A stretch of DNA of 64,000 nucleotides from Byssochlamys sp. IMV 00236 (taxonomy: Eukaryota > Ascomycota > Eurotiomycetes > Eurotiales > Thermoascaceae), in assembly GCA_001931875.2 (NCBI GenBank), contig MSJH02000809.1, positions 62,001 through 126,000 of the forward strand, in the 5' to 3' direction. Shown piece after piece: positions 1 to 64,000 of the stretch; positions within the stretch are counted from its first letter, which is position 1; each line of letters starts with the position of its first letter. Position numbers and translations under genes: made by a program. The notes under the pieces were generated by a model. It was not told the origin of the DNA and searched no databases. It saw only the letters and a list, made by a program, of their open reading frames with translations.

Positions 1-150
1 GCGCCGGCCTTGTTTCTCCGCGATCTCTGGCTTTCTTTGGCTCGACCCGGACGATCTTGGTCGCTAATTTACTCTAGTCGCCCTGCGCTATCGAAACTTT
101 TTCGGACTTCACCCCAGGCTGCGAGATAGCACATCTGCGCTGTCTTCGAG

Positions 151-2049
151 ATGTCTGCTCCGAGTCCCATCTGTCTGCTCTGTCAGACCAGGGTCAGTGT
201 CCTGCGGGGCCCTATTCTTCCTCCAGGATGGCAGAGCTCGAGGTCGATGGCCTCTGCCAGGCTGCGCCGCAAGCCAGCAGCACGCATGGCGCTGTCGCCC
301 AGTGTCTCAAAGGACACTTTGAAGCCGTCACGCGGTCGAGAAAAACCTGGACCATGGGGTGGTATGAACCAGACGCATGCGAATATTCCGGGAACACCAC
401 GAGCAAGGTCGCAGGCAGAGATTAAGCGCTCCTACGCCGGACGGGAGGCGAAACAGCCGGAGAAGAAAGAAAGTCCATTGTACAAGGCGCTGAAGATGCA
501 GACCGCTCTGGCGCCGGTGACATACCGCCAGAGGACTACAGTCAAAGAAAGGATATCGGAGATTACGAGCTTCGACAAATTTCAGCTCTTACCAGCTGTG
601 CGCGATGCGATCTTCTCTCAGGCTCTTCCGGGACTTGTGGACGTAACGCCTACGCCGATCCAGCGTCTGGCGATTCCTGCTCTGCTTGGGACGGATATCA
701 AAAAGAAGCCCACAAAGAAGCTGGATGAAGGGGAGCTTGGATTCGAGCAGTTTCTTCTTGCAGCGGAAACTGGATCTGGTAAAACTCTTGCATATCTGGT
801 CCCGACTATCGATGCTGTCAAACGGCAAGAGGCTGTTGAGAAGGAGGAAACAGAGAGACGAGAGAAGCAGAAGGCTGAAGAAAAGGCGCAGAGGATGAAA
901 AACAGTGCCTTCGAACTTGAGCCGCCTGAAGTCGAGACCGATTCTGATGCTGGTAGACCCAGGGCCATCATTCTGCTTCCAACGTCGGAGCTGGTCGAAC
1001 AGGTTGGCTCAATGGTGAAGGCATTCTCCCATACAGTGAAATATCGCTCAGGCATGATTTCGTCGACATATACCCCTCGAAGAATCCGAAATATTCTCTT
1101 CAATCCGAATGGAATCGACATCCTCGTTGCCACACCACATCTGCTGGCGTCCATCGCGAAGACCGATCCCAACGTTCTCAGCCGAGTGACGCATCTTGTC
1201 ATCGACGAAGCAGATTCCCTCATGGACCGATCTTTCGCTCCGACAACGAGCGAGATCATCGACAGAACTGCGCCTTCGCTCAAGCAGCTCGTTTTCTGCT
1301 CCGCCACGATTCCTCGCAGCTTTGACTCCCTCCTGCGCAAACGCTACCCTGACGCTCGTCGACTGACGACTCCCAACCTGCACGCTATTCCCCGTCGTGT
1401 GCAACTGGGTGTTGTCGATATTGAAAAGGATCCATACCGTGGTAACAGGAATCTTGCATGTGCCGACGTCATATGGTCGATTGGCAAAGCCGGTGATCCA
1501 TCCGACTCTCTGGGACAGTATTCATCGTACGCCGGTAGCAAGGACAAGAAAATACTTGTGTTTGTGAATGAACGTGAACAAGCCGAGGAAGTGGCGAAAT
1601 TCCTGTCGTCAAAGGGCATCGATGCAATTGCGTTCTCTCGTGATTCCAGTGATCGCCGCCAGGCAGAGATCCTCTCGGATTTTACTACTACGACCCCTCC
1701 CCCGTCGCCAGAGGACATTATGCTTGCCCAGAAGAAGCGTCGCCTTGAAGATGCCGTCCCCTTCGAACTCCCGGATCGGGGTCAGCAAGAGGGACCTTCG
1801 CGTACACTGCCCAACACCAAAGTTCTCGTGACAACAGACTTGGGTTCTCGTGGCATTGACACCCTTGCAGTCAAGACCGTCATCCTGTACGATGTCCCAC
1901 ATAACACCATTGACTTCATCCACCGCTTGGGACGTGTCGGCCGCATGGGCAAGCGTGGCCGTGGAATTGTTCTTGTCGGCAAGAAGGACCGCAAAGACGT
2001 TGTGAAGGAAGTCCGTGAAGCTATGTACAGAGGACAAGCTCTGATATAG
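151..2049 (+). CDS. mrh4: Mitochondrial DEAD-box RNA helicase, Mrh4-like
   Basis: Intronless gene for a 632-residue ATP-dependent RNA helicase. The order of motifs is complete: a Q-motif region near residue 165, Walker A (AETGSGKT, about 205-212), DEAD at 352-355, SAT at about 384, GSRGID, and HRLGRVGR beginning at about 591. The first 110 residues are rich in Arg and Ser and poor in acidic residues, as expected for a mitochondrial presequence. Family knowledge: Mrh4 acts in assembly of the large mitochondrial ribosomal subunit. The Lys/Glu-rich insertion between motifs I and Ia (about 225-260) and the long spacer before the last motifs fit Mrh4 better than cytosolic DEAD-box proteins. Assignment to Mrh4 rather than another organellar helicase is inference from length and architecture. 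The first ATG of the frame is used. Confidence 0.88.
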   Translation: MSAPSPICLLCQTRVSVLRGPILPPGWQSSRSMASARLRRKPAARMALSPSVSKDTLKPSRGREKPGPWGGMNQTHANIPGTPRARSQAEIKRSYAGREAKQPEKKESPLYKALKMQTALAPVTYRQRTTVKERISEITSFDKFQLLPAVRDAIFSQALPGLVDVTPTPIQRLAIPALLGTDIKKKPTKKLDEGELGFEQFLLAAETGSGKTLAYLVPTIDAVKRQEAVEKEETERREKQKAEEKAQRMKNSAFELEPPEVETDSDAGRPRAIILLPTSELVEQVGSMVKAFSHTVKYRSGMISSTYTPRRIRNILFNPNGIDILVATPHLLASIAKTDPNVLSRVTHLVIDEADSLMDRSFAPTTSEIIDRTAPSLKQLVFCSATIPRSFDSLLRKRYPDARRLTTPNLHAIPRRVQLGVVDIEKDPYRGNRNLACADVIWSIGKAGDPSDSLGQYSSYAGSKDKKILVFVNEREQAEEVAKFLSSKGIDAIAFSRDSSDRRQAEILSDFTTTTPPPSPEDIMLAQKKRRLEDAVPFELPDRGQQEGPSRTLPNTKVLVTTDLGSRGIDTLAVKTVILYDVPHNTIDFIHRLGRVGRMGKRGRGIVLVGKKDRKDVVKEVREAMYRGQALI

Positions 2050-3009
2050 AGCTGCACATGTGATTCGGAACTGTATAATCTACGACGTGCATATAGATCG
2101 GCGTTGGTGGACCTTACTCTTTTGGATGTCCATCCGTACCAGGGACGGTACGGCTGAAAAAAATCAATACCCAGCTCAAATGAATACATACGACAAATCA
2201 TGTATAATATATTGTATAGTCACATGAACATAGAAAAGGAAATTCAGTTTCGATCATTTCTAACCACATTCCCTCCCACTATCACCCGTAGAAGTTGGCC
2301 ATCGAACCAAGATGAACGGGGAACCCGGCGACAAGAGTTCTGGAACTTAATAATACCAAACAGCACTGAAGCAGGAAGAAATCCTACCCTTGCCTTCCTG
2401 CCAGTACAGATCGCTCACTTGTCCACTATACTTAGCTTTTAAACCCAATCCAGACCCTGCTAACTACCCAGAAGTCACGACTAACAACCACCACACCCGA
2501 ACTCTCCATCCAATTTTGGAAAGAAAGAACTCCACGTAGAAATTCAAAGGACGGAAATACTTCTTTCAACGGCGGCACCCATTTCTTTTGTTAGAACAAT
2601 ATTGTTAACAATAACCGCCATTTCTGAGATAGCTCAAGACTCAGCCTACCTATCACTCAGGTACGTCAAAGGAAAGAGAAAAAGAAAAAGAGAAAGAGAA
2701 AGAGAAAAGAAAAGAAAACGAAGAAAAAGAAGGATAATAAAATGCATTACATCTTTGTCGAGGCATTATGACATTCATCGAACTCTTTGTTGATCCTATA
2801 GCCGAGTCCCATCTGTTATTATGTATATTTATGGATACTGCCATCTTCTAGGGATTCTTTATCTACGGAAAAATATATATTTATCAAGTTCACACTCCCA
2901 GTCCCTGAGTATGACAGAACACACGATATCGATATTTAAGAAGAAAAGAACAAATATACATACCTACCTATTCGTTAAAAATCCAGCAAAACCTCCCCCC
3001 TTGAACAAT
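2050..3009. other. Intergenic region with purine-rich tract
   Basis: No convincing gene. A strongly purine-biased stretch of mixed AAAGAG-type units lies at about 2669-2737 on the + strand. It opens a Lys/Arg/Glu-only frame that I regard as low-complexity artefact. The right part probably carries the 5' leader of the gene beginning at 3010. Confidence 0.6.
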
Positions 3010-3858
3010 ATGGGTCGCTCAGGAACATCTCACAATTCATCCCATCGCTGCAGCCACCGTTGCGAATATGAATGCGACGACGGACATCATCACGTCCATC
3101 GACACCGGCATAGTAGTCGCCATCGCTCCTCACACCGAAGCAAAAGCCACCATGGGCGAAGCACAGCGCTCGTGGACAAGGAAAGCGAAGTGATGACCGA
3201 TCTCATGAAGACGGCGGGGGTGTTTCTGAAAGAGAAAATCAAGGATATGCGTAAGCAGCGCGAGGCGAAAGATGAGGAAGAGGAAGTGATTATCGAGGAG
3301 AGTCATGGTTGTGACTGTGGTGAGTTGGAGGAGGAGGAGGATGGAGAGAGTGCGGATGGGGATGGAGGGTGCGATTGTGGGGATTCGGAGTATGAGTCTG
3401 AGTCGGATTGCTGTGATTGTGAGGATTGTGGTGAGTTTTTCTACTTGGGTTCTATGCCTAATTTGCGTTACGCGATTTGAAGAGCTTACAGATATATGAA
3501 AGCTATAGATGACTCGCAGTCAGAGACACCGCCGACACCTCCCCCAGTAGGCTATTCTACCTGCACGAGGATAAAGACACGGCATAAGGGCAATTCCCCA
3601 GGGCAGACACGGGTGACTACTTACGTCGTTTCGCCTGGGGACACAAGCAGGAAACGAAGCACTACAGTGCAAACGTCTCGAGAGCCATCATCTGGTCAGA
3701 ATGGAAACAAGCGGTCTGTTAAAACGGTGGTGAAATGTAAGCCTAAGCCACCACCCCGGCCAGGTTGCAATTGCTCCTCGTCATCTTGTTCATCGTCTTC
3801 GTCTTGCTCTTCGTCTACTACCAGGACAACTACTACAAGACGTTCACGATATATCTGA
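3010..3858 (+). CDS. Orphan His-, Cys- and acid-rich protein, two exons
   Basis: Not recognised as a known family. Exon 1 is 3010-3430 and exon 2 is 3509-3858. The intron has a GTGAGT donor and CTATAG acceptor and joins the frames exactly at a GAT codon, giving 256 residues. The N-terminal part is a His/Arg/Ser cluster (residues 8-55), followed by a short helical-looking segment containing MTDLMKTAGVFLKEKIKD, then an acidic segment with repeated Cys-x-Cys and Cys-Cys pairs. Exon 2 adds a basic, Ser/Thr/Pro-rich tail with a poly-Ser/Cys run (CSSSSC repeats) and ends in TTRRSRYI. Metal binding is suggested by the His and Cys spacing but is only inference. If the intron is retained, translation stops at 3480 (156 residues) with a different tail, so two isoforms are possible. 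Confidence 0.6.
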
Positions 3859-4388
3859 AGCAGGATTCTGGCAGAGGAAGGAAGATAAGAGGGGTTTTTC
3901 TGTATGGAGGTAGTTCAATAGTCCGAAACTTGCGTCGTGTCATAGGATCTCAAACATGAATATAGAGCGTAAGCGCGTCTGGAAATCAATATATCTCGCC
4001 AATCATGAAGAATCTGAAATCATATGACAACGTGACATGAATATTCTATACTTTGGTTACACAAGATCTTCTATTTTGCCTTTGATCACATGAAGTTGAT
4101 CGCTAGCAAACATTTACAGTGTATTATTTATACGAGAACGCATGTCCATAGTCAACAATGACTGAGAACATATAATAAGATTGGTCTTCCACCTCCGTTA
4201 TTAACGTTGCCCGCGTCCTTGATAGACATACTCGATCACAGGCTTCTTTCCCGTGCGCATCCTGCGACGAAAGCCTCAACAGATCATTTCAAAAGCACCA
4301 AAAACCGAATCATCCCCAAAGCTCAGATACCTAGCGAATCTCAAATCCCACAATACCAAAACGCCCAAACCCAAACTCTCCTTGGGAT
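3859..4388. other. Intergenic region
   Basis: No gene-like frame, repeat or RNA recognised. It probably holds the 3' UTR of the gene at 3010 and the promoter of the gene at 4389. Confidence 0.5.
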
Positions 4389-4787
4389 ATGTTCCGCTAC
4401 AACCTGCACATCCCCGATGAATCCACCACCGAACGACTCTCTCGCATATCCACAACTCCTCCTGAATTCTGGAGCCGAAAAGACTGGATGGAATCGCGCC
4501 GTCTGCGCGCCAAGCGCGGCCAATCGATCTGGAGAGCAGCTCGACAGGGAAGAAGGCTCGGGACCGCTACACGGAACTATCCCGAAGGACCATTCTGGCC
4601 GCAGACTCCGAGGTATAATCCGCAGTGGAAAGTTGATGCGATCAAGATGAGGGTGTTGGATGATGATTTGCTCAATTTGTGGGAGGAGGGTTACGTGGTT
4701 TATCAAGGGATGGATGGATATTATCGAGTACAGGATCCGTGGACAGGGGAGGTTTTCCCAATGATGTGGGGTCTGGAGGAGCCCTGA
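4389..4787 (+). CDS. Small orphan protein, 132 aa
   Basis: Single-exon frame, 132 residues, not recognised. The protein is rich in Trp and Arg: it starts MFRYNLHIPDE, has FWSRKDWMESRRLRAKRG near residue 28, and ends in an acidic aromatic block (LLNLWEEGYVVYQGMDGYY... EVFPMMWGLEEP). There is no signal peptide or membrane segment. The high aromatic content, good codon structure and lack of low complexity support a real gene rather than chance. Its antisense frame at 4341-4706 looks weaker. The similar Trp/Tyr-rich orphan at 10706 shares the general flavour but I see no clear alignment. Confidence 0.55.
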   Translation: MFRYNLHIPDESTTERLSRISTTPPEFWSRKDWMESRRLRAKRGQSIWRAARQGRRLGTATRNYPEGPFWPQTPRYNPQWKVDAIKMRVLDDDLLNLWEEGYVVYQGMDGYYRVQDPWTGEVFPMMWGLEEP

Positions 4788-5108
4788 TGGGGGAGGAGAA
4801 GGGTGTGGAACGAGGAGATGTGTGAAAATAAATAGATCGTTGCATTATCCCATTAAGGGAACCTAGTAGTACACTATACAAGACTGCAGGGAATATTAAA
4901 ATGGTCACTTTCCCTGAAATATCAAAGATTTGCACACCATAACCCCACCAATATGTATGCTTCGATAGGAAACGCATGCGTAGAGGTCGAAAGATGGATT
5001 CCCAGCAAGATCCCAGACTCCAAATAACCCATCTCACAAATGCAATGGCCCAAACTCCCCATCGTGCCCCATGATACATTACAAGTAGATTAAAAATGAG
5101 AGATCAGC
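4788..5108. other. Intergenic region between convergent genes
   Basis: The 3' flanks of the + gene ending at 4787 and of set9 (-) meet here. No further gene or repeat seen. Confidence 0.5.
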
Positions 5109-7096
5109 TCACATCGTCATCCTAAGCTGGCGGTCTCTCCTCCGGCTAGCTCTGGTGTTGCGTCTGTCATTGCCAACATCACTGCTGTCTGTCTCAGTTC
5201 TCGCATCAGAAAGTTCAGGCGTAGGCGTAATGCCAAAGCTGACTCCGCGACTCTTCCGCCGGACACGGGCTTCGTCTTCTGGAGCGATGAAACGATGAAC
5301 CGTCCTATGATCCATGACTCTTTCTTCATCATCGTGCGGTCCTTCTTTATCGGTCTTTGGCCATTGAAAGCCATACAGCTTGGAATGACGCTCGCAACGA
5401 GGGCATTCCTTTCGAGTCTGGTAAGAATTCTCCTGGACAAACCAGGCATTGCAAGTCTGGCAGTCTACCCATCGATCATAGCGCTGGGCGAGTAGTTTGG
5501 CCGTCTTCGTGTAGTCGCCGGGGACACGAACACCAGGGGTATCATCTTCGACCGATGCCACGACCTTGCGTTTCTGGCGTGATACGCTTCTGCCCTTGGG
5601 TACGACGGTTTCGAGGTGGTCGTCTAATTCATACGAATCAGATAAGTCTGAAAGCTCACCGGCGTCACTGCCGCTTAGGCATGACTTTGGATCTGGATGG
5701 TCTGTACCTGATTGTTCGGCCTGGAGAGTCTCAACAGCCGCAGACTCACGTACGGACATCTCCACTGACTCGACCTTGATTTTAATTCCCGCGTCGAAGA
5801 CCGATGTAGCGGCAGTTGACGCCGAAGACCGCTGAGATTCATCTATACCGGTTGATTTGGGCGAATCACTGTCACTTGGGAGTTGTGGTAGAGGTGCCTC
5901 GCCCCCGGATTCTCTAGATTGCGGACGTTCGGGCCTACTCTCAGACTCACCGCTAGTCCCGTTCGTGCGATCTTCAGCCGCTACAGCGGAAAGAGAGTTG
6001 TCTAGAGCAGAGACAAATGACTGTTCAATCGATGGTGCGAGTTCTGGTAGCGAAATCTCCTCGCGTAACTTGGAGCTTTGGCGCTGAAACTTGCCCCTCT
6101 TGCGCGGCGAGACAAACGCTGAAGGCTCAGAATCAGTATCAGGGTCATACTTCCTCTTCATACGAGGAGTCCCGCTATCAGGAATGCTGGCTTCGTCGTC
6201 AGGCGCAGGAGTAGAGGCGGCGCTCTGCGAGGGAGAATCGAACCGAGGAGCCCAGCCATTCCTTACAGCTCGCTCACATGTGAGGCAGAGACATTCACAG
6301 TTGTCCTCTCCAAAGTAATCTTCGCCGTAGGAGACGGTTATTTCCTCCCCAATGTGGATATCACGAGCTGCAATAACCTGCATGCCCTCCGAACCACGCG
6401 TCACCAATCGCCCGTTCGCGTTACAGTCATGGTTTGCGAAGCGTGCGGGACCAAGAAATAGGGAGGGTGTCTTTTTGCGGCTGGACATGACAATGCTGAA
6501 ATCTTTGCGATTCAGGTCCAGGTCCATCTCTTCTTCTCGGGTCATGGCGACGAGGGTGCCACTGAGATACTTGATCTCTTCTCCTTTCTTGATGAACTTT
6601 CGCGCACATACGGCAGCCTCATGCTCCGTGATGGTGTATCTATTCGTCGTGGTAACCTCAAACGGACATTCAGGGAGGTAGATCAGGATATACTTCCGTA
6701 GGTGTCGACGGAACCACTCCTTCTCCCTGTCGTTGGGCAGCTTCGCCAAGTACTTGTTCAGACCCGAAAGCGCAAGTAGTGCTTTCTCCGCCTTGGCTAC
6801 ATCTTTTGCGACGATCACGTCGTGGAGAAGGATTCGGGCCACGTCGTCGTCTTTTATTCCTCTCGCCGCGTTATATTTCGTGCGATTCTTTCGAATGTTC
6901 GTCCAGAAGTACGCCTGCGTAAGAAACCACTGTCAGAAGAGGCGCGACACAGACGGTGTAGGATGCGAACGGAGAGACAAACACGATCAACCAATGCGTC
7001 CGTCGCTACATCGTCGTAACTGGCCAATTTCGCGAGTGTAAGGCGTTCGCGCCGGTCGACTGCCGGGGACGCCCTCGAAGATTTGGGGGCAGGCAT
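5109..7096 (-). CDS. set9: Histone-lysine N-methyltransferase Set9 (Suv4-20 type)
   Basis: Two exons: 7096-6983 and 6914-5109, with a 68-nt intron (GTTTGT donor, CGCAG acceptor, phase 0), giving 639 residues. The join reads ...DALVDR|AYFWTNIRKNRT, matching the conserved Set9 N-terminus (LTLAKLASYDD). The SET domain covers roughly residues 110-250, with the NHDC cofactor/substrate motif at about 199-202, GEEITVSYGEDYF and then a Cys-rich post-SET (CECLCLTC). The remaining part is long, acidic and presumably disordered, with a second CxxC...CxxC zinc site (CQTCNAWF... CPRCERH) near the C-terminus. Known role of the family: methylation of histone H4 lysine 20, needed in fission yeast for DNA-damage checkpoint signalling. 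Divergently transcribed from the uL14m gene. Confidence 0.92.
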
Positions 7097-7613
7097 GGTA
7101 TGTCGTTATGAAACAGTCCAAGTGCACAGAGAAGGATGCACCGTATAGGGACAGGGAGTGAAATCAACCAAAGGATCCAATGAATGCAAGTAGTAACTAG
7201 TACGGGAAATCGAAACGCAGTGAATCCAAATGAATGTAGTGTTACGGATGAAGCCGTCGACCAAGAGAGAACTGAGTCGAAAACCAGATCAGCCGCATAA
7301 TTGAGCCAATGCGACGGACGACGAGGTCGCAGACTGTGATGCGGCCTGAAGCGCTGAGTAGAGATGTGGCTGGGGGGATTCGCTCAGCTTTGTTCCTTTA
7401 ACTACCGGGCGTGCCGCATGGCATCCCGGTTAGTTTTAAGGGGATTCGCGCTGTGTTTTGCGATCCGCGCTCTCTTCGGTCTGGGGTCGGCGATCGGCAA
7501 AACCTGTCCGGCGGCTGCGTCGGCGCATCAAATCTTTTGGACGACCAGAACAACAGGCCAGCAAGGGCAACCAGCGTCTCCAGGGCTCCTCTACCCGGTG
7601 ATATGCGAGCAAG
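7097..7613. promoter_or_regulatory. Divergent promoter region, set9 / uL14m
   Basis: 517 bp between two divergent start codons. No coding frame is supported. By position it must hold both promoters and 5' leaders. I cannot assign individual sites. Confidence 0.5.
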
Positions 7614-8212
7614 ATGATCCAGCTAAAGGTCAGAATGGGCTATTCCGCCCGGAAATATCGCGCGTGAAGCTGACGGGAGGCTAACACGGGTCCTGCAGAC
7701 GATGCTCAATTGCATCGATAACTCCGGTGCCGCAGTTGTCGAATGCGTGAACGTCCTCAAGAAGCACTCTCCTGCCACTATCGGTGCGTTGAAATCAAAT
7801 CGAATGAGATACGGAAAGAAATTTACTGATGAATCCCTGCCCCAGGTGACCGCATCATCGTCGTCGTCCAGAAGCAGCGCAACTTCGGCCCGGAGAGCTC
7901 AACCAACAGCGGTATCGCCAACAAGGTCCGAAGAGGAGACATCCGACACGCCGTCGTTGTCCGTGCTAAGAAGGAGGTTCAACGGCCCGATGGAAGCTTC
8001 ATCAAGTTCGATGACAACGCCTGCGTTCTGATCAACAAGTCAGGAGACCCGATCGGAACGAGATTGAACGGTACGTTGCGCCTTGCTCTTTTCCGGCACC
8101 TTAAAGAATTCCGGTCTACAAGATACTGATCTGCGATACAGGTATTGTGGGAGCGGAGCTACGAGGCAAACAATGGTCCAAGATTTTGTCATTAGCCCCT
8201 ATGCATTTGTAA
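7614..8212 (+). CDS. mrpl38: Mitochondrial ribosomal protein uL14m
   Basis: Four exons: 7614-7628, 7699-7783, 7846-8070 and 8142-8212, giving 131 residues. Introns of 70, 62 and 71 nt have GT-AG ends. The first intron carries a CTAAC branch-like site. The protein starts [16 protein letters not shown] and continues through the L14 signature ([31 protein letters not shown]) to [12 protein letters not shown]. The short N-terminus and bacterial-type L14 core point to the mitochondrial large-subunit protein (Mrpl38 in yeast) rather than cytosolic eL/uL14. It binds 21S rRNA near the inter-subunit face. The gene is small and intron-dense, typical of fungal ribosomal-protein genes. Confidence 0.9.
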
Positions 8213-8400
8213 ACTAGTATAAGAATCAATCAAGAAGTCCATCTCCAAATCAACGCTTCCTTATTTTTATTGAGCGCTCCCGAGCTATGCATAACGAGCT
8301 CGAACCATCAACAATTTATCAATATCCCAACAATCGCCTAAAACTCCAAACAACCTCCTGAAACTATAACCGGGGTATCGATAACCGGAAAGGTCTGGTA

Positions 8401-9081
8401 TCATGTAAACACATTACCGCAGGTGCAGCAGACATAGTAGAGTTTCTGTCCAACAACACATTAGAGCAGTCACAAGTATAGTCCACGCTGGGGGTGTCTT
8501 ACCATTCCAGTCTCCGCAGATCGCTGTTGCGACTGGAAGAACACCGCCTCGTTTTCACCGCAGCTCGGGCAAAGCTTGTTCGACCGGGGCAGCTGTGGAG
8601 AGAAACAGCGTGTTAGCCATGAAAGAATGACAAGTTTTCCCTTAGGGCTTTTGTGCATGTGGCCATTATGAAGACGCATCCGACTCCTCATAATCAGAGC
8701 TTTCCGTGTCTCCGCAAATGGAGCAGGTGAGTTCTTCACCGCAGTAGAGGCAGAGCTCAGGCACACCAACCGTAGGATCTGATGCGACATCCTGAGTCAC
8801 ACCAGCTGTGTCTCCCACTTGACTGTTCAGCTTGTTCTGGTAAACGCAGTACGAAGATGCAGGCTCGGCGACATGGCAGGTTCGGCAGGTAAACATCAGG
8901 CGGTTGTTGACACGGTCTTCCTTCGGGTAGAGCAAGTTGGAGCTGAAATGTATCCGTTAGCAAACTGGTATACTGAGGTGCGCAGATCAGTTACTTACCA
9001 TTCGCGACAGAATCGAAAATGAATCTGATCGACGTTCTGCTTAGAGTCGCCACCGGTCGACGAGGCAGGACTGGCGGACAT
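8401..9081 (-). CDS. rpb9: RNA polymerase II subunit Rpb9
   Basis: Four exons: 9081-8999, 8942-8771, 8592-8503 and 8445-8401, giving 129 residues. The first zinc ribbon begins FRFCREC and continues over the first splice to SNLLYPKED... CRTCH. The linker QVGDTAGVTQD follows. The second ribbon is LCPSCGENEAVFFQSQQRSAETGM then YYVCCTCGNVFT at the end. All of this is characteristic of Rpb9, which acts in start-site choice, fidelity and TFIIS response of RNA polymerase II. The second intron is unusually long (178 nt) with a weak GTTGGT donor. Its unspliced reading is open for about 34 codons and encodes another Cys-x2-Cys pair (see findings). Convergent with uL14m, divergent from pin1. Confidence 0.92.
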
Positions 9082-9519
9082 CTTGTGTGGTAGTGGTATT
9101 AATCGGTGGGAAAAGAAGTCTGAAAGATTGTTTTCAAATTTATGTCCTATTCGGGTGTTTTGTTTGGGCTTTGTATCTCTCTTGAGAGCTGGCAGATCAA
9201 GAATACTGGATGTTCTTTAACGTTGTGGTCATCGATCGAGCAGCGCAGAAGTCTGAAGAGGCAAGCTAGACGCCGCAGACACTAGACCAAACCGGGCCGG
9301 AACAGCGCACGGACCATCAGCCCTACCGCGGCAACGGCTGTCCCTCACTCCCCGCAGTTGGAATCAAGTTGAGATCGAGTACGATTTCCTCCCTTGCCGA
9401 GACTTCTATGACCCTCCTTTGACTATAGACATCCTGAGATAGTGGCTACTATCATCCTTTCTTCGGTTTATACCAGATTCCTCTTCTTTATACCATCCTT
9501 CGTTGCGTATTCGCTCAAA
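9082..9519. promoter_or_regulatory. Divergent promoter region, rpb9 / pin1
   Basis: 438 bp between divergent start codons. No coding frame. A pyrimidine-rich segment precedes the pin1 ATG at 9470-9510, common in fungal leaders. Confidence 0.5.
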
Positions 9520-10241
9520 ATGGTATGCACTGCCCCTCATTCGAGCTATTAGCTGCTATGATCCCTTATGGCATCATATACCTGACTATGGAACAATAGG
9601 TTGACGCAGGCCTTCCAGCGGGCTGGGAAGTCCGTCACTCGAATTCCAAAAACCTGCCGTACTACTTCAATGCTTTGACGAAAGAGTCGCGCTGGGAACC
9701 CCCGGCCGACACCGACACTGAGAAGCTAAAAATCTACATGGCCACGCACCACAGCGCCCCTGCTGCCAACGCATACAGTGCTGGCCACGGAGAGGGCAAG
9801 ATACGAGCAAGCCATCTGCTCATCAAGCACAGAGACAGCAGACGGCCCAGTAGCTGGCGGGAGGCAGAGATTACAAGGTCTAAGGAGGAGGCATATGAGA
9901 TCCTGCGTGCCCATGAGAAGCGTATCCAGTCGGGCGAGGCTAGTCTGGGGGACATCGCTGTTTCCGAATCAGACTGCAGTAGTGCTAGGAAGAAGGGTGA
10001 CCTGTATGTTTATACTTCTTGCGAAAACTGCAACGAGCAAAAAGCTAATTCGAACCTAGCGGTTTCTTCGGACGAGGTGAGATGCAGAAAGAGTTTGAAG
10101 ATGCCGCATTTGCTCTTCAGCCGGGCCAGGTGAGCGGCATCGTGGAGACTGCATCTGGTCTTCACCTGATTGAGCGGTAGGTAGCTTCTTCGGAGTCCTG
10201 ATTCGCAGCTGCTAACGCAAAATCGTCACAGAGTTCAGTAG
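9520..10241 (+). CDS. pin1: Peptidyl-prolyl cis-trans isomerase Pin1/Ess1 (parvulin)
   Basis: Four exons: 9520-9522 (the ATG alone), 9600-10003, 10060-10176 and 10232-10241, giving 177 residues. A WW domain occupies the N-terminus ([10 protein letters not shown]... [15 protein letters not shown]). The parvulin domain follows: [56 protein letters not shown]. Phospho-binding basic residues are present after the first strand (HRDSRRP). Known role: isomerises pSer/pThr-Pro bonds, including in the RNA polymerase II C-terminal domain and mitotic regulators. The last exon has only 10 nt. If its intron is not removed, translation ends four residues earlier at the in-frame TAG (10178-10180). Confidence 0.93.
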
Positions 10242-10705
10242 AGACAGCATATAAGTCCTTTTCGGTGTATTTAGTGATGTGATATGAAAAAATCAATATG
10301 TCCAGCTGGCAATTGATCCGCATCTGCAATCATGAAGAGCTATCATTTCCTATCCTATGACTTTCGATCGAAATATTAATATACATACTTTCTCATGTTC
10401 TCTCTCTGTAGGGTTCGACGTTGCAATGTATACTTATCAAGAAACTAACGAGCTATTCTCATTTTTATACGGCACTTCCCGGCTCAAAGTCTACCAAGCC
10501 ATTCTCTGTTTTTGTCCAAGTCCACAATGGTGCACCTATGTCCGCGTTACTCCTACTTCTTACCTCTTTTTTCGAGAAAGGACAAAACAAGACGCGTCTT
10601 TCAAGACCATCCTCGACTATGGTTTCCCCTTCTTCTCTCTGTACATACAGTTGATACGCATTCAACACCCTCTTCCTCTATCTCATCCAATATCTCCTCT
10701 CCACC
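10242..10705. other. Intergenic region
   Basis: 464 bp with overlapping weak frames in both strands. None has family-like features. The 10600-10700 stretch is pyrimidine-rich and probably the leader of the gene at 10706. Confidence 0.45.
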
Positions 10706-11437
10706 ATGTGTGTCTCCACTAATATCCCCTTCTTTCCCCTGGGGAAAGCCTACATCCCGCTCGAGACCCGTGTGACCAAATTCGTCTTCGATAGAAACAA
10801 CCTCGCCATCCCACCACATCTCCAGCCCATGACACCCAAACGAGTCCACGATGAGCTTCGCAACGTCCGCGAAACCGCCACGACCACATTCAACTTCCTC
10901 AAAGCTCTCGACCGTATCTACCACACGCGTTTTTACCACATGTGTCCCAAAACAGATCGCAACCAATACTACCTCCACCGCGAATCCATCGACTACCTCC
11001 TCAACTGGGAACCAGACTCCATCCACCCTTACCTCCAAGCCTCAGCCGAAGCGCGCGGATATCGCATCCTCCCCGTCGTCGCTCCCACAGCAAAAATCCC
11101 CCCATTCATCCTCCACTTCCACATCGAGGAGGAAACATACACGGCCTTCCAGATGGAATACTCCCGTCTCCGCATGGAGTATCTTCGAGGTCCGTACATG
11201 CGCTGGATCGACGCGAAGGCGAGCATGGAAAAAGTCCTGCGCGGATGTGAGAGTGAGATGGGCGATATGGACTATCGCGCCTGGCGGAGGTGGTGGGATC
11301 GGATTTTTCTGAGGGAGATGGATAAGTGGGAGCATAGAGCGCAGGAAATCAAGATGCCGGCGTGGAATGAGATTGTTAAGGAGTTGTATTGTTTGATTCA
11401 GGAGAGAGTTGATTTGGAGGGGTTTTGGGAGGAGTGA
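10706..11437 (+). CDS. Orphan protein, 243 aa
   Basis: Single-exon frame of 243 residues, not recognised. The ATG follows a CCACC context. The protein is rich in Tyr, Trp, Arg and Glu, mostly alpha-helical in appearance, with no signal peptide or membrane helix. Segments that stand out are VRETATTTFNFLKALDRIYH, the basic aromatic block YRAWRRWWDRIFLREMDKWEH near residues 195-215, and an acidic end (VDLEGFWEE). The frame uses C-ending codons strongly in its first two thirds, like neighbouring housekeeping genes, which supports coding. Overlapping frames on both strands are shadows. Confidence 0.6.
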   Translation: MCVSTNIPFFPLGKAYIPLETRVTKFVFDRNNLAIPPHLQPMTPKRVHDELRNVRETATTTFNFLKALDRIYHTRFYHMCPKTDRNQYYLHRESIDYLLNWEPDSIHPYLQASAEARGYRILPVVAPTAKIPPFILHFHIEEETYTAFQMEYSRLRMEYLRGPYMRWIDAKASMEKVLRGCESEMGDMDYRAWRRWWDRIFLREMDKWEHRAQEIKMPAWNEIVKELYCLIQERVDLEGFWEE

Positions 11438-12247
11438 ATTGTGGTTGGTTGGTTTGATGGATGATGGTATTGGGATGGATGTTGGCTTTCGATATCGATA
11501 CAAGTCGCCTAGGATGTGGAGCATATTATTATTGGACTGGATGTTGCAGTACAAAGGAAGTTGGCAATCATTCATCCTTTTATTGGAAAAACTACACTCA
11601 GCACCTTGAACATGGGTTTGGTGAACATGAAAAGAAGCAAAAAGAAAAAGAAGGGAAAAACCGAAAGGACGGAGACCATATCATGTGCGATGTACGATGT
11701 TTGACATCTACCTTTCGTTCTTGATGTTTCTGGTATTGATCAAAAAGTTTCTACTTTGGGTGATGACGGAGGTACTACATAAATTAGCACCCTGTCGATA
11801 TAGTTAATCTTAATGAATTTGTATTTTATTATCACACTGTTACAATACAACTTGATTTATCAAACTGCACTCTCATCGTCCCAAGATGTCGCTTGGTTTT
11901 AATGATCACGTGATGAGTAAGCCCTATTCCATGAGCTGGTTGTTGGTAAAACTCCCACGCAAGGCAGATAGGTATCTAGCTAGAATAAATACAGATTTTA
12001 GTAATATCACGAAATTAGTTACGCACAATTTGAAATAATAGGTGTCGTCGTATTCCTATCTCATACACAAAGTTCCCATACAGTTCCTACCCCAGCCCTA
12101 GACTCCCTGCGGACATACAGTGAAGAAGAATGAAACTAGTAAGTTCATAGTTATAAGTCGAGGTGTCATGATCATTCCACGCGTCTATAATATAGAAGCA
12201 GGTGGATCATCTGTGCCCCAGGAACCGGGCGGTTGCTGTTGCATGGG
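11438..12247. other. Intergenic region
   Basis: 810 bp, AT-rich from 11700 on. No supported gene, RNA or repeat. It separates the housekeeping block from the transporter cluster. Confidence 0.5.
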
Positions 12248-14018
12248 CTAGTGGGCCACAGCAACGGTCTTGTTGTTCTTTAGTCGCTCCTTGATAATGT
12301 CCTTCCGCTCCTTGCGGAGCTTGGAAGCGTACCGGACGCCGAATCCGTGGTTGAAGACCTCCTTGATCTCCTCTAGAGTCAAGCCCGAGACTTCAGGGTA
12401 GAAGAAGATGATCAAGATCCAACCGACACCGCAGATACCGGCGTAGAAGCCAAAGGCACCGGACGGCGTCCAGGCCTTCATCATCGAGAGGAACGTGCTA
12501 GAAATGATCACGTTGCTGCCCCAGGAGGAGCAGGCTATCCACATTGTTCCCATAGCGCGGACTTCCAGCGGGAAGAAGTCGGTGCTCATCCAGGCAATGT
12601 TTCCGACGGACACGCCGTAAAACACGACGAACAAGATGATGAAGACCAGGACGGCAATAGCCGCTGGAGGGATCTTGGTTGATTCGACAGCCAGTGTATC
12701 GAGGTTGACTGGGATGTAGAGGAATGCGATAGCAATTGCGATCAGTGAGGCGGACATAGCCCAGACAGTGCATAGCATGATACGACGGCGTCCGACACGG
12801 TCGACGATCACCATGTTGACCCAAGTCATGATAAAGTTGACTCCAGCGACAACAATTCCCACTGCGACGGGGTTATTGAACCCGACCAGCCCGAACAATG
12901 TTCCAGAGTAGTACATCAAGCTGTTGAAACCGGACAGCTGAGAGATGACCATCAGGCCGGTGGCACTGAGCAGGGCGCGGAGGTTGGCTGGGTTGGTGTG
13001 CATCTGCTTGATCTTAGACCACCGGCTTTCGCCTTCATTCACCTCCTTGGCTTCATCACAGGCGATCATGATTGAGGTCACCTTGCTAGCAACCTGCTCG
13101 TCGGTGGCGCCCTTGTAGATTTTCTGGAGCACCACCCTGGCCTGGTCTACCTTGCCATGATAGATGAGATGACGAGGTGATTCCGGACAGAACGGCAGCA
13201 GAACAGCAAGCGTAATAGCAGGGACAGCTGCTAGGCCCACCATATATCTCCAGCCATTAGGTACATTGGCAAAGGCTGCCCCGATGGCATAGGAGACCAC
13301 CTGACCTCCTGTGATAGACATATTGTTCAGTCCGATAAGACGGCCACGCACCTTGGTCGGAGCAATCTCTGCGATGTAGAGGGGCACGACCATGGCTGCG
13401 GAACCGACACCGAATCCGATCACAAGACGGCCCACGGACATCTGCGCGATGGTGAACGATGCGGCTTGCAAAACGGCACCAATGGTGAACAGACCACAGC
13501 CCAGATAGATTGCCACCTTGCGGCCGTACTATACACAGTCTTAGCCATGCGATCAATAATTCGGGTTGTATATGATAATAACATACCCTGTCGGCCGTGA
13601 GACCGGCAATAATGGCTCCCACAAAAGCACCTCCTGAGCATAGTGAGGTGATCAACTCCTTTTCGCTGCTAGACACAGGCCGGTTGTTGAGATCGTTACC
13701 CAGATACACGAGGACGGCAGATATAATTCCAGTATCATATCCAAACAACGACCCAGCAATAGACGCTGTTAGAGCCACCAGCCAGACGAACTTGCTTGTT
13801 GGCAGGGAGTCGATAGAAGTATCATCAGACTCCCATGCACTGTGTTCGACATCGCCGTCAACCTTGTCCGCGTGGACAACGTCGGGCTTGTCGAGGCTCA
13901 TTCTGTCTGCTGAATACGAATATATCTTGCCTGTAATGGGTCGAGCGTGTTCGATATGCCGGTACTCTTCCGGCTTGTCATCTTTACCAGCCGTCCGCTG
14001 CTCCTCTTGAATCGCCAT
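12248..14018 (-). CDS. MFS polyol/sugar transporter, myo-inositol transporter (Itr) type
   Basis: Two exons: 14018-13587 and 13528-12248 (58-nt intron, GTATGT donor, phase 0), giving 570 residues. The ATG at 14018 is the first true ATG. The frame upstream opens only with GTG. A hydrophilic N-tail of about 80 residues precedes the first helix. Sugar-porter signatures are complete: FGYDTGIISAVLV, DRYGRK, GRLVIGFGVG, PLYIAEIAPTKVRGR, ITGGQVVSYAIGAAF, PESPRHL, and DRVGRRRIML in the second half, with 12 predicted helices. The GGQ...AYxxGAAF and ISQLSGFNSLMYYSG stretches resemble fungal myo-inositol/polyol carriers more than hexose carriers. Substrate is inference. The basic C-tail ends in the cytosol. 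Divergent from the Zn2Cys6 gene at 15066. Confidence 0.85.
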
Positions 14019-15065
14019 CGTGGTATATATCACGTGGCAGTGACGACGTATAATGGATATAGAAATAGGAACAATCAGAAATCCCTCATGAATGTATTAT
14101 CGAAACAAGTAATCGTATAATTCAGGTAGCTAAGTGTTCAATGAGATGAGCAGTGGGCAGATCTGGCAGGTAGCTCTTGGTGTCTCCGACATGAACGGCA
14201 GGACACATGGTGTGTAGCACCGTATAAATAATACTTGGGTAGAGAGACCAGACGATGACGAGACATGATTATTGACACAGAAAGACTAAATTAAATGGTG
14301 GCTTTTTGCGGGGGATAAACCGTGTCTGGGGAAAGCTGGGGATGCGGAGCGGACTTCCTGACCTGGGAGTATTATTCGATCGTGAATGCCTACTTTTGCT
14401 TGCTGGGAACTTTCCCTTTCTTTGTCTCGGGCTGGCTTTCTTGGGGGGAAGGGAACTCCCCAGAGTAACTGGCCCGGAGGCTCTGCGCCATTTCCCCCGA
14501 ATCATACCCTGTCCTATGTACTACACCATGGAGTAGACTGTCGTACGTTCGTCCTTACTGTGTAGAGCAGGAATGTGTGTCAACCTCGAATCAATGACAA
14601 TCCTGTTGAATTCCATGTCGTCATAATATTTCTCCAGTGTATTTCCCCCGCAAAAAGCCACGATGGTGTGGAGCATTCATTATTGTAGGAGAGAAACATG
14701 CGGGGGGAACTAACGAAGAGGAGTAAAGTCAAGTCATCTTCCAACCCCAACCATACCGTTTCTCCCAATACCCGCGTCAACTGGAGAAAGTGTCGGCTAA
14801 CCGGTCACCTCAACCGAGGACATCATTGGTGTCTCGCCCGATCCCAGTCAACCTGCAGCGAATTATCTCCTCTTCTATGGGAATTGTCAGCCCGAGCAGA
14901 AATACCCTGGGCAGTTCCAATTGCCGACCTCATCCAGCGCCACAGTGGACTGGAGGCACATTTAGGCAACTTGTCGCCGTGTTTTCACTCGATCGATCGA
15001 GGACGATGATCACGATATGTCTATAGGCCCTATACCCTTACTGTCGCTGCGTCGCGTCAGTATCG
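14019..15065. promoter_or_regulatory. Divergent promoter region, transporter / regulator
   Basis: 1047 bp with no supported gene. Frames seen at 14269-14536 and 14698-15026 overlap each other on both strands without family features. By position it carries the promoters of the transporter and of the zinc-cluster regulator. I did not identify a specific operator. Confidence 0.5.
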
Positions 15066-17386
15066 ATGGCTGAGTCTCGCCCGGGGAAGATGTCGGCGGA
15101 AACTCCACGACCGCGACGAGGGCAATTCGACTCTCTACTGCCTTGCAATAATTGCAGATAAGTTATTGGCTCCCTCCGATTGACTGGAGGACCCTGAATA
15201 TTGACTGGCTGCCCACACAGAGAAGCATGTGAAATGTAGGTATTATGCCACGAAAGATCATGGACCATTCATGGACAACCAGAGAAATCCTGACCAGCGG
15301 AACAGGTCACTACGATTCAGATGGCCAATGTCAACGGTGTAAGCGTGAAGGCGAAGAGTGTGTGCGCGAACGAACCAGGATCCGATTCCGTCATGGTTCT
15401 CGTGGCAGCTTCCATACCACCTTCGCCGAAGACCAGCCCTGGGTGGGCACCGGAGGTAATGCTTGTAATCCATGCCGTTTGTTTGTATCCGATGGCCGCA
15501 AGTATAGGCGCTTAATGCATCAGTGAATAGGGATATTCCAGTTTGTCAATGAGACGGCTGGGGTTGTAGCAAGTTACTTGCAGCAAGAGGGCCCCGATAG
15601 AGAATCAGATGCCGTGGTGGAAGACGAGCCATGGGGTGATCACAATGTTCGGTTATTGACAGGACAGACACCGGCAAGCGGTGGCACCAAGAAGCAGTCT
15701 GAGTCCTCTGCGTTGGTAACCTGTGCGAGAAATGTACCAGGTGCATCTACGCCAAGACGTTCGTTCTCTGGCAGCATCTCCTGCGAGCCATCGCATGGGA
15801 GGAACGAGATCGATAGGGAGCAGCCGACAGGCAGAGACATGAGTGGTCATGCTCAAGAGCCAGCTTCCACACCATTATCATCATCGTCGTCGTCGCAGGC
15901 CTTCCCTCTTCCCCGCTACCGTCCCAGGGTCCCGTCATATTCGGCTCCTCGAACACCCTCTGATTATCCTTCTGTGTCTGACTTCTCCAGCCCAGGATCA
16001 GCGTCTGCGTACCAGATTTTCCAGCAGGCTGTCCTTCAAGATCCTACTACAGACCCTTTCTGGGACGACCTTGTGAAACGACCCGCCAGAGAAACGTTCC
16101 ACGATGACCACGGCCGCCTGCAGGCAGTACTTCTTCGTTATTATGCAGAAGAGATTGCCGACCGGTTCGACCTCTGCGATCCTGAACGCCATTTTGCTCG
16201 GGTGGTCCCTCAGCGAGCGCGCTCCTGTCCGCCTCTGTTAAACGCGATCTTTACCACATCAGCCCGCCATCTCACACGGCTCCCAAGGCACCGTCATGCA
16301 GCAGGGGCAGTGGAGTGGAGAGGCAGCCTTCTTCCTGATCTGACTGAGGAAGTAGCCGTGTATTATCATAATGAATGCATCCGAGATCTGTTGAGATTGA
16401 GTGTTGACCCGGAACAGATTCACGATGAGAACCTTCTAGCTGCGGCGACCATCCTCCGGACGGACGAAGAGATGGATTCTCCGGTGCGGGATGGCGACGG
16501 TGACCAGGAAGTGTTTCTGCAGATGTTGAACATTTTCATCAACGCACAAGTTCCAGCTGTGACAGCGACTTCTCATCAGCCACGACCTGGTTACCTTGAG
16601 CAGCAGATCAACAACACCACGAGTGGCATGCAGGCTTTTGAGGGGATGGGCCATCCTCACCCTGCCCAGGATCTTCACGTCCAAGGCCTGCGGCAAGCTG
16701 TCATCCGGGTTGCCCTCCGCCAGGAGCTCTTCACATCGTACATGAAGCACCGTCCGTTGAAGTTCCCTCCCTTCCATTATGAACCTTTTCGTGGTTTCTC
16801 CCCAGCTGACGACACCATGTGGGCTCATCGTCTTGTGATCTTCTGTGCCGATGTGTTGCAGTATTGTTATGGAGCCAACGACGCAGGGACACCTCATCAC
16901 TCTGAGATACAGTGGCAGGAGCTAAAGCGCTACGGTGAAGAATTAAGACTGGCACTGCCAGAGTCCTTTGCGCCCATTTTCTATCGGCCCCCGAACATAG
17001 AGACAGAGGAGATCTTCCCAGAGATCTGGTACCTGCAAGATTGCCATGTCACGGGAATGATGCACGCAGAACTAGCACGACTGTTACTGGCAGTATACAA
17101 TCCCACCCGACCTCGATTGGGTCATGGATACGCCGCCAGCATGCGGGAGCTCACCTTCGAGCTTCAAAAGACTGTGTTGCGGCTCTGTGGGATTGCACTC
17201 AGTAACCGCCAGTTGCCGTCCGTGTTCATCGAGGCATTGATGGGCATTTCCACGTACGGGGAGTATTTTGAGGACCGAAGGGCACAAGCAGCATTACTTG
17301 GCGTTCTGGACGTGATGCACGAAGAGCATGCTTATCCCACCGTGAAGATCGTCCAGGCGTTGAAAGAGGCGTGGGGTTGGGTTTGA
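15066..17386 (+). pseudogene. Zn2Cys6 transcription factor with in-frame stop in the zinc cluster
   Basis: Best exon model: 15066-15161, 15223-15235, 15306-15455, 15531-17386. Exon 1 ends ...SLLPCNNCR then TAA (15159-15161) directly before a GTTATT donor. The 13-nt exon gives KHVK plus the first base of a Cys codon. Exon 3 starts by completing that Cys and gives CHYDSDGQCQRCKREGEEC. Cys spacing (C-x2-C-x6-C, then C-x2-C-x6-C) is correct only if the TAA codon is counted as one residue, so a sense codon (CAA would need one C-to-T change) seems to have mutated. The last exon (from IFQFVNE) encodes about 620 residues including a fungal transcription-factor middle region with YYHNECIRDLLRLS and ends in EAWGWV, with no other stop. 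Either the factor is inactive, or an unrecognised splice or downstream start rescues it. Its place between the transporter and the dehydrogenase suggests a pathway regulator. Confidence 0.7.
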
Positions 17387-18132
17387 GAATAACTATCCAG
17401 CATGCAGGAAAAGGCACAATCTTTACTTGCAGATCGAAAGAAAAGAAAGAACGTCGAGTTACAGCGAGTCTACTCTCTTTATTGAATTACGCAGCGAGTC
17501 GAGTCCGGTTTCTAGGCCTTTTTATCTATTTTCCTAATGGTAGCACTATAACCAGACACTCCAGACCCATCCGGAAATCATTGCTGCCGCTATGGCCTGA
17601 CTTCGAGGAGGAACTGTAGCAGGAGTCCATAGGTGATCGGAAATTGTTTACCAGGATCCATCACATGGTCAACCACCAGCAGCAGTAAGGCTGTATCCCC
17701 TCTTCCTCTCGTTGCTTAAGTTCGTATGTTATGTGTTGATGTTCCGCAAGGCCATCGGAGGCAGTTTCCCGGTTGCTGCCAAGACAGGCAAGTGCCGCCG
17801 CCCGACATTCCCCACGGGGCAACTCCGCGCGGAGTAAAAGTGGGCCATCTCCCGCCCCGGATTTCCTCTTTGGGCCGCACGGCGATTGAGCTTCGAATTT
17901 CCTTTTCCGAATGTCAACAAATCGGGCCATTTGATGTAGGACGAGAGATGGACGAGGTACACGGAGATTGTAGGGGACACTATATCTAGGTAATGGTCTC
18001 GCTGGTCTGAAAGGGGCTGGATTGTCATCGAAGTTGTTGGCGGATCTCTCCTAAGTAAACGGTTCTTTGAAGACGTCGTTGCTGTTTGAAAATCTCAGGG
18101 AATTCCCACACTAACCACCACACCACATCACC
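17387..18132. other. Intergenic region upstream of the dehydrogenase
   Basis: 746 bp. No supported coding frame. It contains the 3' flank of the regulator and the promoter of the gene at 18133. Confidence 0.5.
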
Positions 18133-19337
18133 ATGTCTACCAAGCTCAAAGTCGCGATCGCTGGTTTGGGCCGCATGGGCTCCCGTCACGCGAACCACTT
18201 CTACTCTTACACTCCCCGCGCAGAAGTGGTAGCGGTCACGTCGCCCGTGCAGAATGAATTGGACTGGGCCAAGACCAATCTCGGAAATCCACGAACATAC
18301 CTCGACTTCGATGAGCTGCTGGAGAAGGAGAAGGATTTGCAGGCGATTGTCATCGCGTCGGCCACTTCTGTGCACGCAAAGCAGGCCATCAAGGCGATCA
18401 ACAAGGGACTCCATGTTCTGTGCGAGAAGCCCCTGAGTACGAATATTGAAGAGGTATACTTTGATTTGATCTATCTGAAGATAATGTCCTATGGGTAGTG
18501 GTGATGAGAGGTGGTTATGCTAACGAAGAAACTCAATCGTACAGTCCCAGAAAGTGGTCGACGCCTACCACGAATCGCTCAAGACTCGTCCCAACCAGAA
18601 GGTCATCTGCGGTTTCTCCCGTCGCTTCGACGCCTCCTACCGCGATGCCTTTGAGAAGCTCCAGTCCGGTCTAATTGGCCGTCCCAGCGTCTTCCGCTCC
18701 CAGACCTGCGACAAACTGGACCCGTCCGGATTCTTTGTCGAATACGCCCAGTTCTCTGGTGGTATCTTCGTCGACTGCTCCATTCACGATATCGATCTGG
18801 CGCTCTGGTTCTTCGGTGAGGACTCAGTCGTCAAGTCTGTTACTGCCGTGGGTATCACTGCCGTGTCTCCTGAACTGAGGAAGTACAATGATCGCGACAA
18901 TGCTCTTGGGATCGTGGAGTTTCACGATGGAAAGATTGCCCAGCTTTTCTGCAGTCGCATGATGGCTGCTGGCCAGGAGGACTGTGAGTCATTTCCCTAT
19001 TGAATACTCCCTACTTCCAATCATATTTCAAACAGAGATATTAACCTAATTTTCAATAGCCACCGAAATCACCGGCACGGCTGGCAAACTCGCCGTCAAC
19101 ACTCAACCGGCGGCCAACCTGGTCAATATCTACGAACCCACCGGTATCCGTCGTGAAATCCCACCCCATTACTACGGCCGCTTCCGCGACGCCTTCATCA
19201 CCGAAGCCAACGAATTCACCGCCTCCTGCCTGGACAACACCCCGCCTCCTATGAAGCTCGAAGGCGCAGTGGCTGCCGTTCGAATTGGATGCGCTCTGCA
19301 GGAATCCCTGATTACTGGAAAGAAGATCGACTTTGAT
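18133..19337 (+). CDS. Gfo/Idh/MocA oxidoreductase, inositol 2-dehydrogenase-like, C-terminal frameshift
   Basis: Exons 18133-18453, 18545-18983 and 19060-19337, giving 345 residues as read. The Rossmann motif is VAIAGLGRMGSRHANHF at residues 7-23, followed by the family's HVLCEKPLS (catalytic Lys region), FSRRFDASY and the catalytic-type GGIFVDCSIHDIDLALW. The family is NAD(P)-dependent. Similarity to fungal myo-inositol dehydrogenases is my reading of these motifs. The final exon keeps the expected frame to ALQESLITGK, then an AAAA run (19319-19322) shifts it and TGA follows at 19335. In the +1 frame a typical tail (KKIDFDEKGNRITLANL) continues to a stop at 19374. So the last 17 or so residues are replaced by four. 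The Rossmann and catalytic parts are intact, so activity may survive. Alternatively it is a base-call error. Confidence 0.85.
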
Positions 19338-20327
19338 GAGAAAGGAAACCGGATCACTCTGGCGAATCTGTGATCCCCCATCCCCTGCCCTAACGGATTA
19401 TTTTATTTTCTTTCTCCACATCATAAGGCGTAGTGATGGCGATAATGATGATGATGATGTCTGCTCTTCTCTTGGTTTTCATGACTACTTCCTTTGATTA
19501 TTGAGCGTCATGATAGAGACTAAAATAAAGTAGTAAGTTCGTTGTCTCTGCTTGATACTGCGGAATATAAATCGAAATCGTCAGCGTTGTCTCAACCCTC
19601 ATCCAAAAAAAAAGAAGAAAAAGAAAAAAAGAAAAAGAAATAAGCAAGACTTCTAAAAACTTCAAATCAACACAGTACTGTGCAATATCCAATAATAAGA
19701 AAATATGCGATACTTTCGAGGAACGCAAGACTCCAAATAACAAAGGGTATTGTAATAATCACCGAACACCAATTCAATTGGTCCTTTCATTCTTTTGGAC
19801 ATGAAGTCAAACATAAAACCAATAAGGATCCGAAAAATGACCCCCAAGGCGCGCGCGAGGCAACGGTCTGAGGTATCCATTCTTACTTCCCGCTAGTTCG
19901 ATCGCGAGCTTGCTTTCTTCTCCTTCTTAGGACTGATAAAATTAAATGCACTTAATGAAGATTCACTATTCTTTCCCTAAGGGTAAAGGATCCAAGATAC
20001 CTAATCCATGGATGTCTTTGCCCGCCTGGCCCCTAGCTTAGCTCGCGACAGAGGACCTTGGAGACAACTTGGAAACTTATCTACCTACCTAGTTAGTCTG
20101 GTCTGGGACCCTGTACCTAATTAAGGACCTAACGTTTATTATCTCGAGCTTAAATATAGTCTAAATTCACTTCTGACAACAGAATATACTTGGAACGGAT
20201 AGCAAGATCGGGATTGAAAAGAGAAAGGTTTCTCCTCTCCAAAAAAGAAAGCTAAGTAGAATTCTATTCAGGAGACTTTCTATCTATCTACCTCCCTGAA
20301 AGGGACAGCACGGTTCGCATATCTACT
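19338..20327. other. Intergenic region
   Basis: 990 bp. Contains the orphaned dehydrogenase tail frame (to 19374), a short GAT/ATG trinucleotide run near 19445-19462, an A-rich AAGAAA tract at 19608-19642, and AT-rich DNA. No gene supported. Confidence 0.5.
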
Positions 20328-22622
20328 TTAAGTGAATGCGCTTTGGACTGATCCGTATCTGTTTGAGGTCAGAATTTCAACATTCTGCTGGAATAAAAAG
20401 AAAGACAGAAAGAAAGAAAAGCTCAGACTCACCCTTGTGGGCATTGACTTCCCAATGCAACGCTTCCACTGCGCATGTAGCAGATTCGTGCTTCTTGACA
20501 GGCAGGGTTGGTGCAGTTGGGACTCTGTGTGCTGGATTTTCCCTGGTAGGTATTCTGTAGAGTGACCAGACTGATATTCCTCGCCATAGCCTCTGTGACT
20601 TGGAACCAGAACGTTGCGTTGAGAGGCTCGTCGGCACCCCATGAGACAGCAGGTCCGTATGTTTCGCGTGTTGAATATTCCAGGCTGTAAGTCGGGCCTG
20701 TCCCGTTCAGTGATGCGAATGAAGACACATTGGAGACAAAGGTGTAGGCCTCGTATATGTTGAAGTCGCCCGTGTCTACTTCATAGAGTCGGAATCCGCT
20801 GTTCAAGTTCGTCAGCGGTGTCACACTGGGTCCAATCCAGCCGGTGGTCAGAGCAGTGTCGGCACTTTGCACAGTTCCGTTATTAGCAAAGTAGATCATG
20901 AACTGGTCCTCATGGGTGTGGCCGAAGAAGATATTAGCAATCACGTGTGGCGAGTATCGGTCGACAATCTGGTAGAAGAGGTTTGTCGGATTGGGGATCG
21001 GGTTGGTGCCGTCCCATCCACTCAGGACGTGACCCATGATCCAGACGCGCTCACCGGCATCCTCTGCTTTCTGGAGTTCCTGGATTAGAAACGCCAGGAT
21101 CCCCGAGTTGTCGGGGTTTTCAGCGTCGATGAAATTGAGATAGTTGCTCGAATACCAGAAATCTAGCAGTGTGTCAGCTTTGTCCTCATCGTACTTTCCC
21201 GCCCTATCACAAGATATGCGGTCTTAGTAAACTTACCAGTGTTAAGAGTGATAATGCGAAGACCATAGTGGTTCTTGATCGAGTATGCGCCGTAGTGCGT
21301 GGCAGCAGTACGGGCGGTCTCCGCATCAATCCATCCCTCATGCTGCCACAGTCCAGCAACGTGATCATAATTCCAACTAAGCTCCGCTCCAACTGTGCCG
21401 CCCAATTTATGCGGAGCGTCCATATTGGCTGGGCTGGTGTCGTGGTTTCCCAAGGCTGCGAAGACGGGCCCAGTGAGGTACGACTTGAACATCTCAAAAA
21501 CACTGGTCTCGGTGTATTCGACATATGCTTGCGAGAGCTCTGGCTCAGGATCATGAGAGACCAGGTCTCCCGTATATAGGGTCCACCCCAACGACTCTTG
21601 CCCCTTTCCCTTTCCAGTACCAGTTAGAGGACCGACAGCTTGCAGAACCGCAAGTGCTAGATCGTAAGGACTATCGCACTTAAACTCGCCATAGGGGGAT
21701 GCTGACAGGAGGACCTGATCACGCGATGCAGTGTTCGGGTTATTGGCCCGACAGCATAGACTGGATGAGCAGTTGGCTTCAGCACCCACTGAATATCGTG
21801 CATCCAGGTGTAGGTCAGACATATGCAAAACTTTGACGCGCTCCCCGCTGGCCTTGGGGACGCGAGCCGTAGCATTGGCCGGCTTTGGTTTGGGGAAAAG
21901 ATTCTCTGTGTTCAGAGGGCTCGTCGATGGACGACTGCAGTAGCTCGAGTTGATCGCATGGCAGATGTACTCTCCATCGAGCCCAGTGACATTTGCGTAA
22001 TACAGGACCTGGGTCCAGATTGCGCCAAAATTGGTCGCATTATACGACGACTGACACGATGAATTAGAGGCAAAGTGGAAGCTTTCACACAGCGATACCA
22101 TGGCGCCGGGGACGAAAGATGGTGCATACCAGGCCGCTGGTTGGGCGGCAGCCAAAGCAGCCTGGCATCTTTGACAACTACTCAGCGAGCTATTGGACTT
22201 GATCACTTCGGTCACATTGGCAATGGTTTCCCTGATAAGGTCCTCGGCTCGCGCACGGGATAGAGTCTTCCTTGCTGGGGGATATGCCACGGGATCCGAA
22301 TTGACGGTGGGAAAGTTGGTGGGGTCTGTTAATTCGAATGGGTAGACCGTGTGCAATACCGGGTCCGATATTATCGGCTGCGGTTCCTGAGTTGGAGATG
22401 CGGGGAGAAAATAGTATGAGCTATATTTATCCGGCACATCAGTATGAACAAGTTAATACACAAACATGAGACCATAGCCGGTGGAAATACATACGAGAAC
22501 GCGGTAGTTGGAAAGCCTTCAGGCGCCACGAAGGACGACTGCCCGGGGATGGATGAAGCGGCTGCAGTGGGTGATGGCACGAATCCCACAGCCAAGAGGC
22601 CGCTGAGAAGAGGGAGCTGCAT
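20328..22622 (-). CDS. Secreted acid sphingomyelinase-like phosphodiesterase
   Basis: Four exons: 22622-22495, 22420-21237, 21162-20433 and 20358-20328, giving 690 residues. A signal peptide is plain (MQLPLLSGLLAVGFVPSPTAAA). A saposin-B-like Cys region comes next (SCQRCQAALAAAQ... SLCESFHFASNSSC). The calcineurin-type metallophosphatase core has DLHLDARYSVG, YTGDLVSHD, ALGNHD and FGHTHEDQF, which supply the two-zinc site. LNTDFWYSSNYLNFI spans the second splice. The architecture is that of acid sphingomyelin phosphodiesterases, cleaving sphingomyelin or related phosphodiesters outside the cell or in the vacuole. Many Asn-x-Ser/Thr sites suggest glycosylation. The small last exon adds YGSVQSAFT and is required because an in-frame TGA lies in the GTGAGT donor at 20432. 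Without splicing the protein ends at 20429. Confidence 0.88.
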
Positions 22623-23414
22623 GCCGGGAAAACAATTAAGTGTTCCCAGCGAAAAATAAGAATAAAAATAAAAATAGTAATACCCTCTGTACAATTCCTT
22701 TCGCCGTGCCCGACGGAGATCCCTGCAATGCACGCGTGGTAGTCAATCAATCCGGGTGCAGAACTTCAGTCCGAAGTCAAGGCGCCCTGGAAGGAGAAGG
22801 AACACCCTGCAACATAAGCGCGCCCCGGGAACTCCTAGATGTCTATATAGCTGTGGCTGCTACCACAAAATTGATTTCAGCAATCTGAAGTCCGCGTCAT
22901 TGTCGGATGGAACCGAATTCCACTGAGCTTCTCTCACGCGAGCGAATTGCGATAGAGACAAGCAGAGCTAATGACGACGGAATGCCATCCGGTGTGCTAT
23001 TTATGTTTAGTCCATCGAAAAGAATTGATCGAAGAATCTTAAAGGGCCTCTTGTGGGGAGAAAAGCCGGATCTCTTTGCGAGATATGTACACCCTGTTGC
23101 ATGTGTGATGGAACGGAGATATCATTGGTGAGAGATAATAATATAGTTACATCGGGCTAAGCTATGTTTAGCCGGCGGGATCTAGATCGAAATTAGCTTG
23201 GAAATTGGACGATCCGCGGGATCATACTCTTCCATATCTTTATTCTCACTATGTAGTTTCTTTCGAATGAAGAATTACCACATATGACCATCGGGTCCCC
23301 GATGGTCATAGGTTGTCGGGGGGAAAGACTATGCTGGCTAGCTGTCACAAAGTTTGGTCAAGTATCGTCATATATGATGTGCAGAATACTGCAGTTATCG
23401 TACAAGATTGATTT
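22623..23414. other. Intergenic region
   Basis: 792 bp. No supported gene. An inverted pair around 23286-23310 (ATGACCATCGGG and CCCGATGGTCAT) could form a 12-bp hairpin with a 2-nt loop and might lie in the 3' region of the minus-strand gene ending at 23415. Confidence 0.5.
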
Positions 23415-25243
23415 TCAGTTCTTCTCATCAAAATCATCAAACGGAAAGTGCTCGCGGACCCCAGTTACATCGTCAGCAGTCTCGGATACTTCGAGCATTT
23501 TGCTTTTGATTTCTTGCGCCAATTCTTTCGCAGCTTCGTACTCACTATTCGGGACCCATCCCAATTCGTCGACGCCTAAAGCATCCCGCATTTGCTCCAT
23601 TGCGATGTCAGCTTCTTTTTGTTGCGTGTCAAGATAAAGAGTGTCTTGGATAGTCCTTTCCGAGTACTGTACAGGAGACAGAGGAGGGTCTCCTTCGCCA
23701 TGCACCGCAGAGTCAGCTGAGAGCAAATTCTGCCAGCTTCGTATGGCACGAATTATATCAGCCCGCAGAGTAACTGAGTCACCTTCCCATGGGGTGCCCG
23801 CGCTCTTAAAGAGCCGTTGACGTAATATAACGGAGTTGTCAAATATTGCATTATAATGTTCTTCGTTCAGCCGTCCAGTGAAAGCAGCATAAAGAAAATG
23901 AACCAATCTTTTTCGGAGCGTCTCACGTATCGATGCTTGCTCAGAGTGGGATAGTGACTCAAAGTTTGGCGGAAGATCTAGCTGGGGTTTTCTAAGCTCT
24001 TCTGATTCAGGGTCACCGTAGTTCTGAAAGTACTTCGGTATCCCAGCTGCAAGACCCAGAGGAAGAATAGAGGAATGTTGCCAATCAATCAATCCAACTA
24101 TTTCATTTGAATCTGACACAAGAATATTGTTTGGCTGGAAATCAGGATGTCGCATGACCGGCCGATGCAGCGCCGTTCCAGCCCCAAATCCAAGGAAAGG
24201 TACCAATTTTAGGTAATCAGAAAGATTTCTCATGTGGGTATCAGGCGAGACCTTGGAAAAGTGATATATTTCCCTGTAGAGGCGTTCATAGGGAAGTCGA
24301 GGTTTCGCGTAATTTTTCGTCCAACATAATTCCCGCTCACCAACAGCCTGAAATATATCAGTAGATGACAGCCCTATTGATAATTAACAAATGACGTTCA
24401 TGAAAGATGAGAGATCCACGTACACGGTCCTCGGCCAATATTCAGTGTGCTTCTTTCATCATGCCACCAACTATAGTGTGTTATTGGTCCTACACAGAAT
24501 TCAACATCCTCCTGACTTGATAGAGGAACATTTCTCTCCGACGGAAGGTCTCTGCGATAGTATAGACTTCCATACGCGGGAAACTCTAACGACATCAATC
24601 GCGCCTCCCACTCGACAATTTGTTTCATGATTTTGTGCTGCTCTTTTGGTGTCATCGAATACCACGTATCGCCGAGAGGGGTACCGCCCAACTTCTCCAT
24701 AATAATGTACTCAGAGCCAACAGGGTTTGTTTTTGTCGAACACCATGCGTACACCTCAGGTGTGCAAATCCCATGTAACCGTAGATAGTCCAGAGTGGCT
24801 ACCTCGCTAGCCACAGTGTAGTGCTCAGGTACCGTAGACGGATACGGCAACCTCGCAATGGCACACCTGCCATCTTTGAAAGTCGCCTGGAACACACGGT
24901 TGAATCCGCCTTCCGATAACTTTGAGAAGGTAGCGATGTCTGATGAAATGCCGCCACATGCAACGGCAATAGCCTTCTTCAGGGCGACTACGTCAAACTT
25001 GAGGTAGCGCTCTGATAATCGTAAATGCTCATTGTAACTAATAGACCATCAGGTTGAAGAGAATCTCCTGATAGAATCAAATACGTACATCCATCTCCCG
25101 GATGTATATCCGAACAGTTCATCGGCGGGATATCTAATCGGTGTATGGACGGATCCAGCCACACCTCTCGTCGATCGAGGCCCATTCCTGCGGAGACATA
25201 GAAACCGAGTTTGTAAAGCACTATGGAAGTTCCGTATTCGCAT
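23415..25243 (-). CDS. AIM9-type phosphotransferase (APH/kinase-like fold), probably mitochondrial
   Basis: Three exons: 25243-25089, 25037-24424 and 24373-23415, with introns of 51 and 50 nt, giving 575 residues. The N-terminus (MRIRNFHSALQTRFLCLRRNG) is basic and amphipathic, as in mitochondrial presequences. Conserved stretches follow: ELFGYTSGRWIYNEHLRLSERYLKFDV, FSKLSEGGFNRVF (glycine-rich loop), NPVGSEYIIMEKLGG, HYSWWHDER, RHPDFQPNNILV (HxDxxxxN Brenner motif) and GLIDWQHS (metal-binding Asp). This order matches the fungal AIM9 group of aminoglycoside-phosphotransferase-like proteins. The natural substrate is unknown. The splice at RGPW|LSST restores a family Trp and supports the model. 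It is divergent from the SRPK-like kinase to its right. Such genes are often expanded and unstable in fungi, as the pseudogene at 27386 shows. Confidence 0.85.
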
Positions 25244-25809
25244 CTTATCGAGAGTTCAATTTCTGGGAGTCACATAGATCAAACCAAGAAATGTGTCAGG
25301 ATTCAGGAGAAGTGTTTACCACTCCAGAAACGGCGGCTTTACTTATCCTGACGGAAAAACAATATTTCCGAGTTTGCTGTCAACGACAGAACAAGCACAT
25401 GAATCGGCAGTAATAATAAATGGCAGTTAAAACGTGAAGCTAGACTACCCTTAATGAGTGATTATATTTAATTTCCTCCACCTACGCGCTTATTCGACCC
25501 TGCCGTCAAACGAGAAGTAATTTCTGGCTTCCCATACGACCGGCTGAGCCCCACAATCCATACTTATGTAGTAAACAGTGTGATGGGGGGCACCGGATCT
25601 CTTTTATCGTTCAAAACGAGAGGCTATTCTTGTAGAAGACGAAAGTGGGACGTATCCTGAGAAGAATGAGGTAACTATATTGTTCCACTCCAAGGAGTCA
25701 CTGCAGGGGAATTTCCAAACCAAGTGTGAGATCATTGCGAAGCTCGAAAAGGCTACAGTCGATGTATACATTTGAGTACAAATATCATGCTTGCAGCATA
25801 ACTCGCCGC
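25244..25809. promoter_or_regulatory. Divergent region between phosphotransferase and kinase genes
   Basis: 566 bp between the AIM9-like start and the chosen kinase start. No other gene supported. The kinase frame is open back to about 25726, so a longer N-terminus from the ATG at 25762 is possible. Confidence 0.45.
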
Positions 25810-27246
25810 ATGATCTCAAGATCTGTTATTGCCTCCTGGGGCATACCGCGGCTGTCCATCATTTCCAACGCAACCTATTCGACGTTGCGTCGGATGGATG
25901 ATTTCCCATATACCTCAACTATTGACGCAGAGCCTCTTCACCGCTATCAAAAAGGCGGCTACCATCCCATGACGTTAGGAAGTTTTTTGGATAACAAGAG
26001 ATACAAGATACTGCACAAATTAGGGTGGGGAGGCTACTCGACAGTTTGGGCTGCAAGAGATCTCAGGTTGTACAAATTGCAGTTGCTGACTTCACTTCGA
26101 GCTAGACAGGACTAACTTGTTTCCAGAGAAGACACGTATGTTGCTATCAAGGTGTCCATTTCTGAAAGAAGGGATAGTGAGATAAATCGAGAACTCGACG
26201 TCATGAAGAAGTTGGCATCTATACACCCAAGCCCTCCACACGTCATACGCATGCTTGATGATTTTAACTTAGAGGGTCCGAACGGGACCCATAAGTGCCT
26301 CGTTTTCGAGCTCCTAGGACCAAATATCCCTGATATGATTGATGCGCGCTTTCCTGATGGCAGGCTTCCAGCGCAGCTTGCAAAGGCCATTGCAAAACAA
26401 GCGCTTTTTGGACTTGACATTTTGCACCAACAGAATATTGGACACGGAGGTAAATCATGCTTGCATATTTATCTCTTGGCGTCCATATCTAATAACTGTT
26501 ATCTAATGCAGACTTTCATACTCGCAATCTAGCTTTTGCGATGCCTTGTATGGACATATCTGAGGAGAAATTTATTGAACTCCTAGGAACTCCAGAAATC
26601 GGCTATGTCGAAAGGGGCGATGGAAAAGCTCTAGAGCCTAACATACCAGAGTACATCGTCAGGCCTGCCTCATACCGGACATTTCCTTGGCCGTCGTCGA
26701 GTTCCATCAAGATTGTTGACTTCGGTGAATCATTTTTGCACACGACTATCCCTCAGACTCTTCACACCCCACTACCGGTCCGAGCACCTGAGGTTATTTT
26801 TGGAGACCGTTTGGATTATCGTGTGGATCTGTGGAGCATGGGATGTATGGTGAGTACAATTGGTAGAAGATAGAAGTAATCTAGAACGATACTGATTGGT
26901 ATGTCAGCTCTTTGAGCTTTTTGTTGGCCAACCGCCCTTTGATAGCTTCTTAATAACACCCACGATACTCGTCAATCAAATGCGAGAAATGGCAAGCGAT
27001 GCTTTACCTGAGAGATGGCAAGAGGCATGGAAGACAATGGATGATAAAGCTGCCACCAAAGAATCAGGACCCTCGTTGCAAGAGTGGCTAGAAGACATGT
27101 ATTTTGACGGTGAACGGAAGGAAGACTTGACGAAGGAAGATATAGCTAAGCTGGCGCAAATTATTGGAAAATTGCTGCGGTTTGAGCCGTCCACCAGGGC
27201 GTCAGCGAGGGAAATTTTAGATGATCCTTGGTTTAATGGTAATTAA
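25810..27246 (+). CDS. SRPK-like protein kinase
   Basis: Four exons: 25810-26066, 26127-26449, 26512-26849 and 26908-27246, giving 418 residues (434 from the alternative ATG at 25762). The chosen start gives a basic hydrophobic leader, MISRSVIASWGIPRLS. Kinase signatures: LGWGGYSTVW (glycine loop), VAIKVS (ATP lysine), HGDFHTRNLAF (catalytic loop, Asp made across the second splice), IVDFGES (DFG), RAPEVIFG (APE), and LWSMGCMLFELF. The opening YxxGGYHP... and the split kinase lobes resemble the SR-protein-specific kinases, which form a large variable family in Aspergillus. All catalytic residues are present, so it is likely active. Targets are unknown. Codon use is less C-rich than in the housekeeping genes, in keeping with the accessory island it opens. 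Confidence 0.85.
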
Positions 27247-27385
27247 TAGGTTATTTATCACGATTTACTAATGCAAATCGTGCAGATTTTCATATCCTAA
27301 ATATATCAACCATAAAATGCCCCGAATATACATTATTAGTCCAATCTTGGCACATCTGCCCCGTTCAGATCAGTTAGAAAGACAA

Positions 27386-28740
27386 TCATAAATCATACAA
27401 TTTATCGATGGGAAATGAATCCCTGAAATTCTCTTCGCCACCCTCGTTTGATTTGAGCATCTTCAACTTGACAAAGTCGTCGATTTCATGTTGCTGCGTT
27501 TGGTTCAAATCCCGGATACAGTCTTCAAGCGAGGTAAAAGGCCCATAGTAACACCGATCAATAAATGTCCAAATATATCATCGAACATGGAGCTATACCT
27601 CACGGCCAAGCACACCCAGAACAATCCAGTGTCCATAGAACGCTCCATTAGCGGAGAAAGGCGCTGTAATTCAGACAGGCATTATCGTTCTATTGATTCA
27701 TCTTCGCAATCACATAGTGCATCCAGAAATATACAGAGTTTCCGTAACTGGTGGAGATCCAATTCCCAATCCTCGGGACTTTGCAATAAGAGCCACCAGG
27801 GTGCCGTGTATACAAATTCAGCAGGTGCAACATGTGTGAATTCCCAATCGATGACTCCAGAGATACTATGGTTCTTAATGTCAATAAGGACATTTAAAGG
27901 GCGGAAATCATCACAATAAAGCCGAAATGGCCCTTGGCAATTCTCACTAAAAATCCTTCTCACAATATTAAGAAATAAAAGGCGAGCTGCAAATTTCCTC
28001 CTACAATCCTCCTAATCCTGAACAATATCATTTTATTAAAACTAAAGATGAGTTAACTGTTGTAAAGCAAGCGATTCGATATAGTCCGTGGCTGACTTAA
28101 AGATATGCAAAAGGAAAGCTTCCTCGGGCATATTTGCCGATACCATCAACTCATTCATATTAAAGATAAGTGGTCGCCTTCCAACAATAAAACACCCCTC
28201 ATACTCGGTTAGGGTGCCGATCGCATTAAATTCAAGCCTTAACAGTTTTAACATAATTGCGGCCATTTCGCGATAAGCTCGCCTCAGACTTCAATCGCTC
28301 AGTTATAGGCTCAGGACTGGCCGTCCTTCCGCAAAACAATCTTTTAGAAGCTGAGATAACAATTCTCCTTCAAGGAATAATATAACAATATAAGGACCAA
28401 CCACAGAGATGCCAAAACTAAATACTTCAAGGATAGGTATCAATATTATATAGCGAAGGTACTTCATGGTTGCAACTTCATTTTCAACTTTTTCACAACA
28501 GAGTATAGCTTTTCCAAGAGCAGCGAAGCGGACAATAGCATATAAGCCATCTTTATATCTGACCAGATAGCAGATATTGAAAGCACCGTTCCTCCAGAGA
28601 CAAGCAGACTTTAATTCCCCAGGCCGATGCTTTGCGGCATGCTGCATAGATAGGATCTCAGGGGACTTATTCAAGAGCAGTTTCAACCAAGCGGTGAATT
28701 TTCGTTCTTGTTGCTTTTCCACGACATGATCGAATTTCAT
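27386..28740 (-). pseudogene. Phosphotransferase (APH family) pseudogene with many stops, RIP-like
   Basis: A minus-strand phosphotransferase frame can be followed from the ATG at 28740 to a stop at 27386. Recognisable parts are FTAWLKLLLNK near the start, YIVILFLEGELLSQLLKD, YCDDFRPLNVLIDI (Brenner-like motif) and GVIDWEFTHVAPAEF, then FPIDKLYDL at the end. In one continuous frame it carries TAA (28303-28305), a TGA about four codons on, a TAG/TAA/TAA cluster near 28030, a TAG soon after, and TAA near 27680. A later one-base shift, at about 27575-27590, is needed to keep the tail in frame. The stops fit C-to-T or G-to-A change, and nearby codons are A/T-enriched, as expected of repeat-induced point mutation. 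It cannot make a full-length protein. Confidence 0.75.
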
Positions 28741-28988
28741 ATTTTGCGGTGCAGCTATCACGCTTAGAAAGGGGGAAATAGAGGAAAGAGAGAGATAGCG
28801 TGATGTCTAAGATCGAAACTCCGCTCCTGGAGGACGACATTCCTACACCGCCCTAAGTAACTAGCTCTGGAGGACTGCTTAGTTACTCCGTACTTAAGTA
28901 CTCGGTGGGTTCCGTATCAAGTTGCCTTCACCTTCTTCCTGGATGACAGTGGCAGCTTCCCATAATAGCTTCACATATATTCCCCAAA

Positions 28989-29512
28989 ATGTCTTCTCCC
29001 TCACTTTCTTCCTCTGTTGTGGCACCTGTCGTCTCAGGAATAATGAATACCTCATTGTCCATCGATAGTTTAGAAGAAGCTCTGAAGGTGTTGAGTTGAA
29101 GGTACTTAAATCTCGAGATCAGTCCTGATCTAAAATTTCACATTCCTGAGATTGTCCTCCATGCTCCGGCAGTCCGAAATCTTCTTCGAGGCGCAAACGC
29201 TCAGAACCGTGTTCTTTTCTATGACAGAGAATCACATATACTTATGATGGCTTTTTGCCAGTCGACCAAAAAGGAGAACTCCTAGTTGGTCTGCCTGGAT
29301 CTCTAATAACTTACTACACGTGGGATGGCGAGACCAGTCCACGATGCAACCACCATGTTTGCGAGTGAGTTGTTGACAAGCATGGTTGCAGATGGATTCA
29401 TCCCCTCCGCCCTAAGAAGAAATGTTGTTATAAGCACGGGTGGCCATATAATGTCCCGCATACGTGATCATGGATCTAACAAAATATACCAACCTCTCTC
29501 TTGCTTTTGACG
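28989..29512 (+). pseudogene. Unrecognised broken coding relic
   Basis: Starting at the ATG 28989, one frame reads a Ser-rich leader, then SLEEALKVLS, a TGA, then YLNLEISPDLKFHIPEIVLHAPAVRNLL, further stops, and MFASELLTSMVADGFIPSALRRN to a stop at 29510-29512. Long open stretches separated by stops in the same frame suggest a decayed gene. I do not recognise the family. A segment of it (29241-29302) recurs in diverged form at 29535-29597. Confidence 0.4.
29241..29302 (+). repeat. Direct repeat unit 1 (with 29535-29597)
   Basis: About 62 bp, containing CAGTCGACCAAAAA and TAGTTGGTCT, recurs about 290 bp to the right. Most differences between the copies are C/T or G/A transitions. Probably one internal duplication in the relic gene, later mutated. 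Confidence 0.7.
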
Positions 29513-29534
29513 ATAAGAAACTCACATCAATGAT

Positions 29535-29597
29535 CATATGATGGTTTTCTACCAGTCGACCAAAAAGTTGAACTCTTAGTTGGTCTACCTGGATCTT
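29535..29597 (+). repeat. Direct repeat unit 2 (with 29241-29302)
   Basis: Diverged second copy of the unit at 29241. It has more A and T at the differing sites, as expected if this copy took RIP-type transitions. Confidence 0.7.
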
Positions 29598-29865
29598 CAA
29601 CACAATATTCGATTGGTTCAGTAGGTGAAGCTGCTTATCAGGTGATTCATACAGAGGTCTGGCAGACCGAAACATACACGTTGGAATCCTGTTCTCAATT
29701 TATATCTCTCGCGATATACCCAGAAAGAGAGCCATAGTTAGAGCATGTTTTCGCATGTTATTCTAGAAGATAGTAACAGTAAGACTTATCGCGGTTGAGG
29801 TTAAGATGACAGGTTGCTAGACAGCAGCAAGTATGTACTACTTATTAGAGCATGGAACACTAATG

Positions 29866-29952
29866 TTCTTTTCTTTTCTTTTCTTTTCTTTTCTTTTCTT
29901 TTCTTTTCTTTTCTTTTCTTTTCTTTTCTTTTCTTTTCTTTTCTTTTCTTTT
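29866..29952 (+). repeat. (TTCTT)n satellite, about 17 copies
   Basis: 87 bp of perfect TTCTT pentanucleotide repeat. Perfect over its whole length, so probably still length-variable. It lies about 245 bp upstream of the kinase-like gene at 30198. Confidence 0.97.
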
Positions 29953-30197
29953 ACTATAAACTCCCAATTAGGTACAGTTAAACATATATAATTATGCAAT
30001 ATGCATTATCAGGCGTCCGCCGTAAAAAGGTTGGCGGTGAATAGATGTGGTGATGTAAGTAGGTATTGTACCCATTCTTGGGAGGCCGTCCGAATAATTT
30101 TGTCGGCTCCTCATATCTCTACCTCTCTCTACTTTTTATTGCTACTCTCATCAACCCTACACACTTACCATCGCTACGAGTATCCAGTGTCACCAAA

Positions 30198-31156
30198 ATG
30201 AATTCTGGGTTTCCACCTGGAGTCATTGCAAGGCTGTTCAAGGGCATGACAATACGTGTCCAAGGCAGTGATTACTTGCTTGAAAGAGCCATCTCTGAGG
30301 GCTACGACCAAGACCTCGCACAACTGGTAGCGGTATTCGAAAGTACAAGACTCACTGATCATGAAACTGTCGTTCTTAAGCTACGAATCCAGTAAGTTAC
30401 TTCTTTCTTTGTCTATGTATCTAGAATTACTCTGGAGTCCGCCTACTTTCAATATGTACAGCATCACATTCAGAATAGATGTGGCTTCAGTTATGCAGCC
30501 TAGAGAAGTGCTGCGCTCTTTGGCATATCTTGCGCTAAATAGTTACATCTTTTCAGACTAGATCCAGAGTCAATTCCGGAGAGAGATCGGGCTGGAAGGC
30601 TATGGATGGCTACAAACTGGTTTAGGGAGGAAGCGCGGCTCCTTAGAGAGTGCCAGTCGATAGAACACAGGACGCCACACTTCTATAGTCAAGAGGAGCT
30701 TGTTCAGGGGGCAAGTGGTTTCTTTCCTGGGGGATACTTACACGTTATTGCGATGTCAAAGGTCCCTGGAAAAGCGGTGACTTCCTACAAGAAGTTCACT
30801 GAAAGCGAGATTATTGCTATGCAGCACCAACTTACGGCCACACTCGAGTAGGTAGCTCTTATAACCCGGTCCAGTTATACCTGCTAACTCTGAATCTATA
30901 GACATATGCGTGTTCGAGGGTGGCGTTATAGCAGCCCCAATCAAGATGATCTGTTCTTCGATCGCAGCACCATGCACCTGTCAGTACAAGCTCTTGTAAA
31001 TCCTTTGAGTATTGATGCGAACTGCTATATAGATCCCTGGTAGGGCTCTCTGGTATCGGGCCTACACAGCCGAAGCCAAATATGACAATCACGCCAACAT
31101 CTTTCGATGTCACATCATTCGGTCTAAACGCTTTACCACACACTAAGGGGGATTAG
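30198..31156 (+). CDS. Small kinase-like-fold protein, probably truncated
   Basis: Exons 30198-30391, 30557-30847, 30902-30979 and 31033-31156, giving 228 residues. The first intron is long for this window (165 nt). The text MNSGFPPGVIARLFKGMTIRVQ, FREEARLLRECQSIEHRTPHFY, YLHVIAMSKVPGKAV and HMRVRGWRYSSPNQDDLFFD recalls the small fungal kinase-like proteins in which an Asn-x-x-Asp site precedes LFFD. The usual Asp of the activation segment is not seen. Exon 4 gives PTQPKPNMTITPTSFDVTSFGLNALPH, and a related block is found at 31600-31700. If the last intron (GTCAGT donor) is retained, the protein ends at IDPW near 31043. Function unknown. Activity is doubtful. Confidence 0.5.
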
Positions 31157-31589
31157 CAGATCTAGATTGTTTAGTTCTATATTTAGACGCCCAAAGGAAT
31201 TACTGCGAACAGATAATATGACAGATCACCTGCACGGACTTTATGCGCTGACATATATTGGAATAGTAAATGTATATGGGATAATTTGCAATGTCGAACA
31301 ATAAACCTCCAATAATACTACATTGTTGTATTTAGAAATATGTTTATACTTATTTATATTACAGAATAGATCATGTTTAAAATTGTATAAGAAAGAACAG
31401 AATAAACAAAATCCTTAATGTTTAGTCGAGTCGACTTCCGGTAAAAAATCTGGCGAATATCAGAGAAAACATACTTCATGCCCGGTCTGCATCTACAAAA
31501 TTATGGAAGGCAGATGAGAGGCGTACGCACACCTGCTCGTGCATAACCCTGTTTAACTTCCTTGAGGGTTCCGGTTAACTGGTATATAG

Positions 31590-31712
31590 TCCACTGGCTG
31601 ATTGAACCGACATATATTCCTTCAAGTCCAAATGAAACTATTACAGACACATTCTTTGATGTTACATCTTTCGGCCTAGACAGTTTGCCACATATGATGC
31701 GGTAATTAGGCG
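31590..31712 (+). pseudogene. Diverged copy of exon 4 of the gene at 30198
   Basis: In one frame the text reads PTYIPSSPNETITDTFFDVTS then FGLDSLPHMMR and a stop, matching exon 4 of the upstream gene (TITPTSFDVTSFGLNALPH) in protein and in DNA. No matching upstream exons are seen next to it, so it is an isolated 3' duplicate. Confidence 0.55.
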
Positions 31713-32504
31713 GAGACCTTATACTGGAAACGCTCCTGGGCTCCATCGTATATGCCTGCGTGGGTGATATTCCAAGTGAGTAGACTAGGGAATTCGTGTC
31801 TTGCTAGTGTTCCCTGTAGGGTGCATTTAGGCAGGATGTATAGTTCCTATAGGCCTGAATATCTGGTAATTAAAGCTCCTATCACCTGGGTTCGTGATAC
31901 ACCTCTCCGGTCTCCCCAGGACTGTGAAGATAAGACACTTGATGAAGCAACCGCACAACTTCACAACTTCAAACCATCACCGTGAACCATTCACCCCAGA
32001 TATTTCTTGAACAGCCAGGTAGTTCCTCATGGAGTACCCCCACTCCTTTCCTCAGCAAGCTCCACCCGTAAGGATAAATAGCCCGAACTTGCTAAATAAT
32101 TAAAGCACCAGGCACCTTCAGCCTGCCATATCCGTTGTTTCGGATAGCGCTGCCATCGCAGGTACAGCTCGGCTTCATACAGAGGTCTGGATTCTGACAT
32201 ACACACATGGCCTCTTTGGATCTTTATCTACTCTGTCTACATATTTTGAAGACTCTCTTTATCAAGCATACATAATTGCAACTGGCCGGCATTTCCTGAT
32301 TTTAGGATCCAGGAAAAACGTTGAAAAGTCTCGTAGGCCGTACTGGCTTCTGTCTATCAACTCCCCAACCCCCCAGAAGGCGGCCACTTCTTTAATCAAG
32401 CCCAGCATGACATCAATTAAAACTAGTACCGCTCTCAATAAATCTGCCAGAAAGCTAGTGAGTTTAAACTATTCATAACATGTCCGAACTATCTACTAAT
32501 CTAT
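31713..32504. other. AT-rich gene-poor DNA with short echoes
   Basis: About 0.8 kb with no gene. A short stretch near 32172-32200 (TTCATACAGAGGTCTGG) also occurs near 29643-29660, another sign that this island is built from duplicated pieces. Confidence 0.4.
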
Positions 32505-33110
32505 CTTAGTCCGAAAACGAGGCGACTCTACTTGCCTGATCACCGGCTTCACAGAGCGCATAGAGATAGCGCATATCTACCCTCTTTCCCTAGGCCAGAA
32601 GAGCAAGACATAACAGGAGCAGTTTTGGGAAACTCTGTCTAACTACTGGATATCAGATAAGAAGGCCGAAATACTGGGACCTCAATGAATGGAGCATTGC
32701 GCCAATCTTATGTACTTCCGTAATATCGCCCATAAATTGTGATTGCGCCGCAGGAAATAGGGGCACTGTTCGCGCAGTCGCCACGACTGCTTCAACGTAA
32801 GTTTCTCTTCAGTTCCTAAGCGCCGTAGTCACTAATAAATTTGCCTAGCTTCCGGACTCTGCTATTCCGGCCGCAGAGCGCCTTGTGCGTGCGACTGCGC
32901 GCCTTGAGGAGAGATTCGCTGCGAGTCGTTCTTGCGGCCGCCAGGCTGAGCGGGTTGGTCGTTGTCTGGAGGAGGTGCGAGCTATCTATGCTGAACGACT
33001 ATGGTCATGGGGTCCTCCGAGCCATGACAAACAGGAAGTTCCCCAACAGCTCAGGTACCTTGGCAACTCCCGAGTGAGAGTTCTATCTTCTTGGTAGCGA
33101 GAATGGATCC
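32505..33110 (+). pseudogene. HNH-nuclease-like gene relic
   Basis: One frame from about 32518 reads CLITG, a short spacer, EIAHIYPLSLG, then a TAA, then QFWETLSNYW and another stop. Order and spacing match the fungal HNH_2 type domain (Cys...LTG...AHIYP...FW). A GC-rich piece at 32860-33090 reads ATARLEERFAASRSCGRQAERV and RAIYAERLWSWGPP in another frame. It could be another part of the same gene or an unrelated relic. No intact frame joins them. Confidence 0.4.
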
Positions 33111-33291
33111 TCTGGTCATCTTATGAGAACCTTTTCCGGCCTCTGGGGTCAAGGCGGTCGTTGACAGCCTTACAATCTTCTATAATCGGCGATGCCTTAT
33201 ATACAGATGATGTGCGGCGAAGGGTCTTCGTTGGAAACAATTAAGCTATGCGATTCGGAGAAAGAGGAGCTCGCGGCCAAGGTACAGCGCC

Positions 33292-34086
33292 TTGCCAATT
33301 AACACACCTACCTACAGCACATCAAAACACACAACAACAGCCTCCTTTTTTTGCTGTGCAAACGATTTAAAAAATTCCAAGGTACCTGCTGCACGCAATA
33401 TTTGTCTTCGTGAACGCAAACCAGGACCAGTCCAAATAGCACTCAATAAGAAGCGGAAGCACGTTCCAGAATCCTGGTCAGAATGGGCAGCAGCAGGCAG
33501 CAAACACAACCATGCAGACGAGGCCAGCTCATTCTTGCTGGAAGGAATGTCGCCGATATGTGGAATTTCCGCGTTGATAATTTGCTTATTTTCTATATGT
33601 CTAATCTTACGGAGCGATTCTATTAAGGATCACCAAGGGAATCGAAGACCATATGACAAAAACAACATGAAGAGTGTTGTGTGGTGCATTAATCCTGCGC
33701 AACAGTTTTTAATCGGAGCCGCACTTCACCCCTGTGGGATTAATGCCCATATCTTCCATGCCGAATTAGATCATTTTGAGAGGGAGATATTGGTCCAGAA
33801 GTTCTGCACCCAGCGTAACTCCTATTATGTTCTTATTTGTTCGTTTTACGTGAACTCTGCTGGTTCGAACTTGCAAAGTCTTTGCCGGAATATGCACTTG
33901 TGGGATATTCCTACCTTAGACCGGTATGTACAACAGGCCGTGGGCCGTGTTCGTCGGCTCGGGCAGAGGAAAATCGTGAAAGTATACGATTATGCAATGG
34001 ACTGGCAGCGCTCGGATAAAACCGCAATGAGGTCAATTCCGACGACGGATATGCTCACTTTGAGAGTCCTCTTACCATCACTTTAG
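33292..34086 (+). pseudogene. SNF2-type helicase C-terminal domain relic
   Basis: The open frame has no proper ATG start and its first half has no family features. From about 33650 it reads SVVWCINPAQQFLIGAAL, INAHIFHAELDHFERE, NLQSLCRNMHLWDIPTLDR and QQAVGRVRRLGQRKIVKVYDY, the conserved second helicase lobe of SNF2 ATPases ending in motif VI (QxxGRxxRxGQ). The ATP-binding lobe (Walker A, DEAH) is nowhere nearby. It is therefore a truncated remnant of a larger gene. Confidence 0.6.
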
Positions 34087-34135
34087 AGACTTCAAAGTTG
34101 TATAGGGCTTCTCAACAATTAACTGTGCGGAATAT

Positions 34136-34194
34136 GTGGCTTAAGTACGGCTGATCGGATGGGAAGCCATTTTCCACACCCTATGGTCGTATGT
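34136..34194 (-). pseudogene. Half 5S rRNA pseudogene (5' half)
   Basis: The 59 bp match the first half of 5S rRNA on the minus strand, starting ACATACGACCATAGGGTG at 34194 and losing similarity after GTACTTAAGCCAC. It has several changes from the full copies at 35375 and 40293 (for example GATCGGATGG against GAGCGGACGG). Truncated 5S copies that keep the 5' half have been described in Aspergillus nidulans. It shares its right flank with the other two copies. Confidence 0.85.
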
Positions 34195-35374
34195 TCTTAA
34201 CGAGAATTATTTATTCATTGATAAAGGGGCCTCTGACTGATGTGGGAACCTAGATGTTAAAGCTACGGTAATGCGAATATAATCTACGGTTACCAACATG
34301 TAGCTGGCCTTGTGGCAGAACATTTGACAGAGACTTTGTCCGGCCAAAGATCAATTTGATGCTATCCAAGGAATTATTCAGGAGATACGGCGAACAAGTC
34401 ATGAATAATAATGACAGATTCAAAGAATAATGAGTGAAAGATTTCAATTCCTTTCTCGCGGGTAGAGAGTAAAGAATTGAACTTCTATTTATCAGCAATT
34501 TAGTCCGAGAAATAGGATACCTCAGATGACAAAACGGGCCCGTTCACCGCTAGCTCTATAGCCAAGATATAGATTAAATTAGGATTACTGGCTTTTCTGT
34601 GCTTGTAGTCTAAAGGGTTTTTATATAACTGGCTAGAACGTTCTTTATATTGAAGCTTCTGGGGGTTTTAGTACCACATGGTTTCTTTTATGGCCTTTCC
34701 GCACAAGGCCCATATGAAAATAGAACAGTTAATCGTATTAGTGACTGATCTTTTCCGAGTTCGATATCAACATCAAAAGGTCGGGGCGTATCAATCTACG
34801 ACGACAGAAGAGAAGAAGCCTTCAAAACAGGCAATCCCATGTTTGCAATATATCAGCTACTGCTGGGGCTAACTATTAGAGTTGAACTTGCCTGAGCTGC
34901 AGCATCTGTGGAAGCGCCATGGCCCTTTCCTTGGGCTATAATAAACTTCCAAGTGGGAACGAACCCCCCTTCGTATATAGTAGTATACAATGATGATATT
35001 CCATCGTTCGTGCCTCATGTCACATGCATTCTCGGGATTCTGAGCTGGGGAAAACATACTATCTGATCTCGAAGATATAGTATGCCACATTACATGGTTG
35101 ACCCTGATATACCGGGGACACGGCCCCATTTGACACTTTCGCTTCCTCTAGACACTATCTATTGAAAATATGGGCCTATTAGGCACGTCTTGCGATTTCA
35201 GTCAAAAGTCGAACAAGACCCAATGAAACCATAAATGAAATATCGACGTGTACTGCGCTACATTATTTCAAAACAATAGCCTACATCAATCAACATGCCG
35301 GCTCGATTTCTACTCTACGCGACTTGTCAAACTGACATAGGAACAGATGTTGAATGAAAAGCAAAGACAAAAAA
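34195..35374. other. AT-rich region with repeat flank
   Basis: The first 200 bp resemble the flanks of the full 5S copies (see findings). The remainder holds only weak frames, none recognised. Confidence 0.45.
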
Positions 35375-35493
35375 ACATACAACAGCAGGGATTCGCTGGT
35401 GGTCACCCACCCAACTACTAACCTGCCGGCGTGTGGCTTGAGTACGGCTGAGCGGACGGGAAGCCCTATTTTCCACACCCTATGGTCGTATGT
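35375..35493 (-). rRNA. 5S ribosomal RNA
   Basis: 119 bp on the minus strand, beginning ACATACGACCATAGGGTG and ending with GTTGTATGT, followed by a run of T on the minus strand (the RNA polymerase III stop, seen as GACAAAAAA on + at 35367-35374). The internal control region GCGTGTGG...GGTGGGTGACCACC is present. It differs from the copy at 40293 at two sites (CAAGTACG in place of CTTAAG context, and AAAATAGGG in place of AAAACAGGG). One of these may lower function. Single dispersed 5S genes are normal for Aspergillus. Confidence 0.9.
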
Positions 35494-35986
35494 AGTTTTT
35501 GAATTAGCATATTCATTGATGAGGTTCAATATTCTGATGTGAGAAACCTAGAAGTTAAAGCTATAATGCGAATAATTTCAAGTGCTGAATGCATGGCGCG
35601 TTCGGAAATAACCTAGGGACTCCTGCCTTTGTTCTTGCAAAACCTGGACTATATAGTTAGGAATTACTACACCTTTGAGTGCCGAATGTTTCATTCACAG
35701 CCCTCTCAAGCCAAGTAAATTCTCATCTCTATCCCGACTCCCATTTCCACTGTGTCGAGTCTTATGACATTAAGTAAATTGTATTCCATACTTCACTGGC
35801 AGATTTCAGGACAGTCTTATCGGTGAGTAAGTACTCACAGCTGCCCCACAAGACAACACCGCCTTTAGGTCTAACTAGCTTCTCTTCCACGTAGCCAGGA
35901 TCAGAACGCTCAACACACGTCTGCAAGACTCAATCTTTGGCATCCAACCTGGTATGTTTGTCGTCGCTTGCGCTCCATATTGACTT
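35494..35986. other. Intergenic region with 5S flank
   Basis: The first 90 bp are shared with the flank of the half copy at 34195. The rest carries the promoter of the gene at 35987. No other feature seen. Confidence 0.45.
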
Positions 35987-36943
35987 ATGCAAAGGATGTT
36001 CAAATCATACATCCCGTCAATTCTACAACCGGATTACACCTGGCCACGGTCGATGCCGTCCAGAATCCTTCAGACCACACCGCCTGTGCCACATGTGCCC
36101 AGCAAAACCGTCAGAATCCTATGGGGTATCATCCACAAAGCCCTATATCATTTTTCTCGATGGTACTGTTCTTGGTTTGGCATATATTTTGATGCCCATG
36201 TTGCGCAACTACCGTTTGGACTTGTTATGAAATGGACAGATCGGACGAGCCTGGAGGAAGCCATCTCCATGCAAATGGCAAGAGCTGCTGGAATGCCTGT
36301 TCCCAGACTCCTCAGCTGCGGCGAACACCCAGATGCTCCATTTAATGCGTTTTTTTCACTCCTAATGACGAGACTACCGGGTGTTCCCCTCGCGAATTCA
36401 GACGATGAGTTGCAACCTGATACTGAGGAACCGTGGCTGGAGGAATTGAAAACCTGCGTTCAAACCATGCGTCTATGGCAACCTCCTAGCCAAGATATCG
36501 TCTGCTCTCCTATTGGAACCAAGATTCGAAGCTCACGTGTTCCTAATCACGTTATGGGCCCTTTTGCAAGCCAGGAGGACTTTCACAAATTCCTCTTATC
36601 TCCTGCTTCGGCACATGGGTTCAAATCCGTCGCGGAATACGAAGCAACCCTTGTACGCGCAAAGAAGCTACAAGAACGCCAGTATCGAATAGTGTTTACT
36701 CATGGAGATTTCAAAGCTCACAATATTCTTGTTGACGATGATGGACATTTGTCTGGGTTCCTTGACTGGGAATCGGCAGGATGGCATCCTGAATATTGGG
36801 AATTCACAACGGCGATGCGGTTTGGAAGAAATAGCTGGTGGTTCCAAGTAGCCTCTTGGATGGGTGGAAATCAATATCTCGATGAGTTGCAAAGCGACAT
36901 CGCTTTAAACCTATTGACCGTTGATTCTTATATAGCTTTTTAA
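35987..36943 (+). CDS. APH-family phosphotransferase (kinase-like fold)
   Basis: Single exon, 318 residues, ATG at 35987. The first 80 residues correspond to the small N-lobe: VRILWGIIHKALYHFSRWYC then LPFGLVMKWTDRTSLEEAIS. The catalytic part is intact: FTHGDFKAHNILVDDDGHLSGF (Brenner motif HGDxxxxN) and LDWESAGWHPEYWEF, with LLMTRLPGVPLANS and EDFHKFLL between. Members of this fungal group phosphorylate unknown small molecules. It is the intact counterpart of the phosphotransferase pseudogene at 27386, but the two differ too much to be recent copies. Codon use is neutral. It sits between a 5S copy and the DUF6914-like gene in an otherwise decayed region, which suggests it is maintained. Confidence 0.8.
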   Translation: MQRMFKSYIPSILQPDYTWPRSMPSRILQTTPPVPHVPSKTVRILWGIIHKALYHFSRWYCSWFGIYFDAHVAQLPFGLVMKWTDRTSLEEAISMQMARAAGMPVPRLLSCGEHPDAPFNAFFSLLMTRLPGVPLANSDDELQPDTEEPWLEELKTCVQTMRLWQPPSQDIVCSPIGTKIRSSRVPNHVMGPFASQEDFHKFLLSPASAHGFKSVAEYEATLVRAKKLQERQYRIVFTHGDFKAHNILVDDDGHLSGFLDWESAGWHPEYWEFTTAMRFGRNSWWFQVASWMGGNQYLDELQSDIALNLLTVDSYIAF

Positions 36944-37145
36944 TGAAATGGTTGCGATGCTATCAATGTCTGCTCTTTTCATAGTTGATATAGGAGTATG
37001 GCATACTACATTGACCTTCAAGGACAGAGTGAGTAGAATTCAAGGAGTGCGGGGGGGGGATAAGACATATCCGATTGTAAGCAAAGATAATGAACAACGA
37101 AGAATCCCTCTCTTCCCCACAGTGAGCTTCAGCTATGTTTTATAT

Positions 37146-37712
37146 TCAAACGCAGAGCCTTGATTCAACGACCGGTCGCGGCTGGTCGTTTTTTGCGGCC
37201 CCAGCGCTGTATTCGTTTCCAAACTCCATGCACTCCTGCTGCAGTGCATCGACATTACTGCAACGGATGATCCCATTCTGAATCAGTGTTTGCAAGATAG
37301 TCATCACCCAGACCCGGCAAGTCACACCGGGAATTGCATTGACATCTCCATCACGAGATTTCATGATTTGATCCAATCGACTGTGGTTTGCTTTTGGAAC
37401 GGTTGCGATCCTAACCAGAGCGCACAGAAAGTTGGACTTAAATACGCCATGAGTCGATACATGATCCGGTATCCATCCGCCACCTAAATTTCTTATATGA
37501 TGTTTCACACCTCCCCGGGGACTTGTGTGGAAGTAGTAACCCCAGTGGAAATCGTTTGGTTGAGGAGGATCTGATCGTATATAAAGGACAATGTAGAGTG
37601 TATCCAATGGCAGTTGGGCCAAGGCTTCCTCCTGGGCTTTCTTGATCGCAAGAGCTCGTTCTCTAGGAGCCATTGGTGGTTGAGCAAGGGAAGATGATTG
37701 TGACTTGTTCAT
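37146..37712 (-). CDS. DUF6914-like conserved fungal protein, 188 aa
   Basis: Intronless, 188 residues, ATG at 37712. The core LYIVLYIRSDPPQPNDFHWGYYF, GVKHHIRNLGGGWIPDH, FKSNFLCALVRIAT and CRVWVMTILQTLIQNGI, with the basic end NDQPRPVVESRL, is the pattern I associate with the fungal family DUF6914. No biochemical function is known to me for it. The conserved FHWGYYFH and the internal Cys could form an active site, but this is speculation. A broken minus-strand piece of a second copy lies at 40140-40240. Confidence 0.75.
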   Translation of the reverse strand: MNKSQSSSLAQPPMAPRERALAIKKAQEEALAQLPLDTLYIVLYIRSDPPQPNDFHWGYYFHTSPRGGVKHHIRNLGGGWIPDHVSTHGVFKSNFLCALVRIATVPKANHSRLDQIMKSRDGDVNAIPGVTCRVWVMTILQTLIQNGIIRCSNVDALQQECMEFGNEYSAGAAKNDQPRPVVESRLCV

Positions 37713-39416
37713 TTTTGAATAGCAAGAAGAAAAACTTTTTGGTCAAGCAAATAGATAAAGTAAATAGATCAGAGGATATCAGGTAAAAGTGGTCTAAAGC
37801 TGTAATAATATTTGGGGAGAAAGACTTCATTTATATATCCTCTCCTGTACTATATATATCATTAATAAGGAAACAACTCATAACAGCTTGGAACCAATTA
37901 GTATGGATAAAAATGGTAAATATGGCCATCCGAGCTTATCTCGTTCCTATTTCTGTTCATTAGCGCTGGGATACCCAATAGGATAAAAGCGTGCAAAGTC
38001 TTGCATTAGCAGCTGTTTTATCGATCCTACTACTGCTCCGAGGGAGCTTAGTAGTTTCACTGTGAATTAGCCTAGCGCGTAGCTACTTAGAATAGTCACA
38101 ATTGGTCGAAAGAAATACCTCTACAGCTAATATTGCATTAGTGTACTGCAATAGCAACACTGGATAGATAGTATTTTATCCGGGTATAGCTGAAACATCC
38201 TAAACATCCTCTAATCTTTAGAACAGCGGCAAGCTAACCTATCCAATTGCGTATGAGAAATGCAACATGGGTTATATGGAACATGAATATGCATAATTCT
38301 CTCTATATTCGAAAGGGAAGTATAGTATCTGCGACAGGTCGTATTCTTCTCATAACCCTGTAACCCAGTGTAGTAGCAACTTGCGAACACTTGATAAGTA
38401 GGCGCTTATTTACAATCGATCATTTGCCAGGACTGGAGTTGAGGCGCAAGAGTTGGCGTATCCCTCTTATTATAGTTACTTGCCTATTGGTTATCCAAGT
38501 AAAACCGAGCTATAAGCGGCGCTATCACCAATAGTTAACAGTGGTCTATCAAGTGGCAGGTGATGTATATTCAGATAGATAATTATGGTAGCAACCCTCA
38601 AGGCATAGGCTAACGCTCGAAGCAAAGGGACTGGGGGTGGGGGGGTATATTCCGCTTTCTTTTCTTTTTCTACCGGACAGCGTCTCGCTTTGTCTGCATT
38701 AGGGTGTCCCTGGCCCCTGGTAATTCTATATATATAACCGTCAAGTGCTGGATTACAGGGTGCTTGGTTGGTAAACATGAGTCGAAATTAAGCGCCCAGG
38801 GTGAGTTAGGGTGAGTGCGAGAGCAAGGAGAGTAGGAAAACGCGACGCGGTCGCGCAACCGTGGGGGCCAAGGTCATATCACCACCTGTGCCGCTTGTGA
38901 CGACATTTTGATAGTCAGAAGTCTGCCTTGCCCATCATACTGCAGGTTCAGTCATACATCGGTTGATTCAGTCGTACTAGTAGAGCTTGAGAACCTAGCT
39001 CGGTGCTGTCCGACAATCTTCCGAGCCACAGGGCCTGCTCCTCGGCACAAGTATGTACTTATCTCACTTCTGCCCAAAGACGACGAATCCCTACCCGTCT
39101 CTTCTATCGTGGAGCATAAATAGCTGATAGGTTTCGGTTCAATTATCTAGTTCTCCAAGCAACCGGAGAAGCTAAGTAGATCGAGTCCCCGAGAGCCCGA
39201 TTGGCCCCCCACGTTACTTCCCCATGGGGCCAAGCACGGGACTGGGTGCTTACTAAGGTTCAGTTATTAGGCTCACAGTTCTCTATAGATGTCTTTGCAA
39301 TAATACAAAGGTAAGTACTTGTGAGTACCGGCAAGGAGACCACGGTATTATTAGAAGCCCTGAGACTTATCATCACTAATTCATGATCACGGCCTGTCCC
39401 CGCTGTTACAATCAAA
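37713..39416. other. AT-rich region without supported gene
   Basis: 1.7 kb. Frames at 38491-38858 on the minus strand and 38908-39123 on the plus strand have no family features and I reject them. A G-rich run near 38634-38645 and several STOP-dense stretches are noted. No RNA gene recognised. Confidence 0.5.
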
Positions 39417-39965
39417 TCACCCTTTGGCTGGCTTCTCAAACTTCAACCACTTCTCCGGCACCTCGTGAATCTGTCCTTCTTCTGACATCTCTGAAAACCA
39501 CTGACTAAATTCTCGAAACTCCCTCTTCGTTGCGCCCGATCCTGGGCCTAGATCAAAAAACCTTCCATCTGCAGTTCTAAATCCGGATGCCACCACATCA
39601 GCAATACACTGATCATTTAGAATAGAAACACCGCGATCAATCATGCCTTTCATAGTCTCAGCATAACGCTTCGCAAAGTCGGCAGAGGATTCGCCTTCTT
39701 GTCGTAAGATACAATTGCGTAGTTCGCTTTGGAGAATAACAGAATTAGGATCAGCGCCCTCAGCGATGAGGCGGTCACGCTCCTGGCGCGCTGAGGTCGC
39801 ATAGTCTTGGGGTGTCTTATAGACCATGGGCTCGTCGTCCGAGTCGTGAGGAACCCCTTCATCCCCATAGATTTGAGCTGATTCGGAGTGTATCGCACCT
39901 GACTGTTGGTCGAGAGCTTTTTGCTCGGACATCGTAGGTGCTGCGGCAATGTCCTTCATTCTCAT
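39417..39965 (-). CDS. Orphan protein, 182 aa
   Basis: Intronless, 182 residues, ATG at 39965 (another ATG two codons on at 39959). Not recognised. Mostly acidic and helical: a leader MKDIAAAPTMSEQKALDQQ, then SDDEPMVYKTPQDYATSARQ, QSELRNCILRQEGESSADFAK and EFSQWFSEMSEEGQIHEVP. No signal peptide or membrane segment. The codon pattern and even composition make it a better gene candidate than its neighbours. A dozen other frames here are shadows. Confidence 0.6.
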   Translation of the reverse strand: MRMKDIAAAPTMSEQKALDQQSGAIHSESAQIYGDEGVPHDSDDEPMVYKTPQDYATSARQERDRLIAEGADPNSVILQSELRNCILRQEGESSADFAKRYAETMKGMIDRGVSILNDQCIADVVASGFRTADGRFFDLGPGSGATKREFREFSQWFSEMSEEGQIHEVPEKWLKFEKPAKG

Positions 39966-40139
39966 AACGGCACGATAGTAGAACGTATATTTTTGTGGCT
40001 TCTAGACTGATTACTTACTACTTAAAAGACCGCACCGAACTTGGTAGATAAGCTGATGCAAGCTGATGCTGCCTAAAATTTGGATTCGGATTTACCAATA
40101 CTCCGTCACAGTCACTTTGCTTTTATAACTGGAATGTAC

Positions 40140-40240
40140 AGAAAGTTGGACTCAAAATACATAACGCTACTAGTCGTTCCGTGATCTGGTATCCATCCAC
40201 CACGACCACCACCTGAATTTCTCATATGACATTCTATACC
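40140..40240 (-). pseudogene. DUF6914 gene fragment
   Basis: On the minus strand the reading CHMRNSGGGRGG then WIPDHGTTSSVMYF and ESNFLYI repeats the middle of the gene at 37146 (HHIRNLGGGWIPDH... FKSNFL), with a three-residue insertion. Only about 30 codons are left. It directly adjoins the 5S copy at 40293. Confidence 0.7.
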
Positions 40241-40292
40241 AGACTATGCATACATCTGTTCATACGCTTCGTGAGTATGAAAAAAATAAAAA

Positions 40293-40411
40293 ACATACAA
40301 CAGCAGGGATTCGCTGGTGGTCACCCACCCAACTACTAACCTGCCGGCGTGTGGCTTAAGTACGGCTGAGCGGACGGGAAGCCCTGTTTTCCACACCCTA
40401 TGGTCGTATGT
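40293..40411 (-). rRNA. 5S ribosomal RNA
   Basis: 119 bp on the minus strand, from ACATACGACCATAGGGTG (40411) to GTTGTATGT (40293), with a T-rich stop on the minus strand just after (AAAAAATAAAAA on +). Both internal control blocks match the fungal 5S consensus as I know it. This looks like the best-preserved copy of the three in the window. Confidence 0.92.
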
Positions 40412-40860
40412 GCTTATCAGAGACTGTTCATTCATTGATGAGGTTCAACTCCTGAAGAAGCCGGTGAGTTGCGCCAGTTGAAATATCCATTTACTTTAGG
40501 GCATTTGGCAGAGACTTTCGTCCGGCCAAAGATTAACTTTAGTATATATTCCGCAAGGTTCAAACCAAGGGTCCTTGCGTTCGATCTGAATTTTTTTTTT
40601 TCGGTCTATATAAATAGTGGTGGTGTAGTATGAATCCCAAAAATTAGCTGGTTAGTGATTTTACAAACGGATCGAACTCTTATCCCCGAAACACTTCTCT
40701 TCTGGACACACCTCTGTTCATTACAGAGGCGGATCGATAAGGACAGTGATGCAAACAGGCGGTGCTAGATTACATAGAAAAGAACCCAAAAAAGGAAAAA
40801 AGAAAAAAAAGTGGTGAAGCACAAGTCCATGTCAGCGCTGATGACCTCGTCGCCACAGTG
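40412..40860. other. 5S flank and intergenic DNA
   Basis: Begins with a flank shared with the half copy at 34136 (GAGACTTTCGTCCGGCCAAAG type text at about 40510-40535). The rest has A-rich runs and no gene. Confidence 0.5.
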
Positions 40861-42173
40861 TCAATAATATCGAGGGCCTTGCACGTCGGATTTGTGGCCT
40901 GGGCCATCGCACCCCGAGATGGCAACCTGAAACTGATGAGGCACGCCTCGATCTGAGACACTATCTTGTTTGATTTCGCGGGTGACGCGAATGATATGGC
41001 GCGTCGACTCGTCGTCACCACTGCTTTCCTTGTCCTGAAAATGGTAGTCCTGCTCATCCCCCATTCTAGTATCGTTGTTGGACAGCTTGATATGACTACG
41101 CCCGCCGGTGCCGCCAATGGTCCTCAGGTTGATGTCTCGGGACTTGCCGGGCGTCATTGAGCTCGCGCCATATGAGGGTGAAAGATTGCGGAAGAGAGGG
41201 CGCAGCATGGGCATGGAGCCCGCGATGATGCCCAAGTCGCACTCGAGCACTGTCAACATGACAATTTTGCCGATTGTGTCTGTAGCGCCAGTCATCAGCT
41301 TTCTGTCTCTTCATGGAGTCTTCTTTTCCCTCTAAGGGAGAGAGGGAGGGGGGATATACAGAATCTCTCAGAAGGCGCAGTATAAGCCCAGGTGTAGGTT
41401 ATGCGGATAGTAGTAGCCACCGACGCAAAGGCACCGAGCGACAGGATTCCCATCGTGATGACCTTAATCCTCCAGCGCATCTGGAGGTGGCGGAGCAAAA
41501 AGCAGGGCACCAGTGCGGTGCATATATCGGTAAAGATGTTGACCGCCGAAACAAAGTACGACACATTCAGAATGACTGTCTGGCCCGAGGTGCAGTCTCC
41601 TGGGTGACCCCATGCTGCTGATACGGGTTTGCACTGGAAAATCGCCACGGGCCATGATATCTGCCAGACGATCCAGCCCAGCGCGAACAGTGCCCACAGG
41701 ATATTTCGATATATCTTGCTCGTCAAGTTGTTGGCAATCCGGAGCAGCGTCCAGATAATGCTCGATTTGATAAGGGGCCCGTCCAAGACGTATATGAACT
41801 GCCAGATAATCGTCCACAACCCTATCTTGTACTGCATACCGACCGTGATAATGTCATCGTGCGACCCTATTCCGCTGAACGACAGAACCATGACAGAGGC
41901 ATTGTGTGCCAGGTTGAGGATCTAGAAAGAGAGTCAGGTAGCCGTTCGCAATCCAGATGTGTCCGGCGATCAGAGCAATGCAAGACTCACCCATCCGGCA
42001 AGCATCATCCAATCCTCGACAGCAAACGATCGCATTGAGATGCGAACATAGAATCGCAGGCCCGCCACGATGCTTGATAGGATGGTAAAGACGATGGTTA
42101 GCACCAGCAGCCCGAGTGCCAGACCCTCGGGCTGGATGGGCTCATACTTAGTTGTAGTTAGATCTTTAGCCAT
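40861..42173 (-). CDS. Rhodopsin-like seven-helix membrane protein (fungal SAT4/CFEM-type group)
   Basis: Three exons: 42173-41991, 41921-41360 and 41306-40861, giving 396 residues. The third exon boundary is the least sure: the only in-frame acceptor is GAAGAG|AC, which is not a strong site. Seven hydrophobic stretches occur: LALGLLVLTIVFTILSS, the segment after SFAVEDWMMLAGW, IGLWTIIWQFIYVL, NILWALFALGWIVWQISW, VSYFVSAVNIFTDICTALVP, ITMGILSLGAFASVAT and IVMLTVLECDLGIIAGSMP. SFAVEDW, the Cys near FQCKPVSAAW and the LECDLGIIAGSMP stretch are typical of the fungal rhodopsin-domain group, whose roles are mostly unknown. The C-tail is cytosolic and hydrophilic (GDEQDYHFQDKESSGDDES). The leader contains a CT-rich run at 42238-42262. 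Confidence 0.7.
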
Positions 42174-43632
42174 GGTTGTAGTACCGCTCTTTTGATGGAA
42201 CTTCCTATAGAAAAGCTCCCTCCTTCTTCGCGAGAATTCTCTCTCTCTCTCGCTCTCTCTCCCAACCTCAAGGTGCACGTTATACTTATTGTTGATGTGT
42301 ATCCAGGGTAAAAACCAAATCGGAAAGGCCATGTACCTTATGGGACCACCGAACATTCGTTTGGAAACTCCTAGCGTCTGAGCCAAGAAGACGATTCTAC
42401 AGTAATTTTATTTTCCCGCTCTAATCCAGAAACCTTGTCGATAGAGACGGCATAGAGACGGCAGAGTATAATGTTATTAGCTAATATCATCGATAGCGTA
42501 ATCGCTACATAGTAAGACTGCTGAAGGAATTGTAGTATTGTGGCTAACATAGCCAGGAAGGATCTAGAAGATAGACTGTATTGTCAGTATCCAGAGACAC
42601 CAAGAGGAGATTTCTCCTTCTAGTCGAGTGGGCATCGAAGCCCGACATCTATTGTCGATAACTTCATTTTCTCGTAAAAAAACCCACCACAACCAGCCCA
42701 TAGCGGTCATGAAATCTAGGATCAAGGGCGTAATCCGAATACTGCTAACTGTCACTAGTAAGTAGCATGGGGCAGGGGCTTTTAAGACCCAGACGGGCCG
42801 GACCGTCCGCGGGCAGATTCCGAGGGTCTAGTATAGAGTACAACTCATTCAATTGGCGCACTCTGCACGGATCTAAGCTTAAGATCTAAATAAATCTATT
42901 TTCCAAACGTACACCCGCTAGGCATTCTCAATTTTGAATAATCTGTATTCTAACCATGCTTAATTGCCCTAGCCCTAATTTTGGCGTATACCCAGCCAAC
43001 TACGGAGTAGGGTGGTAAAACGGTAAAAAGAAAATGAAGATATAAAAATGGTTGATGAACTAGGGTCTTTGCTACCCATATCTAGGTATGGTCAGATGGT
43101 CAGGACTCTGTTCTCTTCGGAACTTCCTGGTCTATCTAGTCCGGGGAGAGTTACATCGACTACCACCTCGTTGGTTGGCTCGCTGGTTGGTTTCTCCCGT
43201 TTTGCAATTCTACTACGGTTCTTGCAGTCCACTAATACGTCCGTAAGGGAGCTTACACCTTATCTGCCCAATTAATAGGCGTCTTAGCGAGTCAAGCTAT
43301 CCATGGTTTAATAGCTGGCCGGTCATCCCAAGTGTTGGTCTTGTATCCTTGTCACTTTCCAGACGTCCACACCGCCGTTATTCACATGTATGATTGGTCT
43401 ATATGAGTTTCAAGATCTTGGGAACTTGTCACAGGACGGCAGAGTAGAGTACACTAGTCAATAACCCTGTATACGGAATCGTTAAACGTCCCGCGATAGT
43501 CCCACGCTACTGGACTACTGTTAGTCAAGACTAGTATGCAGTTGATTATCCAATGAACGAGAGAAGTGTTTAAATAGGAAGGGTCTGTAGCTGCTCATTA
43601 AGTATCCCGGTCATTCCCACGTTATTCATCCC
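42174..43632. other. Intergenic region
   Basis: 1.46 kb. It includes the CT/GA microsatellite at 42238-42262, and frames at 42564-42755 and 43048-43275 that I do not accept. The text around 42600-42650 shows no RNA fold I can support. Confidence 0.45.
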
Positions 43633-44846
43633 ATGCCCTTTCGCGTGCCAGCTGAGCGGACTAGGATAGAGTTGGAAGAGAAGGGAAAAGAAAGGCAAAA
43701 AGAGATGCCTGAAACCGCGGGTGAGCAGCTTCCAGCCCTTCCTGAGGATCTGACTCCTGAATGGCTGGGAGCCAAACTCGGCCACAAGATCAAGTCGGTT
43801 GAGAATACGCGAAGCATTTGGGGCACGGGCAGCAAGCTGTTTTACACCATCGCGTACGAACATGAAAGCAGCGATGAGAGGCCGACGCATATCTGCATCA
43901 AGGGCGTCTTCGACCCCAAGATGATAGAGGAGCAACCGTGGACAGTCAGCCTGGCGCAGCGCGAGGCCGAATTCTTTGCTAAGCTGGCGCCTACGGTGAA
44001 TAACATGATCTTCCCCAAGGGCTGGTGGAGCAGCACGAGTGACAAGCAGGGCATCTCCATCATGAACGACCTGACCAAGGAAGGCTGTACCTTTCCCCCC
44101 GAGGTTGCCTCCTATCCGGTTGAGAAAGTCATGGATGGCGTCGGGCAGCTGGCCGGTCTGCATGCGCAATACTGGGGTCAAAGTCAGGAAGATCATCCAT
44201 GTAAGGAAGCGCACTTTCCTCTATCCCAAGGGTTTCATTCCGTGCTTGCCAGTCACCTAACACAGCCACAGGGATCTGGAACAATTATGACCCAGCCATG
44301 AAATTCATGTGTGCGCCCTGGGACGAAATAGTTCGAACTCCCGGCCGAATCCAGCTGCCCGAGTATCTAATGGACGGCAAGCGATGCCTCGAGGCCCTAG
44401 ATCGCTACTATGCTGAGCGTAACCCGCGATTCCGCACACTGCTGCATGGCGACACGCACATCGGCAACGTCTACTTCACACGCGACGGGCATATCGGGTT
44501 TCTGGATTGGTCGGCCTTCCACTTCGGGTCGTGCTTCCACGACATTGTCTACCACATGACAGCTATGCTGAGTGTCGAGGACCGTCGCGCCCACGAGATG
44601 GAGATCCTGGATCACTACCTGGAGACGTTGCACAGGCTTGGCGGGCCAAAATTCGATCGCCACAACGATCCCGAAGTCATGATCGAGTACCGACGGTCCT
44701 TTATGACCAACGTCATCTGGCTCATCTGCCCTGATGGCCTTCAAACTAAGGAGCGCATTGCTGTCTTGTGCGAGCGCACCGTTGCTACTTACGACGATCA
44801 TAAAGTCATCGATGTAATTCTTGACAGGCCGAAGCCGGCTATCTGA
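43633..44846 (+). CDS. CHK/ecdysteroid-kinase-like phosphotransferase
   Basis: Two exons, 43633-44200 and 44272-44846 (71-nt intron, GTAAGG donor, phase 1 restoring a Trp codon), giving 380 residues. A later ATG (43705) could also serve. The kinase-like fold is clear: GSKLFYTIAYE and ICIKGVFDPK (ATP lysine in CIKG), PKGWWSSTSDKQGISIMNDL (hinge), LLHGDTHIGNVYF (Brenner motif), FLDWSAFHFGSCFHDIVYH. This arrangement is that of the EcKinase/CHK group, which phosphorylate small alcohols in insects; fungal substrates are unknown. Codon choice is C/G-rich, unlike the AT-rich DNA on both sides, so it may be a recent arrival or under stronger selection. Confidence 0.82.
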
Positions 44847-45985
44847 GAGCTGAAGGAAAGGTGTAGAGTCATAGCTGTTATCAATCACGCAAGCACTGCA
44901 CTCGGTGCCAAATTCTGATCTATTGATTGCGCTGGAGGGCTCCTTTCGAGCCTCAGTAAGTGGATGCAACGGCTATTTACTAGTAGAAGATGGTAGGGAG
45001 GGTTTCCGGGCCTGTATGAGAGGGCTGTAATAGCTGTGTCACCTGAGATGTTGAGTGGTTGAGATCTCAGGGGTCAGGGAGCTTCTACCTGCCGACAAAA
45101 AGCGAGAGAATTCCCCTGATAGTGGTGACAGACCTCTACTCTACTTGGCAGCATAATCGTTCTTTGTACTTAAGTGGAGATGTGAGACTAAGTAGTCAAC
45201 GGGAATGAAGCACGCCTCAGGGACCGCAATCACGTTGACTATGGTTGAGATTTTGAATGAGCCAATGTAGGTCTGCAGTCGAGTCCTCACGATATGCATA
45301 TGTTCTCTCTCATCCAGCAAGTTGTCGATTTGAACGATCGTGCTGTGAAGCATTGATAGCACCCTTGATCCAATCGTCGACTGTGGGGACCCTTTCATAA
45401 ATAGTCAGCCATTAGTTATCCATTCCGCAAGTATATCAAGTTCTTCATAGTGCCACTTTAGATGAAGGAAGCTGTATCGACAGGACGCCTGTTGATCGTT
45501 GCACTGTGCATGTGGCTGCCTGATCTCCAGGCATTACGATCTACTTTAACTTAGGTTAAACAAAAAGCTTTTTAAAAGAATATTATTAATTCTAGTAGAT
45601 AATGCACATGCTGATACATTAAACTCCGGCTCTTAAACTGCCGTCCACTCACCCCGATAATCGTCAATCTGATCTTGAAGAATGGTAACTATGCCACATT
45701 ACAGCTTTCCTAGATCAGTGGCATCTCTACGTATATACTTATGTATTTGATTTACTAGCACAGAAAGGAAAGGCCAATGTCATCCTCGAAAGGGACAGCT
45801 GAGGTATCACAACCACCGTCACCATTGCATTCTATTCTATGTCCTGTCCTTTCCACCACTCCAACCCCCCAAAGAAGACACAATATGTTCGCTGCAAAGG
45901 GTGCCCATAGGCAGATATGGTGTGCTCTAATTACATTAACAGTTATTTGCCTCCCGTTTCGCTGTAGAGACGGGTATTTGCTTGA
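44847..45985. other. Intergenic region, possible relic at 45141-45398
   Basis: 1.1 kb. An 85-residue minus-strand frame (MKGSPQSTIGSRVLS, NLLDEREHMHIVRTRL, FIPVDYLVSHLHL) looks protein-like but has no upstream partner and I do not recognise it. It may be a broken gene end. The rest is AT-rich and empty. Confidence 0.4.
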
Positions 45986-48631
45986 CTATGAGGCAAGAGA
46001 ACTAGCATCATTGTCGCTTGGATAGTAGAATGCCGCGACCCTAGAGAAAAGTTAGATTGGTATTTGGTTTGGACGATTCGAAGGAAATACGAAAAACTCA
46101 CGCTATGATAACGTAGGCGGCGATCAAAAGAGATCCTTCGAGGTAGTTACTCCTGCCATCGAGAACGAGGAAATTGACCACGAAGGCCGTCACGAAAAGA
46201 CAGACGGTCTCGAACAGGGTGAAGTACAGAGACATATCGCGGTCCATGCACCACCCAAGAATGACGACGAGGGGCGTGACAAAGATAGCTGCATCAAGTA
46301 GTCAGTATAATCTGTTTTGTTAGGACCAAGAGATTGCCTGGGTGCTTACCGATTTGAATACTACTGCCAACAGAGACACCGATGGCGAGATCCATCTTGT
46401 TCTTCGTTGCAACACTGACAGCCGTAACGTGCTCTGCTGCGTTTCCAACAATGGGCAAAATAATTAGACCAATAAAGGCCTGGCTGACATTGGAACTGGC
46501 AATCATTCCAGGAATAGCATCGACGAGAAATTCGGCGCACACAGCCACCAGGGCAGTTGACACTAACAACATGACTACGGCAGAGGTACGGGACATTTCT
46601 GGAATTGGGCTCTCGGCAGGATGTTCAGTCTCCGTTGGAGGGGCATTGGGCGTGCGAGCAGCTGTTCTGGCGAATTGCATGGCATTACCAACACCAGACA
46701 TTCTGGCAGCGCGGACAGGAAGCGAATTGGTGCGTTTAATGCCACTGGGACCAGCACTGGGGTATGCTGAAGATGCAGTTGGCGGGTATCGAGGAGAAAA
46801 CACAGTGTTTGTCAAAATAGGCGGAATTGAAGGGAATGGTATTCTGCGCTTGCGAATATCTTCAGCGGTGGCACCGGCTGTCTGAGCCGGGGTTTTGCGT
46901 TCCACAGATGGTTCCGAATGGTAGGTTGTCAAAGGAGGAAGCTGAGATATATCATCGAGCGGCGCGATCTTCAGATCGTTTGCAGTATCCGTAACGTTCA
47001 CGGGGTTGCTATGTCTCTTTGAATGTTTCTTGCCCTTTCGCCGCGACTTCTTGCTTTTGATACTGCCTTGTTCTAACCCGAAGTCTCGAGAAAGAGGACC
47101 CGTAAACCGCTGGGCATCATCATCCGCGTCATATCGAGTGTCCTCAGTGACGTCTGCGGCTGTGCGAGAGGATGCTCCATCCAAATGGCTTGCACTGGTT
47201 GCCTCTGCCGTCTGACTGCGAAGAGCAGTCTTGTGATCCGATGATGTCCCCTTGGAGCTATTGGACTTTCTGCGCTTGCGATGTTTCATGGCTCGTCTGA
47301 TGCGTTTCGCCGTGGTCCAGGATGTATTCGAATCGTCAGAATCATCAGTAGAGCTGTCAGACGAATCCGAGGAGTTCATGAAATCCGCCAGTACACCTGG
47401 ATGTGATTCCTCATCGATGATCTGCTGGGGAATACTGGCGTAGAGGTATGCGTGGGACTTCAATTGGAAAACGATGTATAGAATGTAGACCAAGAGAAGG
47501 ACCTAAAAACAATTAGACTACGATCCAGATTCGAACTCAATTAGACGCTCACAATACTAGTCCCACGGCTGACTTTCAGGGAATATTTATCCGCATTCGC
47601 ATTGCTTGCCCACGATGCGTGGAAAGCTGTCGGTAGAAGTAAACTTGTGACGCTCAGACTCAGCAAACAAGCACTCATCTGCGTGACAGTGCTGTTGTAT
47701 ATCTGCTCCTGGAATCGAAGACCTCCCAACAGGAAGGCCATTCCTAGAATTAGGAGTAGATTTGCGAGAATTGAGCCAAGTAGGGAGGCTTGCACGACTC
47801 GAATTTCATTCTGGACGACTGTCAGACCAAGTCAATCCTCGGGAGAACAGTAATCACATACCTTGACTAGAGCAATACTATGACAAGAGCTCAAGATTAG
47901 CTTGGGGTCAGGCCATCTCCAGAGCAGCTACAGAGACTTACATGCTAGTCAGATTAAGTTAGCAAAGTTCGGTTGTCAATCACGGGTGGTGTGCAGACTC
48001 ACAAAATAATCAATTCGACCGCATTGCCAAATGTGACGTTGATCAGAGCACCCACGGTGTCACCAAGACGACTTGCTACATGTTCAGTAGCGTGGGCCAA
48101 CAATCCCGCCAGGGGAACGATAGCGACCGCGTTCATAGCGAAGATGATAGAGGGATTCATCCCAACGGCCTCAACAGCTATACCGACCGGGACAAAGACC
48201 AACAGCACATTGACCCAGGAGTGGCATAGAGCACTCTTGGTATGACTGCAGAAGCGAATCGATCCATTTTTCATCCGGGTAAATATGCCCTGCTTGAGTT
48301 TATCGTCTTCACCATTCCCTTCTTTTGTAGCAACAACCGTGCCTGTACTGTTGGCTGACACCGGAGGTTCGACATCGCGGGAATTGGCCGCAGGTTCCTC
48401 AGTTTCCTTCTGTCGCAAGTTCGATCTCCTTGCCGGATTCTGAGTCGGGAGAGGACTACCGGACGCGTGAGCTTTCGCCCACGATTTAATACGGTCTAGG
48501 TCAGGTAAAAGGGTCAGTGTTCGTGGCGTTCGCGATGATCGACGCGCTGCTGTTCTTGATACCTTATCGGGAAAGTATACACGTGCAGCACGGTAGAAAG
48601 GGGTTCAGGACAGGTGTTCGAACTTACGCAT
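45986..48631 (-). CDS. Vacuolar-type Ca2+/H+ exchanger (CAX, Vcx1-like) with large acidic loop
   Basis: Eight exons: 48631-48628, 48495-48003, 47944-47942, 47877-47862, 47810-47553, 47502-46350, 46288-46102 and 46040-45986, giving 722 residues. The first exon is ATGC; the third is the single triplet CAT. Cation-exchanger signatures: the first alpha repeat GLLAHATEHVASRLGDTVGALINVTFGNAVELII and the second LPIVGNAAEHVTAVSVATKNKMDLAIGVSVGSSIQI, with the acid/His residues for proton/calcium exchange. Hydrophobic helices lie on both sides. The middle loop (residues about 285-545) is long and polar, with an acid/Ser run (SSDSSTDDSDD), a Lys/Arg run (KSKKSRRKGKKHSK) and poly-Pro parts. Yeast Vcx1 is far shorter, so loop and N-tail are additions, perhaps regulatory. 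Role by family: loads calcium into the vacuole. The last helix ends in AVAAFYYPSDNDASSLAS. Confidence 0.88.
47942..47944 (-). other. 3-nt exon (CAT) of the Ca2+/H+ exchanger
   Basis: Between CTGACTAG (acceptor) and GTAAGT (donor) lie only three bases. They supply the third base of one codon and the first two of the next: ELII-F-I-I-ALVK. Leaving it out keeps the frame but shortens the conserved helix by one residue. The neighbouring donor GTGAGT and acceptor GTCATAG are good. Confidence 0.65.
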
Positions 48632-51429
48632 AAATCAGAAGATACGCCTAAGAGGATCCCAAAAGGCTTCCACAAGGGGAACGAGACAGCAATAAATCGA
48701 GGCAAGAGAAAAAAGAGAGAAGTTTGCTTCGTGCTGAAATATGAGTCTTGATTTAAATGCCAAGGTGCTAAGTTACTCGTAAGAAACGGCTTGGCGCCTT
48801 GCGCAATTAGCAGAGTAACTAGCAGCCCTGTTTCAACGGAGCGGGCCAACAACGTAGATCCTATTTTACTGTATTTGGTATGGAGCCAGCTCAGATCCTA
48901 CGACGTCCATACACTACTACCATATTATTATTATTATTTAGAGTATCCATACTCGACCAGCACACCTTCTCTACGCCACACGCCGTCTATCCACTCGTAC
49001 ATGAGTCACTTCTTGGATCTTATTATTACTAGTTATCACTTCAGCCTTGATATGACGCAGATAACACTCCAGAGTGGCTGAGCTAGCGGAGACGGCGTCG
49101 CACCGCCGCAGCAGGTGGCAAGTCACGTGCCGAGCTTGCCCCTGATTGTTCTAACCTCCTGATACGGATCAACATGCCACAACAATGGTGCACCGATAGA
49201 CGAGACGACAAATGTATGACGCATAACGATTCTACTCGGATTAATCGCGCACAATTTATTCCAGGATTCTGTCGGAATGTCAATTTTACAAGGCGGTGCT
49301 GTTGGAAATGGTCTGGGCGTCCCTAATACAATTTCACGAAGGTCTCAACTCCAACAGCAGACGTCCATTGTGAAATACGAATATATCAGAGACCTACCTA
49401 ATAGATACCTAGTTCTGTACATGAAAAGCCCAAACAGGCATGAGTCTATGCAACGTTGATTTAGAGTCATATGTTACTACTACTCAAGGGACCCTAGCCG
49501 CATTGATCTCCATGATCTGCAAACTATTTAAAGACTTACGTCGCACGGAAAATTAATATGTCCTATTACTACAAGGATCTATCTACTCCAACTCATTTGC
49601 GCCTTTTCTTGTAACCGTCTTGGGATATCTTTTCCTCATGTAATAGTCTAAATGCTTCTAGTTGCGTTGCTGAAGCACAAGTGGTATGGGTCAGTGTAAT
49701 CCTCGTATGGCACCACATCCAAACAGGAACTACGCACGCAACTGTCACGAACTACTCCATCAGGCGGAAGAGCTACTAGTGAAACGCCAGAAAGCTTAAT
49801 CGATGTTCATCAGTTCTGTTATTGGAAAAAGACGTCGATCTGCTGCCTGACCCGCTGATGGCCTCCCGGCTGTTTGGGACTGCTTATCCTGATACTCCTA
49901 GTTGGAAGATCATGTCGCGTAGGATATAATCTCTAAAGCACATATAAAACAGGATGATTTCCATGAAATCTACAAAATTACGATAAAGATATGGCCATTT
50001 AATTGTGGTAGTAATATGAAAGAGCTGGAGGTTTCATACCAGGGACGTGGTATAACTTCACAATGCACTAAACTGGAAATTACAAACGTGCAGATGGAAA
50101 TACTACACCATGTTATTTTCAGATTTGCTGTGATCAAGTGGATGTTAGAGCTTCAAGTTACGCGTTTTCCGGGCAAGCCAGCTGCCTGAATGCTGCCTCG
50201 AGGGCCACGCAGGGCTCCATGTTATTGCCAATCGAGCCAACCCACCGCCAACCTAGAACGGCCTCAGCTCCCAGACCAGCACATGACCCTCCTTCCTCCA
50301 GAGAGTATATATATCAAAGTAAGAATATTCGATTTAACGAGTCAGTGGACTAGTGGTTAAGGACTGCGGGCCCCCCCGGTCCCCAAATTCCCCTCCAAAG
50401 AAAGGCTCGCCAGGTACTATGGTCAGGACAAACTCCGGGAGGGCGGGAGATAACAGCGCCATAGTGCCTGGATTTTTTTGCTGGGCTTTTCGGCTTCAGA
50501 AAAAGATTATAGGATATACTGGTCAAGAAGTTTTTTTAGAGCTTCTTTAAAGGCGGATCTGAGCGCGTATGGGGCCGTGGTGATTATGCTGTTTCGCGAT
50601 TACGCCCTGAATCGAACCCTCGATCCATTGCAGTTGATAGAGCTGTTTTTACGCCTTTGAAAGCGGAAGGAGTAGGCAGTTCAGTGTTATTGAAGTCAGG
50701 TGCCTGGGACAGTGAGCCGCAGGCCAGGCCTGAGCAGCGCACAGCCCCTGCCTGTCATCACCGGGGAATCATGAGTAGTCCCAAAAAAAAGAAACGGAAT
50801 TCTTTCTCCTACATACTTTCCGCTTCAAAGAGAGGAAGAACATGGTTTCTGAAGCTCTGAAGATCTATATCAAGATACCTACCTAGCGGGTACGACCCGA
50901 TCCGCCTTGGCGAGAGAGAACACCCGGTTTGCTTGACCTCCAATCCTGTATCTAGGAATTCTTCAAAGGCTAAAAGCAGACTCAGAATATAGGGTTGAAC
51001 TCAATGTTCCAACGTCTATTTGCATATCTCAATCATTAATGACGATCGGCGTCGAGTCCGACGATTTGCGGACTTGTAGTCCAAACAACCTTGTGGAGAC
51101 CATGATACACCTTATTCTGACCCACACGAACTACCCACTCCGACGATACTTTCGCTGACGAAGGATGGAGAGCTAGTCACGTATATGGCGGGACTTGAGG
51201 CATCGAAGGAGCCGTCTACATATGAGCTGCAACATTCATAATGCTTGTTTGGTTTTGATTATTCTATTTTCCCGCTGGATGCCAACTTTTGATACTGGCG
51301 AAAGAATGCCATAGACCTAATAATAAAGCACTCAAACAAGCCACAGCGATTACCGTGCATGCATATACTATGGAGAAAGCATAGTACGCCAACAATGTGA
51401 TACCATAATGGTCGTCCAGGCAGCCAAAA
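48632..51429. other. Long gene-poor interval
   Basis: 2.8 kb. Contains ATT repeats near 48920-48940, AT-rich tracts, and several isolated protein-like snippets without gene structure: about 49824-49915 (DLLPDPLMASRLFGTAYPDT), 50478-50660 and 51130-51240 (TPTILSLTKDGELVTYMAG). A tRNA D-arm-like string (GACTAGTGGTTAAGG, 50348-50362) is present without the rest of a tRNA. No intact gene supported. Confidence 0.5.
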
Positions 51430-54288
51430 CTACGAGACACTGGTATTGAGTCGCTCTAGCCTCGAGGTGATGGCATCAATAACAGCAGATCTAGAAAGAG
51501 TCAGTAACGCAATATGAACATCATTTTACAGGGCACATACTCCCGCTCGACCATCCGCATAGCGTCCGCAAGTCTTGCTCTCTGCAACCTCGCGGGAACT
51601 CCTGGGACTCGGGGATAGGCGCTTGGACTCTCTGGAGTCCCTGGTTCTTTTCCTGCAGGAGTCTCTGTGGTGATTCGCTTGACTTCTGCCAGAAGGTCCG
51701 CAGCAAGGTTTTTAGCCTAGAGAAATTATCAGTCTTGAGTTTGCAACCAAACAGTTTCATGGAATAGTGGATTAATTACTGTTTCGAGCCTCTGGCCGAG
51801 TGCGCGGGACCTCTCATCTCCCCCCTCTTTAGTTTCAATGGATTGAGATACGGTTTCCACTTCTCGTATCCAAGCCTTTTCCTTTTCGCTCAATGGTCGA
51901 CCGCCCGAGTTCAAAACCTTATTTCTGATACTCTCATATCGCTGCACTAGATGTTCCTGTCGGTCCTTTGCTGCTTGCAGTCTCTTGTCCAGGGCTGCTT
52001 CACTACGAGAACCTTCCTTCCTCTGGTCATCAGGGCCAATCTCGCTTGAGACACCCTTGATCCGCTCTGCCACATCCGCAAGCTGCTTTAATTGATCGTG
52101 CATCTCACCCCTCAACCGCTCACAGCGGCGGAAAAGATCAGATGCTGCTCTCTCTAGTGCGTTCGTGTGCGAAGACAGAAGTCTGTGTGCAGCGGCAACA
52201 AGATCCAAGGTTGACGGCGAAAGGCGAACCTGTTCTTTGAGAGAATGCCTATGACGATGAGGAACATTCTTTTCGACGAACGACTGCAGAGGCGATTCTG
52301 CATAGAGAATCGATGGGACCTGGTAAGGTGCCCGCCGGGGAGCAATAACTGGTGGTCCATGAGCGAGGGCTTCGGACACTGAGGGCACAGAATCCGCCAT
52401 GGACGGAAAGGCCGCACGGGCCGGAGCGTCGAGAAGTGCTGCATAAGGATGGGAGTCGCGATAAGTCAGAAGTAAGTAGCCAAGGTCATAATCATAGAAA
52501 ACCAAGGAAGTTGACAGGTGACCGGGCTCTGTTGTCCCGACATCTTCGCCAGCTTGGATAATCTGCTCTCTTAGGGACAACGAGCCCTCGCAGAGAACTT
52601 GGAGACGGAAGGCTGACCCCGAAGTATCTTCTGACTGCAGCTCGGCTTCTAGCCTCTGGACCCAGGAGGATAGAGAGATGGAAGTCACATTGTTAGCAGT
52701 GGTCAGGAAGAAGCTATACCGCGAGTGAACATCAGGGGTGAATGTAGGCCACGAGTAATCCTGCTGAAACTTCTCCCTGACAGTCTCCAACGACTCCAGT
52801 AGAACAAGATCGGAGGGCTCAGAAATGGGCGTCGTGAAAGCGTTCTTCTTGGCTTTCGGCAGCCACTGACCCTCGACACCGTCAAGTTCGAGACATATAT
52901 CGACCCTGCCACTAGCAGTGGAGACACATATGACAGTGGCGGACAATCCGTCCTGGGCATTCTCTTCCAGGAACTGTTCTTCCTCCTCACCAGTCATCAG
53001 ATCATCCATGTTGACTTTTGCTGCAATGACGTGAATGTCTGTAAGATCCAAATCGTCGACCTCTTCGCCGAAGTCGTAACGGAAAGGACCCTGTAGTCTT
53101 GGAATGGCGCTGGGGACTGCGGGCCGTGTCAGAATTTGGTGTTCTGGGAAAGCCTCCGAAACTGACAAAGTGTCCTGGTTGTCGATTTCCCTGAGCCAAT
53201 CAAACTGTTGCCGGCAGGCCGTCAGCTCGTCTCCAACATCAGTAGCGTCCTCTTCAAGAGCAGCAAGTTTCGGGATAATGGCTGCAGACAAGGACGGAAT
53301 CGTAGTTGACGGGGCTTGCCACTTGGAAGGCAGCAGAGGACAGAGCGCATAAAGGTCGCCTGGTCTCATAGCAACCCATAGAGTCATTGGAGCCCAACCT
53401 GCTTCGCCCTCATGACCACTGCCGCCGAAAGAAGCGGATGCGACCTCCATGTCAAAGGCATCAGCGGAGAAACCCTTATTCTTTCCGAACCCAGAAGGAG
53501 AGAAATCTTCGTCGCATGATGTGCCATCGACTAGTTTCTTCAGGTCAATCGCCAATGTCGGCCGGTCAAAGGACCAGTGGTTGTTCCGATCAAGTTCCCA
53601 TACGCGAACCGCAGCGTCAGCGGTGACAGTCACTATACATCCACACAGATTATCATATATTCCTAGTGGATGCCAGAGAGCAGATATCACGGGCGACTCG
53701 GGGATGACGTGAGTAGTCGGACCCAGTTGATAGGTCTTCAGACGGATAGGCGTAGGGTCATTGTTGGACAGATGTGAAGAGTCCGGAAGGACGGAGATGT
53801 GGACAGTATGGGCCGTCACAATAGCCATGAAGGCACCATTTGGAGAAGGAATCAATTGTCTGATTTGCCCATACACCGGGACAGTCAGTACCTGGAACTG
53901 TCAGTTACATCACGGGAATAGCGCCTTGCGGAAGCCGTTGCCCTACCCTATAGTATGCTTGCGAGCTATCACCACCTGCTTCTGTGCCTTCTGTGATTCT
54001 GTTCTGAGTGTCGTCTCCCTGTCTAGCGCTCTTTCTTTTTGATCTTGCTTCAAGCTGCCATTCGTCTTTCAAGGTCGTCAAGTTCGACCAGCGAATCTGA
54101 TTGTCCACGACGGCGAACACTTCCGAGCCTCTTTTCGCCAGAATCCTCGTCGGTCCCTCATGTCTAGCAAGCGCCTGGCCATTTCCCGCTTGCGCACCGG
54201 GACTTTGAGGTGTGGCGCTCGTGAAAAAGCTAGCTCCTGGTGAAGGCCTACAAAGCCAGGGAGGAGTGAAGCTGATCACTTTCGGCAT
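51430..54288 (-). CDS. nup82: Nuclear pore complex protein Nup82
   Basis: Exons 54288-53947, 53891-51780, 51716 to about 51540, and probably one more ending at 51430, for roughly 895 residues. The N-terminal two thirds look like a beta-propeller (RILAKRGSEVFAVVDNQIRWS, IRQLIPSPNGAFMAIVTAHTVHISVL, SPVISALWHPLG, CIVTVTADAAVRVWELD). The C-terminal third is coiled coil (LERAASDLFRRCERLRGEMHD, ETAKNLAADLLAEVKRI). This is the Nup82 plan. Known role: cytoplasmic filament complex with Nup159 and Nsp1, needed for mRNA export. The text SAVIDAITSRLERLNTSVS fits the end, but no regular donor lies in the right frame after MRMVERE. If not spliced, the protein ends at 51501 (889 residues). Divergent from cbc2. 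Confidence 0.82.
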
Positions 54289-54618
54289 GGTGATGGGTGA
54301 GGTTTCGCGGCAGTGAAAAGGCGGGCGCAAGAGGAAATTGTGAAGTAACAATTGGAGAATAAATTTCGATTAGGAGACAATACCCATGCCTTCACTGCGC
54401 CTATATGTTTGCGCAGAGAATTGGCAGCTCTGTCGTGGTCGGAGACAACAGATGCGGCGCCCTTGTGCTTTTTTGGGGAAGTTTTGGCGGAGCGGAAGCT
54501 GTCTGGAAAAGCGCGCCAAGAGCTAGTTAGCTTGGATGGCTCTGTTGATGAACTCGGCAACCTACTCTTCTACTGTCGCTACAACACGTCGAACGCAACA
54601 CAACAATTGTCTGCGACC
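54289..54618. promoter_or_regulatory. Divergent promoter region, nup82 / cbc2
   Basis: 330 bp between the start codons of two RNA-export/processing genes. The frame reading into cbc2 from 54352 is open but contains no homologous text. No specific site assigned. Confidence 0.5.
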
Positions 54619-55376
54619 ATGATGAATGTACGGAATACTGTGGACAGGCTGGACAAGCCTAGCGCGTATTATCTAGGAAAGGTATGGCATTTCCCTCCTA
54701 AGGGTGGTGCGAATACCTGCTGACGACCGTCTTTTACAGAACAGGAAGCGCAAGTTCAGCCATGACCGAGATGAGAACGAGAACCAGCCTGCTGAGGATC
54801 CTCTTGACCCTTTGAGGAACGCCACCACTCTTTATGTTGGAAACCTGTAGGCGCGCCAAATTCTACCGGCCCTTGCGTTCCTGACACTGACGATTGTTCA
54901 GGTCTTTCTACACCACAGAGGAGCAGATCCACGAGCTCTTTGCAAAGTATGTACCACGTGAGGACGCAGATATTGCCAGATAACTGACCGGTTCAACAGG
55001 TGTGGTGAGATAAAGCGTCTCGTCATGGGCCTGGACCGGTTTTCGAAGACTCCTTGCGGTTTCTGCTTTGTCGAATACTACACCCACGAAGATGCCCTTG
55101 ATTGCTTAAAATACATTGGTGGAACCAAGCTGGATGAGAGAATTATCAGAACAGACCTTGACCCCGGCTTCCAAGAAGGAAGGCAGTACGGGTACGTGGC
55201 CACATGTGCCCCTTGTGGCTGACGAGAGCTTGCTAACGTGAACCAGCCGAGGCAAATCTGGTGGACAGGTTCGCGACGAATATAGAGATGAATATGACCC
55301 GGGACGTGGAGGCTATGGCCGCGCAATGGCGGAGCAGCGCAGAAAAGAGGAAGAAGAGTACGGGAAAGGTAGGTAA
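54619..55376 (+). CDS. cbc2: Nuclear cap-binding protein subunit 2 (CBP20)
   Basis: Five exons: 54619-54681, 54740-54846, 54902-54946, 55000-55191 and 55247-55376, giving 178 residues. The RNA-recognition motif is cut by three introns: [61 protein letters not shown] and [14 protein letters not shown]. The Tyr, Phe and Asp residues used for cap stacking in CBP20 are present, and the RG/GG/R-rich tail ([21 protein letters not shown]) and acidic end ([12 protein letters not shown]) complete it. It binds the m7G cap together with the large subunit Sto1/Cbp80, guiding splicing, export and decay. Convergent with pdx2, with only 131 bp between the stops. Confidence 0.94.
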
Positions 55377-55507
55377 TTTGGTTTGTTGATCTAGGCGTAT
55401 ACACGGCGTTGGATGGGAATCCTTGTTCTATGGTATGGTGCAAGAAAAGAAAAAGTCTACCTGATATCATACCCAGCATATACAATGTAAAAGATCATCG
55501 AGAGCAA

Positions 55508-56424
55508 TCATCTCAAAGGCAAGCCTTCTGCGTTCCGTCTCTTGTTCACAGCTTCCTGTACCTGCAGCAACCACCAGGCGTGGATTCTCGCATCGTCCGT
55601 GAGCTCTGGGTGAAAGCTCGTTCCAAAGACATTGCCCTGTCTGACGGCGATGATATCACCGGTTTCCTGCTCAGCAGGTATATCCACTCCAGCAGTCGCT
55701 AGTCTCGCCGCTCGTCCAGGCAGTTTTGCCAACACTTCCACATGGTCTTCCATCGCGTCCTTAGCGGCCTGGTCCTTGGCCTCTCGCGAAGGAGCGATAA
55801 CAGTTTCCTCTCTTTTCTCCTCTTCCATCTGGATGCCGTCTTGATGAGGCAGAATCTTTTCGACCACTGGAGCGCGAATGAAAACTCCAGTGAAAGGAGA
55901 CGTTTGCTGGGGATTGGACTCTAGCGCTTCAAGGAAGGGAAGTTCCAGCGGCGCCTGGAAACTCTCGGTCTGGCGACCGAAGTGGTTTCTGTTGACTCTG
56001 ACATCGAGGCCACCAATGAGTTCCTGGCCACCTTTCTTGGTCCGGTTCGCAGATTCCGCAAGGAGGATCAGCCCAGCGCAGGTGCCCCATACTGGCTTGC
56101 GATCGAGCCTAAGTACAGGAAAATGTCAGCCTACAGCTGGAAACCGACACCTAAATCACCGCCTACTTACTTGACGAAATCCCGCAGGGGCTCCAACAGA
56201 TTGGAGCTTGCAGCCACCAGAGAGATCGTGGTGCTCTCACCTCCCGGCAAGATCAGAGCCTCGCATCGGTCAAGCTGCTCCTTAGTCCGCACTTCAATGA
56301 ATTCCCATTGCGAGGCCGGAATACTCTGGGACTGCTCCAGACTGGTTGCGGCCTTCTTGAGCAGCTGCAGATGCTCGTAGAAAGCGCCCTGGAGGGCAAG
56401 AACTCCCACTGTGATGCCGCTCAT
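55508..56424 (-). CDS. pdx2: Pyridoxal 5'-phosphate synthase glutaminase subunit Pdx2
   Basis: Two exons, 56424-56171 and 56108-55508 (62-nt intron, phase 2), giving 284 residues. The glutaminase triad is seen: Cys in VWGTCAGLILLAE, and His and Glu in SFHPELTDD near the end. GVLALQGAFYEHL and LILPGGESTTISLV complete the class I amidotransferase pattern of the Pdx2/SNO family. Between the central sheet and the triad a 55-residue acidic/basic insertion (QMEEEKREETVIAPSREAKD, DAMEDHVEVLAKL) enlarges the protein over the bacterial size, as is usual in filamentous fungi. It supplies ammonia to Pdx1 in vitamin B6 synthesis. The Pdx1 partner is not in the window. The frame upstream of 56424 opens without an ATG. 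Confidence 0.93.
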
Positions 56425-58156
56425 TGATCTGTAAGCTCCAATATACAACGAGTCATAGCATCCCACTTTCGCGCCACTTTGAGTCGCTATCGGGATGGAT
56501 GTTTCTGCCACCGCCGGGATCAACGTCGGGCCGTGCACTCAGTCTCAGTTACTCTTTCAAGTAGTACATACCATGTCCATTGGTTTCACGACTCATGAGA
56601 GACCAGAAACTGGAATTGAAATCACTCACGGAGCGATCCTTATGTTTACCGTATTCGCATGTCTGCCCTGTAACGAAATTACCCAGACCTCCAGAGGCTA
56701 AGCCATGACGAACCGCGCAGAACGCTGCCTGTCTGATATCTCGAGTTGCGGGGTATCTACATTCTGATAACTTTCCCCTTGCTCAGGACACCGTTTTATG
56801 CTGCCACTTTGCAGGTCAGCGTTCGAGTCGCTTATCTATCCCAATCCGACAGTTACGGTGAGGATGTTGAGAACGTGGAAGCCTATAGAGGCGACGCGTG
56901 TGGAAGGAAAGTTCCGCAGTCATCGAGAATATTTATGTACAAGAATCAAAGCGAGCTGAATTATAAAGAAACCTTGCCTGCCTTGAATGTTCTACACCCT
57001 CCCGGAATAGATAGTCTCTCTATCAATCTACGCGATTTAAGTTTTATCTTCAGGAATTGAAGGTAGAACAGACCGCATTATCTCTTAATTTCCTGTGTCC
57101 ATGGGATAGTTACATGAAGCGGATATCCAATACATTATCTTTATATTGGCCACATCTGGAAACCCTGGACGTTGAGATGGTCCGCAGGTCTACTTCGTCA
57201 GGAAAGTCGCTATCTTCTTCTGAATTAGACCAGCGCTCAAAGTTTCGTCAATCAGAGAGAGGAATGGATATTTAATTACGCGCCCGAGCATCAAGCTGAA
57301 CTTGACTCAGCTGATGACTGGTGGTTTAGTGAGAGGCTGGCTGCACCTGGAGTTGATCAATAATGATCATGATCCGTCGACTGTCCATCTCGATGGGTTA
57401 TGGATTCGATTTGATCGTGAAAACACCATTGATTTTTTTTTCCCCCCGTGATCCATTCCCAACGTTTTCTGCTACGTGGGATGCGTATTCACCGTATGAG
57501 CCAAATGAGCAGGGCGCCTGAAAGTTCCGGCTTGAGGACATGGAAGTTCATGATAAGTAAGTGGCGGAAAAAATACGGCGAGGTGAAATCGACATTAGAA
57601 TTCCACGTCTGGCCACCCGTCTGACAGAAAAATGCACACTTATTTGAATAATGGCTAGATATGATATTACTAGGAGTAATGAGATTCCTCCGTGGCTGGG
57701 ACGGCTGAAAAAGCGCTGAGTAAAAAAAGAAAAGAAAACCCCCCTAGTTTTGTTTTCTATATGCTCACCTGTTCAATTTGATTGGAAAATACTATTATTT
57801 CCTTCTGGTAATAGCAATATAGCATCTACGTATGATACATCACCCCATTCCCCCATTTAGTTATATTGCGAAGAGAGAAGGATAAGCGGAGGTCAGCTAA
57901 ATATAAATAAAAGCTTCAGGTGGGGCGAATTTCCTTCGATGGGGCGGATAGATAATCCATTGATCTGACCGACCCCAGCTCGTAGATTGATTTTCGGGCC
58001 GTAATAATTGCTACTAAGTTACATATTTGCTACTACTTCTACTACACATCTATAAAAATTACCACCAAACCACATAAGCAATGCACGTCTCGAGATAAAT
58101 ACGCTTCAATTCCAACCCAAAATCTACAGTACATACATACATACATACATCAAACC
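56425..58156. other. Intergenic region with F-box/LRR-like relic
   Basis: 1.7 kb. On the plus strand, 56800-57060 and 57057-57370 read in two frames: AYRGDACGRKVPQSSRIF, ETLPALNVLHPPGIDSL then VEQTALSLNFLCPWDSYM and SLYWPHLETLDVEMV. The pattern and the Trp/Asp end (DSADDWWFSERLAAPG) resemble the end of a fungal F-box protein, but the frame is broken near 57056 and there is no start. The remainder is AT-rich. A perfect CATA run lies at 58132-58150, just before npgA. Confidence 0.45.
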
Positions 58157-59266
58157 ATGACCGCCTCAACCACCCCATCCCTAACAAGATGGTACATCGA
58201 CACCCGCCCTCTAACATCTTCAACTCTACCCCTCCTCGAAACCCTCCAACCAGCAGACCAAGAATCAGTCCAGAGATTCTACCAACTGCCCGATCGTCAC
58301 ATGTCCCTGGCTTCAAACTTGCTCAAGTACCTATTCATTCATCGAACGTGTCGGATTCCCTGGGCTGAAATCAGCATCAGTCGCACGCCGGCGCCTCATC
58401 GGAGACCATGTTTTATACCTTCGCAGAAACAGAAGGATGGATCTTGCAGCGATGTTCCTATTCCGAATGTTGAGTTTAATGTTAGTCATCAGGCGTCGTT
58501 GGTTGCGTTGGCGGGGTGTGTTGTGCCATCGTCTTCTTCTTCTTCATCTTCATCAACTTCGTCTGGGACGGCAAAAGTTACACCATCACAAGCGGATCTA
58601 TTCTCTAAACCCCCAACTCCAGCCTCCGCACCAAACCACTCAATCCCCCAAGTCGGGATAGACATCACGTGCGTGGACGAACGATCCCGCCGACGTAAAG
58701 ATTCTATCCCCGCAACACCTCAAGCACTAGCTGAATCCGTCGATATATTCGCCGAAGTCTTCTCGCCACAGGAGCTGGAAACGATCAAAAACATCGCGAT
58801 CTCTAGCGAGATCAGCGACAATTCCAATTCTGATTCTGCGTCTGCAAGTGAAAGACCCACGCAAGCTGTCAATAAGGGTTTACGACTCTTTTACGCCTAC
58901 TGGGCTCTGAAGGAAGCGTATATTAAAATGACCGGGGAAGCACTTCTGGCGCCGTGGCTGAGACAGTTGGAATTCACGGATGTGGTTGCACCGGAGTCTG
59001 TTGTTAGTAATGCTGGTGCTGGAGAAGGGTCTGAGTTTAGTGAGCCGTATACGGGTGTGAAGACTTGGTTATATGGGAAGAAGGTGGAGGATGTGCGGGT
59101 CGAGGTTGTGGCGTTCGAGAGGGACTACCTGATCGCGACGGCGGCAAGAGGTGCGCAGATTGGAGCAGGGAGTATGAATGATGCGTGGGGGAATCTGGAG
59201 AGGATTGATATTGAGAAGGATGTTGCACCTTGTGCGAAGGGCCAGTGTCGGTGTTTGGATCGATGA
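58157..59266 (+). CDS. npgA: 4'-phosphopantetheinyl transferase (NpgA/CfwA type)
   Basis: Intronless, 369 residues, ATG at 58157 in a CAAACCATGA context. Family features in order: RWYIDTRPLTSST and LKYLFIHRTC in the N-half, NVEFNVSHQASLVALAG (substrate loop), VGIDITCVDERSRR with the magnesium-binding Asp, ESVDIFAEVFSPQELETIKN, and RLFYAYWALKEAYIKMTGEAL with the catalytic WxxKEA. A poly-Ser run sits near residues 119-128. It transfers the phosphopantetheine arm from CoA to carrier domains of polyketide and peptide synthetases and of the lysine pathway enzyme Lys2. In Aspergillus nidulans the npgA/cfwA gene is essential without lysine and siderophore supplements. The C-terminal Cys-rich CAKGQCRCLDR tail is less usual. 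Confidence 0.92.
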   Translation: MTASTTPSLTRWYIDTRPLTSSTLPLLETLQPADQESVQRFYQLPDRHMSLASNLLKYLFIHRTCRIPWAEISISRTPAPHRRPCFIPSQKQKDGSCSDVPIPNVEFNVSHQASLVALAGCVVPSSSSSSSSSTSSGTAKVTPSQADLFSKPPTPASAPNHSIPQVGIDITCVDERSRRRKDSIPATPQALAESVDIFAEVFSPQELETIKNIAISSEISDNSNSDSASASERPTQAVNKGLRLFYAYWALKEAYIKMTGEALLAPWLRQLEFTDVVAPESVVSNAGAGEGSEFSEPYTGVKTWLYGKKVEDVRVEVVAFERDYLIATAARGAQIGAGSMNDAWGNLERIDIEKDVAPCAKGQCRCLDR

Positions 59267-59919
59267 TTGGTTTTGATTGATTGGTTGTCGTGTTGAATTT
59301 GAATTTCCGATTTGTGCATGTTTACATGATATGTGATATATTTTTTATCCTATTCAGGATTTATACGATTACAGATGGATAATTACCAAGAGCGAAAGTT
59401 CTGAGTGCAGTCCAGCGAACTTTTTACATTTCTTCATTCTATCATTGGCATCTATCCTAAGACGGCAAAAGCCGTGCTCGATCTGCTCTTCTGATTCATG
59501 CGTTGTGCTTTCGATGGGAGCGAAAAAGGAAAAGGGAGATCTAGGTTGGTATAATAACGTGAAGTCATAGCTGGCTACTGTGCAACAAGACGAAAGCAGC
59601 CTCTCGACAAATTAAGTAATAGTGAATCCACACATCCCGCTCGGTATCCATCTAGTGGCTGGCGTATAATTTGAGTCCAGTTAACTCGACTCGTAGTTCG
59701 CTCGATCCTTTCTCTTCCAAAATCCTTAATCCTGTCTGCTAGTCGAGCACAATGATGAACGTGTGCTCGGGCGGGAAACTGAGCGTATCTTGCTACTATC
59801 GACACCCGGATGGACAATCACGGCTTTGTCCAAGTGAACACCACAGGAAGCCCATTGTAGGTATATACTACCATTTTTACGTGGTAGGGAAGCTGTTGAA
59901 CACTGGCTAGTATCACAAA
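59267..59919. other. Intergenic region between convergent genes
   Basis: 653 bp. Only shadow frames on the minus strand. No gene, repeat or RNA found. Confidence 0.5.
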
Positions 59920-60852
59920 TTAGATTTCAACAGCGGTAGAACTAGCGTTGTGTGGCCTGGAGTCGACCTCCTGTTCATCCTTGTGCGACATTTCAGCCAG
60001 CGTCTTCAGCATCGTCTGGCGTGTGTTGTTGGCGAGACTGTCGACGTCTGCCGGGGTCAATCCCTTTGTGCTGATCGGAGGCAGAACTGCGTACGTTAGC
60101 AAGTGTTGAAAAGCGCGCGATGTTAACGTAGACACCCTACCTTTAACTTTGATAGTACCGGAGTTGAATCTCAGGTTTCGAGGGCTCAGAACATGCGAGT
60201 AGTTCTCCACCACCACAGGCACAATATCAACCTGAGCCTTGACAGCCAGGTGGAAAGCACCCTTCTTAAATGGCAGGAGTTCTGGCTTGTCCGAATAGCT
60301 GCGGGTTCCCTCCGGGAAGATAAAGACGCTCTGCTTATGCACCTGCATCTCCTTGGCCGCACCATCGAACGCCTTCACTGCCGTCTCGCGGTTGGCGCGG
60401 TCAATGAAGACCGTTCCCGACAGAGCCATGAACCATCCCAGGAAAGGTATGTTTTTGAGCGACTTCTTCGCTGTCACACTGCAGTACGGTGGGAAAATGG
60501 CTCCCAGCATGAGGACGTCCAGCTCAGTCTGGTGGTTTCCGATGAACACCGCGGGCCGAGTTGACAGATATTCTTTTCCTTCAATGATGTCGAATTGCAC
60601 TCCAGTGGTATAGCGCATCACCCACTTAAAGCTACGCGCGGTAGCCCATTGCGATATCCGTCCATATCCAGCAACACGGAGAACAATGGAAGCAACGACA
60701 CCGTAACTAGCGCATACGAGCAGAGAGCCGTAAGAGGCCAAACAGCGAGCTGCGAACCCGGCATGGGGAATCTTCACGGAAGCAGCGAAAAAGGACAGCG
60801 TCACGACGACATACGAGGCAATGCCTGAGACGACGTAGCTTAAGACGGACAT
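59920..60852 (-). CDS. slc1: 1-acyl-sn-glycerol-3-phosphate acyltransferase (Slc1/PlsC)
   Basis: Two exons, 60852-60141 and 60086-59920 (54-nt intron, phase 1), giving 292 residues. The ATG at 60852 is the first real one; the frame upstream starts with GTG only. Two N-terminal helices (LSYVVSGIASYVVVTLSFF and LASYGSLLVCASYGVVASIV) anchor it in the ER membrane. Acyltransferase motifs: NHQTELD (106-112), GTVFIDR (147-152), FPEGTRS (179-185), and VPVVVENY. It converts lysophosphatidic acid to phosphatidic acid in glycerolipid synthesis. The tail ends EQEVDSRPHNASSTAVEI and carries no clear retrieval motif. Confidence 0.92.
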   Translation of the reverse strand: MSVLSYVVSGIASYVVVTLSFFAASVKIPHAGFAARCLASYGSLLVCASYGVVASIVLRVAGYGRISQWATARSFKWVMRYTTGVQFDIIEGKEYLSTRPAVFIGNHQTELDVLMLGAIFPPYCSVTAKKSLKNIPFLGWFMALSGTVFIDRANRETAVKAFDGAAKEMQVHKQSVFIFPEGTRSYSDKPELLPFKKGAFHLAVKAQVDIVPVVVENYSHVLSPRNLRFNSGTIKVKGRVSTLTSRAFQHLLTYAVLPPISTKGLTPADVDSLANNTRQTMLKTLAEMSHKDEQEVDSRPHNASSTAVEI

Positions 60853-61978
60853 GGTTGTGGAGAAAGTAGCGGCACACAAGCGGGGGGGTGTCCTAGATAT
60901 ATCGACGGATGGAGGCAGCCTCGATGGCACAGCGCTCTATGATGTTAATAGAAGATATTTGTAGAGACTATGGTATCGGGATCTCACTCTATCTGGTGCA
61001 GGATGATCCGATGCAAATGAGCCTCTCAGAAAGGACGCTGTTCACAATATCAATACGGGAATGTGGAATCAACTCAGAAGACGATCACTGAGCCAGCGGC
61101 CATGTCCAATGGATGTGCTCGATAGTGATAGACAGAAGGAGAGACAATAGAGACCAGTCTTCGCGCGGCAAACCAACCACGGCCAGAGATAAACAGCGCG
61201 ATCAAGGAAGAGAAGAAGAGTACGGGCCCGACGGCAACTGACGTACACGAATACTTCGTTCCTGCGCGCCGCGGCTCTTTTTTTCTGCTGGGGCTTCGGT
61301 CTTCTGTTGGGCACCGCTCACCGCCTTGGCTTGCTCCAACTCCCCGCAAGCACTTGCTCTAGAACAAGATGGACGGCCGTGGATTCTCAGGATGAGTTTG
61401 GTGCCGTCTTGCAGTTACAAGAGCTAATGTAATAGCTACTCGATCACAGGTTGATTATTATACTGTCAGCTGGATCGATCATTTCAACTCAATGCCGGGG
61501 AATTGAATCTCATGTCTTGCAACCATCCGGTCATACGACCTCACTTAACTCCTGCGCCAAACAGGGATGATTGCACATAACCTGAGAATCAACGCGTCAG
61601 TACAAATAACAATATCTATTGATGCCAGAGTCGCGCCGCATGATCAGCATTATATTCATGATCGAAGCCATGGCCCGGGTATCACCGTCTCCTGCGTGGT
61701 TCCAAGCTGACCACGAGAAAGCCAATCCCGCTAAGGTAGTGTACAACAAAGAATCTGCGAGCGGACTGTCTCCATGTCCGATGTGCCTCTCCAAGTCAAA
61801 ATATAATCAGGATAACCAACTGCCCGTAACTCCCGCCCATGCTAATGCTCCTCGCTTCCACAAACGCCAACCGCCCAATGCAGATGTAAAGTGGAATCCA
61901 CCCCCTCAACCCGGAGGGCGAAGAAGAAAGTAGAAAAGGTCTGCCTGTAGCAAGGATGACCTTAAACTATCCAGTCGC
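60853..61978. other. Intergenic region
   Basis: 1.1 kb between slc1 and the 3' end of cdc27. Overlapping frames (61069-61349, 61597-61933) are compositionally unlike genes. No RNA or repeat seen. Confidence 0.5.
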
Positions 61979-64000
61979 CTATGCCATGTCCTCATCGTCC
62001 TCTTCATCTTCGTCCAAGGTTTCCATAGCGTCCTTGATGTATTGCGCCGCCTGCCAAGAAACATTAGTATATATTTCGCCCACAAGGCATGTTAAACTAC
62101 TCACCTTGGGATCCAAATTCAAGGCCGTTGTGAAATGCTTGATCGCATTACCCTTATCGTGCAACATCTTGTAGAGCTTGCCCAGAAGATAATGCACATT
62201 AGCCTCATCGGGAGCAATGTCTTTGAGGACCTTCAGCTCCACCAGGGCAAGCTTGAGCTCCTGAAGTTTCATCAAGGCCCGAGCTTTCCTGAATCGGGCC
62301 AACACCGACTGAGGGGCCAGTGATGAAGCACGTCCGTACTGGATCAACGCCGCTTTCGGGTTGTTCATCTTCTCCAACACCAGACCAATGCAGCAGACCA
62401 GGACTGCATTCGTGGGGTTGATGCTCGCTGCGTTGCGGAAGTGTTGTTCCGCGAACTCCAGTTTGCCCATTTTCTCGTACACCGTACCGAGACCGTACCA
62501 TGCATTGTAATGTCGATTATCCGCGCTGATACCGTGCCGATATGCGTCTAGCGCCTTGTCATATTCCTCGTTGGCAACGTATTCGTGGCCTTGCAAAGTG
62601 AACCCATATGCGAACTTGGGGTCTAATTGGGTTGCGCGCTTGAAACACTTCAAAGCTTGGTCGTGATCACGCTGGTGAGAGAAAGAATTACCCACGGCGC
62701 ACCATGCTTGCGGTGACAACCGATCAATCTCCATGAGTTCGTGGGCCAAGTACGCCAATTCCACGTCGTTTTTCAAATGCCATAGGACAGTCGAGTAGAT
62801 TTCCATATCCTCCAATCGTGATGGTGCAATCGTCTTCACCCGGATGAAGTACTTTTCAGCCTCGGGATACAACGCTTGCTCGTAGTATGCACGTCCCAGC
62901 TGGGAGAGTACCCATGGAGTTTCTCTCTGGCTCTGAGGAAGTGTATTGAAAATCTGAATGGCCTCCTGGCATTTATAGCGATTCAGAGCGAAATATCCCG
63001 TTCCCAGTTTTGAAAAGAGGTCCAAGAGCCAGCCCAGGGCCTCGATTTCTCTCGACCTCTCGATCGAAGCTGCTCTAGAGGTTCCGCTGCTGGCAGTCCC
63101 GTGTGCTGCCGCACCTGACGTATGGTCTCTGCCATTCGTTTCTATTCCATCGCTGGCTGGTTTTCGATTACCACTCACCACGCGACCAACAGCAGACGTG
63201 GTAGCTGTACGACCTTTTGTCCCTGTAGCCTTAACCTTTTTGAGTTCCCTGCTGTCTTTAGCCCCCAACGCGGTGCTCGATAACTTGCTAGTTGGCCTGA
63301 TCTGGTTGAAAAGGCGAACACTCCGTCTTTGAGGCGCCCCAGGTTCAGTTGGCTGGGATGGCGGGTGGGCTACTTGCCCTGAAATCGTCCGTTTTCGTTC
63401 TCCCACAGCTAGCGCAGGAGGCTGCTCTCTTTCAATATGAACCGAGCTCTGTTCCTCCGGTTCCGCCCTTGTTCGAAGTCGAGATTTGACAGTCGTTCTC
63501 ATTTTTGGTGGAGGATCGGCGGTATAGTCGACTCCCACAGTATGCATCGCTCTATTTCTCCTCGCGGGTGCCAGAGGAGGCTCCCATGAAGATTCCGTCC
63601 CGCCGGCAGCGTGCGCGAAACGATCGTCCGAATCACTTTGAGCTACTGGGGTCTCCGATCCTTCGGGTATAGACTGCACTCCGGCAGATGCAACACTTAC
63701 CGTGCTGCCATTTAGCTTTTCCCATAGGGCCGAGCTGCCATATGTAGATGTTGTGGTAAAAGGATCGATATTAGGGTTGGCATTGGCTTGCGGTTGTAAT
63801 GCTCCATTTGTGGCTGACCTCTCGAGCGGCGTGGCATCATTGTTCCCCGGTGACGAGAGCATAGCTAGTAAATCCGGACTCAATTTGTAAATGTTCGGGA
63901 CCCGCACGTTGACGCCTAGGGAACATCGATCAGCAACTCGATTGCAGCAATGTAGCAGACGTCAGCATCTCACCAGTTTCGCAAAGTCCCAGGAACGCAT
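61979..64000 (-). CDS. bimA: Anaphase-promoting complex subunit Cdc27/APC3 (BimA), 3' part
   Basis: Partial: exons 64000-63974 (runs off the right edge), 63915-62105 and 62050-61979. The joined text AFLGLCETG|VNVRVPNIYKLSPDLL is a signature of Cdc27. A long Ser/Pro-rich, presumably phosphorylated linker (about 270 residues) follows, with basic motifs such as RSVRLFNQIRPTSK. Then come about nine tetratricopeptide repeats (for example ALGWLLDLFSKLGTGYFALNRY, AWCAVGNSFSHQRDHDQALKC and AWYGLGTVYEKMGKLEFAEQH). The tail is acidic (ETLDEDEEDDEDMA). Role: scaffold of the APC/C that binds the Ile-Arg tail of Cdc20 and Cdh1. In A. nidulans the gene is bimA. The last intron is 54 nt with no stop, so its retention would add 18 residues in frame. 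Confidence 0.93.

What the first reader, a model, noticed from the sequence alone, without database searches (positions are those of the whole stretch)
47862..48002. A 3-nt exon and a 16-nt exon in a Ca2+/H+ exchanger
The only model that gives the family helix ELII-F-I-I-ALVKNEIRVVQ at its normal length needs an exon of just CAT (47942-47944), bounded by good CTGACTAG and GTAAGT sites, then a 16-nt exon. Skipping CAT keeps the frame and removes one Ile from a conserved transmembrane helix, so splicing may tune the transporter. Three-nucleotide exons are very rare.
Basis: partly seen in the sequence, partly recalled or inferred. Interest (0 to 1): 0.75.

Follow-up and report, generated by a model that had tools for sequence, protein, structure and literature searches.

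The report
Three-letter exon in fungal calcium transporter
A mould gene for a calcium transporter contains an exon only three DNA letters long that is probably always kept in the message and may be very old, while many database versions of the same protein in other fungi lack the amino acid it supplies.

Summary
On the minus strand, exon CAT (47944-47942) lies between two complete introns (58 and 64 nt), followed by a 16-nt exon (47877-47862). Of 231 open in-frame splice paths, only one, CAT + 16 nt, gives the family peptide FGNAVELIIFIIALVKNEIRVVQ. The resulting 722-aa protein matches an annotated Paecilomyces variotii protein without gaps (8 substitutions), and an intronless paralogue in the same genome has the same helix length. 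'Tuning by skipping' is not supported but not excluded. Of 260 related proteins sampled, 103 lack exactly this Ile (80 of them first met in a search that sought such forms); all 103 are among 228 with NCBI-type sources, 0 among 32 with other sources only. That contrast is partly confounded by lineage; the cleaner evidence is that two Aspergillus niger records, and two 95%-identical pairs of unannotated and annotated proteins, differ by just this Ile. I read the Ile-less form as a recurring gene-prediction error. Its spread over six classes suggests a constitutive 3-nt exon in the ancestor of leotiomyceta (inferred; no other fungal DNA and no RNA could be read). Exons of 1 and 3 nt are already reported in fungi: a new member of a known kind.

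The parts
45986..48631 (-). Coding span of a Ca2+/H+ exchanger gene (8 coding exons, 722 aa)
   Evidence: Spliced model equals P0001 (P. variotii) in length with 8 substitutions and no gap; P0001 matches TIGR00378/PF01699
48628..48631 (-). First coding exon, 4 coding nt (ATGC)
   Evidence: Gives MHRIKSW as in P0001
48003..48495 (-). Coding exon 2, ends FGNAVELII + TT
47945..48002 (-). Intron A, 58 nt, GTGAGT...CTGACTAG, branch-like CTAAC 14 nt from the end
47942..47944 (-). 3-nt microexon CAT: third base of the Phe166 codon and first two bases of the Ile167 codon
47878..47941 (-). Intron B, 64 nt, GTAAGT...TCATAG, branch-like CTAAT/CTGAC
47862..47877 (-). 16-nt microexon TATTGCTCTAGTCAAG (I-A-L-V-K)
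47811..47861 (-). Intron C, 51 nt, GTATGT...GTCCAG, branch-like CTGAC
47553..47810 (-). Coding exon 5, begins NEIRVVQASLLGS

Best explanation
The gene is the Paecilomyces variotii (or sibling) member of the fungal vacuolar-type Ca2+/H+ exchangers, and CAT is a real, constitutively included 3-nt exon. Two ordinary short introns, each with its own donor, branch-like site and acceptor, are removed by intron definition, probably one after the other because the acceptor of A and the donor of B are only 3 nt apart (inferred). CAT is exactly positions -3 to -1 of donor B, so that donor reads CAT|GTAAGT before and after intron A is removed (shown by the sequence). Splicing joins TT|CAT|T into Phe166-Ile167, four and five residues after Glu162 of the GNAVE motif, keeping the first alpha-repeat helix at its usual length. 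The Ile-less form seen in databases is a gene-prediction error: predictors merge A + CAT + B into one intron. Separate, less certain step, not part of the confidence given here (about 0.75): the spread of Ile-less models over Eurotio-, Dothideo-, Lecanoro-, Sareo-, Leotio- and Sordariomycetes implies that the microexon existed in the common ancestor of leotiomyceta.
For: Exact anatomy and unique path. Same-species annotated protein P0001 has the Ile and is 722 aa like the model, without gaps. Intronless paralogue in the same genome (G000:C695:101124-103082) reads FGNAVELIIFIIALVANEIQIVQ in contiguous DNA; a second paralogue (C807) gives 23 residues if one GTAAGT...CACAG intron is removed. Of 260 distinct related proteins: 154 full, 103 lacking exactly one Ile, 3 garbled; all 103 are among the 228 with NCBI-type sources and 32 of 32 with other sources only are full. 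Direct pairs: two A. niger records P0020 (full) and P0025 (Ile-less), 712/721 identical; P0016 (lgn, 550 contigs, longest 5441 nt; full) against annotated A. fischeri P0036 (Ile-less), 691/723; P0047 (lgn; full) against annotated A. floccosus P0082 (Ile-less), 677/706; a one-residue gap falls at this Ile in each. Other core landmarks keep constant spacing, e.g. 235 of 237 for ATE..GNAVE, the other 2 not matching the pattern. PDB relatives align here without gap. The profile score of the N-terminal half falls without the Ile: TIGR00378 188.0 to 182.5 bits, TIGR00846 187.2 to 180.6.
Against: No RNA read was seen. That 'lgn' proteins derive from assembled public reads, some of them RNA-seq, is inferred from the label and short contigs, not stated by the tool; other contigs in the 32 are long (up to 305552 nt) and may be genomic. 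The source contrast is weaker than the raw totals: in the two searches not aimed at Ile-less forms it is 23 of 147 against 0 of 24 (Fisher two-sided p 0.048 on full and Ile-less rows), in the first alone 19 of 106 against 0 of 14 (p 0.12), and only 4 of the 32 have an Ile-less nearest annotated relative, 2 of these at 95% identity. Listings were capped at 120 of 1672, 1993 and 982 hits, and clusters are at 90% identity, so a minor isoform could be hidden. Presence of the microexon in other genera is inferred from proteins only (searches found no other DNA). 47 of 47 Penicillium and 21 of 21 ELILFII-type proteins are full, so some lineages may have lost introns here.
Confidence: 0.9

Rival explanations
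1. CAT is a regulated cassette exon: some transcripts skip it, giving a transporter one Ile shorter in a core helix, so that splicing tunes Ca2+/H+ exchange.
For: Skipping keeps the frame; 103 of 260 sampled database proteins have exactly that shorter form. Precedents in filamentous fungi: a glucose-dependent microexon switch in Trichoderma Xlr2 (PMC11121469, abstract and passages) and skipping of a 15-nt exon in A. niger rtnA (PMC6616335, passages).
Against: No Ile-less protein among 32 from unannotated sources, including 9 rows of a search that ranks Ile-less forms first (partly confounded by lineage). Conserved length from bacteria to plants. The residue sits within five positions of the GNAVE glutamate. 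The skip joins the outer donor to the outer acceptor past a complete intron.
Confidence: 0.06
2. There is no microexon; a single 125-nt intron is removed and the helix in this lineage is really one residue shorter.
For: Donor 48002 and acceptor 47878 are good; another intron of the gene is 132 nt; 103 sampled proteins look like this.
Against: Same-species P0001 has the Ile; a complete acceptor, CAT-type exon and donor with both branch motifs arose in 0 of 20000 shuffles; A. niger has both forms at 712/721 identity; paralogues have 23 residues.
Confidence: 0.02
3. The microexon is real in Paecilomyces but not ancient: the Ile-less models in other classes reflect independent small exons, real one-residue deletions or annotation habits.
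For: Only Paecilomyces DNA was read; no other fungal DNA was available.
Against: All 103 Ile-less proteins lose a residue at the same place with the same flanks, FGNAVELIIFIA. A 3-nt shift of one splice site is hard to build from TTY-ATH-ATH-GCN, which holds no AG or GT. A. luchuensis P0076 and A. carbonarius P0066 read ELIILY(V), as expected from read-through at the same TT|GTAYGT donor (sequences; inference).
Confidence: 0.17

Closest known systems
1-nt exon of CYP621A in Fusarium (Nelson and Syed 2026, PMC12940212; parts 1 and 2 of 3 of the text read)
   Same: Ultra-small exon in a filamentous ascomycete; needed to keep a conserved motif; intronless homologue used as length marker; missed by gene models.
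   Different: 1 nt, not a multiple of 3, so omission breaks the frame; Fusarium orthologues only; read support shown there, not here.
Two 3-nt exons in lipS of Dactylellina haptotyla (PMC5639578; two passages seen)
   Same: 3-nt exons in a filamentous ascomycete.
   Different: Mentioned in passing for the duplicated gene of one species; no claim of deep conservation in the passage seen.
Microexon switch of Xlr2 in Trichoderma virens (PMC11121469; start of abstract and passages seen)
   Same: Microexon in a filamentous ascomycete.
   Different: Regulated inclusion that depends on glucose; transcription factor; exon size not seen by me.
3-nt micro-exon 8 of Drosophila homothorax (PMC7392893; 12 of 23 passages shown)
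   Same: 3-nt, conserved over long time.
   Different: Alternatively spliced with a 48-nt overlapping exon; animal transcription factor.
Conserved misannotated plant microexons, e.g. 1-nt exons of APC11 and VPS55 (PMC8831610; 12 of 27 passages shown)
   Same: Old tiny exons missing from reference annotations.
   Different: Plants; found with RNA-seq pipelines.
Stwintrons of Pezizomycotina (PMC6616335 and PMC5639578, passages)
   Same: Consecutive splicing of adjoining U2 introns by intron definition; involvement with a small (15-nt) exon in rtnA.
   Different: Here no splice element is interrupted: both introns are complete and a 3-nt exon remains.

Membership tests
Calcium/proton exchanger (CAX/VCX; TIGR00378, PF01699) | Score above curated cut-offs | tested here: met
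   For P0001, the same-length protein 8 substitutions away: TIGR00378 364.9 bits (cut-off 211.15), TIGR00846 357.5 (317.45), PF01699 151.6 (24.9). Of the window's own protein only the N-terminal part (291 aa) was scanned: TIGR00378 188.0, a piece and below the whole-protein cut-off
Calcium/proton exchanger (CAX/VCX; TIGR00378, PF01699) | Two alpha-repeats with GNAxE motifs | tested here: met
   FGNAVE at 157-162 and VGNAAEH in the second half; two stretches aligned to Vcx1 4k1c
Calcium/proton exchanger (CAX/VCX; TIGR00378, PF01699) | Transport of Ca2+ at the vacuole | not testable with these tools
   Inferred from family
Microexon (internal exon of 30 nt or less) | Internal exon between two complete introns | tested here: met
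   3-nt and 16-nt exons with donor, branch-like and acceptor sites in each flanking intron
Microexon (internal exon of 30 nt or less) | Presence in mature transcripts | tested here: inconclusive
   Same-species annotated protein has the residue, as do 32 of 32 relatives from non-NCBI sources, but no reads of this gene were seen
Regulated cassette exon | Both isoforms in transcripts | tested here: inconclusive
   No Ile-less protein outside annotated genome records (0 of 32), partly confounded by lineage; no reads available
Stwintron | A splice element of an external intron interrupted by an internal intron | tested here: not met
   Donor GTAAGT and acceptor TAG around CAT are intact; after removal of intron A the next donor starts 3 nt downstream

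The most novel reading that the evidence does not exclude
A 3-nt, one-codon exon was fixed in the ancestor of leotiomyceta and has been kept as an obligatory, constitutively spliced exon of the vacuolar Ca2+/H+ exchanger in many lineages since, while a sizeable share of annotated proteins (23 of 147 in two unaimed searches; 103 of 228 with the aimed one) lack the residue: an extreme, testable case of long-term maintenance of an exon too small for exon definition.
Probability: 0.75. Interest if true: 0.62.

Novelty: new member of a known kind. Interest (0 to 1): 0.5.

Why it matters
It gives a concrete locus on which to study how a 3-nt exon is recognised, and it points to a systematic error: many public proteins of this core transporter appear to be one residue short in the ion-binding repeat (23 of 147 annotated proteins in two unaimed searches). 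Anyone modelling, expressing or aligning these proteins would be affected, and the same kind of screen (one conserved residue missing in some gene models of a species but not in others) could find other hidden microexons without reads.

Tried and rejected
Rejected: a single 125-nt intron with a shorter helix; NAGNAG-type 3-nt site shift (TTY-ATH-ATH-GCN has no AG or GT to shift to); stwintron (no interrupted splice element); other splice paths (for example FGNAVELIILCIALVKNEIRVVQ, also 23 residues, needs a GC donor and does not match the family). My first N-terminal guess (MPARRSS...) was wrong; P0001 showed MHRIKSW and the model was corrected; the helix is not affected. Regex misses were checked by eye: of 4 misses, three (P0099, P0106, P0108) are full and P0048 is garbled; P0233 was missed and counted as Ile-less. 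In one search the printed heading '14 (skip)' is wrong: code 14 is full and 13 is skip.

Led nowhere: searches for DNA relatives in viral contigs and genome contigs found none. Literature searches: I saw titles and abstract starts of the listed rows only (20 of 63, 10 of 10, 13 of 13, 20 of 27, 11 of 11, 15 of 126, 12 of 13, 6 of 6) and none of these names a microexon in a Ca2+/H+ exchanger; this is not proof that none is in print. Structure prediction was not run, as I judged that it would not discriminate between the isoforms.

Full report
The sequence. Searches show a gene on the minus strand, 48631..45986. P0001 scores 364.9 bits against TIGR00378, calcium/proton exchanger, and matches PF01699. 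The window is therefore from P. variotii or a close sibling, and the annotated protein already carries the residue that the 3-nt exon supplies. The start of the gene differs from my first guess: ATGC (48631-48628), a 132-nt intron, then ACCGTATT..., giving MHRIKSW.

The microexon. Intron A (58 nt) and intron B (64 nt) each have a donor (GTGAGT, GTAAGT), a CTRAY branch-like motif and a TAG acceptor; between them lies CAT, the third base of the Phe166 codon and the first two bases of the Ile167 codon, four to five residues after Glu162 of the GNAVE motif. Of 3583 enumerated paths, 231 are open and reach NEIRVVQ, and one reproduces the family 23-mer. In 20000 dinucleotide shuffles, AG-YAT-GT with both introns of at least 40 nt arose in 80; with a good donor in 2; with branch motifs in both introns in 0. 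Keeping intron A, or keeping intron B after A is removed, gives a stop almost at once (TTG-TGA; TTC-ATG-TAA; read). Intron length alone does not decide, as intron 1 is 132 nt.

Length of the helix. In the same genome a paralogue without introns here reads FGNAVELIIFIIALVANEIQIVQ in contiguous DNA (C695), and another (C807) gives FGNAVELIVSIIALKDHQIRVVQ if one GTAAGT...CACAG intron is removed (the intron bounds are my reading); both have 23 residues. Yeast Vcx1 (4k1c), plant CAX1 (9vsc, 9vsa) and bacterial YfkE (4kjr) align without gaps at this place. Removing the Ile lowers the score of the N-terminal part from 188.0 to 182.5 bits (TIGR00378) and from 187.2 to 180.6 (TIGR00846).

The database comparison. 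Three protein searches each listed 120 rows, of 1672, 1993 and 982 hits; together 260 distinct proteins. The third query was an Ile-less segment, so that such forms rank first. Classified: full 154; lacking exactly one Ile, always FGNAVELIIFIA, 103; garbled at this place 3 (P0048, P0066, P0076). Of the 228 with NCBI-type sources 122 are full, 103 Ile-less, 3 garbled; of the 32 with only lgn, ena or jgi sources all 32 are full, 17 of them from contigs no longer than 6582 nt. Two cautions. First, the total of 103 is inflated by the third search: the first two give 23 Ile-less of 147 NCBI-type proteins and 0 of 24 others (Fisher p 0.048, garbled rows left out), the first alone 19 of 106 and 0 of 14 (p 0.12); in the third, 102 of 111 NCBI-type rows and 0 of 9 others are Ile-less (p 5e-9). 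Second, lineage confounds: 28 of the 32 unannotated-source proteins have a full nearest annotated relative, and only 4 (P0016, P0047, P0156, P0161) an Ile-less one, two of them at 95% identity. The cleaner evidence is in pairs: two Aspergillus niger records, 712/721 identical, differ in having or lacking the Ile; P0016 and P0047 carry it while their nearest annotated relatives (A. fischeri P0036, 691/723; A. floccosus P0082, 677/706) do not. Other core landmarks keep their spacing: 235 of 237 for ATE..GNAVE, 231 of 237 for QA(A/S)..GG(L/M) with three proteins at another length, the rest not matching the pattern. I read the shorter form as a prediction error at a conserved microexon. That lgn stands for assembled public reads, some of them transcripts, is my inference from the label and short contigs.

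Age. Ile-less models occur in Aspergillus (18 of 55 proteins of the first search) and Paecilomyces lecythidis (P0002) of the Eurotiomycetes, Venturia (Dothideomycetes), Variospora (Lecanoromycetes), Sarea (Sareomycetes), Botrytis (Leotiomycetes), Colletotrichum (Sordariomycetes) and Thelocarpon (Thelocarpales). Lineages of one species each were looked up; that of Aspergillus is recalled. The simplest account is one microexon in the ancestor of leotiomyceta. All 47 Penicillium and all 21 ELILFII-type proteins in the sample are full, which may mean intron loss there. No other fungal DNA could be read, so this step is inferred.

Mechanism. In filamentous ascomycetes splice sites are said to pair across short introns (PMC6616335, passages). 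Here the acceptor of A and the donor of B are 3 nt apart, so the two introns can hardly be recognised at once and should go one after the other (inferred); either order could work, since CAT is exactly the exonic part of donor B (sequence). Skipping would need the outer donor to pair with the outer acceptor past a complete intron. It is not impossible: the same paper reports skipping of a 15-nt exon in A. niger rtnA by a special route, and a glucose-dependent microexon is reported in Trichoderma (PMC11121469, start of abstract and passages).

Known and new. Tiny exons are known: 1 nt in Fusarium CYP621A with read support (PMC12940212, two of three text parts read), two 3-nt exons in Dactylellina lipS (PMC5639578, passage), a 3-nt exon in Drosophila hth (PMC7392893, passages), and 1-nt exons in plants missing from annotation (PMC8831610, passages). 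This case is a new member of that kind; the likely deep conservation and the recurring misannotation are what is unusual. None of the titles and abstract starts listed describes it; four of the eight lists were complete, the others showed 20 of 63, 20 of 27, 15 of 126 and 12 of 13.

Noticed in passing
48628-48631 (minus strand): The first coding exon holds only 4 coding nt (ATGC) before a 132-nt intron; my own first model missed the true start MHRIKSW.
   Followed up: yes
G000:C695:101124-103082 (L010): A second, VCX-like gene (55% identical) in the same genome, with one open frame across the region and no intron at the microexon site.
   Followed up: partly
Proteins P0048, P0066, P0076 (A. 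hancockii, A. carbonarius, A. luchuensis): Gene models garbled exactly at the microexon cluster (helix of 18 or 37 residues instead of 23, or replaced), another sign that predictors fail here.
   Followed up: partly
Penicillium proteins: 47 of 47 Penicillium proteins are full length at the helix, against 34 of 55 in Aspergillus; an intron may have been lost in Penicillium.
   Followed up: partly
G000 (840 contigs, 47.4 Mb), for example C63:19843-21377 (L014): The assembly is larger than I recall for P. variotii (about 30 Mb), and the exchanger on contig C63 looks unlike the other copies; a mixed or contaminated assembly is possible.
   Followed up: no
window 130-2046 +, 5112-6932 -, 9600-10130 +, 12251-13528 -, 57986-59263 +, 59923-60936 -, 61982-63961 -: Neighbours by Pfam (10 open frames scanned, 3 without a match at 1e-5): DEAD-box helicase, SET-domain protein, WW/rotamase protein, sugar transporter, phosphopantetheinyl transferase, acyltransferase, TPR protein; these look like ordinary fungal genes.
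   Followed up: partly
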